From Alphaproteobacteria bacterium (GTDB lineage Bacteria > Pseudomonadota > Alphaproteobacteria > UBA8366 > Aestuariispiraceae), in contig JANSXE010000002.1 of NCBI GenBank assembly GCA_024743195.1, forward strand, positions 1 to 64,000: a stretch of DNA of 64,000 nt. Reading direction: 5' to 3'. Both the position numbers and the translations under genes were made by a program. The notes beneath the pieces were generated by a model, which was not told the origin of the DNA, searched no databases, and saw nothing but the letters and a program-made list of their open reading frames with translations. This document shows positions 1 through 64,000 of the stretch, in pieces (within the stretch, counting starts at the first letter, position 1; every line of letters starts with the position of its first letter).

Positions 1-1
1 G

Positions 2-745
2 CCCGACCGCAAGCCCTGGAACGCGGTCTTCGGTCCGGACGACCCGGTCAGCTTGGCTTTCCGGTTCTCCATCGCCGACTGCCTGCTGAACACCGGGGCC
101 GCCGGCGAGGCCCTGGAGGTCGCCCGCGCCCTGCTGACCGACCGAGAACGGGTCCAGGGCGCCGACCATCCGCACACGCTCGCGACGCGGTACCTGATCG
201 CCGACTGCCTGCTGAACACCGGGGCCGCCGGCGAGGCCCTGGAGGACGCCCGCGCCCTGCTGACCGACCGAGAACGGGTTCTGGGCGCCGACCATCCGAA
301 CACGCTCACGACGCGTTTCCTGATCGCCGACTGCCTGCGGAGGACCGGGGCCGCCGGCGCGGCCCTGGAGGACGCCCGCGCCCTGCTGACCGACCAGGAA
401 CGGGTCCAGGGCGCCGACCATCCGCACACGCTCACGACGCGCTCCCTGATCGCCGCCTGCCTGCTGAACACCGGGGCCGCCGGCGAGGCCCTGGAGGACG
501 CCCGCGTCCTGCTGACCGACCAGGAACGAGTAAAGGGCGCCGACCATCCGGATACGCTCGCGACGCGCAGCTTCATCGCGCGCCTCCTGCTTGATCTCGG
601 CGACGTCGACTCGGCGGGCGCGGTCCATGACGGGGTCGTGGCGGCCTTGCGGAACCGCGGCCTGCTGGATGGGGAAGACAGACTGGAAGAGGCCCTGACG
701 GTGGACCGGCGGCTGGAGGCCGCCAGCGATCGGGCGGCGGATTGA
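2..745 (+). CDS. TPR-repeat protein, 5' end cut off by window
   Basis: The frame is open to the left edge, so the true start lies outside the window. The visible part is an array of 42-residue tetratricopeptide units of the kinesin-light-chain type, each carrying a GADHPxTLxTR motif followed by an IADCLLNTGAAGEALEDAR helix pair. The last unit, from about base 575, is degenerate, and a charged tail of about 55 residues ends the protein. Such arrays bind proteins. In bacteria they often form the C-terminus of NB-ARC or other STAND ATPases, but the N-terminal part is missing here, so the full architecture is unknown. No catalytic domain is visible. Confidence 0.85.
   Translation, partial: PDRKPWNAVFGPDDPVSLAFRFSIADCLLNTGAAGEALEVARALLTDRERVQGADHPHTLATRYLIADCLLNTGAAGEALEDARALLTDRERVLGADHPNTLTTRFLIADCLRRTGAAGAALEDARALLTDQERVQGADHPHTLTTRSLIAACLLNTGAAGEALEDARVLLTDQERVKGADHPDTLATRSFIARLLLDLGDVDSAGAVHDGVVAALRNRGLLDGEDRLEEALTVDRRLEAASDRAAD
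71..574 (+). repeat. Four in-frame 126-bp tandem repeats
   Basis: The string ATCGCCGACT recurs at 71, 197 and 323 and a one-base variant sits at 449, giving exact 126-bp spacing. A diverged fifth copy starts at 575. The units are nearly identical in DNA as well as protein, including silent positions, which indicates recent duplication or gene conversion. One unit equals one 42-residue TPR. Confidence 0.9.
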
Positions 746-776
746 GGGGGCATGAAGGCCGGCGCGGGACCGGGCG

Positions 777-1547
777 TCAGCCGCCCGAACGCGACGAGCC
801 ATCCGCGGCGTCTCCCGGCGGCTCCAGATCCTCCGGCTCGGCGCCGGTGGTTTCGGCGGCGCTGGCGGCGATCAGGCCGCGGTAGAGGCGCTGTTGGGCC
901 GGGGTGAAGACCAGGAATTCCGGGTGCCACTGAACGCCGATCAGGAAGCGGTCGCCGATCCCCTCGATCGCCTGGACGACGCCCCAGGTGTCGCGGCCGA
1001 CGATCCGCAAGCCGCCGCCCAGCGCGTCGACCGCCTGGCGGTGCAGGCTGTTCACCTTGCAGACGTCGCGTCCCAGGAGCGCGCGCAGGCGGCTGTCGGG
1101 CTCGACGCTGACATGCTTCGCGGGCAGCGGCGTGCGCATCCGCGGCACGCCGTCATAGGCCTCGTGGATGTCCGCGACCAGCGTGCCGCCGAGATGGGCG
1201 TTGATCATCTGCGCCCCCCGGCAGACGCCCAGCACCGGCCGGCCGGTCGGCGCGAAGCGGTCGAGCAGCGCCAACTCCAATTCGTCGCGCTCCGGGTCGA
1301 GGCGCACCTCCGGCTCGATCTCGCCGCCATAGAGGCCCGGCCCGATGTCGTCGCCGCCGCCGACGATCAGCCCGTCGAGCTTGGCCGCCACCGTCTCCAG
1401 CGTCGGCAGCCGGCGCGGCGTCAGGCGCACGGCGCGCCCGCCGGCCCGCCAGATCGCGAGCTTATGGAAGCACCAGGCGGTCCAACTGCCCCGGCGGGAG
1501 CCGGTCACGCCGATCAGCGGCCGCACGCGCTTGCCGAAGGGGAACAT
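777..1547 (-). CDS. Peptidase C26 / class I glutamine amidotransferase-like hydrolase
   Basis: This 256-residue protein has the class I glutamine amidotransferase fold of the gamma-glutamyl hydrolase (PuuD-like) branch. The nucleophile elbow GVCRGAQ places the catalytic Cys at residue 109, and the partner His208 and Glu210 lie in GVQWHPE. An oxyanion-type GGGDD stretch is at about residues 63-67. It starts 13 bp after the amidoligase gene on the same strand, so the two are probably co-transcribed. Pairing of such hydrolases with amidoligases is known from comparative genomics, and it fits release or remodelling of an amide or gamma-glutamyl bond made by the ligase. The substrate is unknown. 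Confidence 0.85.
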   Translation of the reverse strand: MFPFGKRVRPLIGVTGSRRGSWTAWCFHKLAIWRAGGRAVRLTPRRLPTLETVAAKLDGLIVGGGDDIGPGLYGGEIEPEVRLDPERDELELALLDRFAPTGRPVLGVCRGAQMINAHLGGTLVADIHEAYDGVPRMRTPLPAKHVSVEPDSRLRALLGRDVCKVNSLHRQAVDALGGGLRIVGRDTWGVVQAIEGIGDRFLIGVQWHPEFLVFTPAQQRLYRGLIAASAAETTGAEPEDLEPPGDAADGSSRSGG

Positions 1548-1560
1548 GGCGGACCCGCGT

Positions 1561-2688
1561 CTAGCCGATCAGGCGGCGCACGAAAGGGTCGGACTTCTGC
1601 GCCCAATCCTGCGCGCCCCAATCGCCGGGGATCAGCGAATCGTAATGGTCCAGGAACGCGGCCGCCATCTCGGCGGCGAGCGCGCGGTCGGCGGCCAGCC
1701 GCTCCACCAGCACCCAGCGGTTCCATTCGGAGACCGGGCCGTCCTCCGTCCCGGTGAAGCGCGTATTCGGCAGCCGGTAGTGGAAGGCCGGGCGCGGCTT
1801 GATCCGGTCGTCGTCCACCGCGCGGCGCACCCGCGGGCCGTCCAGTTCGGCGAAGATCGGCAGCATGTCGAGTTCGCGATTGCGCGTCGGGTTCTCCGCC
1901 AGATAGTCGTCGATCAGCAGCGTCTGGTCGGGCCGGTAGTCCGGGTCGACGACCTGCAGCGCGTAGTTCTTCGGGAACGGGTCCACATAGGGCAGCAGAC
2001 GGCGCATCAGGTCGACGTCGATCGACCGGCGCAGCCAGGCGCTCAACAGAATGTAGGCGCGCAGCACGTCCGTCAGCCACCCCGCCTCCAGGCTCGCGAC
2101 CTCCGGATTGAGATGCAGGCCGAAGGCGTAGAGCGCGCCTTCGTCCGTGCCGCTCGCCCCCGCCTCGCGGATCGAGTGGTAGAGCGGCGTCATCTCGTCG
2201 AGCGCCGACCAGGGGATCGGCGGGCTGACGATCTCCATCGGCACGAAGTCCTCGCTGATCTGGCCGATCACCCGGCTGGCGCCGGCGTCGACCTCGCGCA
2301 GGAACGACACCAGCTCCTTCAGCCAATCCTCCTCGACCTCGACCTCGTCCCAGAATTTTGCGGGGTGGGCGTATTGGGTGTCCAGTTCGATGGTGAAATC
2401 GCCGTGGCGCGCGCCGCGCAAGGCGAAACGGTACGGGTCGCGCTCCTCCAGCGCGCCGCCGAAGCGCGCCTGCACCAGATCGGCCGCCCGGCGTACGTCC
2501 AACGCGACGCATTCGATCTCCACGCCGACCCGGCGCGGGCCGCCGTCGGGCCGCTCGGTCCAGGGCGGGGTCAGCACGCCGCCGCCCGCGATCTCGGCTT
2601 CGATCGGATCGGCGGAGCGGGTTGGGTCTGTCGTCATCGGGGTCTGTCCCATAGCGCTAGAGGTGGGGCCGGTCGCGCGGAAGTCCAC
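1561..2688 (-). CDS. Amidoligase-family protein (COOH-NH2 ligase fold)
   Basis: The protein matches the Amidoligase_2 family, relatives of glutamine synthetase and gamma-glutamylcysteine ligase that join a carboxylate to an amine using ATP. The family-typical start of the domain is GVEIECVALD, followed by ELDTQYAHP and a PMEIVSPPI strand with acidic metal-binding residues, then FGLHLNPE. Substrates of this branch are not established. The longest reading uses GTG at 2688; ATGs at 2652 and 2637 are alternatives, and none has a strong ribosome-binding site. It lies between the permease gene (7 bp upstream of the GTG) and the C26 hydrolase gene, suggesting a three-gene unit. Confidence 0.8.
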   Translation of the reverse strand: MDFRATGPTSSAMGQTPMTTDPTRSADPIEAEIAGGGVLTPPWTERPDGGPRRVGVEIECVALDVRRAADLVQARFGGALEERDPYRFALRGARHGDFTIELDTQYAHPAKFWDEVEVEEDWLKELVSFLREVDAGASRVIGQISEDFVPMEIVSPPIPWSALDEMTPLYHSIREAGASGTDEGALYAFGLHLNPEVASLEAGWLTDVLRAYILLSAWLRRSIDVDLMRRLLPYVDPFPKNYALQVVDPDYRPDQTLLIDDYLAENPTRNRELDMLPIFAELDGPRVRRAVDDDRIKPRPAFHYRLPNTRFTGTEDGPVSEWNRWVLVERLAADRALAAEMAAAFLDHYDSLIPGDWGAQDWAQKSDPFVRRLIG

Positions 2689-2694
2689 TCGCCG

Positions 2695-4524
2695 TCACAG
2701 ATCGAACCAGATCGGCGCGACGAGGCTGAAGGCCAGCCAGCAGATCAGCAGCAGCGGCGTCCCGGCCTTCACGAAGTCCAGGAAGCGGTAGCCGCCCGGC
2801 GCCATCACCAACAGATTGGTCTGATAGCCGACCGGGCTGGCGAAGGAGCAGTTGGCGGCGAACACGACGGCGACGGCGAAAGCCTCCACCGGCGCGTCGA
2901 CGTGATGGGCGACGGCGGCCGCGATCGGGGTGAACAGCACCGCCGTCGCCTTGGTGGACAGGATGTTCGCCAGCACCGCCACCAGCAGGAAGAAGCTGGA
3001 AAGCACCACGGGAACCGACGCGCCCTCCACGGCCTCCAGCATGGCGCGGGCCAGGAAGTCGGCGCCCCCCGTATGCTGCATCGCCGCGCCCAGCGCCAAG
3101 GCCGCCGCGATCAGCAGGATGATCTTGCGGTCGATGGCCTGCACCGCCTCGTCCAGGCCGATGACCCCGGCGGCGATCATCACGGTCGCGCCGCTCAGCG
3201 CGGCGATCTCCGTCGGGACCAGGCCGCTGGCCGCGGCGCCGACCACGGCCGCGAAGATCAGGCCGGCTCGGCGCGCCAGATGGCGCTGCGGCAGCGTCTC
3301 GGCCGACCATTCCATCAGCACCACGTCCTGGCTCCCGCGCAGGCCTTCGATGTCTTCGCGCCGGCCCTGGATCAGCAGCACGTCGCCGGCCTCCAACGGG
3401 AGCTCCGTGGGCCGGCGGCGCAGCATGCGGCTGCGGCGCTCCACCCCCAGCACGCCGCAGCCGTGGCGGGCGCGGAAGCCCGCGCGCTCCAGCGTCACCC
3501 CGACGAGGCGCGATTTCGGCGGCACCATCGCTTCGGCCAGCGCCTGGACGCCCGCGGCTTCCGGGCCCGGCTCCGGATGCAGGCTGTCGGGCGTCGTCTT
3601 GAAGAGGTCGGTCAATCGGTCGCGCGTCGCGGCGATGACCAGCACGTCGCCGGGCCGCAGCGCCAGCGCCTCGTCATAGGGCGGGAACAGGCTGTCCCCG
3701 GCGCGCTCCACGGCCAGCACGGTGACGCCCGGCAGGTCCGGGAAGAAGCCGCTGACCGGCCGCATGCCGTCGAAGCGTCCGCCGGCCTCGACCGAAAGCT
3801 GGGCCTTGAACTGCTTCGCCGCGCCGGCGGGCAGGCCGGACGGGCCCGCGTCGCGCGCCGGCAACAGGCGCGGCAAGAGGAAGACCACATAGACGAGCCC
3901 GGCCGCCGCCACGGCCAGCCCGGGGACGGTGAAGCTGAAGAAGTCGAAGCCGGGTTCGCCGAGCTCCACCAACGCGCTGGAGACCAGCAGGTTGGTCGAC
4001 GAGCCGATCAGCGTCGTCATGCCGCCCAGGATCGCGGCGAAGCTGAGCGGCATCATGTATTGACCCGCCGCCCGGTCGTTGCGCGCCGCCAGCGCGTGCA
4101 GGATCGGAATGAAGATCACGACGACCGGGATGTTGTTCAGCACCGCGCTCGTCCCGGCGACCAGCAGCATGGCGACCGCGAAGGAGAACAGCATGGAGCC
4201 GCGCGACAGCCGGTGCACCGCCGCCGACACGCGATCCAGCGCGCCGGTGCGGCTCAGCCCCTCGCCCAGCACCAGAAGCGCCAGCACGGTCAGCAGCGCC
4301 GGATTGGCGAACCCGCCCAGCAGCACGGACGGGCTCAGCAGATCCGCGCCGCCCGGCCCCTCGACCGGGGCGATGCGGAACAGCGCGAGAAGCGCGCAGA
4401 TCACGCCCAGCGACGTGACCTCCAACGGCAGCCTCTCGGTGGCGTAGAGAACCAGCGTCCCCGCGATTAGCGCGAAGACGAGGAGCATCTGCAGCGACGC
4501 CGCGTCACCGGCCAAGACGGTCAA
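2695..4524 (-). CDS. SLC13/DASS-type permease with two TrkA-C domains
   Basis: A 609-residue inner-membrane permease of the divalent anion:sodium symporter superfamily. Hydrophobic segments form an N-terminal half (about residues 10-215) and a C-terminal half (about 405-609). The signatures SAVLNNIPVVV and later ANILSTKATAV are the paired NxP/T re-entrant motifs. Between the halves, at about residues 235-400, are two regulatory TrkA-C (RCK_C) modules with the LRPGDVLVIAA and LEAGDVLLIQG strands. This architecture is seen in sulfate or dicarboxylate carriers, but the ion cannot be read from sequence. The start is TTG at 4524; an ATG at 4488 is possible. It heads a probable operon with the amidoligase and C26 hydrolase. 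Confidence 0.85.
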   Translation of the reverse strand: MTVLAGDAASLQMLLVFALIAGTLVLYATERLPLEVTSLGVICALLALFRIAPVEGPGGADLLSPSVLLGGFANPALLTVLALLVLGEGLSRTGALDRVSAAVHRLSRGSMLFSFAVAMLLVAGTSAVLNNIPVVVIFIPILHALAARNDRAAGQYMMPLSFAAILGGMTTLIGSSTNLLVSSALVELGEPGFDFFSFTVPGLAVAAAGLVYVVFLLPRLLPARDAGPSGLPAGAAKQFKAQLSVEAGGRFDGMRPVSGFFPDLPGVTVLAVERAGDSLFPPYDEALALRPGDVLVIAATRDRLTDLFKTTPDSLHPEPGPEAAGVQALAEAMVPPKSRLVGVTLERAGFRARHGCGVLGVERRSRMLRRRPTELPLEAGDVLLIQGRREDIEGLRGSQDVVLMEWSAETLPQRHLARRAGLIFAAVVGAAASGLVPTEIAALSGATVMIAAGVIGLDEAVQAIDRKIILLIAAALALGAAMQHTGGADFLARAMLEAVEGASVPVVLSSFFLLVAVLANILSTKATAVLFTPIAAAVAHHVDAPVEAFAVAVVFAANCSFASPVGYQTNLLVMAPGGYRFLDFVKAGTPLLLICWLAFSLVAPIWFDL

Positions 4525-4657
4525 AGCGTGGGCGGCCCCTTATCCGATGCGCCCGGACGCCGGGGGCGCGGCGGGCGGCGTGGCGGAAGCGGTTGCGGGA
4601 CGGTTCGCCGCCAGCCTAGCCCGAACGGCGGCCGCGCGCAAAGCGCGAGGCCGCGCC

Positions 4658-5293
4658 TCAGACCTTGCGCAGCAGTTCCTGGGCGAGCGCGCGAATCTCC
4701 TTCGCGGCCTGGCTCGACGGCTTGGTTTCCGGCGCGGTCAGCCCGTCGGCCATGCTCTCCGCGAAGGCGACGCGCGCGCCCAGGCGCGCCTTGGCGATCT
4801 CCGCCTCGTAGCCGGCGAGCGCCTCGGCCATTCGCTCGGTCAGGAGCGCGCGCGGCGGCACCCGGTTCAGCACCAGCACCGAGGGCCGCTTCTCCTTCGC
4901 CGCGAGCTGCAGCGTCGGCAGCGTCGCCCAGACGTCGAGCGGGCTGGGCTGCGTCGGGATCACCACCAGATCGGCGGCGCGGACCGCGACGCGCGCTTCG
5001 GTCTCGGCGTGCGGCGGGCTGTCGACCACGACCATGTCGCTTTCGCGCGCCAGTTGCTCCACGGCCTTCGCGGCGCGCCAGCCGGTCACGTTCTCGAAGC
5101 GCAGGCCGACGGCCTCGGGCCCCAGATGCGCGGCGCGGGCCGCAAACCAGGCGGCAAGCGTCGATTGCGGGTCGATATCGACCAGCGCCACGCGCTTGCG
5201 CTTCAAGGCCCAGGCCACGGCCAGATGGGCCGCCAGGGTGGATTTGCCGGCGCCGCCCTTCTGCTGCGCCACCGTAAAGATCGTCGCCGCCAT
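4658..5293 (-). CDS. ParA/MinD-like P-loop ATPase
   Basis: A 211-residue ParA-family ATPase. The deviant Walker A motif is QQKGGAGKST at about residues 10-19. Walker A' is LVDIDPQSTL and Walker B is MVVVDSPP, with the early KGG signature lysine intact. ParA proteins dimerise on ATP and bind DNA or surfaces nonspecifically to place cargo. No ParB-like partner is next to it, and the protein lacks the long DNA-binding N-terminus of plasmid ParA. It therefore resembles the solitary chromosomal ParA-like ATPases that position other complexes. The ATG at 5293 is chosen because GGGAG lies about 7 bases upstream. Confidence 0.85.
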   Translation of the reverse strand: MAATIFTVAQQKGGAGKSTLAAHLAVAWALKRKRVALVDIDPQSTLAAWFAARAAHLGPEAVGLRFENVTGWRAAKAVEQLARESDMVVVDSPPHAETEARVAVRAADLVVIPTQPSPLDVWATLPTLQLAAKEKRPSVLVLNRVPPRALLTERMAEALAGYEAEIAKARLGARVAFAESMADGLTAPETKPSSQAAKEIRALAQELLRKV

Positions 5294-5422
5294 CGCGCCG
5301 CTCCCATCGCCGGAGAAAGCGCAGCTTTGCAGGTGCGAAAGCCTTTCGCAACTGCGAGATCGCGCGCGCCCGCCGCCGCCGCCCTTGCCGCGCGCGCCGC
5401 GCCTGGGCATAACCGCCGCGTC

Positions 5423-6385
5423 ATGCCCCGCATCCGCCCGATAGACGATCCCGACGCGCTCGCCGAGGCGGTGCGGATCCTGCGCGCCGGAGGGCTGGTG
5501 GCCTTCCCGACGGAGACGGTCTACGGGCTGGGCGCGCTGGCGACGGACGACCGCGCGGTGGCGCGCATCTTCGAGGCCAAGGGCCGGCCGCGCTTCAATC
5601 CGCTGATCGCCCATCTTCCGGGCCGGGAGGAGGCGGAGGCGGTCGCCGAAATCACGCCGGACGGGGCGCGCCTGATCGACGCCTTCTGGCCCGGCGCCCT
5701 GACCCTCGTGCTGCCGCGCCGGGCGGACAGCGCCCTTTCGCTGCTGGCCTGCGCGGGCTTGCCGACTGCGGCGCTGCGCGCGCCGGCGCATCCGGCGGCG
5801 CAGCGGCTGCTGCGGGCCGTCGGCGCCCCGGTGGCGGCGCCGAGCGCCAACGCCTCCGGCAAGCTGAGCCCGGTGACGGCCGCCCATGTGCGCGACTCGC
5901 TGGGCGAGGCGGTCGATCTGATCCTGGACGGCGGCGCCTGCCAGATCGGCCTGGAGAGCGCGATCGTCGATGTGAGCGGCGAGACGCCGACGCTGCTGCG
6001 CCCCGGCGGCGTGACGGCGGAGGAGATCGAGGAGGTTCTCGGCCGCCCGCTCGCCCGCCTGGACGGCCCGGTCGGAGACGCCCCGTCGGCGCCGGGCATG
6101 CTGGAGAGCCACTACGCCCCCGGCCTGCCGATCCGGTTGGAGGCCCGCGACGTCGCGCCGGGGGAAGCCTTCCTCGCCTTCGGCGCGGTCCATCCCGAAG
6201 GCGCCGCGGCGAGCCTGAGCCAGACGGGCGATCTGCGCGAGGCGGCGGCGTCCCTCTTCAGCCTGTTGCACGCCTTGGACGATCCGTCCCGCTTCCGGCG
6301 CATCGCCGTCGCTCCGATCCCGGAGACCGGTCTCGGCCGCGCGATCAACGACCGCCTGCGCCGCGCCGCCGCGCCGCGCGGGTGA
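5423..6385 (+). CDS. L-threonylcarbamoyladenylate synthase, Sua5/YwlC type
   Basis: A 320-residue two-domain enzyme that makes threonylcarbamoyl-AMP from threonine, bicarbonate and ATP, the first step of the universal t6A37 tRNA modification. The YrdC domain spans about residues 1-195, with FPTETVYGLGA, KGRPRFNPL, WPGALTLVL, the APSANASGKLSPV loop and LESAIVDV. The Sua5 domain follows the linker that contains SAPGMLESHYAP, so it is the long Sua5/YwlC form rather than short TsaC. It is divergent from the ParA gene with about 130 bp between starts. Confidence 0.93.
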   Translation: MPRIRPIDDPDALAEAVRILRAGGLVAFPTETVYGLGALATDDRAVARIFEAKGRPRFNPLIAHLPGREEAEAVAEITPDGARLIDAFWPGALTLVLPRRADSALSLLACAGLPTAALRAPAHPAAQRLLRAVGAPVAAPSANASGKLSPVTAAHVRDSLGEAVDLILDGGACQIGLESAIVDVSGETPTLLRPGGVTAEEIEEVLGRPLARLDGPVGDAPSAPGMLESHYAPGLPIRLEARDVAPGEAFLAFGAVHPEGAAASLSQTGDLREAAASLFSLLHALDDPSRFRRIAVAPIPETGLGRAINDRLRRAAAPRG

Positions 6386-6515
6386 GGGGCGGGGCGAGGC
6401 GCGGCGCTGATTCTTTGCGCGGCGCCGCGACGGAAGGTCGGGGCGCCTGCGTCTAGGTCAGTGGGGGAGGACGACAGTCCACACCGCAACCCTTCGAATG
6501 CGAGGAGCGCATCCC

Positions 6516-7418
6516 ATGCGACAGACGATCAAGAAACGCGGCGCGAAACTGCTGATCGCCGGGCTCGGCCTGGCGGGCGCGATCGGCCTCTCCGACGCCG
6601 CCCTGGCCCATCAGCCCAGCGGCTATCAGGGCGGCTATCAGGGCGGCTATCAGGGCGGTTACCAAGGCGGTTACCAGGGCGGCCATCACGGCGGCGCGAA
6701 ATCCGGCCAGATGGGCAAGATGGGCCAAATGGGCTGTCCGATGATGGGCGGCCAAATGGGCGGCCAAATGGGGCCCGGCATGATGGGCGGCCAGATGGGC
6801 CCGGGCATGATGGGCCCGGGCATGATGGGCGGTGCCATGATGGGGCGAATGGGCTCCGGCATGATGCGGCCAGGCGCCATGGGCGGGGAGCATCCCGGCT
6901 TCGCGCGCATGATGGCTGAGGCCGATGCGGACGGCGACGGCGCGGTCAGCCGCGAGGAGATGACGGCCTACCACACGGCGCGCCTCGAGAGCGCGGATAC
7001 GGACGGGGACGGCCGTGTCACGCCGGACGAGATGCGTGAGGCCATGCAGGCGCGGCGCTTCGACCGGTTGGACGCCGACGGCGACGGGACGCTGAGCCGC
7101 GAGGAGTTCGAGGCCATGGGGCCGGGCCGGGGCGCCATGATGCAGCCCGGCGGCGCTCGGTCGGGTATGATGGGCGGCCAAATGGGCGGCGGCATGATGG
7201 GCGGCGGCCAAATGGGCGGCGGCATGATGGGCCCGGGCATGATGGGCGGCGCCATGGCCCCCGGCTCCGCCGGCGGCCCGCGCGGGCTGCATCGCTTCGA
7301 CCAGAACGGCGACGGCGTGCTGGAGCCGGGCGAGGTGGAGCAGATGACCCGACGCATGTTCGAGTGGCTCGACCGCAATGGCGACGGCCGGCTGGACGCG
7401 GACGAAGCGCCGCGCTGA
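6516..7418 (+). CDS. Secreted Met-rich EF-hand protein
   Basis: A 300-residue exported protein. A Sec signal runs to ALAHQ at about residue 30. Five GGYQ units follow (about 35-55), then a CPMMGGQMGG region extremely rich in Met and Gly (about 65-125), EF-hand loops at Asp137, Asp161 and Asp186, a second Met-rich block (about 208-250), and EF loops at Asp262 and Asp286. The loops follow DxDGDGxxxxxE, so calcium binding is expected. Clustered Met can bind Cu(I) or Ag(I), but that role is inferred. The ATG at 6516 has GAGGAG upstream. It precedes an ECF sigma factor gene by 101 bp, and the group looks like a metal or envelope stress unit. Confidence 0.85.
   Translation: MRQTIKKRGAKLLIAGLGLAGAIGLSDAALAHQPSGYQGGYQGGYQGGYQGGYQGGHHGGAKSGQMGKMGQMGCPMMGGQMGGQMGPGMMGGQMGPGMMGPGMMGGAMMGRMGSGMMRPGAMGGEHPGFARMMAEADADGDGAVSREEMTAYHTARLESADTDGDGRVTPDEMREAMQARRFDRLDADGDGTLSREEFEAMGPGRGAMMQPGGARSGMMGGQMGGGMMGGGQMGGGMMGPGMMGGAMAPGSAGGPRGLHRFDQNGDGVLEPGEVEQMTRRMFEWLDRNGDGRLDADEAPR
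6623..6684 (+). repeat. 12-bp in-frame GGYQ codon repeats
   Basis: Five consecutive 12-base units encode Gly-Gly-Tyr-Gln, the first ones identical in DNA (GGCTATCAGGGC) and later ones with TAC and CAA codons. A short tandem array of this sort can change copy number by replication slippage without shifting the frame. Confidence 0.8.
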
Positions 7419-7519
7419 GCCGAGCCGCGCTGACCGCCGCCGCGGCGCGGCGCCGCCGGAGCGCCGTTCCGGACGGCGCCGCCCGCGGCGGCGGGGCGAT
7501 CCAGTCCCCAGGAGGCGGC

Positions 7520-8149
7520 ATGCCCCCCGACGACGCTCCGGACCGGCCTTTCGCCCGGCCGGCGGCCGCACAGGCCCCGGCCGAGGCGGCGTCGGCGGCG
7601 GCCGCCGGCTTGCGGGCGCTGTCGGCGGCGGCCGCGGACGGCGACGCCGCGGCCTATGCTGGGTTGGTCGAGCGGTTGGCGGGCCGGGTGTTCGGCTTCG
7701 CGGTCCGGCTGCTGGGCGACCGGGCGGAGGCGGAAGACGTGACCCAGGAGAGCTTCGCGCGGCTCTGGCGCGCCTACGACGTCAGCCCGCCGAAAGGGCC
7801 GGTCGAGGCCTGGCTCTTCCGCACGGCGCGCAATCTCTGCATCGACCGGATGCGGCGGCTCGGGCGGCTGGTCGATGCGCCGACCGAGACGGTGGACGGC
7901 GCCCCGGATCCGGCGCCCAGCGCGGAGGCGCGCTGGGCCGCGCGGGAGACGGCGGAGACGGTCCAGGCCGCGCTCGACCTCCTGCCGGAGCGGCAGAAGA
8001 GCGCGATCCTGCTGGTTCACTTTCAGGACTTCACCGGGCGTCAGGCGGCCGAGGCTATGGCCATCGGCGAGGAGGCGCTGGAAAGTCTGTTGGCGCGCGG
8101 GCGGCGCAAGCTGCGCGCGCTCTTGGCCGAGCGCCGGGACGATCTGTGA
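7520..8149 (+). CDS. ECF-type RNA polymerase sigma factor
   Basis: A 209-residue sigma-70 family factor with only regions 2 and 4. Region 2 is at about residues 45-110 (GRVFGFAVRLLGDRAEAEDVTQESFARLW, cut here for naming only, with the conserved DVTQE core), then AWLFRTARNLCIDRMRR. Region 4 is at about residues 150-205 (LLPERQKSAILL, FTGRQAAEAMAI, then a basic RGRRKLRALL recognition helix). The ATG at 7520 follows GGAGG by a few bases. The next gene encodes a single-span membrane protein of anti-sigma type, and then a periplasmic sensor-like protein. That is the usual order for a sigma, anti-sigma, sensor module. Confidence 0.92.
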   Translation: MPPDDAPDRPFARPAAAQAPAEAASAAAAGLRALSAAAADGDAAAYAGLVERLAGRVFGFAVRLLGDRAEAEDVTQESFARLWRAYDVSPPKGPVEAWLFRTARNLCIDRMRRLGRLVDAPTETVDGAPDPAPSAEARWAARETAETVQAALDLLPERQKSAILLVHFQDFTGRQAAEAMAIGEEALESLLARGRRKLRALLAERRDDL

Positions 8150-8170
8150 CAGGCAAGGGAAGGTGACGCG

Positions 8171-8692
8171 ATGATGACGGATGGACCCGAAGCCCACGCG
8201 GCGGACGCGGCGGCGCCGATGACGGAGGCGCGGTTCGAACGTCTGACGGCGGCCTATGGCGCCGACCCGGCGCGCTGGCCGGCCTCGGAGCGGGCCGCGG
8301 CGGCGGCGTTCGTTCAGGCCGACCGGGAGGCGGCGGCGCCGCTCCTCGCCGAGGCGGCGGCGCTCGACCAAGCGCTCGCGACCGCCCGCGCCGCCGCGCC
8401 GACGCTGTCGCCCCGGACCTTGGCCGCGATGAGGCGCGGGGCGCGGCCCGGTTGGCTCGGTCGCCTGCGCCGTCTTCTCGATTGGCCGGATGCGCTCTGG
8501 CAACCCGCCGGCGCCGTTGCGGCGGCCCTGCTGGTCGGCTTCGTCGTCGGGCTCGGCGCGCCGCCGGCGACGCCCTTCGGAGAGGCGGCCCAGCCGACGC
8601 AGGCGGAAACCGCCGAAGCCGCATTGCGCGCCGATTTCACGCTTTTCCTCTATGGCCCAGCCGCTGCGGATGGACAGGAGACCGTGCGATGA
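8171..8692 (+). CDS. Putative membrane anti-sigma factor
   Basis: A 173-residue protein with an N-terminal cytoplasmic region carrying RLTAAYGADPARWP, a motif seen in anti-sigma-like proteins next to alphaproteobacterial ECF genes. One transmembrane helix (GAVAAALLVGFVVGLGA) lies at about residues 113-130, and a short acidic periplasmic tail follows. It starts 21 bp after the sigma gene, and its stop overlaps the next start in ATGA. No zinc-binding HxxxCxxC motif is visible, so it is not a ZAS-type anti-sigma. The function is inferred from gene order and topology. Confidence 0.7.
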   Translation: MMTDGPEAHAADAAAPMTEARFERLTAAYGADPARWPASERAAAAAFVQADREAAAPLLAEAAALDQALATARAAAPTLSPRTLAAMRRGARPGWLGRLRRLLDWPDALWQPAGAVAAALLVGFVVGLGAPPATPFGEAAQPTQAETAEAALRADFTLFLYGPAAADGQETVR

Positions 8693-9294
8693 GCGATCCG
8701 ACCGACACCCCCTCCCCCGACCCGGCGGGCGGCGGCGCGGCGCCGCCCGACCGCCCCCCCAGCCGCCCGCCTGGCCGCGGCCGCCGCTGGCTGCTGATCG
8801 GGTCGCTGACGCTGAACGCCTTCGTCCTCGCCTGGCTGATCGCCGGCGCGTTGCATTGGACGGGGATGATGGGCCCGCGGCACTGGGGCATGGGCCATCA
8901 CGCGAGCCACTGGTACGAATCCCGCGGGGAGCATCGCTATGACGACCGGGCGCGCGGCTTCCAGGCGCCGCGGGGCATGATGCGCGCCCTTTTGAACGGC
9001 CCGCCCGACGATCCGGCGCTCGCGGCGCTGTATCAGGCGCACGGCGCGCCGCTGCAGGCCGCTTTCCTGGAGGCGCGCGCCGCGCGCGATTCTCTGGGCG
9101 ATATCGTTCGCAGGGCGGAGCGCGACGGACGCCTCGACAGGGCGGCGCTGGACGGCGCGCTCTCGCGGATGCGCGGCGCGACCCAGGGCGTGCAGGAGCA
9201 CTTGCACGCCGCCCTCCTGGACGCCGCCGACAGCCTGCCGCCGGAGGCGTTCGCGCGCCTCCTGGACGGCCGGCCCAACGCCTGGCGCAACTGA
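8689..9294 (+). CDS. Periplasmic heavy-metal sensor-like protein (Spy/CnrX type)
   Basis: A 201-residue protein with a Pro-rich cytoplasmic N-terminus, a membrane anchor at about residues 33-53 (LLIGSLTLNAFVLAWLIAGAL) and a helical periplasmic domain. The start of that domain is rich in His and Met (HWTGMMGPRHWGMGHHASHW) and it continues with long Ala/Arg helices ending in LPPEAFARLL, like the metal_resist/LTXXQ-type sensors ZraP, CpxP, Spy and CnrX. His and Met near the membrane suggest metal binding. Translation is coupled to the preceding gene through ATGA. Confidence 0.75.
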   Translation: MSDPTDTPSPDPAGGGAAPPDRPPSRPPGRGRRWLLIGSLTLNAFVLAWLIAGALHWTGMMGPRHWGMGHHASHWYESRGEHRYDDRARGFQAPRGMMRALLNGPPDDPALAALYQAHGAPLQAAFLEARAARDSLGDIVRRAERDGRLDRAALDGALSRMRGATQGVQEHLHAALLDAADSLPPEAFARLLDGRPNAWRN

Positions 9295-9346
9295 CCCGAC
9301 GCGCCAAGCGGTCGCCGGCGCGCCTCGTCCGAAAAATCGCTTGCGC

Positions 9347-9369
9347 TATAATTTAATATTATTAATTTA
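9347..9369 (+). promoter_or_regulatory. Perfect -10 box and AT-rich inverted repeat, candidate TetR operator
   Basis: TATAAT at 9347-9352 matches the sigma-70 -10 consensus exactly. An inverted repeat is centred on 9359, with core arms TTAATA/TATTAA that extend to 10 bases with one mismatched pair (9349-9358 and 9360-9369). It lies 26 bp before the TetR gene in an otherwise very GC-rich stretch. No good -35 box is seen. The simplest reading is autoregulation by the adjacent TetR protein. Confidence 0.6.
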
Positions 9370-9394
9370 ATGACGTTCAGTTAGGAGACCGGAC

Positions 9395-10027
9395 ATGGCG
9401 CGCCCCCTCAAGAGCGAGGCCAAGGACATCGCGGGCGATGCCGTGCAGGCCTGCATCGCGTTGCTGGAGCGAGAACCTGTCGCGAGCGTCACCATGGCGC
9501 GCATCGCGGCGGCGGTGGGCTGCACGGCGCCGGCGCTCTACAGCCACTTCCGCAACAAGGAGGCGCTGTTGCGTGCGGTGCACGACGACGGCTTTCGGCG
9601 GCTCTTCGAGGCCAAGCGCGCGGCGGCGACGCGCGGCGACGACGCCTTCGACCGGTTGCGCCGCGGCGGTCTCGCCTACATGCGCTTCGCGCTCGACCAC
9701 CCGGCGCTCTACACCCTGATGTTCAGCCCGCCAGCGGCGCTCGAAGACCGCGGCAATCCGTTTGAGGAGGACCTCGGGCGCCGGGCGCTCGACCTGCTGA
9801 CGGCGAGCGTCAAGGCGTGCCAGGCGGCGGGTTATCTGCCCGGCGCCAAGCCGGAGTCGGTCGCCTTCACGCTCTGGTCGCTCGTGCACGGGGCCGCGAC
9901 CCTGATCCTGCAAGGCCGCACGCCCGTCCCGGGCCAGGACCGCGACGCGCTGGCGCAGAGCGCCGTCGAAACGGCGATGGCCTTCGTGGCCGCAACGCAC
10001 CCCGGCGGACGACCGCCCGGACTCTGA
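9395..10027 (+). CDS. TetR/AcrR family transcriptional regulator
   Basis: A 210-residue repressor. The N-terminal helix-turn-helix is at about residues 30-60 (VTMARIAAAVGCTAPALYSHFRNKEALL, naming the span), followed by an all-helical ligand and dimer domain with the WHG-type features FALDHPALYTLMF and SLVHGAATLIL. The start follows TTAGGAG by 8 bases. The next gene begins 13 bp downstream and is probably co-transcribed. Ligand unknown. Confidence 0.9.
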   Translation: MARPLKSEAKDIAGDAVQACIALLEREPVASVTMARIAAAVGCTAPALYSHFRNKEALLRAVHDDGFRRLFEAKRAAATRGDDAFDRLRRGGLAYMRFALDHPALYTLMFSPPAALEDRGNPFEEDLGRRALDLLTASVKACQAAGYLPGAKPESVAFTLWSLVHGAATLILQGRTPVPGQDRDALAQSAVETAMAFVAATHPGGRPPGL

Positions 10028-10040
10028 GAGGAACTCGGCG

Positions 10041-10901
10041 ATGAAGCGAAGCGTGAAACGCGCTCTGGCGGCGAGCGCAGCCGTCCTGGCGACCCTTGGC
10101 GCGGTGGTCGGCGTTCAGGCGCACCGGACCGAAGCCGCGATCGATCGGTTCGCCGCGCAGGTCGCCGAAATCGGCCGCGCGGTCCCGGCCCCGGCCTATG
10201 ACGAAGCGCGCCTCGCGGCTCTGCCGGCGCCGGTGCGGCGCTATCTGCGCTTCGCGCTGGGCGACAGCGCCGATCGCAGGCGCTACGTCGCGCTCGAGAT
10301 GCGGGGACTTTTCCGCCGACCCGGGACCGAGATCTTCGCGGAGACGACCGCGACCCAGACGATCGCGGTGGGCGTCCCCGCCCTGGTCTTCGCGGCGACG
10401 ACCCCCGTGGCGCCCGGCGTCTGGGCGCGCGCCTACGACTTCTACGCCGACGGCCAGATGGAGATGAAGGCGAAAATCCTCTCCACCCTGACCGTTGTCG
10501 ACGAGCGCGAGACGCCCGCGCTCAACCGGACGTCCTTGCGCCGCTGGCTGCTGGAAAGTCCGCTCTACCCGATGGCGCTGGCGCCCGGCGGCCCGGTGCG
10601 CTGGGAGCCGATCGACGCTGTGCGGGCCCGCGCGATCGTGGAAGCGGACGGCCTCAGCGCCAGCCTCGTCGCCGTCTTTCGGGCGGACGGCGCGCTGGAG
10701 CGGTTCGAGGCGGAAGAGGATGGCGATCTGAGCACGCCCTATCACGGGTCCGGCGAAGTGGCGCTGCGGGACGACTACCGCCCGGTCGACGGGATGATGA
10801 TCCCGCATCGCTTCACCATCGCCCGCGCCGCCGGAGGCGAGATCTTCCCCTTCTGGCGCGGCGAGGTGACCGGCATCCGCTTCGACGCGGCGCTTCCATG
10901 A
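10041..10901 (+). CDS. Conserved hypothetical exported protein, DUF6544/DUF6920-like
   Basis: A 286-residue protein with an N-terminal hydrophobic anchor (about residues 8-26) and then LPAPVRRYLRFAL, a motif I associate with the DUF6544/DUF6920 families. The rest is predicted as alternating beta strands, with paired statements of GLFRRPG, WEPIDAVRARAIVEADG, YRPVDGMMIPHRF and GEVTGIRFD. It probably acts in the periplasm or at the membrane. It follows the TetR gene closely, so it may be that regulator's main target. The biochemical function is not known, and family assignment is from memory of motifs. Confidence 0.7.
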   Translation: MKRSVKRALAASAAVLATLGAVVGVQAHRTEAAIDRFAAQVAEIGRAVPAPAYDEARLAALPAPVRRYLRFALGDSADRRRYVALEMRGLFRRPGTEIFAETTATQTIAVGVPALVFAATTPVAPGVWARAYDFYADGQMEMKAKILSTLTVVDERETPALNRTSLRRWLLESPLYPMALAPGGPVRWEPIDAVRARAIVEADGLSASLVAVFRADGALERFEAEEDGDLSTPYHGSGEVALRDDYRPVDGMMIPHRFTIARAAGGEIFPFWRGEVTGIRFDAALP

Positions 10902-10913
10902 CCCGGCGCCGGC

Positions 10914-12371
10914 TCAAAGCCGGCGCGCGATCTCGATCAGGCGCGTCTCGATCGCCGCGCGGGCGGCGGCGTCCCACAGACGCGCCGCGGTCTGCTCCGC
11001 CTCCGAGGGGTCCAGAGCGACACGGTTGTACGCCTCGCGACGCTGGCGATCCGTCGCGAAGAAAGCAAACGCGTACACTTGCCCGCCTCGGGCGTACAAA
11101 TAGCCCGCAAGACCCACGCCATAATGCATAACCCCCGTTTTGGCCCAAACGCGTACGGCCGTTTCCGGTTGGTCCAGGCGGCGCGCCAAGCCCCCGGACC
11201 AGCCGGCGAGCGGCAGCAGCGCGGGAAAGGCGCGCCCGCCTTGCTCCAGCTTGTACGCGTACGAAAGGAGGGCGGCCATCTGGCGCGGGCTGATCCGGGC
11301 GTCCGCCCCCAGCCCGCTATGGTTCGGCAGGACGAGCCCGCGCCAGTCCGCCTCGGGCAGGGCGGCGCGCAGCCACTGGGCGGTTCCGGCGGCCGCAGCG
11401 CGCAGGCCCGCCGGCGTCTCGCCCCGCGCCCGGGCGGCGGCGAGGCCGACGAGCTCCGCCATCGGGTTGCTGCTGGTCGCCAGCATTTCGGCCAGCACGG
11501 CGTCGCGCGGCGCGCTCTCGACCCGGGCCACCTCGACCGGACAGGGGTCCGACGGGGCGGGCGCGCTCTCCGGCTCGGGCAGCGTCAGACCGGCGCCGGC
11601 GGCCATCTGGCGGAACAGACGGCCGGCGGCGCGCGTCGGGTCCAGGACCGGCAGCCAGCGCTCGCCCTCCGGCGCGTCTTCCAGCGCGGCCAGTCGGCGC
11701 GCCGCCGGTCGCTCCGACGGGTGGTCCGGCACGAACCAGGCGCGCCCGTCGGCGCGCCATTCCAGCCGATGCGCGCCTTCCGCGACCATCAGCCCCGAAA
11801 GCCGAGGATTGTAGGCGGCGTCCGGCGGCTGCCCGGCGGCGATCGCGGGCAGCGGCGGCTGCGGGCCGGGGTCGAGCAGGAAGCGGCCTGCGACGCGCCG
11901 CAGGCCGGCGGCGCGCGCGGCCTCCGCCAGCGCCAACAGATCGTCGATTCCCAGCGTCGGGTCGCCGCCGCCGACGAGGCGCAGATCGCCGTCGAGCCGT
12001 CCCGACGCATCGGGGCGCGCGTCGGCGCACAGCCGCGTTGCGAAGCGATGGTCCGCCGGCAGCGCGGCCCGCGCCGCGAGCGCGCTCGCGAGCTTCGCCG
12101 TCGAAGCCGGGATGAAGCGGCCGTCCGGGCGCTTGGCGGCGGCGACCGACCCGCCCGCCGGTCCGTCCGCGACGGCCTGCACCAGATAACCCAGGGAGTC
12201 CCGCGCGATCGTCTCCGCATCCAGCGCCGGGGTCGGCGCCGGCGCCGGGGTCGGCGTCGAGGCCGGGGTCGGCGTCGAGGCCGGGGGCGTCAGGCTGCAG
12301 GCCGAGAGGGCGAGCGCGACAAGCGCCGCAGACAGAGACCTGAGGACAATCGGAAAGGGCCGGATCATCAA
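10914..12371 (-). CDS. dacB: D-Ala-D-Ala carboxypeptidase/endopeptidase, PBP4 (S13) family
   Basis: A 485-residue penicillin-binding protein that trims or opens peptidoglycan cross-links. A lipoprotein-type signal ends in LSAC (Cys25), followed by a low-complexity Thr-Pro-Ala linker (about 29-49). The three active-site motifs are present: STAK at residues 90-93, SSN in ATSSNPMAE, and KTG in AKTGVMHYG. NHSGLG stands before the last segment. A lipobox is unusual for PBP4, which is normally soluble or loosely attached. It converges with the previous gene, with 12 bp between stops. Confidence 0.88.
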   Translation of the reverse strand: MMIRPFPIVLRSLSAALVALALSACSLTPPASTPTPASTPTPAPAPTPALDAETIARDSLGYLVQAVADGPAGGSVAAAKRPDGRFIPASTAKLASALAARAALPADHRFATRLCADARPDASGRLDGDLRLVGGGDPTLGIDDLLALAEAARAAGLRRVAGRFLLDPGPQPPLPAIAAGQPPDAAYNPRLSGLMVAEGAHRLEWRADGRAWFVPDHPSERPAARRLAALEDAPEGERWLPVLDPTRAAGRLFRQMAAGAGLTLPEPESAPAPSDPCPVEVARVESAPRDAVLAEMLATSSNPMAELVGLAAARARGETPAGLRAAAAGTAQWLRAALPEADWRGLVLPNHSGLGADARISPRQMAALLSYAYKLEQGGRAFPALLPLAGWSGGLARRLDQPETAVRVWAKTGVMHYGVGLAGYLYARGGQVYAFAFFATDRQRREAYNRVALDPSEAEQTAARLWDAAARAAIETRLIEIARRL

Positions 12372-12493
12372 GCGAGCCTAGCCGCGCCGCGACCGCGGCG
12401 AAAGCGGCGCCGGGCGCCTGCGCTTGCGGGTCCCGGTCCATCGGTCTACCTAATGACCCAGCATCCGGGCGCCGCTGAGCGCCTTTGGGGATC

Positions 12494-14047
12494 ATGACGC
12501 TGCAGACGCGTCGTCACATCGAGGGACCGGACGCCCGAACCGCCATGAGCCTGACCGCCGCCGACACCGCGCCGCAGCCCCCCGCCGACCAGGGCGCCGA
12601 CCCGGGCGCCGACCCGGACGGCGAGGCCGTCGCCGCCGCTCTGGACCGGATCAAGCAGACGCTGGGTCCGCGCGGCTGGGTCGACGATCCGGCCGAGTTG
12701 GAGCCCTGGCTGGTCGACAGCCGCGGGGTCTATCACGGGCGCTGTCTCGGCATGGCGAAGCCGGCGAGTACGGCGGAGACGTCCGCCGTTCTGGCGGCCG
12801 CCTATGCGGCCGGCCTTCCGATCGTGCCGCAGGGCGGCAACACCGGCCGCGTCGGCGGCGCGACCCCGGACGGCACGGGACGGACGCTGCTGATCAATCT
12901 CGCCCGCATGAACAGCGTTCGCGCGATCGACGCCGCCAACGACGCGATGACGGTCGAGGCGGGCTGCATCCTGAAGAGCCTGCAGGAGGCCGCGTCCGAC
13001 GCCGACCGCCTGTTTCCGCTCAGCCTTGGCGCGGAGGGGAGCTGCCAGATCGGCGGCAACCTCGCGTCGAACGCGGGCGGCGTGAACGTGCTGCGCTACG
13101 GCAACGCCCGCGAGCTGGTGCTGGGGCTGGAGGTGGTGCTGCCGGACGGCCGGGTCTGGGACGGCCTGACCGGTCTGCGCAAGAACAACACCGGCTATGA
13201 CCTGAAGCATCTCTTCATGGGTTCGGAAGGGACGTTGGGGATCATCACGGCCGCGGTCCTGAAGCTGTTTCCCAAGCCGAAGGCGCGGGCGACGGCGCTG
13301 GTCGCGCTCAGCGATCTGGACGCGTGCCTGACGCTGCTCGCCGACGCCAAGGCGGCGAGCGCGGGGACCCTCTCCAGCTTCGAACTGATGCCCGGCTTCG
13401 CGCTCGACTGGGCCGAACGGCTGGTCGAGGGCGCGCGGCGTCCCTTCGAGGCGACCTACGATTGGACGGTGCTGTTGGAGTTCGCCGGCGAGCCGTCGGT
13501 CGAGGAGGCGCTGCATGGGCTCCTGGAGCGCGCCTTCGAGGACGGCCGGGTGGTCGACGCGGTCATCGCCCAGTCGGAGGAGCAGCGCGGCCAACTCTGG
13601 TTCCTGCGCGAGGCGATCGTCGACGCCCAGAACCGCGAAGGCGCGCAGATCAAGCATGACGTCTCCGTCCCCGTCAGCGCGGTGCCGCGCTTCATCCGCG
13701 AGGCGGCCGAGGCGGTCGAGGCGGTCCAGCCCGGAACCCGCCCCTACCCGTTCGGCCATGTCGGCGACGGCAACATCCACTACAATCTGAGCCAGCCGCC
13801 GGAGATGGACGGCGAGGCCTTCAAGGCGCGCGCGGACGCGCTGCACCGTGCGGTTCACGACGTCACCGACCGGCTGCACGGCTCGATCAGCGCGGAGCAC
13901 GGGATCGGCCGCGCCAAGCGCGGCGAACTGGCGCGCTACAAGGACCCGATCGAACTGGATATCATGCGCCGGCTGAAGGCCGCGCTCGATCCCAAAGGCT
14001 TGATGAACCCGGGCGTCCTTCTGCCGGACGCGACGGGCGACGGTTAG
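12494..14047 (+). CDS. FAD-linked oxidoreductase, GlcD/D-2-hydroxyacid dehydrogenase family
   Basis: A flavoprotein of the vanillyl-alcohol-oxidase fold. The PCMH FAD-binding domain covers about residues 70-250, with VPQGGNTGRVGGATP for the pyrophosphate and LGAEGSCQIGGNLASNAGG. FAD-oxidase C follows, with PYPFGHVGDGNIHYN and SAEHGIGRAKRGEL as the metal and substrate region. Relatives oxidise D-lactate, glycolate or D-2-hydroxyglutarate; which one cannot be told. GGGGA stands just upstream of the ATG at 12494, while ATG 12545 (MSLTAADT) and TTG 12485 are alternatives. Divergent from dacB, and 17 bp ahead of the acyl-CoA dehydrogenase gene. Confidence 0.88.
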   Translation: MTLQTRRHIEGPDARTAMSLTAADTAPQPPADQGADPGADPDGEAVAAALDRIKQTLGPRGWVDDPAELEPWLVDSRGVYHGRCLGMAKPASTAETSAVLAAAYAAGLPIVPQGGNTGRVGGATPDGTGRTLLINLARMNSVRAIDAANDAMTVEAGCILKSLQEAASDADRLFPLSLGAEGSCQIGGNLASNAGGVNVLRYGNARELVLGLEVVLPDGRVWDGLTGLRKNNTGYDLKHLFMGSEGTLGIITAAVLKLFPKPKARATALVALSDLDACLTLLADAKAASAGTLSSFELMPGFALDWAERLVEGARRPFEATYDWTVLLEFAGEPSVEEALHGLLERAFEDGRVVDAVIAQSEEQRGQLWFLREAIVDAQNREGAQIKHDVSVPVSAVPRFIREAAEAVEAVQPGTRPYPFGHVGDGNIHYNLSQPPEMDGEAFKARADALHRAVHDVTDRLHGSISAEHGIGRAKRGELARYKDPIELDIMRRLKAALDPKGLMNPGVLLPDATGDG

Positions 14048-14064
14048 GAAGAGGTCAGCATCCG

Positions 14065-15858
14065 ATGGTTCCCTACAACGCCCCGATCGCCGACATGCGC
14101 TTCGTGCTGAACGATCTGGGGCTGCTGCCCCAGGTTCAGGCCCTGCCCGGCGGCGAGGAGGCGACGCCCGACCTCGTCGACGCCGTGCTGGAGGAGGCGG
14201 GCAAGCTCGCCCGCGACGTGCTGGCGCCGATCAATATGAGCGGCGATCAGGAGCGCTCGCGCCTGGAAAACGGCGTCGTGCGCACCCCGACCGGCTACAA
14301 GGAGGCCTATCGGGCCTATGTCGAGGGCGGTTGGAACGCCGTGCCCTTCCAGCCGGAGCATGGCGGCCAGGGGCTGCCCTGGACGGTCGCGTCCGCGGTG
14401 CAGGAGATGTGGCAATCCGCGAACATGGCCTGGGCGCTCTGCCCGCTCTTGAACCAGGGCGCGGTGGAGGCGCTGCAGGCGCACGGCAGCCCCGAACAGC
14501 AGGCGCTCTACCTGCCGAGGATGATTTCCGGCGAATGGTCGGGGACGATGAACCTGACCGAGCCGCAGGCGGGCTCCGACCTGAGCCAGGTGAAGACGCG
14601 GGCCGAGCGCAAGGACGGCCATTACCTGATTCGCGGCCAGAAGATCTACATCACCTACGGCGAGCACGACATGGCCGAGAACATCGTCCATCTGGTGCTG
14701 GCCCGCTGCGAGGACGCCCCGGCCGGGGTGAAGGGCATTTCGCTCTTCATCGTCCCGAAGCTCCTGCCGGACGAGAGCGGCGCGCCGGGCGCGCGCAACG
14801 ATCTGCGCTGCGTGTCGCTGGAGCATAAGCTGGGCATCCACGGCAGCCCGACCTGCGTGATGGCCTATGGCGACGACGCGGGCGCGGTCGGCTATCTGGT
14901 CGGCGAGGAGAACCGCGGCCTCGAGTACATGTTCACCATGATGAACAACGCCCGGCTCAATGTCGGGCTGCAGGGCCTCGCGATCTCGGAGCGCGCCTAT
15001 CAGCAGGCGCGCGCCTTCGCCAAGGACCGCCGCCAGGGCCGCGGGCCCGACGGCGACGGCCCCGCACCGATCGTCCGTCACGCCGACGTGCGCCGCATGT
15101 TGATGACCATGCGCTCCTATACCGAGGCGATGCGCGCGCTGGTGCTCGACGCGATGGTCATGCTCGACATGGCGCACCGACATGGCGAGGACGGCTATCG
15201 ATCCTACGCCAAGCGGCGGGTCGATTTGTTGACGCCCGTGATCAAGGGCTGGTTCACGGATCTGGGCGTCGAGCTGACCTCGATGGCCGTGCAGGTGCAT
15301 GGCGGCATGGGCTTCGTCGAGGAAACCGGCGTCGCCCAGCATTTCCGCGACAGCCGGATCCTGCCGATCTACGAAGGCACCAACGGCATCCAGGCGAACG
15401 ATCTGATCGGCCGCAAGCTGCTGCGCGACGGCGGCGAGGCGGTGAGCGAATATGTCGAGGAGCTGCACGCGCTGATCAACCGGCTGAACGATCGCGGCGG
15501 CGAGGATATGGCGATCATCCGCCGGCAGTTCGCACAGGCCGTCGACGCGCTCGACGCCGCGACGGGCCATCTTCTGGAGGTCGGCGCGGAGGACCCGGAC
15601 GCCGCCGCGGCGGCCGCCGCCTATTACCTGAAGCTCTTCGGCCTGGTGGCCGGCGGCGCCATGATGGTGCGCGCCGCGATCGCCGCCGAGGACAAGCTGA
15701 ACGGCGGAGACGACGGAAGCGACCACGCCTTCTATCACGCCAAGATGGCCACCGCGCGCTTCTACGCCGAGAGCCTGCTGCCGCAGACCGCCGGGCTCGC
15801 GACCCCGATCCGGGCCGGCGCGGCGATGCTGCGCTCGATCCCCGATGAGGCCTTGTAG
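14065..15858 (+). CDS. Acyl-CoA dehydrogenase, long DmdC/FadE-like type
   Basis: A 597-residue flavoprotein in the size class of 3-methylmercaptopropionyl-CoA dehydrogenase (DmdC) and related long acyl-CoA dehydrogenases. The middle domain carries MNLTEPQAGSDLSQVKT, the helical domain VQVHGGMGFVEETGVAQHFRD, and the catalytic base is the Glu in LPIYEGTNGIQ. A C-terminal extension of about 130 residues follows. The exact acyl substrate is unknown, and DmdC cannot be claimed without genomic partners. It is probably co-transcribed with the FAD oxidoreductase. The next gene's ATG lies inside its last codons. Confidence 0.9.
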   Translation: MVPYNAPIADMRFVLNDLGLLPQVQALPGGEEATPDLVDAVLEEAGKLARDVLAPINMSGDQERSRLENGVVRTPTGYKEAYRAYVEGGWNAVPFQPEHGGQGLPWTVASAVQEMWQSANMAWALCPLLNQGAVEALQAHGSPEQQALYLPRMISGEWSGTMNLTEPQAGSDLSQVKTRAERKDGHYLIRGQKIYITYGEHDMAENIVHLVLARCEDAPAGVKGISLFIVPKLLPDESGAPGARNDLRCVSLEHKLGIHGSPTCVMAYGDDAGAVGYLVGEENRGLEYMFTMMNNARLNVGLQGLAISERAYQQARAFAKDRRQGRGPDGDGPAPIVRHADVRRMLMTMRSYTEAMRALVLDAMVMLDMAHRHGEDGYRSYAKRRVDLLTPVIKGWFTDLGVELTSMAVQVHGGMGFVEETGVAQHFRDSRILPIYEGTNGIQANDLIGRKLLRDGGEAVSEYVEELHALINRLNDRGGEDMAIIRRQFAQAVDALDAATGHLLEVGAEDPDAAAAAAAYYLKLFGLVAGGAMMVRAAIAAEDKLNGGDDGSDHAFYHAKMATARFYAESLLPQTAGLATPIRAGAAMLRSIPDEAL

Positions 15859-16660
15859 CGCGCGACCCGAGAGGGGCGGCGCCGGGCGGGCCTGGGCCGG
15901 CCCGCTGGCGGCGGCGTCGCTTGCGCTGGCCGTGCTCGCGGCCTCCCCGGTTCGAGCGGCAGACGCCGCCGATGAGGCGGGCGCCCGCTGCGGCACGGTC
16001 GATCTGGTCTTCGCGATCGACAAGACCTATTCCATCGGCCGCGCCATCGGCGAGGCGAAGCGCGAGGTGCGCCGTCTGCTCGACCTCGTCGACCTCGTCT
16101 CCCGCGGCCGGTATCGGTTGGGCCTGATCACCTTCCGCGACGATATCGACGTCGATCTCGACCTGACGCCGGAGGGCGAGGCGGAGGCGGCCGATCACGC
16201 CTTCCGCCGGGCGCTCTTCCAATTGCGCGCGGAAGGCGGCGAAGGCGGACCGGAAGCCTCCGACGAAGCCTTGCGCACCGCGGTCGAAGGCTTGCCCGGC
16301 GGCGGCGCGCGCCCGCAGCGCGGCGACTTTTCCGGCGATTGGCGGGCGCACTCGCGCATTCTGGTGCTGATCACCGACAACCTGCCGGGCGGCTTCGACG
16401 ACCATTATCGCGAGGGGGAGGACGACGCCAACGCCCGCGAGGTGGCCGGGCGCGCTCTGGCGCGCGGCGTGCGCATCTCGGCGATCTATATCCCGACCGA
16501 CGGCAACCGGCCGGCGCCCGACCCGCGCCGGGCCGAGGTGATGCGCGCCTACGCGCTGCTGACCGGCGGGCTCTTCATTCAGGTCCAGCGCTCCGGCGCC
16601 GGCGCGGCCGAGGCCATCGCCCAGATCATCGAGGCCTGCGGCGCGAAGACCGTCTCGTGA
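15845..16660 (+). CDS. Secreted von Willebrand factor A domain protein
   Basis: A 271-residue protein with a long Sec signal ending near residue 39 (SPVRAADA) and one vWA domain. The MIDAS loop reads DKTYS at residues 59-63, a DxTxS variant of DxSxS. LITFRDD and LVLITDNLPGG supply the later Thr/Asp positions. A metal-dependent adhesion or binding role is likely. The first 14 bases overlap the acyl-CoA dehydrogenase end in another frame. The frame is strongly coding and the signal is convincing, though a later start cannot be excluded. Confidence 0.8.
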   Translation: MRPCSARPERGGAGRAWAGPLAAASLALAVLAASPVRAADAADEAGARCGTVDLVFAIDKTYSIGRAIGEAKREVRRLLDLVDLVSRGRYRLGLITFRDDIDVDLDLTPEGEAEAADHAFRRALFQLRAEGGEGGPEASDEALRTAVEGLPGGGARPQRGDFSGDWRAHSRILVLITDNLPGGFDDHYREGEDDANAREVAGRALARGVRISAIYIPTDGNRPAPDPRRAEVMRAYALLTGGLFIQVQRSGAGAAEAIAQIIEACGAKTVS

Positions 16661-16722
16661 GCGCCGGGCCTTCACGCACAGGTCATTGGCGGCGCGCGCG
16701 CGCCTGCGCTAGCGTGGCGGGC

Positions 16723-17832
16723 ATGATGATGACCACCCGCCGGCTCGCCTTCTGTCTCGCCGCTCTCCTGCTCGTCGCTCTCTTGCTGGTCGCCGGCGCG
16801 CTCCGCGCGCCGCCCGCCCTCGCCCAGGGCTTCGGCTGGTCGGCGCAGACGCTCGGCCGGATCGACGGGCTGATCGATCTGCGCGCCAGCCCGCACAGCC
16901 CCAGCGGTCTGATCGCGCTGACCCGCGACGGCGGCTGGCGGGCGCTCGCCTTCGACGGCGAGGCGTTGACGGACGCCGGCGCGGCCCCCTTCATGGGCAA
17001 GCTGGCGCCGCCGGAGATCATCCCGCACGGGCGCGTCGGGGTCGCGCCCGGCGCGCCGCCCGCGCCGGACGATCCGACGGCGGCGACGACCCCGAACGCC
17101 GCCTGGTTCGAGGGCGCGACGCGCCGATACGGCCACGGCGTGCTGGGCGACGCCGTCGAGGGCTCTGTGCTGCAGGTCGCCTTCGCGGACCGGCGCATCC
17201 TCGCCCACCGGCTGCCCGAAAGCGCGGTCTTCGAGGATCTGGAGCCGCGCATCCTCGACGCCGACGGCGACGGGACGCTGGAGGTGCTGGCGATCAAGGC
17301 CTATCTGGACCGCGGCGCGACGCTGGCGCTCTACGCCGCGCCGGCGGGCGCGGACCGGCTGGTCGAACTCGCCGAGGCGGCCCCGATCGGGCGACAGAAC
17401 CGCTGGCTCAATCCGGCCGGCGCCGCCGATTTCGACGGCGACGGCCGGCCGGAGATCGCGGTCGTGCGCACGCCGCATATCGGCGGACTCCTGATCCATT
17501 ACGCGTGGGACGGCGCCAGCGCCCGCCTGGTCGAGGAGCGCCGCGTCGCCGGCTACTCCACGCACGCCATCGGCTCGCAGGCGCTGGGTCTGGCGGCGAT
17601 CCACGACATGGACGCGGATGGCCGGCCCGATCTGGTGCTGCCCAAGCAGGACCGCCGAATGCTCGCCGTCGTCACCGTGACGGACGCGGGGTTCGCGGAG
17701 ACCGCGCGCCTGATGAACCCGGCCCCGGTCGCGGCGTCGCTGGTGGTCGTCGACCTCGACCGCGACGGCGATGCGGAGATCGTCTGGGGTCTGGAAGACG
17801 GCGCGATTCGCGCGCTCAGCCGCGTCGACTGA
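16723..17832 (+). CDS. Secreted FG-GAP/VCBS-repeat protein
   Basis: A 369-residue exported protein with a signal peptide (about residues 8-35, ending PALAQG) and repeated calcium-type loops of integrin alpha beta-propeller type. These are DADGDGTLEVLAIKAY, DFDGDGRPEIAVVRT, DMDADGRPDLVLPKQ and DLDRDGDAEIVWG. No enzymatic residues are evident. It lies 62 bp after the vWA gene on the same strand, so two secreted putative binding proteins are neighbours. The ATG at 16723 opens a run of three Met codons. Confidence 0.8.
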   Translation: MMMTTRRLAFCLAALLLVALLLVAGALRAPPALAQGFGWSAQTLGRIDGLIDLRASPHSPSGLIALTRDGGWRALAFDGEALTDAGAAPFMGKLAPPEIIPHGRVGVAPGAPPAPDDPTAATTPNAAWFEGATRRYGHGVLGDAVEGSVLQVAFADRRILAHRLPESAVFEDLEPRILDADGDGTLEVLAIKAYLDRGATLALYAAPAGADRLVELAEAAPIGRQNRWLNPAGAADFDGDGRPEIAVVRTPHIGGLLIHYAWDGASARLVEERRVAGYSTHAIGSQALGLAAIHDMDADGRPDLVLPKQDRRMLAVVTVTDAGFAETARLMNPAPVAASLVVVDLDRDGDAEIVWGLEDGAIRALSRVD

Positions 17833-18154
17833 CGCGCGTCGCCGCATGCGCGAAAACCGAAAATCAAGGCATTTCAAATTCTTATACAGCGAAGAAAAAA
17901 GTTTTTTCGGCGCCGCGGAATGCTGCTACGGTCCTTTGTCCGACAAACGGAGGAAATCCGGCGTCGCACGCAAGGTCCAGACGCCGCCCGGCGCAGTCGC
18001 CGGGCCGGCGGGGGGAGGACCGCCCGACAGATCGCCCCCCATTGGGGGTCGTCCGGCCGAACCGGCCAACGGCGCCGCGCAGGGCGTCCGAGAGCGGCGC
18101 CGTCGCGCGGCGCACCGGGCGCGCGGCCCGACAGGAATGGGTGGAAGGAACTGC
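17833..18154. other. 322-bp leader/intergenic region before the PHA depolymerase gene
   Basis: No gene is seen. The first third is unusually AT-rich. GAAAAAAGTTTTTTC at 17894-17908 is a near-perfect palindrome around a single G, and TTTGTCCGACAAA at 17935-17947 is an inverted repeat. TTATAC just before the first palindrome could be a -10 element. A regulator such as PhaR could act here, but no known PhaR site is recognised. Confidence 0.45.
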
Positions 18155-19408
18155 ATGCTCTACAATCTGCACGACGCGCGCGCCCAGGCGATGGCGCCGG
18201 TCCGGCTGATGGCGGAGGCGACCCGGCTCGCCTTCCTGAACCCTTTTCAGCCGCTGAGCTACACGCCGTTCGGTCGGATGGTCGCCTCGGCGTCCCAAGT
18301 GGTCGAAGGGCTGTTGAGCGAACGGCCGAAGCCCGCTTGGGGCCTGCCGCTGACCCATATCGACGGGGACATCGTCCCGATCTCGATCGAGACCGCCGTC
18401 GAGAAGCCGTTCTGCAATCTGCTGCACTTCCGGCGCGACGGGGTGACGCGCAACGACCCGGCGATCCTGCTGGTCGCGCCGATGTCCGGGCACCACGCGA
18501 CGCTCCTGCGCGGCACGGTCGAGGCCCTGCTGCCCGACCATGAAGTGTACGTGACCGACTGGATCGACGCCCGCCTCGTGCCGAAGGCCGAGGGACGCTT
18601 CGGCGTCGCGACCTACATCGACTACGTCGTCGATTTCATGCGCTTCATGGCGGAGCGCGACGGCGGCGGCGTCGCCGCGCCCGACCCCTATCACGTCATG
18701 GCCGTGTGCCAGCCGGCGCCGCTGGTGCTGGCGGCGAGCGCGCTCCTGGCGCAGGACGATGCGCCGCACGCGCCGACCGGCATGATCCTGATGGGCGGCC
18801 CGGTCGATCCGCGCGCCAACCCGACGCTCGTCACCCGCGCGGCGGAGAACCGGTCGATCGACTGGTTCGTCCATCACGCGGTCCATCGCGTGCCGCCGCG
18901 CTATCCCGGCGCCAACCGGCGGGTCTATCCCGGATTCCTGCAGCTGCGCGCCTTCATGGCGATGAATCCAGGCCGCCACACCGACGCGCATTGGCGGATG
19001 TTCCATCATCTGGTCCGCGGCGACGGCGATTCGGCGGACAAGACGGCGGCCTTCTATGACGAATACATGGCCGTCATGGACACGCCGGCGGATTTCTACA
19101 TCGAGACGGTGGACCGGGTCTTCAAACGCCACCTGCTGCCGCTCGGCGGCTTCACGCATCACGGGCGGCTGGTCAATACGGCGGCGGTCGAGAAGACGGC
19201 GCTGATGACGATCGAGGGCGAGTTGGACGACATCTCCGCCCCGGGCCAGACCGAGGCGGCGCACCGCCTCTGCCCCTCGATCCCAGCCGAGCGCCGACGC
19301 CATCTGGTGCAGCCGGGCGTCGGTCATTACGGCATTTTCAACGGCCGCAAGTGGCGCGAGGAGATCAAGCCGCAGATCGCGGAGTTCGTGCGCGAGACGC
19401 TGTCCTGA
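18155..19408 (+). CDS. phaZ: Intracellular polyhydroxyalkanoate depolymerase
   Basis: A 417-residue enzyme that mobilises stored PHA granules, releasing 3-hydroxyacids in the cytoplasm. The N-terminus MLYNLHDARAQAMAPVR and the NPFQPLSYTPFGR segment are typical of intracellular PhaZ. The alpha/beta-hydrolase core has VAPMSGHHATLLRGTVE, VYVTDWIDAR and a Cys nucleophile in AVCQPAPLVLAA (about residue 185). The later acid and His lie in GELDDISAPGQT and PGVGHYGIFNG. No signal peptide is present, as expected. GGAAGGA precedes the ATG. Confidence 0.93.
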   Translation: MLYNLHDARAQAMAPVRLMAEATRLAFLNPFQPLSYTPFGRMVASASQVVEGLLSERPKPAWGLPLTHIDGDIVPISIETAVEKPFCNLLHFRRDGVTRNDPAILLVAPMSGHHATLLRGTVEALLPDHEVYVTDWIDARLVPKAEGRFGVATYIDYVVDFMRFMAERDGGGVAAPDPYHVMAVCQPAPLVLAASALLAQDDAPHAPTGMILMGGPVDPRANPTLVTRAAENRSIDWFVHHAVHRVPPRYPGANRRVYPGFLQLRAFMAMNPGRHTDAHWRMFHHLVRGDGDSADKTAAFYDEYMAVMDTPADFYIETVDRVFKRHLLPLGGFTHHGRLVNTAAVEKTALMTIEGELDDISAPGQTEAAHRLCPSIPAERRRHLVQPGVGHYGIFNGRKWREEIKPQIAEFVRETLS

Positions 19409-19420
19409 GCGGCGTTTAGC

Positions 19421-19450
19421 CGCAGCGCTTTCACCCGCAGCGCTTTCACC
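19421..19450 (+). repeat. Two 15-bp tandem copies after phaZ
   Basis: CGCAGCGCTTTCACC occurs at 19421-19435 and again, without change, at 19436-19450, just after the phaZ stop. No function is evident. Confidence 0.7.
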
Positions 19451-19599
19451 CGCTGGACGGGTGATGTTATAGTTCTGTGACAAGCAGGAGATTCGCCCCG
19501 GACGCCGCGGGCGGACGCAAGGTGGATGGGACGGACGCCCTCGCCGGACGGCGTTCCGGCTGCGCGCAGCGTCGCGCGCTCGAGACGGGAGAAGCGCCC

Positions 19600-20037
19600 A
19601 TGCCGAATCGTCCCTTGACCGAGTTCCTCTCCGACCAGCGGGTCCTGGCCGCGCCGCCGGACCAGAGCGTCCTCGACGCCGTCCGGCAGATGGCCGAGCG
19701 CAATGTGGGCGCCATTCTGGTCCTGTCCGACGGCGCCCTGAAGGGCGTCTTCACCGAACGCGATCTGCTGCGCCGGGTCGTCGCGGCGGGGAAAGACCCG
19801 GCCGCGACCCAACTCGCCGCCGTGATGACGACGGAGGTCGTCTCGATCGCGGCGACCCATCGCGGCTACGAAGCCTTCCAACTCATGCACGACAGCGGGG
19901 TGCGGCATGTGGTCGTGACCGGATTGCCCGGCGCGATCGGATACGGCGTGGTGTCGATCCGCGACTTCGCCCCCGGCGATCTCGCGCGGTTCGAGAAGGA
20001 ACTGGCCTTCGAGGAGCACGTCTGGGAGGTCGTCTGA
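19600..20037 (+). CDS. Two-CBS-domain protein
   Basis: A 145-residue stand-alone CBS pair. CBS1 has SVLDAVRQMAERNVGAILVLSDGALKGVFTERDLL (span about residues 24-58) and CBS2 has the HDSGVRHVVVT region and GVVSIRDF. Such Bateman modules bind adenosine nucleotides and report energy state to partners. It begins at the ATG at 19600, after GAGACGGGAG. It follows phaZ at some distance, so a link to PHA metabolism is only positional. Confidence 0.88.
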   Translation: MPNRPLTEFLSDQRVLAAPPDQSVLDAVRQMAERNVGAILVLSDGALKGVFTERDLLRRVVAAGKDPAATQLAAVMTTEVVSIAATHRGYEAFQLMHDSGVRHVVVTGLPGAIGYGVVSIRDFAPGDLARFEKELAFEEHVWEVV

Positions 20038-20124
20038 CCGGCCGGGCCGCCCTCAACTCGGCGCGCCCCCAATCCGGCGCACCCTTGACCCGGCGCGCCG
20101 TTTCGCGGTCTGCTGGTCGTCGCC

Positions 20125-21090
20125 ATGATCATCAATCGCGAGCCTGAACCCGCTCATTGGCGGCGGTACGGCGGCGGCGGCGCGCCGCCGCCCGGTTGGC
20201 GATACCGGGCCGTGACGGCCCTGACGATCGCCGCGGCCAGCTTCGCCGTCGCCTCTTTCGCCTTCGACTGGTGGGTCGCCAGGTCTGTCAGTCTGGCGCC
20301 GGACGGTCCGGCGCGCGGCGTCTATCGCTATGCGGATCTCGCGCTCTCGCTCGCGCTTTGGGTGGCGGGCGGCGTGGCGCTGCTGGGGCTGATGAGCGAT
20401 CGGCGCTGCCTTGTCTGGAGCCGCACGTTCGTGTGGCCGGTGCTGCGCCGCGGGGCGGCGAGGCCGCGCTGGATCACCCTGGCGCGGCACGTGGCGGTGA
20501 TCACGCTTCTCTGTCTGATCGTCTATGCGGTCGAGGTGGTGCGGCTCAAATGGCTGCTGGCCGATCACGCCGCCCGGATCGAGGCGTTCCAGGCCTGCGC
20601 CGGCGGCTATGACTGCGCGCAGGACTATCGGGCCTATCTGACCGCGCTCTCGGACCCGATCCGCGGCTTCCTGTGGGGCCATGCGGCGGCCTTCGCCGCG
20701 CTCGGCGTCGCGATCGTCTGGCGGGCGCGCCGCGCGCGCTCGGTCGCGGAAATGGTGTTCTCCACGCCGCACGGCATCTTCCTGTTCCATCGGCTGGACG
20801 CCTATGCGGTCGTCCTGTTGGCGCAGGCGACGCTGCTCTGCGCCCTGACGCTGAACATCGAACGCGCGCTCGCGCTGCACGCGCCGACCCTGATGGCGAG
20901 CGCGGACTCCGGACTTCCGACGCTGACCGCCATGTTCGGCGGCCTGGGCGACAATCCGCTGCTGACCGGCGTCTTCGCGTCCGGGCTGATCTTCTCGCTG
21001 GGCGCCTACGCGACCGGGTTCGTGCGCCTCGCCTCGCCCTACCATTCGATGCTCGAAGCCCAGCGCGTGATCGCGCGCGATCGCTCGTGA
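20125..21090 (+). CDS. Polytopic inner-membrane protein of unknown function
   Basis: A 321-residue protein with about six hydrophobic spans, near residues 30-48, 70-92, 118-140, 185-202, 225-245 and 272-295. A soluble loop between spans three and four holds two Cys in FQACAGGYDCAQDY. I do not recognise the family. The Cys pair would face the periplasm if the N-terminus is cytoplasmic. It stands alone between the CBS and TTC38-like genes. Confidence 0.75.
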   Translation: MIINREPEPAHWRRYGGGGAPPPGWRYRAVTALTIAAASFAVASFAFDWWVARSVSLAPDGPARGVYRYADLALSLALWVAGGVALLGLMSDRRCLVWSRTFVWPVLRRGAARPRWITLARHVAVITLLCLIVYAVEVVRLKWLLADHAARIEAFQACAGGYDCAQDYRAYLTALSDPIRGFLWGHAAAFAALGVAIVWRARRARSVAEMVFSTPHGIFLFHRLDAYAVVLLAQATLLCALTLNIERALALHAPTLMASADSGLPTLTAMFGGLGDNPLLTGVFASGLIFSLGAYATGFVRLASPYHSMLEAQRVIARDRS

Positions 21091-21208
21091 AGGGATCGTG
21101 ACCGGCGCGTGAACGCTTTTTGATCCGGCGCGCCTCGCGCCGGAGCGCGTCCTATAGTAAGCTCAACGCGCGTTCGAAGACGACGCCGACAATCGCGGGG
21201 GCGAAGCG

Positions 21209-22621
21209 ATGCAGGGGCTCGAGGATCCGCGCGGCGCGCCGCTGAGCACGGCCGACCCGTCCAATCTGGAAGCGCTGGAGCGCGCGCATGCGCTTGCGCT
21301 CGGCTTTCAGGGCGATCCCATCGCCGAGATCGACCGGGCGCTCGCGCGCGACCCCGATTTCGTCATGGGCTGGCTGTTCAAGGCGGGCATGCTGACCCAG
21401 GCGATGGAGACCCGCATCTACGAGCCGATGGTCGCGGCGCTGGAGGCGGCCGAAGCGCTGGCCGACAAGGCGAACGAGCGCGAGCGCGGCCACATGGCCG
21501 CCGTTCGCGCCTGGGTGGAAGGCGACTTCACGCGCGCCTGCGAGCGGTGGGACCGGGTGCTGATCGACCATCCGCGCGATCTGCTGGCGCTGCAGCTCGC
21601 GCATCTCTCCGACGTGCTTCTGGGCGATGTGGCGAGCCAGCGCGATCGCGTCGCGCGCGTTCTGCCGGAATGGCACGAGGGCGTGCCGGGCTATGGCTGG
21701 GTGCTCGGCTTCTACGCCTTCGGGTTGGAGGAGAACCGGGATTTCGGCCGGGCGGAGGAGATGGGTCGGCGCGCCGTCGCCCTCAATCCGAAGGACGCCT
21801 ACGCCATTCACGCGGTCGCCCACGTGCATGAAATGACGGGCCGGCAGGCCGGCGGGATCTGGTGGATGACCAGCCGGCGCGACGACTGGGCGGCCGGCAA
21901 TTTCGCCAATCACCTGTGGTGGCATCTGGCGTTGTTCCATCTGGACGTCGGCGAGATCGACCGGGTGCTGGAGATTTACGACGAGCGGCTGCGCGGCGGC
22001 CCCGGCGCGGAGGGCAAGTATCAGGAGCTCGATTCCGCGGCGCTGCTCTGGCGACTGTGGCTCTATGGCCACGATCTGGGGGTGCGCTGGACGGAGCTGG
22101 CCGACAAATGGGCGCCGGCCGCCACCGACAGCCTGTACGCCTTCAACGACGTGCATGCGATGATGACCTTCGTCGCCGACGGGCGCGACGATTTGGCGGA
22201 GCGCGTGCTGACCGCCGCCGAACGCCACGTTCGGCGCGGCCATGACGACAATGTGGCGATGACCCGCGAGGTCGGCCTGCCCTTCTGCCGGGCCCAGCAG
22301 GCCTTTGCGGAAGGGCGCTACGAGGAGGCTGTCGAGCGCCTGCTGCCGATCCGCTGCCAGACCCAGAGGCTGGGCGGCAGCCACGCGCAGCGCGACGTGA
22401 TCGCGCTCACCCTGATCGAGGCGGCGCTGCGCGCCGGCCGCTACCGGCTCGCCCGCGCCCTGATCAACGAACGCGTGGCGCTGAAGCCGACCAGCCCGCA
22501 GAATTGGCGCCTGCTGGGCCGCGCGCGGCAAGGGGCGGGGGATCAGGACGGGGCGCGCAAGGCCCGCGCCCGCGCGACCAGCCTGTTCTCCCAACCGCTG
22601 CAGAACGCGCCGGCCGAATAG
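21209..22621 (+). CDS. TTC38-like tetratricopeptide repeat protein
   Basis: A 470-residue alpha-helical protein resembling the tetratricopeptide repeat 38 family, which occurs in bacteria and animals. Characteristic are AIHAVAHVHEMTGRQ, FANHLWWHLALFHLD (residues about 230-250) and LDSAALLWRLWL. TPR pairs extend to the C-terminus (INERVALKPTSPQNWRLLGRAR). No signal peptide, so it should be cytoplasmic. The family function is not established. The conserved His residues in HLWWHLALFH make a binding site plausible, but that is inference. Confidence 0.85.
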   Translation: MQGLEDPRGAPLSTADPSNLEALERAHALALGFQGDPIAEIDRALARDPDFVMGWLFKAGMLTQAMETRIYEPMVAALEAAEALADKANERERGHMAAVRAWVEGDFTRACERWDRVLIDHPRDLLALQLAHLSDVLLGDVASQRDRVARVLPEWHEGVPGYGWVLGFYAFGLEENRDFGRAEEMGRRAVALNPKDAYAIHAVAHVHEMTGRQAGGIWWMTSRRDDWAAGNFANHLWWHLALFHLDVGEIDRVLEIYDERLRGGPGAEGKYQELDSAALLWRLWLYGHDLGVRWTELADKWAPAATDSLYAFNDVHAMMTFVADGRDDLAERVLTAAERHVRRGHDDNVAMTREVGLPFCRAQQAFAEGRYEEAVERLLPIRCQTQRLGGSHAQRDVIALTLIEAALRAGRYRLARALINERVALKPTSPQNWRLLGRARQGAGDQDGARKARARATSLFSQPLQNAPAE

Positions 22622-22823
22622 GCGTTACTCGGACTTGCCGGATACGGAGCCCTCGGCGCGGCGTTCGGGCGTTCGGCCGCGGCCCCGGTCCGGGCCGCGG
22701 GACGCGCCGGCTTGCACGAAGCGGCGCGGCGGCGGCGCTGCTTGCCCCGCCGGATGAAACGCGCTACCCAGCCTGCGAAAAATCCGGCCTTCCCGGTCGC
22801 TCACCAACGGTTTGGAACGACGC

Positions 22824-24008
22824 ATGCGCGGGGACGCGTCCAAAGCCCTGCTGCCCGACGGATTGCGCGACGCGCTGCCGCCCGAGGCGGCGCAGGAAGC
22901 CGCGATTCGCCGCGGCCTGATCGCTTCGTTCGAAGCCGAAGGCTATCAGCGGGTCGACCCGCCGCTGGTCGAGTTCGAGGACAGCCTGCTCGACGGCCCG
23001 GGCGCGGCGGTCGCCGCCCAGACCTTTCGCCTGATGGATCCGGTGAGCCAGCGCATGATGGGCGTGCGCGCCGACATGACCGTGCAGGTCGCGCGCATCG
23101 CGGTCAGCCGGCTGGCCCGGCAGGCGCGGCCGCTCAGGCTGTGCTACGCCGGCCAGACGCTGAGGGTGCGCGGCGCGCAGCTCCGCCCGGAACGTCAGGT
23201 CACCCAGGCCGGCTGCGAGCTGATCGGCGCGGACGGGCCGGCCGCCGACGCCGAGGCGATCGCGCTGGCCGGCAACGCGCTGGCGGCCGCGGGCCTCGTC
23301 GATCTGTCGGTCGACATCGCGCTGCCGACGCTGGCGCCGGCCCTGTTCGTGGAACTCGAGCTCGACGAGGCGGCGCGCCGCGCCGCGCGCGCCGCGCTGG
23401 ACAGCCGGGACGCGGCCGCCGTCGCCGCCCTGGCGGGACCGGCGGCGGGCGCGCTCGGCGCCCTGCTCGACGCGTCGGGGCCGGCCGACGAGGCGCTGGC
23501 CGCCCTCAAGGCGTTGCGGCTGCCCGACGAGGCGGCGGCGGAGGTCGACCGATTGGCGGCGGTGCTGCCGCAGCTTGCCCGGGCGGCGCCGCATCTGGCG
23601 GTCACGGTGGATGCGGTCGAACGCCGGGGGTTCGAGTATCAGACCGGTCTCAGCTTCACCTTCTTCGCCAAGGGCGTGCGCGGCGAGTTGGGCCGCGGCG
23701 GACGCTATGCGGCCGGCGCGGGGTCCGCCTGCGGGGGCGAGCCGGCGACCGGCTTCTCGCTTTATCTCGACTCGGTGATGCGCGGCGCGCCGGCGCCGGC
23801 CGCGCCGCGCCGCTGTTTCCTGCCGGCGGAGATCGCGCCGGCCGCGGGGCCGCGTCTGCGCGCCGCCGGCTGGATCACGCTGGCCGGTCTGGAGCCGGGC
23901 GTCGGCGCGCGCGACGAGGCGCGCCGCCTGGGCTGCAGCCATTATCTCGACCCGGAGGCCGGCGCCGACGGGGAGCCCCGGGCGCTCGGGGATCGAGCGC
24001 CAGACTGA
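22824..24008 (+). CDS. hisZ: ATP phosphoribosyltransferase regulatory subunit
   Basis: A 394-residue HisRS-like paralogue that lacks tRNA charging and activates the short catalytic subunit HisG in the first step of histidine synthesis. Class II fold motifs include [23 protein letters not shown] (span about 34-56), motif-2-like [14 protein letters not shown] and GRGGRYAAG near residue 294. The anticodon-binding domain of real HisRS is absent, as expected. The ATG at 22824 is chosen; TTG at 22812 would add four residues. hisG is not adjacent. purA follows 46 bp later, a pairing often seen in alphaproteobacteria. Confidence 0.92.
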
Positions 24009-24054
24009 GGCGAGGACCCGCCTCCCTCCCGTTCACAGGCAAGGACGAAGCGGC

Positions 24055-25347
24055 ATGACCAACGTGGTGGTGATCGGCTCCCAGTGGGGCGACGAAGGCA
24101 AGGGCAAGATCGTCGACTGGCTCTCGGAGCGGGCCGACATCGTGGTGCGCTTCCAAGGCGGTCACAACGCCGGCCATACGCTGGTGATCGGCGAGAAAGT
24201 CTTCAAGCTGAGCCTCCTGCCCTCCGGCGTCGTTCGGCCGGGCAAGCTGGGCGTCATCGGCAACGGCGTGGTGATCGACCCCTGGGCGCTGGTCGAGGAG
24301 ATGGAGCGCATCCGGGCCGACGGCGTGTCGATCGATCCGGCGAGCCTGGTGATCGCGGAGAATGCGGCCCTCATCCTGCCGGTGCACCGATCGCTCGACC
24401 GGGCGCGCGAGGCGGCCCGCGGCGACGGCAAGATCGGCACCACGGGCCGCGGCATCGGCCCGGCCTACGAGGACAAGGTCGGCCGGCGCGCCGTGCGGGT
24501 CTGCGATCTGGCCGATCCGGCGATGCTGCGTCAGCGGGTGGCGGATCTGCTCGTTCATCACAACGCGCTCCTGAAGGGCCTGGGGGACGAGCCGGTCTCG
24601 GCCGAGCAACTCGTCGCCGACCTGGAGGAGATCGCGCCGAAGATCCTGCCCTACGCCGGCGTCGTCTGGCAGGTGCTGGACGAGGCGCGCCGGGCCGGCA
24701 AGCGCATCCTCTACGAAGGCGCGCAGGGCGTGATGCTGGACGTCGATCACGGCACCTATCCGTTCGTCACCTCGTCGCACACGGTGCCGGGGCAAGGGGC
24801 TTCCGGCTCCGGCTCCGGGCCGAAATCCATCGGCTATGTGCTGGGCATCACCAAGGCCTATACGACCCGCGTCGGCAGCGGCCCCTTCCCGACCGAACAG
24901 GACAACGAGGTCGGCCGCCTGCTGGGGGAGCGCGGGCGCGAGTTCGGAACCGTCACCGGCCGGGCGCGACGCTGCGGCTGGTTCGACGCCGTCCTGGTGC
25001 GCCAGGCCATGCGCGTCGGCGGGGTCGACGGCATCGCGCTGACCAAGCTCGACGTGCTCGACGGGCTGGACGAGATCAAGATCGGGATCGGCTATGAGAT
25101 CGACGGGCGCCGGTACGACCATCTGCCCGCCTCGCAGGCGCTGCAGGCCCGGGCCGAACCGATCTACGAGACGATGGCCGGCTGGAAGGAGAGCACCTAC
25201 GGAGCGCGGCGCTGGGCCGATCTGCCGGCGACCGCGATCAAGTACATCCGCCGCATCGAGGAGCTGATCGACACCCCGGTTGCGCTCCTGTCCACCAGCC
25301 CGGAGCGCGAGGACACGATCCGCGTCCGCGACCCGTTCGAGGGCTGA
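24055..25347 (+). CDS. purA: Adenylosuccinate synthase
   Basis: A 430-residue enzyme that couples GTP hydrolysis to joining IMP with aspartate, the first committed step to AMP. The N-terminal [16 protein letters not shown] holds the catalytic Asp and His switch, and [22 protein letters not shown] and the GTP-recognition TKLDVLDG all appear in order. VGSGPFPTE and RARRCGWFD mark the IMP-site loop. Length and motifs are complete. It is probably co-transcribed with hisZ. Confidence 0.97.
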
Positions 25348-25474
25348 CGGCGGCCTAGCCGCCCCCAAGAATCGTGCTAGCCTGCCGCGGGTTCGCGTAT
25401 GCTCGGACCTGCAAAGGAGAGCGGTCGGCCGGACGCGCAGTCTGGCCGGGCGGCGCAGTCGGGATGCGGTGGCG

Positions 25475-27514
25475 ATGGCGCTCAAGGTCAGCGGCGGCGA
25501 TGGGGAAGAGGCGGGCGGTCACGGGCCGATCCTGATCAAGGATCGCTACGAGGTTCATCCGGACCAGCCCTTGCCGGATTTCGACGATCCTCCGGCCGTC
25601 GCAGTGCGGGCCAGTCATCGGCGGGACTCGAACCGACAGCTCTACGCCCTCGTCTGCGACCCGAAACTCCCGCCCAGACTGGACATCGTCTCGACCGTGC
25701 ATCGGATCGACCATCGCGCGCTGCAGCGGGTGGTGGATTGGGGCGTTGTCCATTGGCCGGCCGAGGATCGGCGCTGCCCGGTCATCCTGATGGAGCGGCC
25801 GGCCGGCCGGCGCGTCTTCGCCGCGTTGACGGACGTCAACGCGGCGGTCACGGAAGAGACCGTGATGCGGATCTTCCTGACGCCCGTGGTCGAAATCCTC
25901 AAGGATCTGCACGCGCTCGGCGTGCACCACCGCAACATTCGACCGAACAATCTGTTCTTCGCCGATTCGGACGAACGCGAGATCTATATCGGCGAGTGCT
26001 TCAGCGCCCAACCGGGCACGAATCAGCCGGCGGTGTTCGAAACCATCGAATGCGCCCTCGCGGCGCCGGCTGGGCGGGGCGAGGGCGGCGTCGAAAACGA
26101 TTTGTACGCGGTCGGGGTCACGACGATCGCGTTGCTGGCCGGCAAGACGCCGCTTGCGGATCTGAGCGACGAAGAGGTCGTGCGGCGCCGGCTGGCGATG
26201 GGGTCCTATGCGGCGCTGACGCAGAATCTCCGAATCTCGCTGACCATGATGGAGCCGCTGCGCGGGCTGCTGAACGACGACCCGACGGAGCGCTGGACGC
26301 TTGAGGAGCTCAGCCTTTGGCTCAACGGCCGCCGGCTGTCGCCGAAGCAGCAGGTGATGCCGAACAAGGCGTCGCGCGGCTTCACCTTCGCCGGCCGGGA
26401 CTATTTCACGACGCGCGAACTCGCCCATGCGATGCACAAGAACTGGGACGCTTCGCTGGCGCCGATCCGCGACGGCACGCTCGACACGTGGCTGCGCCGC
26501 GGCTTGAGCGAGGATGAGCGGGTCGAGGCGGTCAACGAGGCGAAAGCCGCCCTCGGCGATGGCGGGGATGCGGATCGGCTGATCGCCCGGGTCCTGATCG
26601 CGCTGGACCCCGAGGGGCCGATCCGGCTGCGCGACCTGTCGGCGACCATAGAGGGTCTGGCCTCCATCCTCGGCCTGCACATGCATGACAGCGCGGCGCG
26701 CAATCTGTTCGCGAGCGCTCTTTCCATGGGGCTGGGGCAATTCTGGCTCGAACAGCAACGGCGCGTAGACCCCAACCAACTGCGCTTCCTCACGCGGCTC
26801 GACAAGTGCCGGATGGTCATGAACCAGCCCGGCCTCGGCTTCGGGATCGAGCGCGCGGCCTATGAGATCAACCAGAACCTGCCCTGCCGGTCGGAGCTCT
26901 TCGAACGCGACTACATCGCCACCGTCGAGCATCTGATTCCCGCCTACGAACGGTTGGCGGCCCTGATCGCCGCAGGCGCCGAGAAGCCGCGCCGCCTGAT
27001 CGACCGCGACGTCGCCGCCTACATCGCCGTGCATTTCAAACGCGCGAGCGGCGGCGAGTTGCGCGACGTGGAGCGAGAAGGCGACGAACCGGCCGGGCGG
27101 ATCGCTCAGATCCGTCTGCTCGCCAACATTCAGGACTATCTCCATAAGAAAGGCGAGACGCCCCATCTGAGCGCCTTGGCCGCCGAGATTCTGGAGCCCG
27201 CGATCGAGCGGTTCCACAGCCGGGACCGTCGGCGCAAGGTGCGCGACAAGTTGCGCAAGGCCGCCCGCAGCGGCCGGCTGTCCGATCTGTTGGACGTGAT
27301 CGACGACCAGTCGGAGGTTCAGGCCGACCAGCGCAGTTTCGACGGTGCGGTGCGGGAGTACGCGCTCTCCGTCGAGGAGACCATCGTCGCCAAACGCGAC
27401 ATCAAGAACCGCGCCTTGCTCGCGGCTGAGATCGGCGGTCAGCTTTCCAGCACGTTCTCCGCGCTGGGCGCGACCATGGCGGCGCTCATCACCTTCGTGG
27501 TCTGGTGGTTCTGA
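25475..27514 (+). CDS. Tail-anchored protein-kinase-fold pseudokinase
   Basis: A 679-residue protein with a Ser/Thr-kinase-like domain at about residues 20-335. The catalytic loop reads HRNIRPNN at 152-159 where active kinases have HRDxKPxN, so the catalytic Asp and the Lys are both changed. The DFG metal site is replaced by GEC near 173-175, and no Gly-rich loop is visible. The later VENDLYAVGVTTIALLAGKTP and DDPTERWTLEEL blocks still show the kinase C-lobe. About 320 further helical residues, rich in charged segments, end in a membrane helix (LGATMAALITFVVWWF). Its stop overlaps the next ATG as TGATG, so the two are coupled. Confidence 0.82.
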   Translation: MALKVSGGDGEEAGGHGPILIKDRYEVHPDQPLPDFDDPPAVAVRASHRRDSNRQLYALVCDPKLPPRLDIVSTVHRIDHRALQRVVDWGVVHWPAEDRRCPVILMERPAGRRVFAALTDVNAAVTEETVMRIFLTPVVEILKDLHALGVHHRNIRPNNLFFADSDEREIYIGECFSAQPGTNQPAVFETIECALAAPAGRGEGGVENDLYAVGVTTIALLAGKTPLADLSDEEVVRRRLAMGSYAALTQNLRISLTMMEPLRGLLNDDPTERWTLEELSLWLNGRRLSPKQQVMPNKASRGFTFAGRDYFTTRELAHAMHKNWDASLAPIRDGTLDTWLRRGLSEDERVEAVNEAKAALGDGGDADRLIARVLIALDPEGPIRLRDLSATIEGLASILGLHMHDSAARNLFASALSMGLGQFWLEQQRRVDPNQLRFLTRLDKCRMVMNQPGLGFGIERAAYEINQNLPCRSELFERDYIATVEHLIPAYERLAALIAAGAEKPRRLIDRDVAAYIAVHFKRASGGELRDVEREGDEPAGRIAQIRLLANIQDYLHKKGETPHLSALAAEILEPAIERFHSRDRRRKVRDKLRKAARSGRLSDLLDVIDDQSEVQADQRSFDGAVREYALSVEETIVAKRDIKNRALLAAEIGGQLSSTFSALGATMAALITFVVWWF

Positions 27515-28227
27515 TGGCGAAGGCGCCGACGGGCAAGAAGAAGGGGGCCGCATCGGCCGGCGGCGGCAAGAAGGCCGGCGGCGGCGGCGTTCGGGCGCTC
27601 TCGCTCGTGATCGCGATCATCCTGGTGGTGCTGTTCTTCGACAGCGTGATCGTGTTGGCCGCCGGCATGATCCCGACCGGCGTCGCCTATCTGGTCGACC
27701 GCCGCCCCCAGCGCTATGCGGCGCGCACCGTGGCCTGGATGAATCTCGCCGGCTGCCTCGTGGTCGTGCTCGATCTCTGGGACGGCGGCGGGTCGATCGA
27801 CCGGGCGATCGAACTGCTGCTCGATCCGGTGAACTGGGTGATCATGTTCGGGTCCGCCGGGTTCGGATGGGTCATCTACTTCACCTTGCCGCCCATCGTC
27901 TCCGGCTATCTGGCGCTGTCGCAGGAGATGCGGCTCAAGGATCTCGCGAAGAAGCAGAAGAGCCTGGAGAAGGAGTGGGGCGAGGAAGTGCGCAAGTCGG
28001 CGCCGCTGGACCGGCTGGAGGCTCTGGAGGCGGAGATCGCCGCCGCGCAATCCCGCGGCGGGCCGGCCCATGCTGCGACCGGCGGTGCGACCGGCGGGGC
28101 GGGCGCCGGAGCGGACGGCGGCGAGGGCGCCGATCGCCCGGAAGCCGACGCCGCCCCGGAGCCGGAGGAGGATCTCTCAGACACTCCGGCTGGCCGGCCC
28201 CTTACCGGCCGGGGCGGCGCCGGGTGA
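27514..28227 (+). CDS. Membrane protein coupled to the pseudokinase
   Basis: A 237-residue protein with a Lys/Gly-rich cytoplasmic N-terminus, about four hydrophobic spans (near 27-48, 50-60, 74-92 and 105-135), a charged coiled coil (about 137-180: LSQEMRLKDLAKKQK onward) and an Ala/Gly/Glu-rich tail. I do not recognise the family. Translation starts within the pseudokinase stop codon, so the two products are likely partners in the inner membrane. It converges on rpoH, with 49 bp between stops. Confidence 0.8.
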   Translation: MAKAPTGKKKGAASAGGGKKAGGGGVRALSLVIAIILVVLFFDSVIVLAAGMIPTGVAYLVDRRPQRYAARTVAWMNLAGCLVVVLDLWDGGGSIDRAIELLLDPVNWVIMFGSAGFGWVIYFTLPPIVSGYLALSQEMRLKDLAKKQKSLEKEWGEEVRKSAPLDRLEALEAEIAAAQSRGGPAHAATGGATGGAGAGADGGEGADRPEADAAPEPEEDLSDTPAGRPLTGRGGAG

Positions 28228-28276
28228 GTCCGCGGCCCCCCGCCGAGGCGCCCTGTCCGCACAAGTGCCCGGCGGG

Positions 28277-29167
28277 TCAGGCGCTCTGCAGCCGGCGTTC
28301 GACCGCCAGATTGCGCATCGCTTTCTGAAGCTTCTCGAAAGCGCGCACCTCGATCTGGCGGACGCGCTCCCGGCTGATGTTGTATTCCTGGCTCAATTCC
28401 TCGAGCGTGCGCGGCTCGTCCTTGAGGCGCCGCTCGGTCAGGATGCGCTGCTCCCGGTCGTTCAGCGTTTTCATCGCGTCCTGCAGCATGTCGCGGCGGA
28501 TCGAGAGTTCCTCGGAATCGGCGATCACGCTCTCATGGCTTTCCGAGTCATCCTCGAGCCAGTCCTGCCATTCCCCTTCGCCGTCGGCCCGCAGCGGCGC
28601 GTTCAGCGAATTGTCGCCGCCCGCCAGACGCCGGTTCATGGAGACCACGTCCTGCTCCGGGACGGCCAACTCCTCGGCGATCTGCTTCACATGCTCGGGC
28701 GAGAGGTCGCCCTCCTCGAAGGCCTGCAGGCGGCCCTTGATCTTGCGCAGATTGAAGAACAGCTTCTTCTGCGCCGCCGTGGTGCCCATTTTCACCAACG
28801 ACCAGGAATGCAGGATGTACTCCTGGATCGCCGCGCGGATCCACCACATGGCGTAGGTCGCGAGCCGGAAGCCGCGGTCCGGATCGAACCGCTTGACCGC
28901 CTGCATCATGCCGACATTGCCTTCGGAGATCAGCTCCGCCACCGGCAGGCCGTAGCCGCGGTAGCCCATGGCGATCTTCGCGACCAGGCGTAGGTGGCTC
29001 GTGACGAGCTTGTGCGCGGCCTCGCGGTCGTCATGCTCGCGCCAGCTCTTGGCGAGCATGTACTCCTCGTCCGGTTCGAGCATCGGGAACTTCCGGATGT
29101 CGTCCAGATAGCGCTGGAGGTTGCCCTCCGGCGTCAGGGTCGGAATGTTCCGAATCGTGTTGCTCAT
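28277..29167 (-). CDS. rpoH: RNA polymerase heat-shock sigma factor RpoH (sigma-32)
   Basis: A 296-residue sigma factor directing RNA polymerase to heat-shock promoters. Region 1.2/2 runs from LQRYLDDIRKFPMLEPDEE through GNVGMMQAVKRFDPDRGFRLATYAMWWI. The RpoH-box-like QKKLFFNLRK follows at about residues 125-140, contacting core and DnaK. Region 4 is at about 225-290, with LTERRLKDEPRTLEEL and the SRERVRQIEVRAFEKL helix. The ATG at 29167 (MSNTIRN) is preferred over an upstream GTG. Its own promoter is of sigma-32 type. Confidence 0.95.
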   Translation of the reverse strand: MSNTIRNIPTLTPEGNLQRYLDDIRKFPMLEPDEEYMLAKSWREHDDREAAHKLVTSHLRLVAKIAMGYRGYGLPVAELISEGNVGMMQAVKRFDPDRGFRLATYAMWWIRAAIQEYILHSWSLVKMGTTAAQKKLFFNLRKIKGRLQAFEEGDLSPEHVKQIAEELAVPEQDVVSMNRRLAGGDNSLNAPLRADGEGEWQDWLEDDSESHESVIADSEELSIRRDMLQDAMKTLNDREQRILTERRLKDEPRTLEELSQEYNISRERVRQIEVRAFEKLQKAMRNLAVERRLQSA

Positions 29168-29252
29168 GAAAGACTGTGCTCCCCTCGCATCGTTGGGCCG
29201 CGCGCCGTCCGAGCGGCCGGCGGCCCGCCGACGCGTTCCCATAGACCCTTGA

Positions 29253-29281
29253 TAAATGGGGTTTTGCGCCGTTTTTTCAAG
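29253..29281 (-). promoter_or_regulatory. Sigma-32 (heat-shock) promoter of rpoH
   Basis: Read on the minus strand, CTTGAAA (29281-29275) is followed after 13 bases by CCCCATTTA (29261-29253). Consensus for sigma-32 is CTTGAAA, 11-15 bases, then CCCCATNTA, so this is a near-perfect match. It lies 86 bp upstream of the rpoH ATG and points at it, implying autoregulation. Confidence 0.85.
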
Positions 29282-29384
29282 AGCGCGCCAGGGTCGTGAA
29301 CGTCGCTTCCCACGCCTATAGGGCCTCGCGAAGATGGCGCTTTTGCGGCGCCGCGGCGCCGTCTTGGGGCGCCCTGCGGCCGCG

Positions 29385-30425
29385 TCACCCGGCGGCGGGC
29401 GCCGCCAGGGCCTCGATCAGGCGCGCCATGTCGGGCGGCGCGGGGCTGTCGAAATGCATCGCCGCGCCCGACGTCGGATGGATGAAGTCCAGCGCCGCCG
29501 CATGCAGCGCCTGCCGGCCGAAGCCCTCGGCCGCGGCGCGCGCGGCCGGCGAGAGCCGGGCGCGTCGCGCCGGCGTGGCGCGGCCATAGACCGGGTCGCC
29601 GATCAGCGGACAGCCGATATGGGTCATGTGGACCCTGATCTGGTGCGTCCGGCCCGTCTGCAGTTTGCAGGCGAGGAGCGACGCCCCGGGGCCCAGACGG
29701 CGCAGCACCTCGTAGCGCGTGACTGCGGGCTTTCCCGCTCGGCCCCGCACGATCGCCATGCGGGTCCGCTGGCGCGGATCCCGCCCGATCGGCGCGTCGA
29801 CGCCGCCGTCCGGCGGCTCGGGGCGCCCCCAACAGACCGCGAGATAGCGCCGCCCGGCGCTGCGCGCGGCGAACTGGCGGCTGAGCGCCGCATGGGCGGC
29901 GTCGGTCTTGGCGCAGACGATGAGACCGCTCGTCTCCTTGTCGAGCCGATGCACGATCCCCGGCCGCGCCACGCCGCCGATCCCCGACAGCCCGCCCGCG
30001 CAATGATGCAGCAGGGCGTTGACGAGGGTGCCGTCCGGTGTCCCGGGGGCCGGATGCACCGCCATGCCGGCCGGCTTGTCGACCACGATCAGATCCGCAT
30101 CCTCATAGACCACCGCGAGCGGGATCGCCTGCGCCTGCGGCGTCGCGGGCGCCGCCGGCGGGACCGTCACGAGCACCTCCGAACCGGGTTTGACCGGGGT
30201 TTTCGGCTCGGATACGGTTTCGCCGTCCGCGCTCACGAAGCCTTCGAGGATCAGGCTCTTGAGCCGATTTCGGGACAGTTCGGGCAGCCGATCGGCCAAC
30301 CATCGATCACAGCGTTCGCCGGCGTCCTCCGGCGCGACGACGAGGCGGATGCGGCGCGTCGGCGCGTCCTCGAGGTCGGGAGCCTGATCGGGCCAATCAG
30401 CGTCTCCGCCGTCCGCGCGGCTCAT
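29385..30425 (-). CDS. rluD: 23S rRNA pseudouridine synthase, RluD/RluA family
   Basis: A 346-residue enzyme that isomerises uridines in helix 69 of 23S rRNA if it is truly RluD. An S4 RNA-binding domain is at about residues 38-85 (RLPELSRNRLKSLILEGFVSADG, span). The catalytic domain follows, with VVDKPAGMAVHPAPGT, the HRLDKETSG motif holding the catalytic Asp, and the RTHQIRVHMTHIGCPLIGD motif. RluD is the best guess because the S4 domain is present and rluD is often next to rpoH, but RluC-type specificity cannot be excluded. The ATG at 30425 is 36 bp from the start of the divergent small gene. Confidence 0.88.
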   Translation of the reverse strand: MSRADGGDADWPDQAPDLEDAPTRRIRLVVAPEDAGERCDRWLADRLPELSRNRLKSLILEGFVSADGETVSEPKTPVKPGSEVLVTVPPAAPATPQAQAIPLAVVYEDADLIVVDKPAGMAVHPAPGTPDGTLVNALLHHCAGGLSGIGGVARPGIVHRLDKETSGLIVCAKTDAAHAALSRQFAARSAGRRYLAVCWGRPEPPDGGVDAPIGRDPRQRTRMAIVRGRAGKPAVTRYEVLRRLGPGASLLACKLQTGRTHQIRVHMTHIGCPLIGDPVYGRATPARRARLSPAARAAAEGFGRQALHAAALDFIHPTSGAAMHFDSPAPPDMARLIEALAAPAAG

Positions 30426-30461
30426 GGCGGGGCCGGGCGACGGCGTCGGAAAGGAGCGACG

Positions 30462-30746
30462 ATGCAGGCCTTGAAGGCGCTGGTGGTGTTCATGGGCGTG
30501 CTGCTCATCGTCGGACTGGTCGCTCTGGTGTACTTGATCGCGACCGGCGCACACAAGAGCATGGGGGAGCGTCCGCTGGCCGCCCCGGCCGCCGTCCCGC
30601 TCGCCGCGGGGGAGCGCGTCGTGGAGACGCGTCCGGACGGCGATCGGCTCTATCTGCGCCTCCAGGGCCCGCAGGGCGCGCGCATTCTGATCCTGAGCAG
30701 CGAGACCGGCGAGCCGCTCGGCGAACTGCTCCTGCAGCGGCCGTGA
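30462..30746 (+). CDS. Small single-span membrane protein
   Basis: A 94-residue protein with one N-terminal membrane helix (about residues 4-28) and a beta-rich periplasmic domain ending in ILILSSETGEPLGELLL. AAGGAG precedes the ATG. It resembles small DUF6476-type proteins found divergent from rluD in alphaproteobacteria, but that family name is from memory. Divergent from rluD, with almost no room for separate promoters. Confidence 0.75.
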   Translation: MQALKALVVFMGVLLIVGLVALVYLIATGAHKSMGERPLAAPAAVPLAAGERVVETRPDGDRLYLRLQGPQGARILILSSETGEPLGELLLQRP

Positions 30747-30801
30747 GGCGCGGGCGTCGGCGGTCGGCGGACGGCCGACCGAGGGACGAGGGAGACCGGC
30801 G

Positions 30802-31848
30802 ATGAATTTCTGCTCCGACAACGTAACCGGCGGCGCGCCGGAGATCCTGGCGCATCTGGCCGCGGTCAACGACGAGCCCGTCATGCCCTACGGCGCCGAT
30901 CCGGTGACGCAGCGCGTTGAGGCGCGCCTCGCCGCGCTGTTCGAGCGCGCGCCGAACGCGATTGCGAGCTTTCCCGTCGCGACCGGCACGGCGGCCAACG
31001 CGCTGATCCTGTCCTGCCTGGCGCCGCCCCACGGCGCCGTCTTCTGCCACCGCGACGCGCATATCAATGTCGACGAGTGCGGCGCGCCGGAGCTCATGAC
31101 CGGCGGCGCCAAGTTGATCCCGCTTGAGGGCGAGGCGGCGAAGCTGACGCCGCAGACGGTCGCCGACGCGCTGGCTCAGGGGTGGGCCGGCGTCGTGCAC
31201 CATGTGCAGCCGGCCTGCCTCTCGATCACCCAAGCGACGGAGGCCGGCGCGGTCTACACGCCGGACGAGGTCGCGGCGCTCGCCGCGGTCGCGCACGCGC
31301 ACGGACTGACCCTGCACATGGACGGCGCGCGCTTCGCCAACGCGCTCGCCGCGGTCGGCTGCACGCCGGCGGAAATGACCTGGAAGGCGGGCGTGGACGC
31401 GCTCAGCTTCGGGGCGACGAAGAACGGCGCGCTGGCCGCCGAGGCGGCGGTCTTCTTCGATCCCGCCCGCGCCGCCGACTTCGCCTTCCGGCGCAAGCGC
31501 GCGGGACATCTGTTCTCGAAGATGCGCTTCCTGTCGGCGCAGCTCGAGGGCTATCTGGCGGACGATCTGTGGCTGCGCAACGCCCGCGCCGCCAACGCGA
31601 TGGCGGCGCGGCTGGCCGAAGGGTTGGGGCGCACGCCGGGCGTTACGCTCGCGGCCCCGGTTGCGGCGAACGAGGTGTTCGCACATATCCCGAAGGCGGC
31701 GGCGGAGGCGCTGCGCGGCGAGGGCTTCCAATTCTATCCCTGGACCGCCTTGGGGGAGGACTGCCACCGCTTCGTGACCGCCTGGAACACCAAGGCGGAG
31801 CATGTCGATCGCTTGCTGGAGACGGCGCGGCGGACCAAGGCGGCCTGA
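30802..31848 (+). CDS. ltaE: Low-specificity L-threonine aldolase / beta-eliminating lyase family
   Basis: A 348-residue PLP enzyme of fold type I that cleaves threonine or other beta-hydroxy amino acids to glycine and an aldehyde. The start FCSDNVTGG, PYGADPVTQRVE, the cofactor Asp in LHMDGARFANA and the Schiff-base Lys207 in FGATKNGA are all present. The protein has the full family length. The true donor could be another 3-hydroxy amino acid. It follows the small membrane-protein gene by 55 bp. Confidence 0.9.
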   Translation: MNFCSDNVTGGAPEILAHLAAVNDEPVMPYGADPVTQRVEARLAALFERAPNAIASFPVATGTAANALILSCLAPPHGAVFCHRDAHINVDECGAPELMTGGAKLIPLEGEAAKLTPQTVADALAQGWAGVVHHVQPACLSITQATEAGAVYTPDEVAALAAVAHAHGLTLHMDGARFANALAAVGCTPAEMTWKAGVDALSFGATKNGALAAEAAVFFDPARAADFAFRRKRAGHLFSKMRFLSAQLEGYLADDLWLRNARAANAMAARLAEGLGRTPGVTLAAPVAANEVFAHIPKAAAEALRGEGFQFYPWTALGEDCHRFVTAWNTKAEHVDRLLETARRTKAA

Positions 31849-31878
31849 CCGGGGGGCGCCGACCTGGAAGGGAGTACG

Positions 31879-31905
31879 ATGGCGAACCGGGGGCCCGAAC
31901 GATGA
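31879..31905 (+). CDS. 8-codon micro-ORF coupled to the PAS gene
   Basis: ATG at 31879 follows GGAAGGGAG by a few bases and reads MANRGPER, and its TGA (31903-31905) overlaps the ATG (31902) of the PAS gene as ATGA. The best ribosome-binding site here serves this micro-ORF rather than the PAS start. It may only load ribosomes for the downstream gene. Expression is not shown. Confidence 0.4.
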   Translation: MANRGPER

Positions 31906-32459
31906 GTCAGCAGGCGCGCGTCGAGATCGATCTGAAGGCGCTCCCCCATGTCAAGGCCCCCGCGTTGCGTCGGCTTGCCGAGGTCTGGCTCGCGCTGCGC
32001 GGACCGGATCTGGTGATCCCTCCCCGGCGCGCCTTCGACCCCTTCGCCGTTCCGGAATTGGCGCCGAAGCTCTGGCTCTGCGATTACGATCCGGTCGAAC
32101 GGCGCTTCGCCTATCGCCTTGCGGGCGAGCATATCAATCGGGTCTATGGGCGCTCGATCAAAGGGCTGGATCTTTCGGACGTCATTCCGGCGGCCGGCTA
32201 TGAGATCGTGCGGGCGCGCTATCTGGAGGCCGTGGAAGCGCCTGCGATCGTGCACACCGCGGGCCGCGTCTACGTTCACAGCGATCGCTATCAGCCGGGC
32301 GAGCGGTTGATCCTGCCGCTCGCCGACGACGCGGGCGCGGCCCGCTTCGTTCTCGGCGCCACGATCGTCAGCGGCGATCTCGATTTCCCCGACCCGAGGG
32401 ATCGGCGCGCCGATCAGGTGACGGTGGCGACCGCGCTCACTCGGAACGCCGCCGCCTGA
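31902..32459 (+). CDS. PAS-domain protein (PAS_5-like)
   Basis: A 185-residue single-domain protein of the PAS_5 type found in many alphaproteobacteria. Recognisable are LWLCDYDPVERRFAYRLAGEHINRVYGRSIKGLDLSD (span about residues 47-85) and the closing strands RLILPLADD and FVLGATIV. No output domain is attached, so it may sense a ligand and act through a partner, or bind at the membrane periphery. Its start is overlapped by the micro-ORF. Confidence 0.8.
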   Translation: MSQQARVEIDLKALPHVKAPALRRLAEVWLALRGPDLVIPPRRAFDPFAVPELAPKLWLCDYDPVERRFAYRLAGEHINRVYGRSIKGLDLSDVIPAAGYEIVRARYLEAVEAPAIVHTAGRVYVHSDRYQPGERLILPLADDAGAARFVLGATIVSGDLDFPDPRDRRADQVTVATALTRNAAA

Positions 32460-32495
32460 CGCGACGGCTGGGCGGGAGAGCGTCTCGAGGGACGT

Positions 32496-33281
32496 TCAGC
32501 CGTCTGCGGCCTGCGCGTCGCCCAACGCCTCCAGCATCAGACCGGCCGCCGCCTTGCTGGAGGCCGGATTCTGACCGCAGATCACCGCGCCGTCGCGCAC
32601 CGCGAAGCGTTGGAAGACGCCGCCATGCTCGAACCGACCGCCGAGCGCGACCAGCCGGTCCTGCAGCAGGAAGGGGACGACCGCGTCCATGCCGGCGGCG
32701 CGCTCCTCGTCGTTGGTGAAGCCGTTCACGCGGCGCCCGGCGACCAGCGGCCGGCCGTCGGGCGTGCGGGCGCCGATCAAGCCGGCCGGGCCGTGGCACA
32801 CGGAGCCCACCGGCGCGCCGCGCGCCGCCGCCTCGCCGACGAGGCGCGTCAGAACCGGATGATCCGGGAAGTCCCACATGGTTCCATGTCCGCCCGGCAG
32901 GAACAGCGCATCGTAGGCGCGCTCCGCCACCCGTTCGATCGGGAGGCTGTCGCGGGCGCGGGCCCAGGCGTCGGCGTCGCGCTTGGCGCGCGCCGCGCCG
33001 CCGCTGCGCGGATCGACCGGAACCGGGCCGCCCTTGATCGAGGCGACGTCGACCGTCAGTCCCGCCTCCAGGAACAGCGCGAGCGGCTCCGAATACTCGC
33101 TCCACCACAGGCCGGTAGGCCGGTCCGATCCCGGGACCACGCCGGTCGAGGTGAGCACCATGAGCGCCCGGCCCCGCGCCGCGCCGGCTCCCGCGGCCGC
33201 GCCGCCGGCTAGGAAGCCGGAGCCCGCCAGCGCCGCCGCGCCCATCAGGACGCGCCGGCGATCCATAGTCTCCCACCCCAT
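32496..33281 (-). CDS. DJ-1/PfpI (Hsp31-like) family protein, probably exported by Tat
   Basis: A 261-residue member of the DJ-1/PfpI superfamily, class I glutamine-amidotransferase-like. The elbow VGSVCHGPAGL sets Cys162 and His163, and Glu62 in WWSEYSEPL is the conserved third residue of the Hsp31/glyoxalase III type. FLPGGHG is the oxyanion region. The N-terminus MDRRRVLMGAAALAGSGFLA looks like a twin-arginine signal, so it may work in the periplasm, unlike typical Hsp31. ATG 33281 has GGAGG upstream; ATG 33266 is possible. Confidence 0.82.
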   Translation of the reverse strand: MGWETMDRRRVLMGAAALAGSGFLAGGAAAGAGAARGRALMVLTSTGVVPGSDRPTGLWWSEYSEPLALFLEAGLTVDVASIKGGPVPVDPRSGGAARAKRDADAWARARDSLPIERVAERAYDALFLPGGHGTMWDFPDHPVLTRLVGEAAARGAPVGSVCHGPAGLIGARTPDGRPLVAGRRVNGFTNDEERAAGMDAVVPFLLQDRLVALGGRFEHGGVFQRFAVRDGAVICGQNPASSKAAAGLMLEALGDAQAADG

Positions 33282-33344
33282 GCGCCGCCTCCGCCGTTCC
33301 CTTTTGACGGGAAGAATATCGGCCGGCTCGCGCATGGCTTCAAG

Positions 33345-33396
33345 GGCCAGCTCCTCCGGCCAGCTCTTGGGGCCAGCTCCTCGGGCCAGCTCCTCG
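33345..33396. repeat. Four 13-bp tandem repeats
   Basis: GGCCAGCTCCTCC, GGCCAGCTCTTGG, GGCCAGCTCCTCG and GGCCAGCTCCTCG follow each other without gaps upstream of the Tat-exported protein gene. The rest of 33282-33504 shows no gene. Confidence 0.8.
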
Positions 33397-33504
33397 GCGT
33401 CGTCGGCGGCGCGCCCGCGAATTCGCTTGATCGCCCGGATCGGATTGGTTAGAAGGCGCGGCGATAGCGCGGCGGGCGTCGCCGCCCGACCGCGTCAGAC
33501 CTTG

Positions 33505-33580
33505 GCTCCCTTCGTCTAGTGGCCTAGGACGCCGCCCTCTCACGGCGGAAACAGGGGTTCGAGTCCCCTAGGGAGCGCCA
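33505..33580 (+). tRNA. tRNA-Glu (anticodon CTC)
   Basis: The acceptor arms GCTCCCT (33505-33511) and AGGGAGC (33570-33576) pair fully. The anticodon arm CCGCC/GGCGG encloses a 7-base loop with CTC, which reads GAG. The T-arm has GGTTCGAGTCC. The discriminator is G33577, and CCA is encoded at 33578-33580. Confidence 0.97.
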
Positions 33581-33656
33581 CTTCTCCACGTCCCACCTCG
33601 GTCGACCCCTTGATTGTCCAGCGGGTTCCTGATGAACCGCAGGCGACGGGTGGACC

Positions 33657-33770
33657 ATGCGGAAGACCGCCGAGCCGCTCTTCATCTTCCCAAAGCGCGA
33701 CGCCTTCTACTTCTCGCGCCCCGCTCCTCGTGACCTTCAGGGACCAATCAAGAGCGCGCACCTGCCGCGC
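33657..33770 (+). pseudogene. Decayed N-terminus of a phage-type integrase
   Basis: An ATG at 33657 opens a frame reading MRKTAEPLFIFPKRDAFYFS and then RPAPRDLQGPIKS. That resembles the N-terminus of DUF6538-type tyrosine integrases, whose start has a (Y)YFRRxVPxDL core. Similarity is lost after about 35 codons, and the rest of the frame is low-complexity. It lies 77 bp after tRNA-Glu and in the same direction, the classic place for an integrase. The tRNA-adjacent region 33581-33872 holds no intact gene. Confidence 0.4.
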
Positions 33771-33872
33771 GGGGTTGCTCAGGCGCGACCGGCCGGTCGC
33801 GCCGCTCGTGGCTCGGTCTTGAAGCCGACAAGTCTCGGAGAGGTCGGCGCGGCGTCGCCCACCGACCCCAGG

Positions 33873-34160
33873 TCACCCGGCGGCCAGCGCGGCGTCGGCG
33901 CGGCCGACCAGCGCTTCGACGCGGCCGGGGCGCGGCGCGGCGCACAGGCTGGCGCCGCGACGCTGCAGCGTTTCGCGAATCAAGGTCGCACCGGCCGGCG
34001 AGAAGTAAAACGACGGATCGACGAACACCGGGTCGCCGCGCAGCATCGCCGCCTCGACCGGCGATCCGGCCGCAACCCAGGCCTCCTCGAACGCTTCTTG
34101 CAAGGCGCTGCAATAGCCGCGCGCCTCGTCGAGCGACATCTCGAGTCGAGTCCACCCCAT
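33873..34160 (-). CDS. Small hypothetical protein
   Basis: A 95-residue protein beginning MGWTRLEMSLDEARGYCSAL. ATG 34160 is well placed behind AGGAGGGG. It is mostly helical, with no signal peptide and two Cys. I do not recognise a family. The lower-complexity frame upstream of this ATG is less likely coding. Confidence 0.65.
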   Translation of the reverse strand: MGWTRLEMSLDEARGYCSALQEAFEEAWVAAGSPVEAAMLRGDPVFVDPSFYFSPAGATLIRETLQRRGASLCAAPRPGRVEALVGRADAALAAG

Positions 34161-34458
34161 TTTTCCCCTCCTGGACGAAACGGCGCACCGCGCCGCCGCC
34201 CATCCTGCCCAGTCAATCCCGCCGCGTAGGAGGATACCACGGCGGGTCCGGCGCGTCATCGGCCGCGCCGATCCCGCGCGACAATGTCCCTAGCTCGGGC
34301 GCCGTGATCGACGCAGGAGGTCGATCCGGCCGCAGAAGGTGCGCGTAGATGACAATGCACACTGGGAGTTGACCGGTCCTCTCCCCAAAAGCGAACGGCC
34401 CCGGCCGCCGCATCCTGCGGCGCCGCGGTCCCTCGATCTTGCAAAGGAGAGACGACGG

Positions 34459-34962
34459 ATGAAATCCATGATGAGCACGGTTGCAGGCGTTGCGGCGGCG
34501 GCCGGCATTGCGCTGGCGGCCTTGGCCCAGCCGGCCTTCGCCGGCGCCAAGACGATCGTCGAGATCGCGGCCGGCGACGAGAATTTCGAAACCCTGGTCG
34601 CGGCGCTTCAGGCCGCCGACCTGGTCGACACGCTGAGCGGCGACGGCCCCTTCACCGTCTTCGCCCCGACGGACGACGCCTTCGCCGCCCTGCCTGAGGG
34701 GACGGTCGAGACGCTGCTCATGCCGGAGAACAAGGATCAGCTGGTCGCCGTGCTGACCTACCATGTGCTGTCCAGCAAGGTGATGAGCGGCGATCTCGCC
34801 GGGAAGGCGCTCGAGGCCGAGACGGTGCAGGGCGCCGCGGTCTCCATCGACGCGACCGGGGCCGCCGTGACGGTCGATGGGGCGACGGTGTCGACCGCAG
34901 ACATCGAGGCCTCGAACGGCGTCATTCACGTCATCGACGCGGTCATCCTGCCGCCTCAGTAA
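34459..34962 (+). CDS. Secreted fasciclin-domain protein
   Basis: A 167-residue protein with a Sec signal (cleavage near AFAGA, residue 29) and one FAS1 domain covering nearly all the rest. H1 motif [23 protein letters not shown] (span about 71-93) and H2-like [14 protein letters not shown] are both typical. FAS1 domains act in adhesion. AAAGGAGAG is upstream. The 298 bp before it (34161-34458) hold no convincing gene or signal. Confidence 0.93.
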
Positions 34963-35022
34963 GCGGCGGCGGCCCCGAGCCGCAGCGAGCGGCGCGCTCA
35001 CCGGCCCGACGATCACGGGCTC

Positions 35023-35070
35023 GGCGGGCGCGCCGTTTCGTTTCGCGGCGGGCGCGCCGTTTCGTTTCGC
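35023..35070. repeat. Perfect 24-bp tandem duplication
   Basis: Positions 35023-35046 and 35047-35070 are identical, each with GGCGCGCC and two GTTTC/CGTTTC steps. It lies between the fasciclin and permease genes. No function seen. Confidence 0.85.
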
Positions 35071-35175
35071 GGCCCGCGCGCCTCTCGACCGCGGGGGCGC
35101 GGCCGTGCTTTGCTTCCCGGACCGGCGCGCGCCCTGGCCAGGGGCCGCGTGCGTCCTTTTCGGGAGCGCTCCGCC

Positions 35176-36510
35176 ATGACCCCGCCGCCGGACAAGATCG
35201 GCCCCGTGCTTCCGACGCCGGAGGAGGCCGAGACGGGGCGTCCGGGCGGCGCGGCGCCGGGCCCCACGCTGAAGCGCAGCCTGTCGCTGCCGCTCCTGGC
35301 GCTCTACGGGCTGGGCACCACGATCGGGGCCGGCATCTTCGTGCTGGTCGGCAAGGTGGCGGGAATCGCGGGCGCGCAGGCGCCGCTGGCCTTTCTGGCG
35401 GCGGCCCTGATGGCGGCGCCGACGGCGCTCAGCTTCGGGGAGCTGGCCGCCCGCTATCCCTTCAGCGCCGGCGAGGCGGTCTATGTCCAGCGCGGCCTGC
35501 GGATCGACCGGCTGCCGCTTGTCGTCGGGTTGATGGTCGCCGCCGCGGGGCTCGTCTCCTCCGCCGCCATCGCGCAGGGCTTCGCCGGCTATCTGGGGGT
35601 CTTCGTCGAGGCGCCGGCGGCGCTGATGACCGCGTTTCTGATCGCGGCGCTGGTCGCGCTGGCGATCTGGGGCATCGTCGAATCGGTGACCGTCGCGGCG
35701 CTCCTGACCCTGGCGGAGGTCGGCGCGCTGGCGCTGGTGATCGCGACCGGACTGGACGACGCCTTGGCGAAGCCGGCGGCGATGGCCGCGGCGCTCACCC
35801 CGCCGGCGGCCGCGGCGCCGGCGATTCTGGCCGCGGGCGTGCTCGCCTTCTACGCCTTCATCGGCTTCGAGGACATGGTGAACGTGGCCGAGGAGGTGCG
35901 CGACGTCGAGCGCACCATGCCGCGCGCCATCATCATCACGCTGGCCGCCACCACGGTGCTTTACATGCTGACGGCGCTGGTCGCGGTGACGGCGGTCGCG
36001 CCCGCGGAACTGGCGGAGAGCCAGGCGCCGCTGGCGCTCGTCTATGAGCGCGCGTCGGGCTGGAACCCGGCGCCGATCACGCTGATCGCCATCTTCGCGG
36101 TGGCCAACGGGGCGCTGATCCAGATCATCATGGCCTCGCGCATCTTCTACGGGCTGGCGCGGCTCGGCTGGCTGCCCGCGCGCTTGGGGCGGGTCTGGCG
36201 GGCGACCCGCACGCCGGCGCTGGCGACGCTGTTCGCGGGCGGGATCTCGCTGTTCTTCGCGCTGGCGCTGCCGATCGTGCGGCTGGCGGAGATCACCGCC
36301 TTCATCACGCTGATCGTCTTCGCGCTGGTGAACGCCGCGCTGATCGCGCTGAAGCGCCGCGGCGATCCGGCGGAGGGCCCGGCGGAGGGCCCGGCGGGCG
36401 AGGAGGCGACGGCCCGCCGCTTCCGGGTCCCGCTTGCGGTCCCGCTCTTCGGCCTGCTGACCAGCCTTGGCTTCACCGCCTACCAGGCCGCGCTTTGGAT
36501 CAGCGGGTGA
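35176..36510 (+). CDS. APC-family amino-acid permease
   Basis: A 444-residue transporter with about twelve spans. The APC hallmark in TM1 is LALYGLGTTIGAGIFVLVG (about residues 42-60), followed by LSFGELAARYPFSAGEAVYV and FIGFEDMVNVAEEVRDVERTMPRAI (span about 230-255). The carrier type (cationic or broad amino acids) is not clear. A short repeat AEGPAEGPAG lies in the C-terminal loop. The start at 35176 keeps a charged cytoplasmic N-terminus. Confidence 0.9.
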   Translation: MTPPPDKIGPVLPTPEEAETGRPGGAAPGPTLKRSLSLPLLALYGLGTTIGAGIFVLVGKVAGIAGAQAPLAFLAAALMAAPTALSFGELAARYPFSAGEAVYVQRGLRIDRLPLVVGLMVAAAGLVSSAAIAQGFAGYLGVFVEAPAALMTAFLIAALVALAIWGIVESVTVAALLTLAEVGALALVIATGLDDALAKPAAMAAALTPPAAAAPAILAAGVLAFYAFIGFEDMVNVAEEVRDVERTMPRAIIITLAATTVLYMLTALVAVTAVAPAELAESQAPLALVYERASGWNPAPITLIAIFAVANGALIQIIMASRIFYGLARLGWLPARLGRVWRATRTPALATLFAGGISLFFALALPIVRLAEITAFITLIVFALVNAALIALKRRGDPAEGPAEGPAGEEATARRFRVPLAVPLFGLLTSLGFTAYQAALWISG

Positions 36511-36674
36511 GAGAAGGCGCGATAGCAAGCGGGGCGAGAACCATCTCACCGCGCAGGTTTCCCCGCGCACCGCTTTTACGATACTGTTGTCACGGCGATG
36601 CGCCCGATGCGGCCATTATGGTCTAAAGGGCGGCTGCGATTGTTTTTCGTTTCCGAAGGGTTCTAGGAATCCTC

Positions 36675-37424
36675 GTGAAGAGCTTGAGAGGCGCGGGCAT
36701 GATTGGCGGGTTCCGCTTCGTTATGATGTGTGCTTGGCTCCTCGCCGCCGGACTTACCCCTGCAAACGGGAGCGACCCACCAGACCCTCCCGTACTTCAG
36801 ATCAACTCCCCGCCATACCGAGAAGCTCTCACGGATTTTATGGAAGCCTCGGCGACCGACATCGTCGAAGGCTTTCAGAGTTCCACAGAGGATCGGCCAG
36901 TGGTCCGAGGCATTGTCACCGTTATGGGGCTTCTTCCCACCGACAGAACGATTTGCTTGAGTTTCCAAAGCATTGACGGTTTCTTCCACGGTGGTGCGAC
37001 GATCGAAATCGAAGGGTATTCGGGCGCACTGATTCTGGTCTTCGAAAGCGACTATCTGTCCGAACTCAACCTCTCGGAACGCGAACTTGCCCTACGCGTT
37101 CGCGCCTCCTCGGATCGGGGCGTCTGCCCTGACGACTCGCCGATGCTGGTCGCCGGGTGGGGTCGTATACGAAGCGTGTCTCACGTCTCGTTGTTTACAC
37201 GAGCGGACCTTGGCGAGCGGGTTCACAGTTACCTGGACCTGAACCGTTACGAGGTGTGCAAGCCGATCAGAGGCGTCACCTCGGCGCTAACGGCCTACAA
37301 CGTGATCTGCAGGTTTCGCGTGGCCGACATTTGCAACAACGTCGCCGCCGTCTCTCTGATTTGGCAGGCGGGCGTAACGCGCGGCGACGCAATCGACGCA
37401 CCGTTGCGGGCGCCCTGCCTGTAA
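36675..37424 (+). CDS. Secreted Cys-containing protein, cassette gene 1
   Basis: A 249-residue protein of unknown family. Residues 10-33 form a signal peptide (FVMMCAWLLAAGLTPANGSD). The mature part has six or more Cys (RTICLSF, RGVCPDD, EVCKPI, VICRFR, ADICNN, APCL) and may form disulfides in the periplasm. Beta strands such as GATIEIEGYSGALILVF dominate. A GTG start at 36675 follows AGGA; the ATG at 36699 would still keep the signal. Base composition around 36.5-37.4 kb is visibly less GC-rich than neighbours. Confidence 0.7.
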   Translation: MKSLRGAGMIGGFRFVMMCAWLLAAGLTPANGSDPPDPPVLQINSPPYREALTDFMEASATDIVEGFQSSTEDRPVVRGIVTVMGLLPTDRTICLSFQSIDGFFHGGATIEIEGYSGALILVFESDYLSELNLSERELALRVRASSDRGVCPDDSPMLVAGWGRIRSVSHVSLFTRADLGERVHSYLDLNRYEVCKPIRGVTSALTAYNVICRFRVADICNNVAAVSLIWQAGVTRGDAIDAPLRAPCL

Positions 37425-37446
37425 GGACAGCGCCCCGGGAGAGGCT

Positions 37447-38496
37447 ATGGTGAAGGCGATTGAACCCCTCCTTGGCGCCGCCAAGCGACGTCCGTATCTG
37501 GCGGTCAATGTCATAGCCGTTCTGCTTGTCGGCGGCGCTCTCCTGGCGGTCGCCTACGCGCCGCGCCTCGCGCACTTCACGGCCACGGCTCATGTCGGCG
37601 CCTTGGAAGTCCGCCAAACATCCGCTACGGGCTTCCTGGAATGGCGCAACGCGCCCGTCGACGCCGCGACCCCAGACCTGCCGCGCGATTGCGAGTCGCC
37701 GCGGTTCACGGCGGACAGGACCCACGCGGCCAGTGACTCGATCGTGGACGTCGCGCTCTCCCTCGATCCGACAGGCGCGCTCGTCGCCGACGTCTTGGCG
37801 GACAACGGACGTTCCCTTGGCGTGATCGAATGCGCGGCCGGCGACAGGCATGCGGCGCCCCATTTCATGCTGCTGCGGTGGCCGGCAAGCCAAGCGTCCC
37901 GCCTCAATCTTCCCATTCAAGGCTTCATGACGCTCGGTCAGGCGCCGGACCGGCGCAGCGTTCTCCAGCACATTCTCCTGGAAGGCCGGGTCATGGTGCA
38001 TGTCAAGGGTTGGCCTTTCGAGCGCGCGCGCCTCGACACAGAGGAATGGTCGCTTCATTCCGGTGACCGCGTGAGCTTCCACAAGACGCGCGAGCGCGAC
38101 GATATGGCTGAGGCGCATGCAATCGTGCGGTCGATCGAGGGGGCGCTGCACGTCACGCTCAATACCGAAGCCGCAATCGCCTCGGTCCTGAGCTTTGGGC
38201 AACGGCAGGCTGACGCGGGCTACTTGGCGCCGACAGCCTTGGCGCGAATCCGGGCGGTTCCGGAATGGCCGTTGGTCGCGATCGCTGCCGTCATGCTGTT
38301 CAACATCGTCTCGCTGTTCCGGGCGATCCGAACGGAGGAGGCGATCCTTCAAGCGATCGGCGAGGTCGAGGCTGCGATCGCTTTGAAGGCGGAGGGCGGG
38401 GGCGCAGTGCAGTCCCCAGCCCCGCATGCGGCTGCCGGAACTTCACCTGACGCGCAGGCGCCGGGCCAAGACGGGAACTCAGCGGGCCAACGATAG
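37447..38496 (+). CDS. Two-TM protein with large periplasmic domain, cassette gene 2
   Basis: A 349-residue protein with a membrane helix near residues 18-38 (AVNVIAVLLVGGALLAVAYA), about 230 residues of mixed strands and helices between the spans, and a second helix near 272-292 (WPLVAIAAVMLFNIVSLFRAI). It ends in an acidic, Ala-Gly-rich cytoplasmic tail. GGGAGAGG lies before the ATG. I recognise no family. It stands 22 bp after gene 1 and 13 bp before the protease gene, so the three are very likely one operon. Confidence 0.72.
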   Translation: MVKAIEPLLGAAKRRPYLAVNVIAVLLVGGALLAVAYAPRLAHFTATAHVGALEVRQTSATGFLEWRNAPVDAATPDLPRDCESPRFTADRTHAASDSIVDVALSLDPTGALVADVLADNGRSLGVIECAAGDRHAAPHFMLLRWPASQASRLNLPIQGFMTLGQAPDRRSVLQHILLEGRVMVHVKGWPFERARLDTEEWSLHSGDRVSFHKTRERDDMAEAHAIVRSIEGALHVTLNTEAAIASVLSFGQRQADAGYLAPTALARIRAVPEWPLVAIAAVMLFNIVSLFRAIRTEEAILQAIGEVEAAIALKAEGGGAVQSPAPHAAAGTSPDAQAPGQDGNSAGQR

Positions 38497-38509
38497 CAGG
38501 AGATCGTCG

Positions 38510-39928
38510 ATGTCGAGTTTACGGGCAGGACAATTCGCCGTGGCGGCCGCTGCGCTCCTTGTGACAACGGCATGCGCAGAACTCAGCCTGCCGACGCCCG
38601 AGCCGACATTGGGCCCGTCGGCTTCGGCCGTCCCGTCGCGCGCGCAGGCGTTCGAACCGGGAGTGATTACGGCGGCGCGGGTCGCCGCTGGCGCCGGTCG
38701 CGCTCAGGGCGCTTGGCTTGGCGGAGGGGGGGCGACGCGCTGCTACCTGGTGACCGTCGCCCACGCTGTCGACGCCGCGCGGTCGGCCTCGCTCGCTTTC
38801 GAGAACGGCGCCTCCGTGGATGCGACGATCCTGCAAAGCGATCCCTCGGTGGACTTGGCCGTGCTCCGGGCGGAGCCTAGCGGGTCCCGCGCCCCGCCCG
38901 ATTGCTCGCCGGTCACGCCGACCTCCGACTTGGAAACGGCGATCCGCTCCGGCGCCGGCGTCGGCTACATCCTCAGCCTGGATTCCACGGGCGCAGCCCT
39001 TCAGAGCCCGGTGTTCCTCCGTCGGCGTACGGACACCCATCTCGCCGTGTCGCCCGCCGGCGGGGCCCGCCTGACGCGCGGGTTGAGCGGCTCGCCCGTC
39101 TTGTTCAATGACATGGTGGTAGGGATCCTGGTCGGTCGCGAGGGCGATGCGGACGGCCTCTGGCGGGTGACCCGGTTGGACTATGCTCAGAGCGTCCTGC
39201 CGCGCTACCTGACGTCTGCTGAGGCGAGCCCGCCGAGCGAGCCGTTCGACCTCGATCTGCTGCCCGACGATATCCGGCGGATCGCGGTTCAGGCGCGGCG
39301 CACGGAGCAATTGGCCAAGACGGCGGAAGAGGACGCGCTCGAGGTTCGCGCGAAAGCAAGGGAAGCGAAGAGCATCGCATCGAGTCTGCCGGAACGTCAG
39401 ACCGTCGGCGGGTACCGGCGATTCAGGTCGGACTCGTCCGACAACTATTATTGGGGACAGGTCCGAAGCTATGGTCCGAACAATGTGAGGGTGAAGGCGT
39501 TCGGGTTCGGCGTGTCGGAAACCGTCGTCGGAGAGGATCGAGGCAATCTTCACTTCTGCCGGTTCGATAGCGGTTGCGTGGGCGCCGGCGTCCTGGAGTA
39601 TTCGGAGAACAGGGGCAATTCGAACGATCTGCTGAGTTGGCGTGGCGAGTTCGAGGACGGCGCGCGGCGTGGCGTAGGCGTGCTTCGGTGGCGCAAGGAA
39701 GACGATCACGTCATCCAGAGAATTGCCTATCTGAACATACGCGAAGGCTCTAAGCCCGCTCCCGGCGTATGGATTCGCGCCTCCGACGGGTACAGATTCG
39801 AGGGTGAGATCGGCGCGAATTGGGATGGGCTTGGCGTGCTCTGGACGGCGGACGGGAGCATCCAAGCCATAGGGCGCTGGGCGGATAGTGAGTTCATCGA
39901 AGACAGAACCGCTGAAGTTCAGCCATAG
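38510..39928 (+). CDS. Lipoprotein-like trypsin-fold protease with MORN-like C-terminus, cassette gene 3
   Basis: A 472-residue protein. The N-terminus ends in TTAC (Cys22), a lipobox-like site after a hydrophobic stretch. The serine-protease fold follows: His85 in VTVAHAVD, Asp115 in DPSVDLAVLR and Ser193 in GLSGSPVLFN form a complete triad. Residues about 265-310 (EQLAKTAEEDALEVRAKA) look like a coiled coil. The rest has MORN-like strands, with GYRRFRSD, GVLRWRKED and YRFEGEIGANWDGLGVLW. No PDZ domain is seen. AGGAG precedes the ATG. It ends a three-gene cassette of exported products; the role is unknown. Confidence 0.78.
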   Translation: MSSLRAGQFAVAAAALLVTTACAELSLPTPEPTLGPSASAVPSRAQAFEPGVITAARVAAGAGRAQGAWLGGGGATRCYLVTVAHAVDAARSASLAFENGASVDATILQSDPSVDLAVLRAEPSGSRAPPDCSPVTPTSDLETAIRSGAGVGYILSLDSTGAALQSPVFLRRRTDTHLAVSPAGGARLTRGLSGSPVLFNDMVVGILVGREGDADGLWRVTRLDYAQSVLPRYLTSAEASPPSEPFDLDLLPDDIRRIAVQARRTEQLAKTAEEDALEVRAKAREAKSIASSLPERQTVGGYRRFRSDSSDNYYWGQVRSYGPNNVRVKAFGFGVSETVVGEDRGNLHFCRFDSGCVGAGVLEYSENRGNSNDLLSWRGEFEDGARRGVGVLRWRKEDDHVIQRIAYLNIREGSKPAPGVWIRASDGYRFEGEIGANWDGLGVLWTADGSIQAIGRWADSEFIEDRTAEVQP

Positions 39929-40028
39929 CCATCCATCAAGGACCGCGCCCATGGCGGTTGGCGCTTTTCACCACGGCCTCGGAAAGGTTAGCCTTCCCCA
40001 TTCGTCGGAAAACAGGAGGCCGACAGCC

Positions 40029-40961
40029 GTGACCGACCCGTCAACCCAAGGCGGCGAACGCCGCACGACCCGGTTTCGTCGGCTGATCGAAGCCGAGGAG
40101 ATCCTGCTGCTGCCCGGCGTGCACGACGCGCTGAGCGCGCGGATCGCCGAGCAGGCCGGCTTTGCGGCGATCACCGCCGGCGGCTACGCGGCGAGCGCGA
40201 CGCTTTTGGGCCGGCCCGACACCTCGCAGCTCTCCCAGACGGAGATGGCGGATTTCTACGCCCGCCTGTGCGACGCGGTCGACGTCCCGGTCTTCGGCGA
40301 CGGCGACACCGGCTTCGGCAACATGACGAACGCGGCCCGCACGGTGCGCCTCTACGAGCGCGCGGGTCTCGCCGGCCTGTTCATCGAGGACCAGCTCTTC
40401 CCGAAGCGCTGCGGCCACATGGCGGGCAAGGCGGTGATCCCGGCGGAGGAGATGGTCGGCAAGCTGAAGGCCGCGCTCGACGCGCGGGTCGACGGCGATC
40501 TCGTCATCATGGCCCGCACCGACGCGCTGGCGGTCAACGGGATCGACGACGCGATCGAGCGCATGGCGCTCTATCGCGAGGTCGGGGCGGACCTGCTGTT
40601 CGTCGAGGCGCCGCGATCGGCCGCGGACATGCGGCGGATCTGCGCGGAGCTCGACGGCCCCTGCCTCGCCAACATGATCGAGGGCGGCCTGACCCCGACC
40701 CTGCCGCTGGAGGCGCTGCAGGAGATCGGCTTCGCGGCCGCGACCTATCCGGTCGGCGCCACCTACGCCGTCGCCCACGCCATGCAGGCCTATATGCGCC
40801 ACCTGAAGGAGACCGGCGGCACCGCCGGCTTCACCGGCGGCATGATGGCGTTCGACGAGTTCAACGAGGCCGTCGGCCTCGACCGGTTGCGCGCGCGGGA
40901 GGGCCTGTATCAGGACTATGCGCGCAAGACGGTCGCCAAGCGCGGCCGGACGGAGGGCTGA
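40029..40961 (+). CDS. Isocitrate lyase / PEP mutase superfamily enzyme
   Basis: A 310-residue barrel enzyme. GTG at 40029 is chosen because AGGAGG lies 9 bases upstream. The metal loop GDGDTGFGN and the KRCGHMAGK motif with catalytic Cys are of the lyase type (2-methylisocitrate or related C-C lyases), not of PEP mutase. MARTDALAVNG and LFVEAP complete the barrel. It sits 49 bp ahead of the TRAP transporter genes, so it may act on the imported acid or a product of it. Confidence 0.85.
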   Translation: MTDPSTQGGERRTTRFRRLIEAEEILLLPGVHDALSARIAEQAGFAAITAGGYAASATLLGRPDTSQLSQTEMADFYARLCDAVDVPVFGDGDTGFGNMTNAARTVRLYERAGLAGLFIEDQLFPKRCGHMAGKAVIPAEEMVGKLKAALDARVDGDLVIMARTDALAVNGIDDAIERMALYREVGADLLFVEAPRSAADMRRICAELDGPCLANMIEGGLTPTLPLEALQEIGFAAATYPVGATYAVAHAMQAYMRHLKETGGTAGFTGGMMAFDEFNEAVGLDRLRAREGLYQDYARKTVAKRGRTEG

Positions 40962-41010
40962 CGCCCCCTTTTCTCTCAACAAGAACAGCATTCCTGGGAG
41001 GACACGACCG

Positions 41011-42033
41011 ATGAAGAAGAGCTTCAGCACGATTGTAGCCGGCGCGGCGCTCGCGGCCGGACTGGGCGCGGCCGGACTGGGCGCCGCGTCCGCGCCGGCG
41101 GCCGCGGCCGAAGAGATGCGCTGCAGCCACCAGCTGCCCCCGACCCACCACATCGCGCAGGTGATCGACCGCTGGGCGGCCGAGGTGGAGAGCCTGTCGA
41201 ACGGCGAGATCGACGTCCAGATCTTCGGCGCCAACAGCCTGGTCGGCGCGAAGGAGAACATCGTCTCCGTCGCCAAGGGCTCCATCGAATGCGCCTTCTC
41301 GGTGAATTTCCAATGGGGCAAGACGCTGCCGATCATGAATGTCACGCTGCGCCCCTATGCGGTGACCTCGCTGGAGACGCTGGCGAATTGGCCGGGCTCC
41401 GAAGCGGCGGCCTTCCTGGAGGACAAGCTCCTCGAAAAGGGCGTGCGCAACGTGACCTGGCTCTTCACCACCCGGATGAGCGCCTTCACCTCGAAGGGCG
41501 GCGCGCTGCTGGAGCCCCAGGATTTCGAGGGCGTGAAGATCCGCGGCCTCAACCCGACGGTGGACGCCGGCTTGATGGCGCTGGGCGCGGCGCCGTCGGC
41601 GATGTCGGGCTCGAAGGTCTATCAGGCGCTCTCCACCGGCGTGATCGACGCCGGCCTGACCGACATCAGCGCCGCCTGGTCGCGCAAATACTATGAGGTG
41701 CAGGACCATGTCGTGGCCTCGCCGCTGTTCAGCGTCTTCTTCCACGGCTACGTCAACCCGTCCTGGTACGACGGCTTGAGCGACGCGGCCAAGGCCGCGC
41801 TGCAGGCGGCCGGCGAGAAGGCCGCCGTCTGGGCCGTCGAGGAGACCGAGAAGGCCGCGGGCGCCGCGCCCTTCCAGCTCGCGGGCAAGAACATGACCGT
41901 GCGCATCCACACCGCCGACCAGGCGGCCGCGATGGAGGCGATCATGGGCCCCGCCTTCGACAAGGCCTTCGCCGAGTCGACCGGGGCCGACGGCGAGACG
42001 GTTCTGGATCTGGTGGCCAAGATCAACCAGTAA
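41011..42033 (+). CDS. dctP: TRAP transporter solute receptor, DctP family
   Basis: A 340-residue periplasmic receptor with a Sec signal (to about residue 34, APAAAAEE). Typical DctP features are SHQLPPTHHIAQVIDRWAAEVE, YGANSL-like FGANSLVGAKENI, and a Lys/Arg core at VKIRGLNPTVDAGLMALGA, where the Arg usually salt-bridges the carboxylate ligand. GGGAGG precedes the ATG. The small and large membrane subunits follow directly. Confidence 0.93.
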   Translation: MKKSFSTIVAGAALAAGLGAAGLGAASAPAAAAEEMRCSHQLPPTHHIAQVIDRWAAEVESLSNGEIDVQIFGANSLVGAKENIVSVAKGSIECAFSVNFQWGKTLPIMNVTLRPYAVTSLETLANWPGSEAAAFLEDKLLEKGVRNVTWLFTTRMSAFTSKGGALLEPQDFEGVKIRGLNPTVDAGLMALGAAPSAMSGSKVYQALSTGVIDAGLTDISAAWSRKYYEVQDHVVASPLFSVFFHGYVNPSWYDGLSDAAKAALQAAGEKAAVWAVEETEKAAGAAPFQLAGKNMTVRIHTADQAAAMEAIMGPAFDKAFAESTGADGETVLDLVAKINQ

Positions 42034-42047
42034 CGGGCCGCCGCTCG

Positions 42048-42641
42048 ATGCTGACCCCGACCGAGGGCGGGTCGGGCCGGGGGGCGATTCCGCCTCCCGG
42101 TCCGCCCGGCGAAGCGGGCGCCGGGCCGCTCGACCGGGCCGTCGCCTGGATCTGCTACGCCGCCGCCTCGGTGGCGGCGCTGGCGGTGCTCGTCTCCCTG
42201 GCGGCGACGGGCTACAGCGTTTTCATGCGCTACGTGCTGGGCCAGCCCGTCGTGTGGATCGACGAGCTGTCCGGCTATCTGGTCGTCGCCATCGTCATGT
42301 TCGGCGCGGCCGAGGCGCTGCGCCGCGGCGACCACATCCGGGTCGATCTTCTGACCGCCAATCTGACCGGTATTCCTCTCAGGGCGATGCGAGCCTTCTG
42401 GATGATCTGCGTGCTGTTGGTGATGGGCGCGCTTCTGAAGAGCTCGGTGACGGCCGTGACCTTCGCGCGCGATTTCGGGATCTATTCCGAGGGCTATCTG
42501 GCGACCCCCATATGGGTCCCGCAGTCGATGCTGGTGATCGGCGCCGTCTTGGTCATGCTGGCGGCGCTGGCGCGGCTGATCGCCGCCTTGCGCGGCGGCG
42601 ACGGGGGCGGCGACGACGGGACAGGAGACGGGCGCGCATGA
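42048..42641 (+). CDS. dctQ: TRAP transporter small permease, DctQ family
   Basis: A 197-residue protein with four spans, near residues 33-55, 74-92, 115-135 and 160-178. Family signs are FMRYVLGQPVVWIDELSGYLVV and EALRRGDHIRVDLL. It bridges the receptor and the large subunit. The stop overlaps the dctM start in ATGA, so the two are coupled. Confidence 0.92.
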   Translation: MLTPTEGGSGRGAIPPPGPPGEAGAGPLDRAVAWICYAAASVAALAVLVSLAATGYSVFMRYVLGQPVVWIDELSGYLVVAIVMFGAAEALRRGDHIRVDLLTANLTGIPLRAMRAFWMICVLLVMGALLKSSVTAVTFARDFGIYSEGYLATPIWVPQSMLVIGAVLVMLAALARLIAALRGGDGGGDDGTGDGRA

Positions 42642-43921
42642 CGTTGGCGCTGATCCTGGGCGGGCTTCTGGTGCTGTTGCTGACCGGCGCGCCGATCTTC
42701 GCGGCGCTGGGGCTCGGCTCGCTGATCGTCACGCTGGCGAGCGAGGGGCACGTCAACGCGGTCGCCGACACCGTCTTCGCGAAACTGAACAACAACCACC
42801 TGACCGCGATCCCGATGTTCGCCTTCATGGCGCATGTCATGATCCGCTCCAAGGTGGTCGACCATCTCTACGAGGCCGCGAACGCGCTGGTGCGCCACGT
42901 GCACGGCGGGCTGGGCGTGGCCACCGTGCTGTCCTGCACCATCTTCGCGGCGATCTCCGGCTCGTCGGTGGCGACCGCGCTGACCATCGGCTCGACCGCG
43001 ATCCCGCATATGAAGCGCTTCGGCTACCGCGCGCGCGAGGCCTATGGCGTGATCGCGGCCGGCGGCACGCTGGGCATCCTGATCCCGCCCTCCGGGCCGC
43101 TGATCCTCTACGCCATCGTCACGGAAAGCTCGATCGGCGCGCTCTTCCTCGCCGGCATGATCCCGGGCGTTCTGATGGCGCTGATCTTCGCGCTGTTCTG
43201 CATGGCGAACGCCGCCTGGCGGCGCGAGCAGACCCGCGAACCGTGGATCGGCTGGACCGAGTGCCTGGCGGCCGTCAAGCGCGCGGTCTGGGCGCTGCTG
43301 ATGCCGCCGATCGTGCTGGGAGGGATCTATCTGGGGGTGTTCACCGCCTCCGAGGCGGCGGCGGTCGGCTGTCTCTACGCGCTCGCGGTCGGGGTCGGGA
43401 TCTACCGCAATTTCGGCCTGCGCGACCTGTGGGAGACCGCCTACGAGACGGTGCGGACCACGGCCATGCTGTTCATGATCCTGGCCGCGGCGGCCATGTT
43501 CGGGCACGCGGTGACGCTGATCCGGCTGCCGGCGGAACTGGTCGAGATGGTGATCGCGCTCGACGTGGGCGCGCTCGCCTTCGTGCTGGCGGTGATGGCG
43601 GTGGTGTTCCTCTTGGGCATGTTCCTGGAGACCATCTCGATCATCCTGATCACCACGCCGATCGTGTATCCGGTGCTGCTGCAGCTCGGCGTCGACCCGA
43701 TCTGGTACGGCATCCTCCTGATGATCAATCTGGAGTTGGCGCTGATCACCCCGCCGGTCGGCATGAACCTCTTCGTCATCAAGGGCATCACCGACGCGCC
43801 GCTCAAGGAGGTGATCGCCGGCGCCGCGCCCTATGTGGCGCTGATGGCGGCCGGGCTGTTCCTGGTGCTGTTCGTCCCCGAACTCGCGACCTGGTTGCCC
43901 CGCGCGGCCGGCTTCGGCTGA
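42638..43921 (+). CDS. dctM: TRAP transporter large permease, DctM family
   Basis: A 427-residue protein that carries the Na+-driven substrate path, with about twelve spans. It has GAPIFAALGLGSL, the SGSSVATALTIGSTAIPHM hairpin, GILIPPSGPLILYAI, FLETISIILITTPIVYPV and a C-terminal LITPPVGMNLFVIKG. The set is complete with dctP and dctQ. The imported substrate may be a keto or hydroxy acid used by the upstream lyase; that is inference. Confidence 0.94.
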   Translation: MTLALILGGLLVLLLTGAPIFAALGLGSLIVTLASEGHVNAVADTVFAKLNNNHLTAIPMFAFMAHVMIRSKVVDHLYEAANALVRHVHGGLGVATVLSCTIFAAISGSSVATALTIGSTAIPHMKRFGYRAREAYGVIAAGGTLGILIPPSGPLILYAIVTESSIGALFLAGMIPGVLMALIFALFCMANAAWRREQTREPWIGWTECLAAVKRAVWALLMPPIVLGGIYLGVFTASEAAAVGCLYALAVGVGIYRNFGLRDLWETAYETVRTTAMLFMILAAAAMFGHAVTLIRLPAELVEMVIALDVGALAFVLAVMAVVFLLGMFLETISIILITTPIVYPVLLQLGVDPIWYGILLMINLELALITPPVGMNLFVIKGITDAPLKEVIAGAAPYVALMAAGLFLVLFVPELATWLPRAAGFG

Positions 43922-44031
43922 AGCCGTCGCCTTCAGATTGCAGGCAGCTGAAATCGACTAGTACTCGCACGAGATTTTACCAGGTTCCGAAAATCGTTTC
44001 TTAACGTTTTCCGCCGACTATCGAGCATGCG

Positions 44032-45732
44032 ATGTCGGTGGGGTGCGTCGTGGTTACTCTATTCTTCATATATGGACTGGCGTTCTTCACGCTCGGGCTG
44101 TTGCTGTGGCTCACGCGGGCCCCGCAGAGCCTGGCGCCGATCGCGCGGTCGCTCCGGCTCCTCGGGCTGTTCGGGCTGACGCATGGCTGCCTCGAGTGGC
44201 TGATCATGGCCGAGATCGCCGGCGCGCTGCCGCCGACCCTGTGGGCCAACGCCGCGCAGGCCGGGCTGGGCGGGCTCTCCTTCCTGATTCTTCTCGCTGC
44301 GGGCTTGGAGGCGATGACGGTGGTGCGTCCGATCGGCCGCGGCCTGCGCACCGCGCTGACCGCCGCCGTCGGCGCCGTCTGGGCGGGATTCCTCGCCGCG
44401 GCGATCGGCGAGTGGGCGAGCTTCGAGGCGGCGGACAAAATCTCGCGATGGGTCGCCGGCGCGCCGGGCGCCTTCCTGATGGCGGCGGGCCTGATCGCCT
44501 TTCGCCGCACGGAGAAAGACGGACCGCGGGTCAAGGCGCACGATCGCCTCTGGGCGACCTTCCAGATCGCGGCCGCCGCCTTGGGCGCCTATGGGCTGCT
44601 GACCCTGCCCGGAGGGCCGGGAGACTTCTTCCCGGCCAGCATCGTCAACGCGCCGGCCGTCGGCGAGATTTTGGGCTTTCCGATCCAGGTCCTGCGGGCG
44701 ATCGCGGCCGCCGTGCTGGCGGCGGCCGTGGTCGGCGCGCTGCGCGAGTTCGACCGCATCGAACGCGAGGAGCTGGAGCGTCTGGTCGACGAGCGCACCG
44801 CGCGCCTGACCAGCGTGTCCGAGAACCTCACCGAGGCGCTGGTCGAGGCGGAGCGCGCCAACCGCGCCAAGTCCGAGTTCCTCGCCTCCATGAGCCACGA
44901 GCTGCGCACGCCGCTGAACGCGATCCTGGGGTTCAGCCGACTGATGAACATGGAGATGTTCGGTCCGCTCGGCGCGGAGAAGTACCGGGAGTACACGGCC
45001 GACATCAACGCCAGCGGCGAGCATCTGCTCGGCCTGATCGATCAGGTTCTCGATCTGTCGAAGATCGAAGCCGGCAAGCGCGAATACAGCTTCGAGGCGC
45101 TCGACGTGAACGAGATCGTCGACGAGGCGGTTCGCCACCTGCGCCCGATCGCCGACGAGCAGAGGGTGACACTCTGCTTCGAAGCGGCGGAAGGCGGGCC
45201 GCAACTCGTCGCCGACCGCCGCGCGGTCGCGCAGATCCTGCTCAACCTGATCTCGAACGCCATCAAGTACAACGAGATCGGCGGCGCCGTCCGCGTCGCC
45301 GCGCGCCGCGCGGGGAACCGGCTGCTGCTGACGGTGGAGGACGACGGCGTCGGCATCCCGGCCGCGGAGTTGCCGACCATCACCCAGCCCTTCGTCCAGG
45401 TGCGGCTCGATCCCTATGTCACGCGATCCGGCTCCGGGCTCGGCCTCTCGGTGGTCGAGATGTTGGCGCGCGAGCACGAGGGCGACTTGAGGATCGAGAG
45501 CGAGGCGGGGCGCGGCACCTGCGTCACCGTCGATCTGCCGGTCGCCGGCCCGGGGGGCGGCCAGCCCCCTGCAGGCGACCCGGGCGGCGGCCAGCCCCCT
45601 GCAGGCGGCCCGACGGCGGCGCACCTGACGCCCTCGCCCGGCCCGCGCGGCGGATCAGCGGTCGGCGTTCTCCGCCTCGAAGCCGGCCGATTTGAAGAAG
45701 ATGTTGGGCTTTCGATAGACGGCGAGCAATAG
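44032..45732 (+). CDS. Membrane sensor histidine kinase, orphan
   Basis: A 566-residue hybrid-free kinase. The N-terminal 240 residues hold about seven membrane spans (starting TLFFIYGLAFFTLGLLLWL). A short coiled coil leads to HisKA with FLASMSHELRTPLNAILGFSRLM (phospho-acceptor His289). The HATPase domain has NLISNAIKYNE, DDGVGIPAAE and GSGLGLSVVE. It ends with a Gly/Pro-rich tail containing twin GGGQPPAG units (about 505-525) that is unlike normal kinase ends. The last 78 bases overlap the cupin gene antisense. No response regulator is adjacent. Confidence 0.88.
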   Translation: MSVGCVVVTLFFIYGLAFFTLGLLLWLTRAPQSLAPIARSLRLLGLFGLTHGCLEWLIMAEIAGALPPTLWANAAQAGLGGLSFLILLAAGLEAMTVVRPIGRGLRTALTAAVGAVWAGFLAAAIGEWASFEAADKISRWVAGAPGAFLMAAGLIAFRRTEKDGPRVKAHDRLWATFQIAAAALGAYGLLTLPGGPGDFFPASIVNAPAVGEILGFPIQVLRAIAAAVLAAAVVGALREFDRIEREELERLVDERTARLTSVSENLTEALVEAERANRAKSEFLASMSHELRTPLNAILGFSRLMNMEMFGPLGAEKYREYTADINASGEHLLGLIDQVLDLSKIEAGKREYSFEALDVNEIVDEAVRHLRPIADEQRVTLCFEAAEGGPQLVADRRAVAQILLNLISNAIKYNEIGGAVRVAARRAGNRLLLTVEDDGVGIPAAELPTITQPFVQVRLDPYVTRSGSGLGLSVVEMLAREHEGDLRIESEAGRGTCVTVDLPVAGPGGGQPPAGDPGGGQPPAGGPTAAHLTPSPGPRGGSAVGVLRLEAGRFEEDVGLSIDGEQ

Positions 45733-46080
45733 GCAGCCCTCGTCGGACCGCGTCTGGTGCATCGAGCCGGGGTGGCGGTAGACGTACTGGCCCGCCCGGC
45801 AGACGCCGTCGTGATCGTAGAAGGAGCCTTCGAGCACGAAGCTCTGCTCGATCTCCGGGTGTTTGTGGAACGGCAGCACGGCGCCAGGCTCCCACTTCAA
45901 CAGCACCGTCATCTCGCCTTCGGCGTCGTTTCGGTACAGCACCTTCATCCAGATCTTGTCGAACTGGGATTTGGTCCATTCCATATCCTCCGGATCGACA
46001 TAGACGGAGCCGCCCGGCGTGGGCTGAAGCCTGCCCTTCAGGCGCTCCTTGAAGGCGACGGTCTTCGGCGCATCGGTCAT
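45655..46080 (-). CDS. Single-domain cupin
   Basis: A 141-residue beta-barrel protein of the cupin superfamily (ChrR/2,4'-dihydroxyacetophenone-dioxygenase-like). Cupin motif 1 is GAVLPFHKHPEIEQSFVLEG, with His, His and Glu as metal ligands. Motif 2 is YVYRHPGSMHQTRSDEG. The ATG at 46080 follows AAGGAGAG. It starts 28 bp after the substrate-binding-like gene on the same strand. The exact reaction, dioxygenation or isomerisation, is unknown. Confidence 0.83.
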   Translation of the reverse strand: MTDAPKTVAFKERLKGRLQPTPGGSVYVDPEDMEWTKSQFDKIWMKVLYRNDAEGEMTVLLKWEPGAVLPFHKHPEIEQSFVLEGSFYDHDGVCRAGQYVYRHPGSMHQTRSDEGCLLLAVYRKPNIFFKSAGFEAENADR

Positions 46081-46108
46081 CTGTCTCTCCTTCAATGCGT
46101 TGGACGAA

Positions 46109-47326
46109 TCAGGTGAAAGAGCCGGAGCAAACCGGCGCCAGCGGCGTGTCGGCCAGCGTCGTCGTGGCCCATTCCGGCGGCCAAATCGTGTGCAGACCGC
46201 CGCCGCGCCATTGATCGATCGAGGCCGGACAGCGGGTGTTCTGCCCGGTCGCGTCGAACTTCAATCCCCAACCGTTGGGATAGTCCCCGGCGGGCACGTC
46301 GCAGGCGAGCGCCGCCTCGCGGATCGCCTCCGGATCGTCGGGCGCCCGCGCGCGCGGCAGCACGTCGGCCAGCAGCGAGTAGGCCGCGACGAAGGCCATG
46401 GCGTTGAAGCCGGAGGGCTCGCGACCGGTCAACCCCTTGAGGCGCGTCACATACTCGACCTGCAGGGCGCGTCCGTGCGGCGACAGAGCGGCCGAGTTGA
46501 TGCGGGCCGGCGCATTGGCTGACAGAACGCCCTCCGTCTCCCGCCCCGCGAGGTTGAGCGTGTAGAGCCCGAACCCGGCGGACGAGGTCATGATCACCGG
46601 GGGCCGCCAGCCCGCCCGGCGCATCGCCTTCAGGAGCCCGATCGAGTCGCGGATGAAGGAGGAGGCGAAAAGCGCGTCCGGCGCCGCCGCCCGCACCTCG
46701 GCGACCAGCGCGTCGAAGTCGAGCGCCGCCCCGTCATACTCCGCCGCGTAGGTGCGGGTCAGCACCGGCGCGACGCCGCGGTGCGCCAGCGCCTTCACCG
46801 TCTCCTCGCCGCAGGACAGCCCGTAGGCGCTGGCCTCGTTGATCACGGCGACGCGCAGCGCGTCCGCGGCCTTGCCCAGACGCGGCGCGACACGGTCGAG
46901 CACGAAGTCCACCGCCGCCGCCTCGACGATCCCCGCATGGTTGTTGCTGCGGAAGGTGAAGCGCGGCCGATGATCGAACAGCGTCGTCGTCCAGGCCGTC
47001 TGCGCCCAGAGCACGGCGCCCAGCCTTTCGCAGACCTTCGAGACCTCGATCGTGTGGTTGGAGCCGTAGCAGCCGACGATCGCGCGCACGCCGTCGTCGC
47101 GGATCATGCGCTCGGCCGCCTCCGCGGCGGCGGCCGGCGTCGCGCCGTCGGCCCGCACCCACGCGACCGGCCGACCATCGACGCCGCCCGCGTCGTTGAC
47201 GAGCGTGCGGGCGGCCTCGGCGCCGTCGAAAGAATCGGCGCCCAATTCGCCGACGCCGCCGGAAGCCATGAAGATCGCGCCGATCTTCAACGGGGGGCGG
47301 TCGGCGTTGTGTGCGGCGGTCGGCAT
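46109..47326 (-). CDS. Leu/Ile/Val-binding-fold protein lacking a signal peptide
   Basis: A 405-residue member of the branched-chain amino-acid substrate-binding family (Peripla_BP_6, AmiC-like). The fold is seen from IGAIFMASGGVGELG, through AIVGCYGSNHTIEVSKVCE and DALFASSFIRDSIGLLKAMRRAGW to ITS-like strands. The N-terminus MPTAAHNADRPPLKIG has no signal, and an in-frame TAG lies 30 bases upstream, so none is hidden. AAGGAG is at the right distance. It is probably a cytoplasmic ligand sensor like AmiC, or needs another route for export. No transporter membrane genes are near. Divergent from a LysR gene. Confidence 0.82.
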   Translation of the reverse strand: MPTAAHNADRPPLKIGAIFMASGGVGELGADSFDGAEAARTLVNDAGGVDGRPVAWVRADGATPAAAAEAAERMIRDDGVRAIVGCYGSNHTIEVSKVCERLGAVLWAQTAWTTTLFDHRPRFTFRSNNHAGIVEAAAVDFVLDRVAPRLGKAADALRVAVINEASAYGLSCGEETVKALAHRGVAPVLTRTYAAEYDGAALDFDALVAEVRAAAPDALFASSFIRDSIGLLKAMRRAGWRPPVIMTSSAGFGLYTLNLAGRETEGVLSANAPARINSAALSPHGRALQVEYVTRLKGLTGREPSGFNAMAFVAAYSLLADVLPRARAPDDPEAIREAALACDVPAGDYPNGWGLKFDATGQNTRCPASIDQWRGGGLHTIWPPEWATTTLADTPLAPVCSGSFT

Positions 47327-47434
47327 GGCGACTCCTTGCGATGCGATGGATGGCTATTGCCGTCAGTCGTTTCGATGGCTGTCTCTCGATAGCGGCACTC
47401 TAGCGATTGCCTGAAGTGACGTATCGCGATATCG

Positions 47435-47453
47435 ATTGACCTCAGATATCAAT
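47435..47453. promoter_or_regulatory. Candidate LysR-type operator
   Basis: ATTGA (47435-47439) and TCAAT (47449-47453) are an inverted repeat with 9 bases between, of the T-N11-A type bound by LysR regulators. It lies in the 141-bp divergent region between the LysR gene and the substrate-binding-like gene, which also contains ATCGCGAT and CGATATCG palindromes. Confidence 0.5.
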
Positions 47454-47467
47454 GGAATTGACAGCAG

Positions 47468-48376
47468 ATGAGCGAGTGGCTGCCCCCGATACAGGCCCTG
47501 CGCGCCGTCGTCGCCGCCGTGCGGTGCGGCGGCTTCCAGAAGGCGGGCGAGGCGTTGGGCCTGTCGCACGGCGCCGTCAGCCATCATGTGGCGCAGCTCG
47601 AGCATCTGGTCGGGGCCAAGCTCTTCACCCGCCACCGCCGCGGCGCCGCGCCGACCCCGGCCGGCGAGGCGTTGGCCCGCCGTGTCGCGCCGGCTCTGGA
47701 GGAGTTGCGCGACGCCATCGCCGCCGCGCGGGGCGAGGCGGGCGGCGCCGTGACCGTCACCGTGACGCCGGCGCTGGCGCAGCGTTGGCTGGTCCCTCGG
47801 CTGGCCACGCTCTATGCGCGGACGCCGGGGCTGGACCTCCGGCTCTCGCCGACCGCGCGGCTGGTGGATCTGGAGTTGGAGGGCGTCGATCTCGCCTTCC
47901 GCTACGGCGCCGGCGGATGGTCGGGCGTCGAGGCGGAGCCGGTCGCCGAGGAATGGGTGTTTCCCGTCGCCGCGCCGCATTACCGCGGCGGCGCCCTGCC
48001 CCGAACGCCGGCGGAGCTGGCGAGCTGCACCCTGATCCGCAACCCGCGGCAACCCTGGGAGCCCTGGTTCGAGGCGGCGGGCGTCGCCGGCCTGCGGCCG
48101 GCCGGGCCGACGGTGGAGGATGCGGGGCTCGCCCTCGATCTGGCGACGCGCGGCGACGGGGTGGCGCTGGCGCGCGGGTTGCTGGCGCACGGCGACGTCG
48201 CGGCCGGCCGGCTGCGCCCCCTGTTCGATATCGCGATCCAGGATCGCTTCGCCTACTGGCTGGCCCTGCGTCCCGGCGCCGGCGCGCGCCCGCAGGTGCG
48301 GGCGGTTGCGGATTGGCTGCGCGAAGAGTGCCGGCGCGCCGTCGCGGCGACGGCGCCTGGCGGCGGATCGCCTTAG
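47468..48376 (+). CDS. LysR-family regulator, GcvA-like
   Basis: A 302-residue regulator. The winged HTH is at residues 8-65 (LRAVVAAVRCGGFQKAGEALGLSHGAVSHH, span) and the co-inducer domain at about 90-290, in two lobes. The GcvA-type CTD motif DLAFRYGAGGW is present. It is convergent with the BKACE gene, the two stop codons overlapping by three bases (48374-48375 shared). The divergent substrate-binding gene is the likeliest target. It could also act on the pca operon, which lies next to it. Confidence 0.9.
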   Translation: MSEWLPPIQALRAVVAAVRCGGFQKAGEALGLSHGAVSHHVAQLEHLVGAKLFTRHRRGAAPTPAGEALARRVAPALEELRDAIAAARGEAGGAVTVTVTPALAQRWLVPRLATLYARTPGLDLRLSPTARLVDLELEGVDLAFRYGAGGWSGVEAEPVAEEWVFPVAAPHYRGGALPRTPAELASCTLIRNPRQPWEPWFEAAGVAGLRPAGPTVEDAGLALDLATRGDGVALARGLLAHGDVAAGRLRPLFDIAIQDRFAYWLALRPGAGARPQVRAVADWLREECRRAVAATAPGGGSP

Positions 48377-49212
48377 GCGGCCGCCGCCAGCTCCAATCCC
48401 AGGAGGCGGCGCGCCTCCGCGACGCTGGCGGGGTGGCGGTCGTATCGGGGGCAGAGCGCGGCCGCCTGCTCGACCAGCGCGGCGTTGGAGGGGGCGAGCG
48501 TGTCCTTATCGAGGCGGATATTGTCCTCCAGCCCGGTGCGGACGTGGCCGCCGCGCTCCAGCGACCATTCGACCAGCGTCTTCTGATGCCGGCCGATGCC
48601 GGCGCCGGTCCAGGTGGCGTCGGGGGCGAGGCGATTGAGCGTGTCGACGTAGAAGTCGAAGCTCGGCCGGTCGACCGGCATGGCGTTCTTCACGCCCATC
48701 ACGAACTGCACGTGCAGCGGGCCCTTGATCTTGCCGGCCTTCTCCATCGCGACGGCGGAGAAGATCATGGAGAGGTCGAAGGCCTCCACCTCCGGCTTCA
48801 CCCCGTGCTCCAGCATCTGGGCGGCCAGGCTGTCGATCAGGTCGGGGCTGTTGTCGTAGACCCGGGTCGGGAAGTTGCAGGAGCCGGTGGCGAGCGAGGC
48901 CATGTCGGGCTTGAGCGCGATCATGCCGCCGCGCTCCGCCCCCTTGCCGGAGCGGCCGCCGGTCGAGAACTGGACGATCATGCCCGGGCAGTGCCGTCGC
49001 AGGCCGTCCAGCAGCGCGGCGAACTTGTCCGGATCGGAGGTGGTTGAGCCGTCGTCGTTGCGCACATGGCAATGCGCCAGCGTCGCGCCGGCCTCGAAGG
49101 CGGCCTGGGTGCTCTCGATCTGCTCCGCCACCGTGATCGGCACCGCCGGGTTGTTCTCCTTCTTCGGCACCGAGCCGGTGATGGCGACCGTGATGATGGC
49201 GGGGGTGGTCAT
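48373..49212 (-). CDS. BKACE family beta-keto acid cleavage enzyme (DUF849)
   Basis: A 279-residue TIM-barrel enzyme that moves acetyl-CoA carbons onto a beta-keto acid to give acetoacetate and an acyl-CoA. It has the Zn motif GATLAHCHVRND with His-x-His, QFSTGGRSGKG, and the conserved barrel strands HVQFVMGVKNAMP and AGIGRHQKTLVEW. The family is known to accept several beta-keto acids. GAGGAG precedes the ATG at 49212. It is the last gene after pcaC-H-G-B (59 bp gap to pcaB), which makes 3-oxoadipate an attractive substrate. Confidence 0.88.
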   Translation of the reverse strand: MTTPAIITVAITGSVPKKENNPAVPITVAEQIESTQAAFEAGATLAHCHVRNDDGSTTSDPDKFAALLDGLRRHCPGMIVQFSTGGRSGKGAERGGMIALKPDMASLATGSCNFPTRVYDNSPDLIDSLAAQMLEHGVKPEVEAFDLSMIFSAVAMEKAGKIKGPLHVQFVMGVKNAMPVDRPSFDFYVDTLNRLAPDATWTGAGIGRHQKTLVEWSLERGGHVRTGLEDNIRLDKDTLAPSNAALVEQAAALCPRYDRHPASVAEARRLLGLELAAAA

Positions 49213-49271
49213 GGGGCGTCTCCTCGATCGGGCGCCGGCGTCGGCCTGCGCCGCCGGCGGTCGGCCCTTTG

Positions 49272-50621
49272 CTAGCGGCTGGCGGCCCAGGCGGCAAGGG
49301 CGCGCGCGATCATCGCGTCGGCCTCCCCCGCCTGACCGACCGGATCGTCGAGCGCCGCCCAGTCGACGGCGGCGGCCGCAGCCTCCGGGGCGAGGCGCTT
49401 CAGGACGACGCTCAGCGCGTCGCCGGAGGCCGCCGCTTCGGCGAGCGCGCGGCGCAGCAGGGCGTCGGCCGAATCCGGCGCCATCGTCGCGGCGAGCGCG
49501 CGCCCCGCCGCCTCCGCCAGCGTCGGGCTTCCGAAGGCGACGAGATTGGCGCGCATGCGCGCGGGCCGAACCTCCAGCGTCTCCAGCATGCGCTCGGTCC
49601 GGGCGAGGCAGGCGCCGACGGCGAGCAGCAGCGGCGCGAAGGCCAGCCACTCCTGCGCCCAGGCGGCGCCGTCGCGCGCGTCCGCCGGCATGGCCGCCTG
49701 ATGCAGCGCCGCCTGCAGCGCGCCGGCATGGCGGGCCAACGCCAGCGCCGCCTCCGCCGCGACGGGATTCGCCTTGTGCGGCATGGCGGAGGAGCCGCCG
49801 GCGTCCGTGAAGCCGACCTCGCCGACCTCCGTCCGGGCCAACAGCAGCAAATCCTGGGCGATCTTGCCGCAACTCGCCGCCGCGCCGGCGAGCGCCGCGC
49901 CGAGCGCCAGCCCCCCCTCGCGCCGGCTGTGCCAAGGCAGTTCGGCGACGCCGAGATCGAGCCGGCGCGCCATCGCCTCCTCGACCGCACGCGCCGTGGG
50001 GCCGAACGCGGCCTGCGTCCCCGCCGCCCCGCCGAGGGACAGGATGCAGGCCCGCGCGCCCGCATCGCGCAGCGCCGCGCGATGCGCCGCGAAGGGCGCG
50101 AACCATTGCGCGGCGGCCAGCCCGAAGCGGGTCGGGACCGCCTGCTGCGTGCGGGTGCGCGCCGCCATCGGCGTCGCCTTGTGGGCGGCGGCGAGCGCCG
50201 CGAGCGCGTCGCCAATCCGCAGCAACCGCCCGTCGAGGATCGCGAGCGCTGGCTTCAGGCAGAGCGCCCAGGCGGTGTCGACCACGTCCTGACTGGTGGC
50301 GCCGGAATGAACGGCGGGGGCCGCCGCGCCCGCCTCCTCCCGCAGCAAGGCGACCAGCGCGGGAACCGGGACCCCGTCGCGCGCCGTCGCCTCGGCCAGA
50401 TCCGCGGGGTCGATCCGCGCCGCCAGCCGCGCCGCCGCCGCTTCGATCGCGCGAGCCGCCTGCGCCGGCAACGCGCCCACCTCGGCCTGGGCGGCGGCCA
50501 GCGCCGCTTCGACCCGCAGCATGGCGGCGAGCTGGGCCAGCCCGTCGATCTCGGCCGCGATTTCCGCATCGCCCAGCAAATCGCTCAGATAGGCGGGCAG
50601 CAGGGCGTCGAGCGTCGACAT
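49272..50621 (-). CDS. pcaB: 3-carboxy-cis,cis-muconate cycloisomerase
   Basis: A 449-residue enzyme of the fumarase/aspartase superfamily that closes 3-carboxymuconate to 4-carboxymuconolactone in the protocatechuate branch. The signature GGSSAMPHKANPVAAE (near residue 278) is intact. VHSGATSQDVVDTAWAL and the C-terminal domain are present. It is very Ala-rich. It follows pcaG by 16 bp. Confidence 0.93.
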   Translation of the reverse strand: MSTLDALLPAYLSDLLGDAEIAAEIDGLAQLAAMLRVEAALAAAQAEVGALPAQAARAIEAAAARLAARIDPADLAEATARDGVPVPALVALLREEAGAAAPAVHSGATSQDVVDTAWALCLKPALAILDGRLLRIGDALAALAAAHKATPMAARTRTQQAVPTRFGLAAAQWFAPFAAHRAALRDAGARACILSLGGAAGTQAAFGPTARAVEEAMARRLDLGVAELPWHSRREGGLALGAALAGAAASCGKIAQDLLLLARTEVGEVGFTDAGGSSAMPHKANPVAAEAALALARHAGALQAALHQAAMPADARDGAAWAQEWLAFAPLLLAVGACLARTERMLETLEVRPARMRANLVAFGSPTLAEAAGRALAATMAPDSADALLRRALAEAAASGDALSVVLKRLAPEAAAAAVDWAALDDPVGQAGEADAMIARALAAWAASR

Positions 50622-50637
50622 GGCGCGGGACCCGGGA

Positions 50638-51279
50638 TCAGGCGTCGAAGAAGACGGTTTCGTCCAGTCCGGAGAGCCGGATGTCGAAGCGATAGACGGG
50701 CGGCCCGCCCTCGGGCTCCGCCCGGGCGGCGATCAGGGTCTCGCGCCGGTCCGCATGCTCGATCCGGGCGAGGATCGGGTCGTCCGCGTTGGCCGCCGCC
50801 TCGTCGGAGAAATAGAGGCGCGTCAAGAGCCCGACATTGATCCCCCGGGCGATGATCCAGATCAGCGCGTGCGGGGCCATGCGGCTCGGCTTGCCGCCCA
50901 CGCGCGGACCGGGCGTCGGGCCTGGCTTCACCGTCTCGAACCGATAAAGGCCGGTCTCGAAGTCGGTCGCGCTGCGGCCCCAGCCCGCAACCTGCGGGTC
51001 GGCCTGCGCCGCGCGCGCGTCCTCCGGGCTGTTGTAGACGCCGCCGGCGTCGGCCTGCCAGAGCTCCACCACCGCGTCGCGCACGAGCCCGCCCTGGGCG
51101 TCGCGGATCACGCCTTCGATCGCGATGCGCTCGCCCTTCGCCTGCGGCCCGGCGATCACGCGGCCGGGATCGGGAAACGGCCCGTCGAGGCCGGCGCGGC
51201 TGGGCGCCAGGCCGATATGGACATAGGGCCCCGCGGTCTGGGAGGGCGTTTCCTTCAAGTAGCAGAGGTCCTGCGGCAT
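50638..51279 (-). CDS. pcaG: Protocatechuate 3,4-dioxygenase alpha subunit
   Basis: A 213-residue non-catalytic partner of PcaH in the intradiol dioxygenase. It has KETPSQTAGPYVHIGLAP, AIEGVIRDAQGGLVRDAVVELWQADAGGVYNSP (span) and YRFETVKPG, but not the iron His pair found in PcaH. It follows pcaH by 14 bp. Confidence 0.93.
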   Translation of the reverse strand: MPQDLCYLKETPSQTAGPYVHIGLAPSRAGLDGPFPDPGRVIAGPQAKGERIAIEGVIRDAQGGLVRDAVVELWQADAGGVYNSPEDARAAQADPQVAGWGRSATDFETGLYRFETVKPGPTPGPRVGGKPSRMAPHALIWIIARGINVGLLTRLYFSDEAAANADDPILARIEHADRRETLIAARAEPEGGPPVYRFDIRLSGLDETVFFDA

Positions 51280-51293
51280 GGGCTCGGCTCCCC

Positions 51294-52040
51294 TCACGCG
51301 CCGTCGAGGCGGTTTTCGAACGGCGTCTGGCGGCGCCCGCGCAGCACCATGTCGAAGCGGTAGGCGAGCGCGTCCATCGGCATCGCCGCATTGCGGTCCA
51401 GGGGCGCCACCAGCCGTTCCACCGCCGCGGGATCGGCGATCGCGTTCAGGATCGGACAGTGGGGGATCAGCGGGTCCCCCTCGAAATACATCTGGGTCAC
51501 CAGCCGTTGCGCGAAGGCGCGCCCGAAGAGGGAGAAGTGGATATGCGCCGGCCGCCAGTCGTTCGGCCCGTTCGGCCAGGGATAGGCGCCCGGCTGGATG
51601 GTGCGGAAGCAATAGCGCCCGTCCGCGTCGGTCACGGTGCGCCCGCAGCCGCCGAAATTCGGGTCGAGCGGGGCGATGTACTTCTCCGTCACATGGCGAT
51701 AGCGCCCGCCGGCGTTGGCCTGCCAGATCTCGATCAGCGCGCCCGCGACCGGCCGTCCGATCTCGTCCGCCACCCGGCCGTGCACCAGGATGCGCGGGCC
51801 GATCGGATCGCCGTCCCGGGCGGCGTTGCGGATCAGGTCGTGGTCCAGCGGGCCCAGCGCATCCTGGCCGAAGACCGGGCCGGTCATCTCCGACAAGGTC
51901 GCATCATGGGCGATCAAAGGGCGCTGCGGCGCGCGCAGTTGGCTCGATTTGTAGGCCGGCGCGTAGGCCGGCGGGTGCCAGGCGCGGTCGCGGGCGATGT
52001 AGCCGCCGGCGATCGGCGCGCGAGGATCGTCTGCGCTCAT
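51294..52040 (-). CDS. pcaH: Protocatechuate 3,4-dioxygenase beta subunit
   Basis: A 248-residue Fe(III) subunit that opens protocatechuate to 3-carboxymuconate. Iron ligands are visible: Tyr in [13 protein letters not shown], Tyr in PGAYPWPNG, and the His pair in [12 protein letters not shown]. The conserved [25 protein letters not shown] stretch is present (span). Its start codon overlaps the pcaC stop in ATGA. Confidence 0.95.
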
Positions 52041-52447
52041 CGGCTCGTCTCGTCCTCCTGCTCCATGGCCGCCAGCGCCGCCTTGACGGTGCGGAAGGCC
52101 TTGTTGGCGGCCGGAACGCCGGCATAGACCGCGACGTGCAGCAGCGCCTCCTTGAGGTCGTCCGCGCTCGCGCCCGTGTTGCGCGTCGCGCGGGCGTGCA
52201 TCGCCAGCTCCTCGTCATGCCCGAGCGCCGCCAGCAGCGCGACGGTGACCAGCGAGCGCTCCCGCGGCGTCAAGCCGGGCCGCGCCCAGACCGAGCCCCA
52301 GGCGCCCTCGGTGATGAAGCGCTGGAAGTCCGCGTCGAAGTCGCTCTTGGCGGCCTCCGCCCGGTCGACATGGGCGTCGCCCAGGACGCGCCGGCGCACG
52401 GCCATGCCCGCGGCGTAGCGCGCGGTCTCCGAGCCGTCGTCAGACAT
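52037..52447 (-). CDS. pcaC: 4-carboxymuconolactone decarboxylase
   Basis: A 136-residue CMD-family enzyme that decarboxylates 4-carboxymuconolactone to 3-oxoadipate enol-lactone. It has [31 protein letters not shown] (span about 49-79) and [20 protein letters not shown]. No pcaD or pcaI/J is in the window. It is first in the pca operon. No promoter was recognised in the 164 bp between it and the terminator. Confidence 0.94.
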
Positions 52448-52610
52448 GGGCGGCGTTCCTCCGCGAAACCGTCGAACCGGCGACAGCTTGCGCCAGCGCG
52501 CGCCGATTTGCAAAAGCCGCGAGGGCGCCGGGCCAGCGCGCGGTGGTCGAGATCGTCCATCGGTCCGTCCTTTCGAGATCGGGCCGGACGGCGCGCGGCG
52601 GCGGATCATG

Positions 52611-52641
52611 AAAAACCCCCGCGGGACGCCCGGCGGGGGTT
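52611..52641 (-). terminator. Rho-independent terminator
   Basis: Arms AACCCCCGC (52614-52622) and GCGGGGGTT (52633-52641) pair perfectly, with an inner GGG/CCC and one bulged G. On the minus strand the stem is followed by TTTTT (52615-52611). It ends transcription running left from accA, about 380 bp after the accA stop, and insulates pcaC. Confidence 0.8.
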
Positions 52642-52812
52642 GGGGTCGGTCAGGTGACGCGTCGTCTCACATCACGGCTCCGATCCGCCTCCCGCAAGGG
52701 AAGGCGGTGGCGGCAGCCGCGAGGAAGAGAGCCGCGCCGGGAGCCGACCATAGATCCGGGCTCTCCGCTGAGCTGCGACCGGGAGGACGGAGGCGCCGCT
52801 CCACGGGACGCT

Positions 52813-53015
52813 GAGCCCCTATCCTGGGGAGCCGCCGGCAGGCGGCGTCGAGCCCTCATCCTGAGCAGCCATTGGGCGCGCTACGCCGCTGACGGACCCG
52901 CCCTTCGAGACGGGCGCTCGCGCGCCGTCCTCAGGGTGAGGCGTTTGTGTCTTAGAAACAGATGGTTAGCCCTCATTCTGAGGAGCCGCCGTCAGGCGGC
53001 GTCTCGAAGGACGGG
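52813..53015. repeat. Cluster of three REP-like interspersed palindromes
   Basis: Three copies of an element with CCTCATCCTGAGGAGCC and GTCTCGAAGGACGG-type arms follow one another. A is a half copy (52813-52852), B is a long copy (52850-52942) with inverted ends CTCATCCTGAG and CTCAGGGTGAG, and C is 52968-53015 (CCTCATTCTGAGGAGCCGCC). Many alphaproteobacteria carry hundreds of such elements. The 574-bp gap 52448-53021 holds these and the terminator, no gene. Confidence 0.75.
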
Positions 53016-53021
53016 GGCGCG

Positions 53022-53978
53022 TCAGAGCTGCGCGTCGCGGCCCATGGCGAGGAACTTCTCGCGGCGCTCCTTGCGCAGCGTCGGGCCGTCCTTCGCCGTC
53101 AGCGGGGCAAGGCGCTCTTCGATCGCACGGCCGACCGCGTCGATCGTCTCTTCCGGCAGGCGATGGGCGCCGCCGATCGGCTCCGGCACGACGGCGTCGA
53201 CGACGCCCAGCTTCTCCAGATCCTGGGCGGTGAGGCGCAGCGCCTCCGCGGCCGTCTGCGCCTGATCCGCGCTGCGCCAGAGGATCGAGGCGCAGCCCTC
53301 CGGCGAGATGACGGAATAGACCGAATGCTCCAGCATCAGGACCCGGTCGGCGGCGGCCAGCGCGATCGCGCCGCCCGAGCCGCCTTCGCCGATCACGACG
53401 GAGACCATCGGGACGGAGAGTCCCAGGCATTTCTCGATGGACCGCGCGATGGCCTCGGCCTGGCCGCGCTCCTCCGCGCCGACGCCGGGATAGGCGCCGG
53501 GCGTGTCGACCAGACTGATCACCGGCAGGCCGAAACGGTCCGCCATGTCCATCAGCCGCATCGCCTTGCGATAGCCTTCCGGCCGGGCCATGCCGAAATT
53601 GTGCGCGACGCGCGCCTGGGTGTCGCCGCCCTTCTCGTGCCCCAGCACCATGACGGTGCGCCCGTTGAAGCGACCGAGCCCGCCCAGGATCGCCTTGTCG
53701 TCCGCATAGGCCCGGTCGCCGGCCAGCGGCGTGTAGTCGGTGATCAGCCGGGCGACGTAATCGATGTAGTGCGGGCGCTGCGGATGACGCGCGACCTGCA
53801 CCTTCTGCCAGGGGGTCAGCTTCTGATAGGCTTGGCGCAGCAGCCGGTCCGCCTTGCCCTGCAGGCGCGCCACCTCGTCGGCGATGTTGACCTCGCCGTC
53901 GTCCCCGAGATGCCGCAACTCCTCGATCTTGCCCTCGAGTTCGGCGATAGGCTGTTCGAAATCCAGGAAGTTCCGCAT
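53022..53978 (-). CDS. accA: Acetyl-CoA carboxylase carboxyltransferase subunit alpha
   Basis: A 318-residue subunit that moves the carboxyl group from biotin to acetyl-CoA in fatty-acid synthesis. It starts [21 protein letters not shown], and the crotonase-like core has [22 protein letters not shown] and [12 protein letters not shown]. The ATG at 53978 gives the usual length; upstream frame residues are unlike AccA. The accD partner is elsewhere. Confidence 0.96.
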
Positions 53979-54140
53979 CGGCGCTCCGTCCCCAAGGCCG
54001 CACGCCCCTGCGCCCCGGCGGAAGCCGGGGGCCGGCGGTCGGCGGGCGAGGGGCGCTCTGAAGCGTCCGGCCTCGCCGCTCGCGCGTGTTAGCACAGGCG
54101 GGCGGGCTTGCAAATCGCCCGCGCGGCCGGCCCCGGGCGG

Positions 54141-55127
54141 CTACTTCCCGGCGATGGCGTCGGCTTTCTGGACCAGGTTCTCGGCCTGGCGGATCGAGGC
54201 GAGGTCGATCAGGCGGCCGTCGAGCGAGACCGCGCCCTTGCCCTCGCGCTGGGCCTGCTCCATCGCCTCCAGGATGCGCCGCGCCTTGGTGACCTCAGCG
54301 TCGGACGGCGAGAACAGCTCGTTGGCGAGCGCGATCTGGCTCGGGTGGATCGCCCACTTGCCCTCGCAGCCCAGCACGCCGGCGCGGTTCGCCTGGGCGC
54401 GGTAGCCGTCGGGGTCGGAGAAGTCGCCGAACGGTCCGTCGATCGGCCGCAGGCCGTTGGCGCGGGCGGCCACCACCATGCGGCTGATGGCGTAGTGCCA
54501 CATGTCGCCCCAGTGATAGGCGCGCGGCGCGTCCGGATCCGCTTCGTCCCTGTCGGTCAGCACGCCGTAGTTCGGGTGCGGCCCGCCGATCACCGTGGTC
54601 CGCGCCTTGGTCGAGGCGGCGTAATCCGCCACCCCGAAATGCAGCGATTCGTTGCGCGGGCTGGCGGCGGCGATTGCGTCCACATTGGCCATGCCGAGCG
54701 CGGTCTCGATGATGTGCTCGAAGCCGATGCGCTTCTTTCGCTTGGTCGCGGCCTCGATCTGGGTGACCAGCATGTCGACGGCGTAGACGTCGGCCGCCGT
54801 GCCGACCTTGGGGATCATGATGAGGTCGAGCCGCTCGCCCCCCTGCTCCAGGATGTCGACGACGTCGCGGTACATGTAGTGGGTGTCGAGGCCGTTGATG
54901 CGAACCGACAGGGTCTTCGTCCCCCAGTCGATCTCGTTCAGGGCCTGGATGATGTTGCGGCGCGCCTGCTCCTTGTCGTCGGGCGCGACCGCATCCTCGC
55001 AATCGAGGAAGATCACGTCGACGTCGGACTGCGCCGCCTTCTCGAACATCTCCGGCCGACTGCCAGGGACGGCCAGTTCGCTGCGGTTCAGGCGCGCCTC
55101 GGCCTGCTCGACGATCTTGAAGCTCAT
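54141..55127 (-). CDS. mcl1: L-malyl-CoA / beta-methylmalyl-CoA lyase (Mcl1 type)
   Basis: A 328-residue TIM-barrel lyase of the HpcH/citrate-lyase-beta family. The whole length resembles Rhodobacter Mcl1: FLDCEDAVAPDDKEQARRNII (metal Glu/Asp), LSVRINGLDTHYMYRDVVD, MIPKVGTAADVYAVD, GPFGDFSDPDGYRAQA and GKWAIHPSQIALAN. It cleaves malyl-CoA to acetyl-CoA and glyoxylate, and beta-methylmalyl-CoA to propionyl-CoA and glyoxylate, as in the ethylmalonyl-CoA pathway. Other pathway genes are not seen here. Confidence 0.92.
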   Translation of the reverse strand: MSFKIVEQAEARLNRSELAVPGSRPEMFEKAAQSDVDVIFLDCEDAVAPDDKEQARRNIIQALNEIDWGTKTLSVRINGLDTHYMYRDVVDILEQGGERLDLIMIPKVGTAADVYAVDMLVTQIEAATKRKKRIGFEHIIETALGMANVDAIAAASPRNESLHFGVADYAASTKARTTVIGGPHPNYGVLTDRDEADPDAPRAYHWGDMWHYAISRMVVAARANGLRPIDGPFGDFSDPDGYRAQANRAGVLGCEGKWAIHPSQIALANELFSPSDAEVTKARRILEAMEQAQREGKGAVSLDGRLIDLASIRQAENLVQKADAIAGK

Positions 55128-55164
55128 GGGTCTCGCTCCCTGCTGGACGGCGGGCGCCCGATTG

Positions 55165-55180
55165 ACGGAAATTCTTCCGT
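55165..55180. promoter_or_regulatory. Inverted repeat upstream of mcl1
   Basis: ACGGAA-ATTC-TTCCGT is a perfect 6-bp-arm inverted repeat 37 bp before the mcl1 ATG, in a locally AT-rich patch. A second TTGGAAAG lies just beyond. It could be the operator of a carbon-source regulator. It does not match motifs I know. Confidence 0.45.
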
Positions 55181-55217
55181 TTGTTGGAAAGCGGATACTA
55201 CCGACAGCGGCGCCCCG

Positions 55218-56132
55218 TCAACGCCCGCGCGCCAGCGGATGCTTCTCCGCCACCAGCCGTTTCAGCCGGTCGTTCAGGACATGGGTGTAGATCTGCGTCG
55301 TCGAGATGTCGGCGTGACCCAGCATCTTCTGCACCGCGCGCAGGTCCGCGCCGTTGGCCAGCAGATGGCTGGCGAAGGCGTGGCGCAGCACGTGCGGGCT
55401 GACCCGGTCCGGGTCGAGGCCGGCCTCGACCGCCAGCGCCTTCAGCATCTGCCCGAAACGCTGGCGCGTCAGCCGCCCGTCGGCCGACCGGCTGGGGAAG
55501 AGAAAGGGCGACTCGCTTTTCCCCGGCAGATGCGCGGCGCGCGCCGCGCGATAGGCGGAAAGCGCCCGGCGCGCCGGCTCGCTGAGCGGCACGAGCCGCT
55601 CCTTGCCGCCCTTGCCGCGGACCATCAGGAAGGGCTCCTCCCGGCGCACCGCGGCGAGCGGCAGCCCGACCAGTTCGCTCACCCGCAGCCCCGTGGCGTA
55701 GAGCAGTTCGAGGAGGCAGGCGAGCCGCAGCCGGTCGGCCTCCGTCGCGGCGGAGGTCCCGGCGCGGGCCGCCTCGAGCAACCGGTCCACCTCCGCCTCG
55801 CTCAGGATCTTCGGCAGCGGCCGGCCGCGCTTGGGCGCGTCGACGACCGCGGTCGGATCGTCCGGCCGCACGCCTTCGGCCTGCAGGAAGCGGTGGAACT
55901 GGCGGATGGCCGACAGCCGGCGCGCCGCCGTCGTCGCCTTGGCGCCCGCGGCGGCGAGATGCGAGAGATAAGCGGAGATCGCATCGGACGGCGCGCGCTC
56001 CGGCCCCTCGCCGCGCGCCGACAGGAAGCCGCAATAGTCTGCCAGATCGCGCCGGTAGGCGGCGCGCGTGTTGGCCGCCGCCCCGCGCTCGGCGGTCATC
56101 ATCTCCAGGAAGGGGTCGAGATGGCGGCTCAT
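55218..56132 (-). CDS. xerD: Site-specific tyrosine recombinase XerD
   Basis: A 304-residue recombinase that resolves chromosome dimers with XerC at dif. The N-terminal core-binding domain has [20 protein letters not shown]. The catalytic residues follow in order: Arg in [14 protein letters not shown], Lys in [13 protein letters not shown], His-x-x-Arg in [15 protein letters not shown], and His plus the nucleophile Tyr in [15 protein letters not shown]. It is the chromosomal type, not a phage integrase. It follows a long hypothetical gene on the minus strand. Confidence 0.93.
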
Positions 56133-56157
56133 CGGGTCGCTCGGCCCGCTGCGGCGG

Positions 56158-58104
56158 CTACAGGCCGGCCGCGACGGCCGATTCCAGCGCCAGCCGCCGG
56201 CCTTCCGCCTCCAACCCGACCGCGGCCAGCGCCGCCGCGATCTCGGCGAGCGAGGTCGGCTCCATATCGGCCGCCGGCAGCCCGCCCAGGCGATAGAGTG
56301 CGAACAGGACCGTCTCGCCGACGCGGCCCTCTGCGGCGGCGCGGCCCATCAGCGCGCCGGCGGCCGGATTGGCGGTCGTCGCCTCGACCAGATCGCCGGC
56401 CCGGGCGCGCCGGAACAAGGCGTCGGTCAGGCTGTCGTCGGCCGGCTCCAGCGCCGCGAGCGGCAACAAGACCCGCAGCATCAGATCGCCCGCCTGCTCC
56501 GGCGCACGCGCCGCGATCCGGCGCTCCCAGGCGGCGAGCCGGCCGGCGCCGCCCTCCTCCATCGGGATCGTCCCGGCGAGCCGGCCCAGCGCCCAGAGCC
56601 GCTCGCCGGCGGCCGTCATCGGGCCCGACGCGGCGCCCGCATCGGCGGTCTCCCCCATCGCCCGGGCCTCGATGAGGCGGCGCCACCGCTCGGCCGCCCG
56701 CATCGAGCCGGCGGCGTAGAGCGCCCGCGCGGCGGTCTCCGCGAAGAAGGACAGGCCGGTCTCCGGCGGAACCTGCGCCAGATGATCCGCGAAAACCGCC
56801 GCCGCGAGCGGGTAGAGCCCGTCGCGCGCTGCGGTCCGGAAGGCCGCCGTCAACAGCTCCGCCTTCGCCGCCGGCACGGTCTGGATCGACAGGGATTGAT
56901 ACAGCAGCGCCCGCGCCCGCGCTCCGTCGAGCGCGTCAGCGGCGCTCAAGGGGCTGTCGAGTTGCGCTTTGTCGAAATCCGCCCCGGCGTAGAGTTCGGC
57001 GAGCCGCGCCGGGTCGAGCGCGCCGCGCCAGGCGGCGGCCTCGGCGAGCGCGAGGGCCTGCGGCGCCGTTGCGGCCAGGGCGGCGACGGCCGGCGCCGAC
57101 CCCTGCATCGCGACGGCGGCCGGCGGCTGCGCGCCGAGCGCGCGCGCCATCGCCGACGTCAGGGCGGTGAAGGCGCCGGGGTCGCTGGCCGAGAGATCGG
57201 GCGCGCGGCCCGCGATCATCGCATCGGCGATCGTCAGGAACAGCGGATCGTCGACCCCCATCTCGACCAGCAGGCCGAGGCCGAATTCCGCCTCGCCCGT
57301 CTGGCCCGCCGCAGCCTGGCAGGCGATCAGCAGCTTCTGCCAGAAGGGGGCGTCGGACCGCTGGCTCATCGGCCTGGCGTCCGTGCAGGCCGCCGGCAGC
57401 GCGCCGGCCGCCAGATGCGCCTCGGCCCGCGCGCGGGTCAGCGCCGGCGTCTCCAGGGGCCCCTGGCCGCCGCGAGAGCTGATCTCTGCGAGGCCGGTCG
57501 CAGCCTGCAGCGCGCCCAGGGCGACGAGCGCGTCGATGCGCGCCGCCAGGATGTCGCCGGCCGGCGGGTCGGCGGCGTCGCCCGGCGCCGGCGCCGCGCT
57601 GGTCAGAAAGCGGATCGCCAGCGTGCGGCCCGCCAGCGTGCGGCTCTGCGTCGGCAGGCCCAGCAGCCCCTGATGAACGCGCAGGCGCGGCGCGCCGGTC
57701 CACATGTCGGCCGGCAGACCGCCGCTCGCGCTGTCGATCAGCCCGACCGCGTCGGCCGCCGGCGCGGTCAGCGGCGCGACTTCCACCGCTTCCGGGCCGC
57801 TGCCGATGACGCCGGAGGACGGCGGCGCGGGGGCCGCATCGGGTTGCGGCGCCGGGGCGCCGTCAAGGCCGGGGAAGAGGCGAACGGGGGCGCTTTGGCC
57901 GGCGTTGGATCGCCCGGGGTCGGATCGCCCGGCGTCCGTTTGCTCTGCGTCGGTTTGCTCTGCGTCGGTTTGGCCGGCGGGGGTCTGCGCAACCGCGGGC
58001 GCGGCGCCCGCCGCCATCCAGACCCAGACCGCGGCGAACGCGGCCGCCGCGCGCGCGGCGGCGCGACGGCGCAGCCGTCGATCAGCGGGGGAAGCGGTCG
58101 TCAT
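56158..58104 (-). CDS. Large exported hypothetical protein
   Basis: A 648-residue Ala-rich protein. A basic N-terminus and hydrophobic stretch to APAVAQ (about residue 40) form a signal. A low-complexity run of [15 protein letters not shown] type units (about 45-70) follows, then about 560 helical residues without recognised motifs, possibly alpha-solenoid. A protein in this position beside xerD is common in related genomes, but I cannot name a family. The start overlaps the small gene upstream by 23 bp. Confidence 0.75.
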
Positions 58105-58222
58105 CCAGCGTCTTCTCGACCGTCTGGGTCGGGGCCGGGATGTCGAAGGTCGCCAGATAGACCCCGCCGCCGACCACAAGCAGCAGGATCAGCCCGAAAA
58201 TCGCCGCCAGAAGCTTGCCCAT
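58082..58222 (-). CDS. 46-residue single-span protein upstream of the large exported protein
   Basis: This small gene is MGKLLAAIFGLILLLVVGGG, then [20 protein letters not shown] and DDRFPR. It has one membrane helix and a short periplasmic tail with DIPAPTQTVEK. Its end overlaps the start of the next gene by 23 bp, and GAGAG lies before the ATG. Tight overlap and a clear helix-plus-tail design argue that it is real and works with the next product, perhaps at the inner membrane. Confidence 0.7.
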   Translation of the reverse strand: MGKLLAAIFGLILLLVVGGGVYLATFDIPAPTQTVEKTLDDDRFPR

Positions 58223-58424
58223 ACTCTCTCACACTCGATTCGCTTGAACGTCTTGCTTGCGGAATGCTTGAAGCCCCGGCGCGACGCCGGCGACGGCCGG
58301 ATCGGCGGACGCCGGGAACGCTTTACGCTACGCCGGGACTATGGCAATTCTGCGACCCGCTTGAAAGTGAGAATAGGGCGCGGCGTGCGGGACTCGGCCG
58401 CCGCGACCCGCGACGCGCCCCGAC

Positions 58425-58484
58425 CGCACACGATGAGGCCCAGCCGCGCACGATGAGGCCCGGCCGCGCACGATGAGGATCGAC
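58425..58484. repeat. Three 20-bp tandem repeats carrying ATGAGG
   Basis: Copies at 58425-58444, 58445-58464 and 58465-58484 share CGCACGATGAGG. Each contains an ATG (58433, 58453, 58473), one in each reading frame, and only the last leads into aroK. Confidence 0.8.
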
Positions 58485-59069
58485 AGAGCCTTCGCCATGG
58501 CGTCCCGACACCGACCCACCCTGCGCCGCACGATCGCGCTGATCGGCATGATGGGGGCCGGCAAATCGGCGATCGGCCGGCAGTTGGCCCGTCGTCTGAG
58601 GGCGCCCTTCGTCGATGCGGACAAGGAGATCGAGCTCGCCGCGGGCTGCAGCATTCCGGAAATCTTCGCCGAACATGGCGAGGCCCATTTTCGCGACGGA
58701 GAGCGCCGCGTGATCGCGCGCCTGTTGGAGGGGAGACCCTGTATACTCGCGACCGGCGGCGGCGCCTATATGAATGAGGAAACCCGCGCGCTCCTCAAAG
58801 AGCGCGCGGTGACCGTCTGGCTGAAGGCCGACTTCGACACGCTTTGGAAGCGGGTTTCGAAGCGCGGCCACCGGCCGCTGCTGAAGACGGACGATCCGCA
58901 GGGAACCCTTCGCCGCCTGATGAGCGAGCGCGAACCCGTCTACGCCGAGGCCGACGTGACCGTCGACAGCGGTGAGCAGACCAAGGAGGCGATGGCCGCC
59001 AAGGTGCTGGACGCGCTGTCCGACGCCGCGCTGCCGGAGGGTCCGATCGAGGATGAAAGGGCGTCATGA
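58473..59069 (+). CDS. aroK: Shikimate kinase
   Basis: A 198-residue kinase that phosphorylates shikimate, step five of the chorismate pathway. The P-loop is GMMGAGKS at about residues 25-32. The shikimate-binding FVDADKEIE and FRDGERR and the GGGAYM loop are present. Start choice is ATG 58473 or 58497; the former has a slightly better purine stretch. The stop overlaps the aroB ATG. Confidence 0.94.
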   Translation: MRIDRAFAMASRHRPTLRRTIALIGMMGAGKSAIGRQLARRLRAPFVDADKEIELAAGCSIPEIFAEHGEAHFRDGERRVIARLLEGRPCILATGGGAYMNEETRALLKERAVTVWLKADFDTLWKRVSKRGHRPLLKTDDPQGTLRRLMSEREPVYAEADVTVDSGEQTKEAMAAKVLDALSDAALPEGPIEDERAS

Positions 59070-60220
59070 GCCGATCCGATGAGCCGCCGCCGACCCCGGC
59101 AAGCGACCACGACATCCAGACCGTCCGGGTCGAGCTGGGCGCGCGCAGCTACGACATCCGGGTGGGCGAGGGCCTGCTCGCCGGCGCAGGTGAGGCGATC
59201 AAGCCCCTGGCCGGCGGTCGGCGGGTCGTCGTCGTCAGCGACGAGACGGCCGGCGACCTCCATCTCGATACGCTGGCCGCCTCGCTGGCGGCGGCGGGCG
59301 TGGGCGGCGACGCGATCGTCATGCCGCCGGGCGAGGAGACGAAGAGCTTCGAGGCGTTGAGCGGCCTGATGGACCGGCTGTTCGAGATCGGGATCGAGCG
59401 CCGCACGCTGCTGGTCGCGCTGGGCGGCGGGGTGATCGGCGATCTGGTGGGTTTCGCGGCCGCGATCGCCCTGCGCGGGATCGACTTCGTGCAGATCCCG
59501 ACGACGCTGCTGGCCCAGGTCGACAGCTCCGTCGGCGGCAAGACCGGGATCAACGTCGAGGCCGGCAAGAATCTGGTCGGCGCCTTCCATCAACCCCGCC
59601 TGGTGCTGGCCGACGTCGCGGTCCTGGAGACGCTGCCGCGCCGCGAGCTGCTGGCCGGCTACGCGGAAGTGGTGAAGTACGCCGCCATCGACGATGCGAA
59701 ATTCTTCCATTGGCTGGAGGCGAACGGCGCCGCCCTGGCGGACGGCGACGCGGCGCTGCGGGCCCGCGCGATCGCCCATTGCTGTGCGGCCAAGGCGCGC
59801 ATCGTGGCCGCCGACGAACGCGAGGGCGGCGTGCGCGCTCTGCTCAATCTCGGCCACACCTTCGGCCATGCGCTGGAGGGGGCGGCCGGCTATTCCGACG
59901 CCTTGCGGCATGGCGAGGCGGTGGCGATCGGCATGGCGCTGGCCTTCCGCCTGTCGGTCCGCCTGGGCCTGTGCCCCGGGCAGGACGCCGACCGGCTGGT
60001 CGCGCATCTCGACGCGGTCGGGCTGCCGACGCGGCCGACCCAGATCCGCGGCGTCGATTGGGAGGTCGACGACCTGATCCGACGCATGGGCGCCGACAAG
60101 AAGGTGGCGGACGGCAAGCTGACCTTCATCCTGGCCCGCGGGATCGGGAAGAGCTTCATCACCCAGGACGTCGCGCGCGGCGACCTCGCGGCCGTGTTGG
60201 ACGAGGCGGTTTCGGAATGA
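59066..60220 (+). CDS. aroB: 3-dehydroquinate synthase
   Basis: A 384-residue NAD- and metal-dependent enzyme for step two of the shikimate pathway. It has LGGGVIGDLVGFAAA, QIPTTLLAQVDSSVGGKTGIN, GYAEVVKYA, LLNLGHTFGHALE and the later HGEAVAIGMALA Zn-site His. ATGA overlaps join it to aroK before and to the CNNM gene after, so the three form one translationally coupled operon. Confidence 0.97.
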   Translation: MSRSDEPPPTPASDHDIQTVRVELGARSYDIRVGEGLLAGAGEAIKPLAGGRRVVVVSDETAGDLHLDTLAASLAAAGVGGDAIVMPPGEETKSFEALSGLMDRLFEIGIERRTLLVALGGGVIGDLVGFAAAIALRGIDFVQIPTTLLAQVDSSVGGKTGINVEAGKNLVGAFHQPRLVLADVAVLETLPRRELLAGYAEVVKYAAIDDAKFFHWLEANGAALADGDAALRARAIAHCCAAKARIVAADEREGGVRALLNLGHTFGHALEGAAGYSDALRHGEAVAIGMALAFRLSVRLGLCPGQDADRLVAHLDAVGLPTRPTQIRGVDWEVDDLIRRMGADKKVADGKLTFILARGIGKSFITQDVARGDLAAVLDEAVSE

Positions 60221-61602
60221 CCTGGTGGGACATGCACGGCGACCTGGTGATCGTCGGCGGCGCCATCCTGGTGCTGCTGGTCTTCTCCGGCTTCTTTTCA
60301 GGCTCGGAGACGGCGCTGACCGGCGCCTCGAAGGCGCGCATGCACCAGCTCGCCAAGCAGGGCGACAAACGCGCCGCGCGCGTGCTGGCGCTGCTCGAGC
60401 GCAAGGACCGGCTGATCGGGGCCATCCTGCTCGGCAACAACATGGTCAACATCCTGGCCTCGGCGTTGGCGACCACGGTGCTGGTGGCGATTTTCGGCGA
60501 TGCGGGCGTGGCCTACGCCACGCTGGGCATGACGCTCCTGGTGCTGATCTTCGCGGAGGTGCTGCCGAAGACCTATGCGCTGACCCACACAGACCGCATG
60601 GCGGTGCGGGTCGCGCCGGCGATCCGCGTGGTGGTCTGGCTGTTCGCGCCGGTGACCCATGCGGTGCAGCTCATCGTGCGCACGACCATGAAGCCTTTCG
60701 GCGTCGATCTTTCGGCCGAGCTGGACGGCGAAGGGCGCGAGGAGGAGCTGCGCGGCGTCATCGACCTGCATGAGGGCGAGGATCCCGACATCCGCCACGA
60801 GCGGGTGATGCTGAAGTCGATCCTCGACCTCGACGACGTCGAAGTCGCGGACATCATGACCCACCGCCGAAAGGTGGCGATGATCGACCTGGGCGATCCG
60901 GTCGCGGAGACCATCGACGCCGCGCTCGGCAGCCCCTTCACCCGCATTCCCGTCTACCGCGACGATCCGGACAACATCGTCGGCGTGTTGCACGCCAAGG
61001 CGCTGCTGCGCGAGGTGCGCGCGCGTCAGAAGGCGCAGGAGGCGCGCGCCGGCGGCGAACCGCACGCGGAGGGCGCGAGCGAAGCGGCGGCCGTCGCCGG
61101 GCTCGAAGGGCTCGACCTCGGCAAGCTCGCGACGGCGCCCTGGTTCATCCCCGATTCGACGACGCTGCTCGACCAGTTGCAGGCGTTCCGCGAACGGCGG
61201 GAGCATTTCGCGATCGTGGTCGACGAGTACGGCGCCTTCATGGGCATCGTCACGCTGGAGGACATCCTGGAGGAGATCGTCGGCGCGATCCACGACGAGA
61301 CCGACATCGCGGTGCCCGGCGTCCGGGCGCAGAGCGACGGCTCCTATCTGGTCGACGGCTCGGTCACCCTGCGCTCGCTGGCGCGCGAGTTCGACTGGTC
61401 CCTGCCGGACGACGATGCGGCGACGATCGCCGGCCTCGTGCTACACGAGGCGCGGCTGATCCCCGATCCGGGTCAGATCTTCCGCTTCTACGGCTTCCGC
61501 TTCGAAGTGATGCGCCGGCAGCGCAATCAGATCACGCTCCTGAAGGTCACGCCGCCACAGCCCGGCGACGCCGACGCGGCGGCGGAGGACCAGGACGGCT
61601 GA
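60217..61602 (+). CDS. CNNM/CorC-type hemolysin-family protein
   Basis: A 461-residue membrane protein of the DUF21-CBS-CorC_HlyC group, related to Mg2+ and Co2+ efflux or homeostasis proteins. DUF21 is at about residues 10-195, with FFSGSETALTGASKARM. A CBS pair covers about 205-345, broken by an Ala/Glu-rich insert near 275-300. The CorC domain ends it. It is coupled to aroB by ATGA, but a functional link is not apparent. Confidence 0.9.
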   Translation: MTWWDMHGDLVIVGGAILVLLVFSGFFSGSETALTGASKARMHQLAKQGDKRAARVLALLERKDRLIGAILLGNNMVNILASALATTVLVAIFGDAGVAYATLGMTLLVLIFAEVLPKTYALTHTDRMAVRVAPAIRVVVWLFAPVTHAVQLIVRTTMKPFGVDLSAELDGEGREEELRGVIDLHEGEDPDIRHERVMLKSILDLDDVEVADIMTHRRKVAMIDLGDPVAETIDAALGSPFTRIPVYRDDPDNIVGVLHAKALLREVRARQKAQEARAGGEPHAEGASEAAAVAGLEGLDLGKLATAPWFIPDSTTLLDQLQAFRERREHFAIVVDEYGAFMGIVTLEDILEEIVGAIHDETDIAVPGVRAQSDGSYLVDGSVTLRSLAREFDWSLPDDDAATIAGLVLHEARLIPDPGQIFRFYGFRFEVMRRQRNQITLLKVTPPQPGDADAAAEDQDG

Positions 61603-61658
61603 GCGCCGTCGCCGCGCCGCCGCGCCCCGTCATTCCCGTTGTTCGAGAGGGTCCGCCC

Positions 61659-62246
61659 ATGCCGCTTTCCCCGCCCGTCAGCCGCCGCCGCTACCATACG
61701 CGCAAGGTCGAGTGCCACGGCTACCACCGCGACGACGGGCTGTGGGACATCGAAGGCCACATGACGGACGTGAAGACCTACGATTTCTCGAACCGGGACC
61801 GGGGCGAGGTGAAGGCCGGCGAGCCGGTGCACGAGATGTCGATCCGCCTGACGCTCGACGACGCCTTCACGATCCAGGGGGTCGAGGCGGTGACGGACCA
61901 CGGTCCCTTCGGCGTCTGCGGAGCGATCGCCCCCTCCTACGAGTGCCTGATCGGCGTCGTGATCGGCCCCGGCTTCCGCAAGGCGGTGCGGGAGCGCCTG
62001 GGCGGCCGGCACGGCTGCACCCATCTGACGGAACTGCTCTTCCCGATGGCCACCGTGGCCTATCAGACGCTCTATGCGTCGCGCACCCAGGCGCGGCGCG
62101 ACGCCGGGCTGCCGGAGGACGAGCCGTTCGACCGCCCGAAGCGCAAACCGCGTCAGATCGACAGTTGCCACGCGCTCAGTTCCGACAGCCCGGTCGTCCG
62201 CGACCATTGGCCGGACTTCTACACCGGCCCCGACGCCAAGAGGTAA
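61659..62246 (+). CDS. DUF2889 domain protein
   Basis: A 195-residue protein of unknown function that fits DUF2889, mostly found near aromatic or polyketide metabolism. It has HTRKVECHGYHRDDGLWDIEGHMTD and the GPGFRKAVRERLGGRHGCTHLTELL core, with HGCTH as a possible metal or active-site motif. No signal peptide is seen. Confidence 0.83.
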   Translation: MPLSPPVSRRRYHTRKVECHGYHRDDGLWDIEGHMTDVKTYDFSNRDRGEVKAGEPVHEMSIRLTLDDAFTIQGVEAVTDHGPFGVCGAIAPSYECLIGVVIGPGFRKAVRERLGGRHGCTHLTELLFPMATVAYQTLYASRTQARRDAGLPEDEPFDRPKRKPRQIDSCHALSSDSPVVRDHWPDFYTGPDAKR

Positions 62247-62257
62247 GGGCGCGCGCC

Positions 62258-63382
62258 TCAGCCGCTTGGCGCCAGGCAATCGGTGAAGGACCGGGCCATG
62301 GCGCGCATCAACGCCGCGTAGTGTCCCGGACCCGCCGGGATTTCCGCGCCCAGGGGATCCAGCACGCCGGTGCGCGCCTCGGTCCCCTCGGCGACTACGG
62401 CGACGATGCGCGGTTCGAACTGCGGCTCGGCGAACAGGCAGACGGCGCCAAGACGGGCCACGGTCTCGCGCATCTCCGCCACCCGCGCCGCGCCGGGGGC
62501 GACCTCCGGATTGACCGTGATCGCGCCGGCCGCGGTCAAGCCATAGCGCTCCTCCAGATAGCGGTAGGCGTCGTGGAACACGATGAAGGGCTTGTCCACG
62601 GCCGGGGCGAGGCGATCCGAAAGCTCCGCGTCGAGCGCGTCGAGCGACGCGACGGCGGCGGCCGCATTCTCGCGATACCGCGCGGCGTTCGGCGGATCGA
62701 CGGCCGCCAGCGCGTCGGCGACGGCGCGCACGATCGCCTGGGCGTTCGTCGGATCGAGCCAGATATGCGGATCGCCGCCGGAGTGGTCGTGGCCGTGCTC
62801 CTCGTCATGGGCGTGCGCGTCGTCATGACCGTGGTCATGCTCGTCGCTGTGGCCATGGTCATGGTCGTTGTCATGCTCGTCACCATGGTCGTGGTCGTGG
62901 TCGTGGTCGTGACCGTGATCCTGAGCGTGCTTGTCGCCGTGGTCTTGACCGTTCCCATGCGCATGCGCGTGCGCTTCGAAGGCGCCGCCTTCGCGGAAGG
63001 GCAGGACCTCGACGCCGGCGGCCTCGATCAGCGCGACGCGCCGCGCGTCGGCGCCGAGCGTCTGCAGCGGCCCTTCCAGGAACGGCTCTAGCCCGCCGCC
63101 GACCCAGAAGATCAGGTCGGCCTGCGTCAAGGCCCGCGCCTGCGACGGGCGCAGGCTGTAGCTGTGCGGGGAGGCCGCCCCCTCCAGCAGCAGATCCGGC
63201 TTCCCGACGCCCTCCATCACGCCGGAGACCAGCGCGTGGATCGGCTTGATCGAAACCAGCACCGTCGGCGCCTCGGACAGAGCCGGACTGGCCCCCAAGG
63301 TCGTCCCCAGCGTCGCGGCCAGCGCGCCCGCCGCCAGGAGATGCGCGGCCGCCTTCGGCGCCGCCCGAAATCGTCCCGTCAT
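62258..63382 (-). CDS. znuA: Zinc ABC transporter substrate-binding protein
   Basis: A 374-residue periplasmic zinc receptor. The signal runs to ALSEAP (about residue 37). The first Zn ligand is the His in SIKPIHALVSG. A very long His/Asp-rich loop (about residues 135-202, many HDHD steps) is expected of ZnuA and probably captures Zn. Later ligands are in DPHIWLDP and FHDAYRYLEERYG. ATG 63382 is preferred; upstream ATGs lie inside a 12-bp tandem repeat that would add RRMG units. Confidence 0.94.
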   Translation of the reverse strand: MTGRFRAAPKAAAHLLAAGALAATLGTTLGASPALSEAPTVLVSIKPIHALVSGVMEGVGKPDLLLEGAASPHSYSLRPSQARALTQADLIFWVGGGLEPFLEGPLQTLGADARRVALIEAAGVEVLPFREGGAFEAHAHAHGNGQDHGDKHAQDHGHDHDHDHDHGDEHDNDHDHGHSDEHDHGHDDAHAHDEEHGHDHSGGDPHIWLDPTNAQAIVRAVADALAAVDPPNAARYRENAAAAVASLDALDAELSDRLAPAVDKPFIVFHDAYRYLEERYGLTAAGAITVNPEVAPGAARVAEMRETVARLGAVCLFAEPQFEPRIVAVVAEGTEARTGVLDPLGAEIPAGPGHYAALMRAMARSFTDCLAPSG

Positions 63383-63400
63383 CCGTGATCCCATCCTTTG

Positions 63401-63448
63401 TCCCATTCCTCGCCCCATTCTCCGCCCCATTCTCCGCCCCATTCTCCG
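63401..63448. repeat. 12-bp tandem repeats before znuA
   Basis: CCCCATTCTCCG is repeated three times without change (63413-63448), with a diverged copy at 63401-63412. On the minus strand each unit contains an ATG in frame with znuA, making the start ambiguous. Confidence 0.85.
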
Positions 63449-63505
63449 CGGCGTTCGTCGCGACATCCTTTGGAGGCCCGCTGCACCGGCCCCGATTTCG
63501 GCGAT

Positions 63506-63523
63506 GTGATGTTATTACATCAC
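63506..63523. promoter_or_regulatory. Zur box between znuA and znuC
   Basis: GTGATGTTATTACATCAC has 7-bp perfect arms around TATT and fits the alphaproteobacterial Zur consensus with ATGTTAT at its core. It lies in the 183-bp divergent region between the two zinc-uptake genes. Confidence 0.85.
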
Positions 63524-63530
63524 GTCGATT

Positions 63531-63548
63531 GCGTGATGATATAACGTG
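63531..63548. promoter_or_regulatory. Second, weaker Zur-like site
   Basis: GCGTGATGATATAACGTG retains the GTGATG and TATAAC half-site features but is less symmetric. It is nearer to znuC and may let Zur control the two directions differently. Confidence 0.5.
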
Positions 63549-63565
63549 TGCCATAGAGAGGCGCA

Positions 63566-64000
63566 ATGACGAACGCACCCGCCCTCGCCCCGACCGACCC
63601 GCCGCGTCCTGGGGACGCGCGCATCGCCGACGCCCCGTCGGACGACGCGCCGTCCCCTCACGCCGGCGGCCGGCCGTCGGCCGCCGCCGAGGCGGCGCCG
63701 CTGTTGCGGCTGACCGGCGCCGGCCTGCAGCGCGGCGGGCGATGGCTGGTGCGCGGCGTCGACCTGACGGTCGCGCGCGGCGAGATCGTGACGCTGATCG
63801 GCCCGAACGGCTCCGGCAAGTCGACCACGGCGAAGCTGGCGCTCGGCGTGCTCAAGCCGGACGAAGGGGCGGCCGGGCTGACCTCCGGCGTGCGGGTCGG
63901 CTACGTGCCGCAGCGCCTGCATATCGAATGGACCACGCCGCTGACGGTCGCGCGTCTGATGCGGCTGACGGGGCCGCTGGACGATCGCGCGGTGCGCGCC
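63566..64000 (+). CDS. znuC: Zinc ABC transporter ATP-binding protein, 3' end cut off
   Basis: 145 codons are visible and the frame is open at the right edge. A Pro/Ala-rich extension of about 45 residues comes first, then the ABC ATPase: LLRLTGAGLQRGGRWLVRG, Walker A GPNGSGKST and GYVPQRLHIEWTTPLTV, which is the Q-loop typical of ZnuC. GAGAGG is placed before the ATG. It couples ATP to zinc import with ZnuA and a ZnuB expected just beyond the window. Confidence 0.93.
   Translation, partial: MTNAPALAPTDPPRPGDARIADAPSDDAPSPHAGGRPSAAAEAAPLLRLTGAGLQRGGRWLVRGVDLTVARGEIVTLIGPNGSGKSTTAKLALGVLKPDEGAAGLTSGVRVGYVPQRLHIEWTTPLTVARLMRLTGPLDDRAVRA

Follow-up and report, generated by a model that had tools for sequence, protein, structure and literature searches.

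The locus comprises three consecutive genes—here termed A, B and C, and together the cassette—within a stretch of 64,000 nucleotides of an alphaproteobacterial contig that was analysed as a whole (the window). Gene A (positions 36675–37424) encodes an exported protein of 249 amino acids and gene B (37447–38496) a protein of 349 amino acids with two transmembrane (TM) segments, neither of which matches a family; gene C (38510–39928) encodes a 472-residue protein combining a lipoprotein-like N-terminus, a Trypsin_2 domain, a coiled-coil-like helix and a weak MORN-like tail. All three genes lie on the forward strand, with intergenic gaps of 22 bp (A–B) and 13 bp (B–C)—the close spacing that an earlier note on this DNA had described. 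A plausible purine-rich, Shine-Dalgarno-like stretch was recognized by eye upstream of each start, and the overall layout suggests that the genes are co-transcribed; a promoter scan yielded no sigma-70 type promoter. For gene A, an alternative start at ATG 36699, preceded by GAGAGG, would give a product of 241 amino acids that keeps the complete signal peptide. Judged by eye, this codon may be a better start than GTG 36675.

The product of gene C had been described as a trypsin-fold protease with a complete catalytic triad, and both claims were borne out. Residues 74–198 (38729–39103, forward strand) matched the Trypsin_2 family (PF13365) with 32.1 bits, above the curated gathering score of 27.6, at an E-value of 2.3e-7; His85, Asp115 and Ser193 were found in the contexts TVAHAVD, DPSVDLAVL and GLSGSP, respectively. 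The best PDB match was HhoA (5b6l, E-value of 2e-5), with the three residues aligning to the triad residues of that enzyme. With a complete His-Asp-Ser triad and a score above the family cut-off, C belongs to Trypsin_2. Members of the HtrA family (HhoA, DegS, DegP/DegQ and AlgW), which supplied the best PDB matches, resemble C in their trypsin fold, in the TxAH, DLAV and G(N/L)SG(G/S)P motifs and in being exported. However, their similarity to C amounted to only 13–27 bits, and C lacks the C-terminal PDZ domain, at least one of which is needed for membership in the HtrA/Deg group; none was detected in Pfam at E-values of up to 1, and a coiled coil and the MORN-like tail stand in its place. Moreover, the NCBIfam model degP_htrA_DO scored 20.0 bits against a cut-off of 416, and the cut-offs of the NCBIfam DegP, DegS and HtrA models were all far above the scores of C; by neither measure does the protein qualify for the HtrA/Deg family. 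The protease domain also gave a weak match (19.2 bits) to the MarP family of membrane serine proteases, but the cut-off of 250 bits was not approached, and C has no counterpart of the multi-TM part of these proteins.

At its N-terminus, C displays a hydrophobic peak at residues 9–27 and a cysteine, Cys22, directly after VTTA. The lipoprotein character proposed in the earlier note is possible; a bacterial lipoprotein would show a canonical lipobox after its signal peptide, and that of C is atypical, with a threonine at position -3. A candidate for the coiled coil proposed in the same place lies at residues ~261–293 (39290–39388, forward strand), where a crude measure gave the highest heptad score within B and C; the MORN-like end that was to follow it held in a weak form. 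This tail (residues ~301–472; 39410–39925, forward strand) scored 15.2 bits against PF02493 (MORN), below the cut-off of 22.5, while its score with a small MORN profile was equalled by only 2 of 2000 shuffled sequences, the match coming mainly from WRGEFEDG. Because the Pfam match is sub-threshold and the profile match weak, the end of C is fairly called MORN-like, but C is not a MORN protein. A literature search on architectures combining MORN repeats with a protease returned nothing relevant. Among the proteins compared, a lipoprotein-like protein of Stutzerimonas kirkiae (L029:7557-9026) resembles C in being exported-looking and in carrying both MORN-type repeats and a protease-like domain, with 31% identity to C across the MORN part. 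The two proteins differ in that the S. kirkiae repeats—about eight, as counted by eye—are canonical and precede a domain that appears caspase-like by eye, whereas the protease of C is of the trypsin type. Furthermore, neither A nor B adjoins the S. kirkiae gene in the ORF list.

The characterization of A as secreted and Cys-containing, and of B as a two-TM protein with a periplasmic domain, likewise found support—the domain of B being probable, as it follows from the predicted topology. Protein A has a hydrophobic peak at residues 9–27 and, beyond a single cysteine within the signal peptide, six further cysteines. In B, the hydrophobic peaks at residues 18–36 and 276–294 correspond to the two TM segments, and the N-terminus is basic. 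Since KRR precedes TM1, an N-in/C-in arrangement is the simplest topology, and by the positive-inside rule B probably exposes a middle domain of ~235 residues to the periplasm. Neither A nor B matched any family in Pfam and NCBIfam scans, and AlphaFold2 predictions from single sequences reached a mean pLDDT of 32 (A) and 39 (B)—models that are unusable. The matches of both proteins in a PDB sequence search were rejected as chance.

The cassette had also been described as poorer in GC than its neighbours. Both windowed GC content and codon usage confirmed that the block is atypical. Relative to a 653-kb sample of the genome (mean GC of 0.700 ± 0.025), the GC content of 36675–39928 was 0.650, within the lowest 1.8% of windows of the same size, and dropped to 0.597 around gene A (36500–37499), in the lowest 1.3% of windows. 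The GC3 values of A, B and C were 0.69, 0.77 and 0.77, respectively, versus 0.955 and 0.950 in the flanking genes; the corresponding ORF-based percentiles (8–21%) are inflated, as the background contains false ORFs. Codon scores followed suit, with -0.23, 0.08 and 0.05 for A, B and C as compared to 0.68 and 0.64 for the flanking permease and PEP-mutase-type genes.

Upstream of the cassette, a tRNA-Glu(CTC) gene (33505–33580, forward strand) forms the endpoint of synteny with a genome of the same genus, G001, which is collinear with the window from ~22.8 kb up to the tRNA-Glu, but not past it. The tRNA gene is identical in both genomes. The earlier note had linked this tRNA to a possible integrase remnant; the tRNA is real, but the ORFs adjoining it contain no integrase domain. 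Additionally, the tRNA 3′ end did not recur at a length of 9 nt or more in the window and the next 40 kb, nor at 11 nt or more in the 270 kb downstream, and no direct repeats were found bounding the cassette. Neither of the two features that define a tRNA-borne integrative island—an integrase gene and a repeat of the 3′ end of the tRNA—was found at the cassette. Because it lies 3.1 kb past the tRNA-Glu, behind GC-typical genes for a fasciclin and an amino-acid permease, the cassette does not directly adjoin the tRNA as a simple island would. On its downstream side, it is followed by a PEP-mutase/isocitrate-lyase-type gene and then by a gene for a TRAP-type binding protein; G001 has no close counterpart of the permease or of the PEP-mutase-type gene. 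In G001, a 5.4-kb stretch with a GC content of 54.5% (L111:406-5849, contig C15) lies behind the tRNA-Glu and is closed by a perfect 14-bp repeat of the tRNA 3′ terminus, with the two repeat copies at 406 and 5836. Its genes include a dienelactone-hydrolase-like one and two that match nothing in Pfam, and the stretch looks like an integrated island. Within it, a LuxR-like regulator was recognized by eye, and a lipoprotein-like gene was noted. The tRNA-Glu is a variable site within the genus, and the same-genus comparison provides a clear example of it. The route by which the cassette itself arrived has left no record in the sequence. Its gain by transfer, as suggested earlier, is supported by the foreign composition and by the end of synteny at the tRNA, but not by an integrase or a flanking repeat.

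Relatives of the cassette proteins were sought across a broad range of genomes. For B, no credible relative was found among 58 related genomes, 384 further genomes from the class and another 348 from the phylum (samples that overlap), and nothing emerged from plasmids, phages and viral contigs or from an exact-peptide scan of 84,980 GTDB species, a type of pattern scan that detects close relatives only, while distant ones may escape. Gene A had no credible relative in the class sample, eight family members, plasmids and viral contigs. Where A or B gave weak matches in the samples of class and phylum, these were dismissed as chance—with E-values of 0.001–0.01, short alignments and, in several cases, internal stops. 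For C, the searches gave ordinary HtrA-type proteases only, apart from a single MORN-only match in the scan of the 84,980 species; the non-protease part alone gave nothing in the 348 other phylum genomes. No match to C was found in phage collections or viral contigs, and plasmids contributed one generic Leptospira trypsin-like match. The best order-level candidate (L050/L065) was discarded as an ordinary DegS-like protease, with neither A nor B adjoining. Homologues of A, B and C were found together in no genome searched, an outcome that the earlier note had named as weakening its proposal. A three-gene system that recurs across genomes is therefore unsupported, the co-occurrence search of the sampled genomes having given no second example. 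The cassette is an unexplained singleton, not a demonstrated system.

We consider it about an even chance that the three genes make up an orphan operon acquired by lateral transfer, encoding an envelope-located, PDZ-less HtrA-like protease and two partners. Lateral gain of the set is probable, and an envelope role is likely. The operon would sit in a lineage-variable stretch that begins at the tRNA-Glu synteny breakpoint, and all three products would be directed to the cell envelope. In this arrangement, C would act as a serine protease of trypsin fold and HtrA-like type, retained at a membrane or in the periplasm, with its putative coiled coil and MORN-like beta tail serving oligomerization and the binding of partners or surfaces in place of a PDZ domain. 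B, as an inner-membrane protein, could anchor or regulate C through its predicted periplasmic domain; A—secreted and probably disulphide-bonded—may be a substrate, a ligand or a regulator. Spacing and shared export signals are the sole features suggesting that the three proteins may act together. Furthermore, the breakpoint need not stem from the cassette, because GC-normal flanking genes are also missing there in the relative. It seems unlikely that the three proteins make up a single device for signalling or effector action at the envelope, with the PDZ-less HtrA-like protease controlled by B as its two-TM partner and by A as a secreted ligand rich in cysteine; we know of no described counterpart of such control.

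Several other explanations bear on the same evidence. C could be a divergent exported HtrA-type protease, with A and B as unlinked orphan genes whose position beside it, within a variable region, is due to chance. This account, which we hold possible without favouring it, draws on the absence of A–B–C co-occurrence from all other genomes searched and on the distinct composition of A, its GC3 departing from the value found in B and C. It has to contend, however, with the single strand and narrow gaps, the Shine-Dalgarno-like sequences, the export or TM signals in all three proteins, and the GC3 and codon score common to B and C. Far less probable is that the sequence is decaying or non-coding, A and B not being real genes at all: their codon scores are close to zero, they lack homologues and family matches, and the ORF list contains long antisense ORFs opposite B and C, yet the sense frame has the top codon score among the six frames in A, B and C (by small margins), signal peptide and TM segments occur at the expected places, and the triad of C is intact. 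Among the sampled genomes, no homologue provided independent evidence for A and B as conserved coding genes or as a linked unit.

Trypsin-like proteases are found in conflict systems, and the cassette lies in a variable, tRNA-flanked neighbourhood. Conceivably, it could work at the envelope as a module of defence against phages or rival bacteria, in which B or A would release the protease effector. In PADLOC, the HamA and RT-Protease_XI models did match C, but weakly (13–18 bits) and within the generic protease fold; A and B gave no match, and the set did not supply the components of any PADLOC anti-phage system. Moreover, the scan of neighbouring genes revealed none identifiable as a defence gene, and all three proteins have export or TM signals, whereas the usual effectors are cytoplasmic. 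We regard a defence function as unlikely; a role in envelope sensing, which the earlier note raised together with defence, is likewise a guess. Should the three proteins of the proposed orphan operon cooperate, they would represent an HtrA-type protease regulated by dedicated partners without PDZ domains; should they not, the cassette would be one among many orphan gene clusters of variable regions.

Further observations were made elsewhere in the same genome (G000). Directly after purA, at 25463–28227, the window contains a protein-kinase-like gene (Pkinase, 41 bits) with a C-terminal TM segment recognized by eye, which overlaps a gene for a second membrane protein without a Pfam match. A separate contig of 3490 bp (L037, contig C8) carries two long ORFs at 27–31% GC in an assembly of 70% GC, and represents either a foreign element or contamination. 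Finally, four consecutive genes at 51–58% GC form an atypical patch on contig C16 (L045:310-7384).
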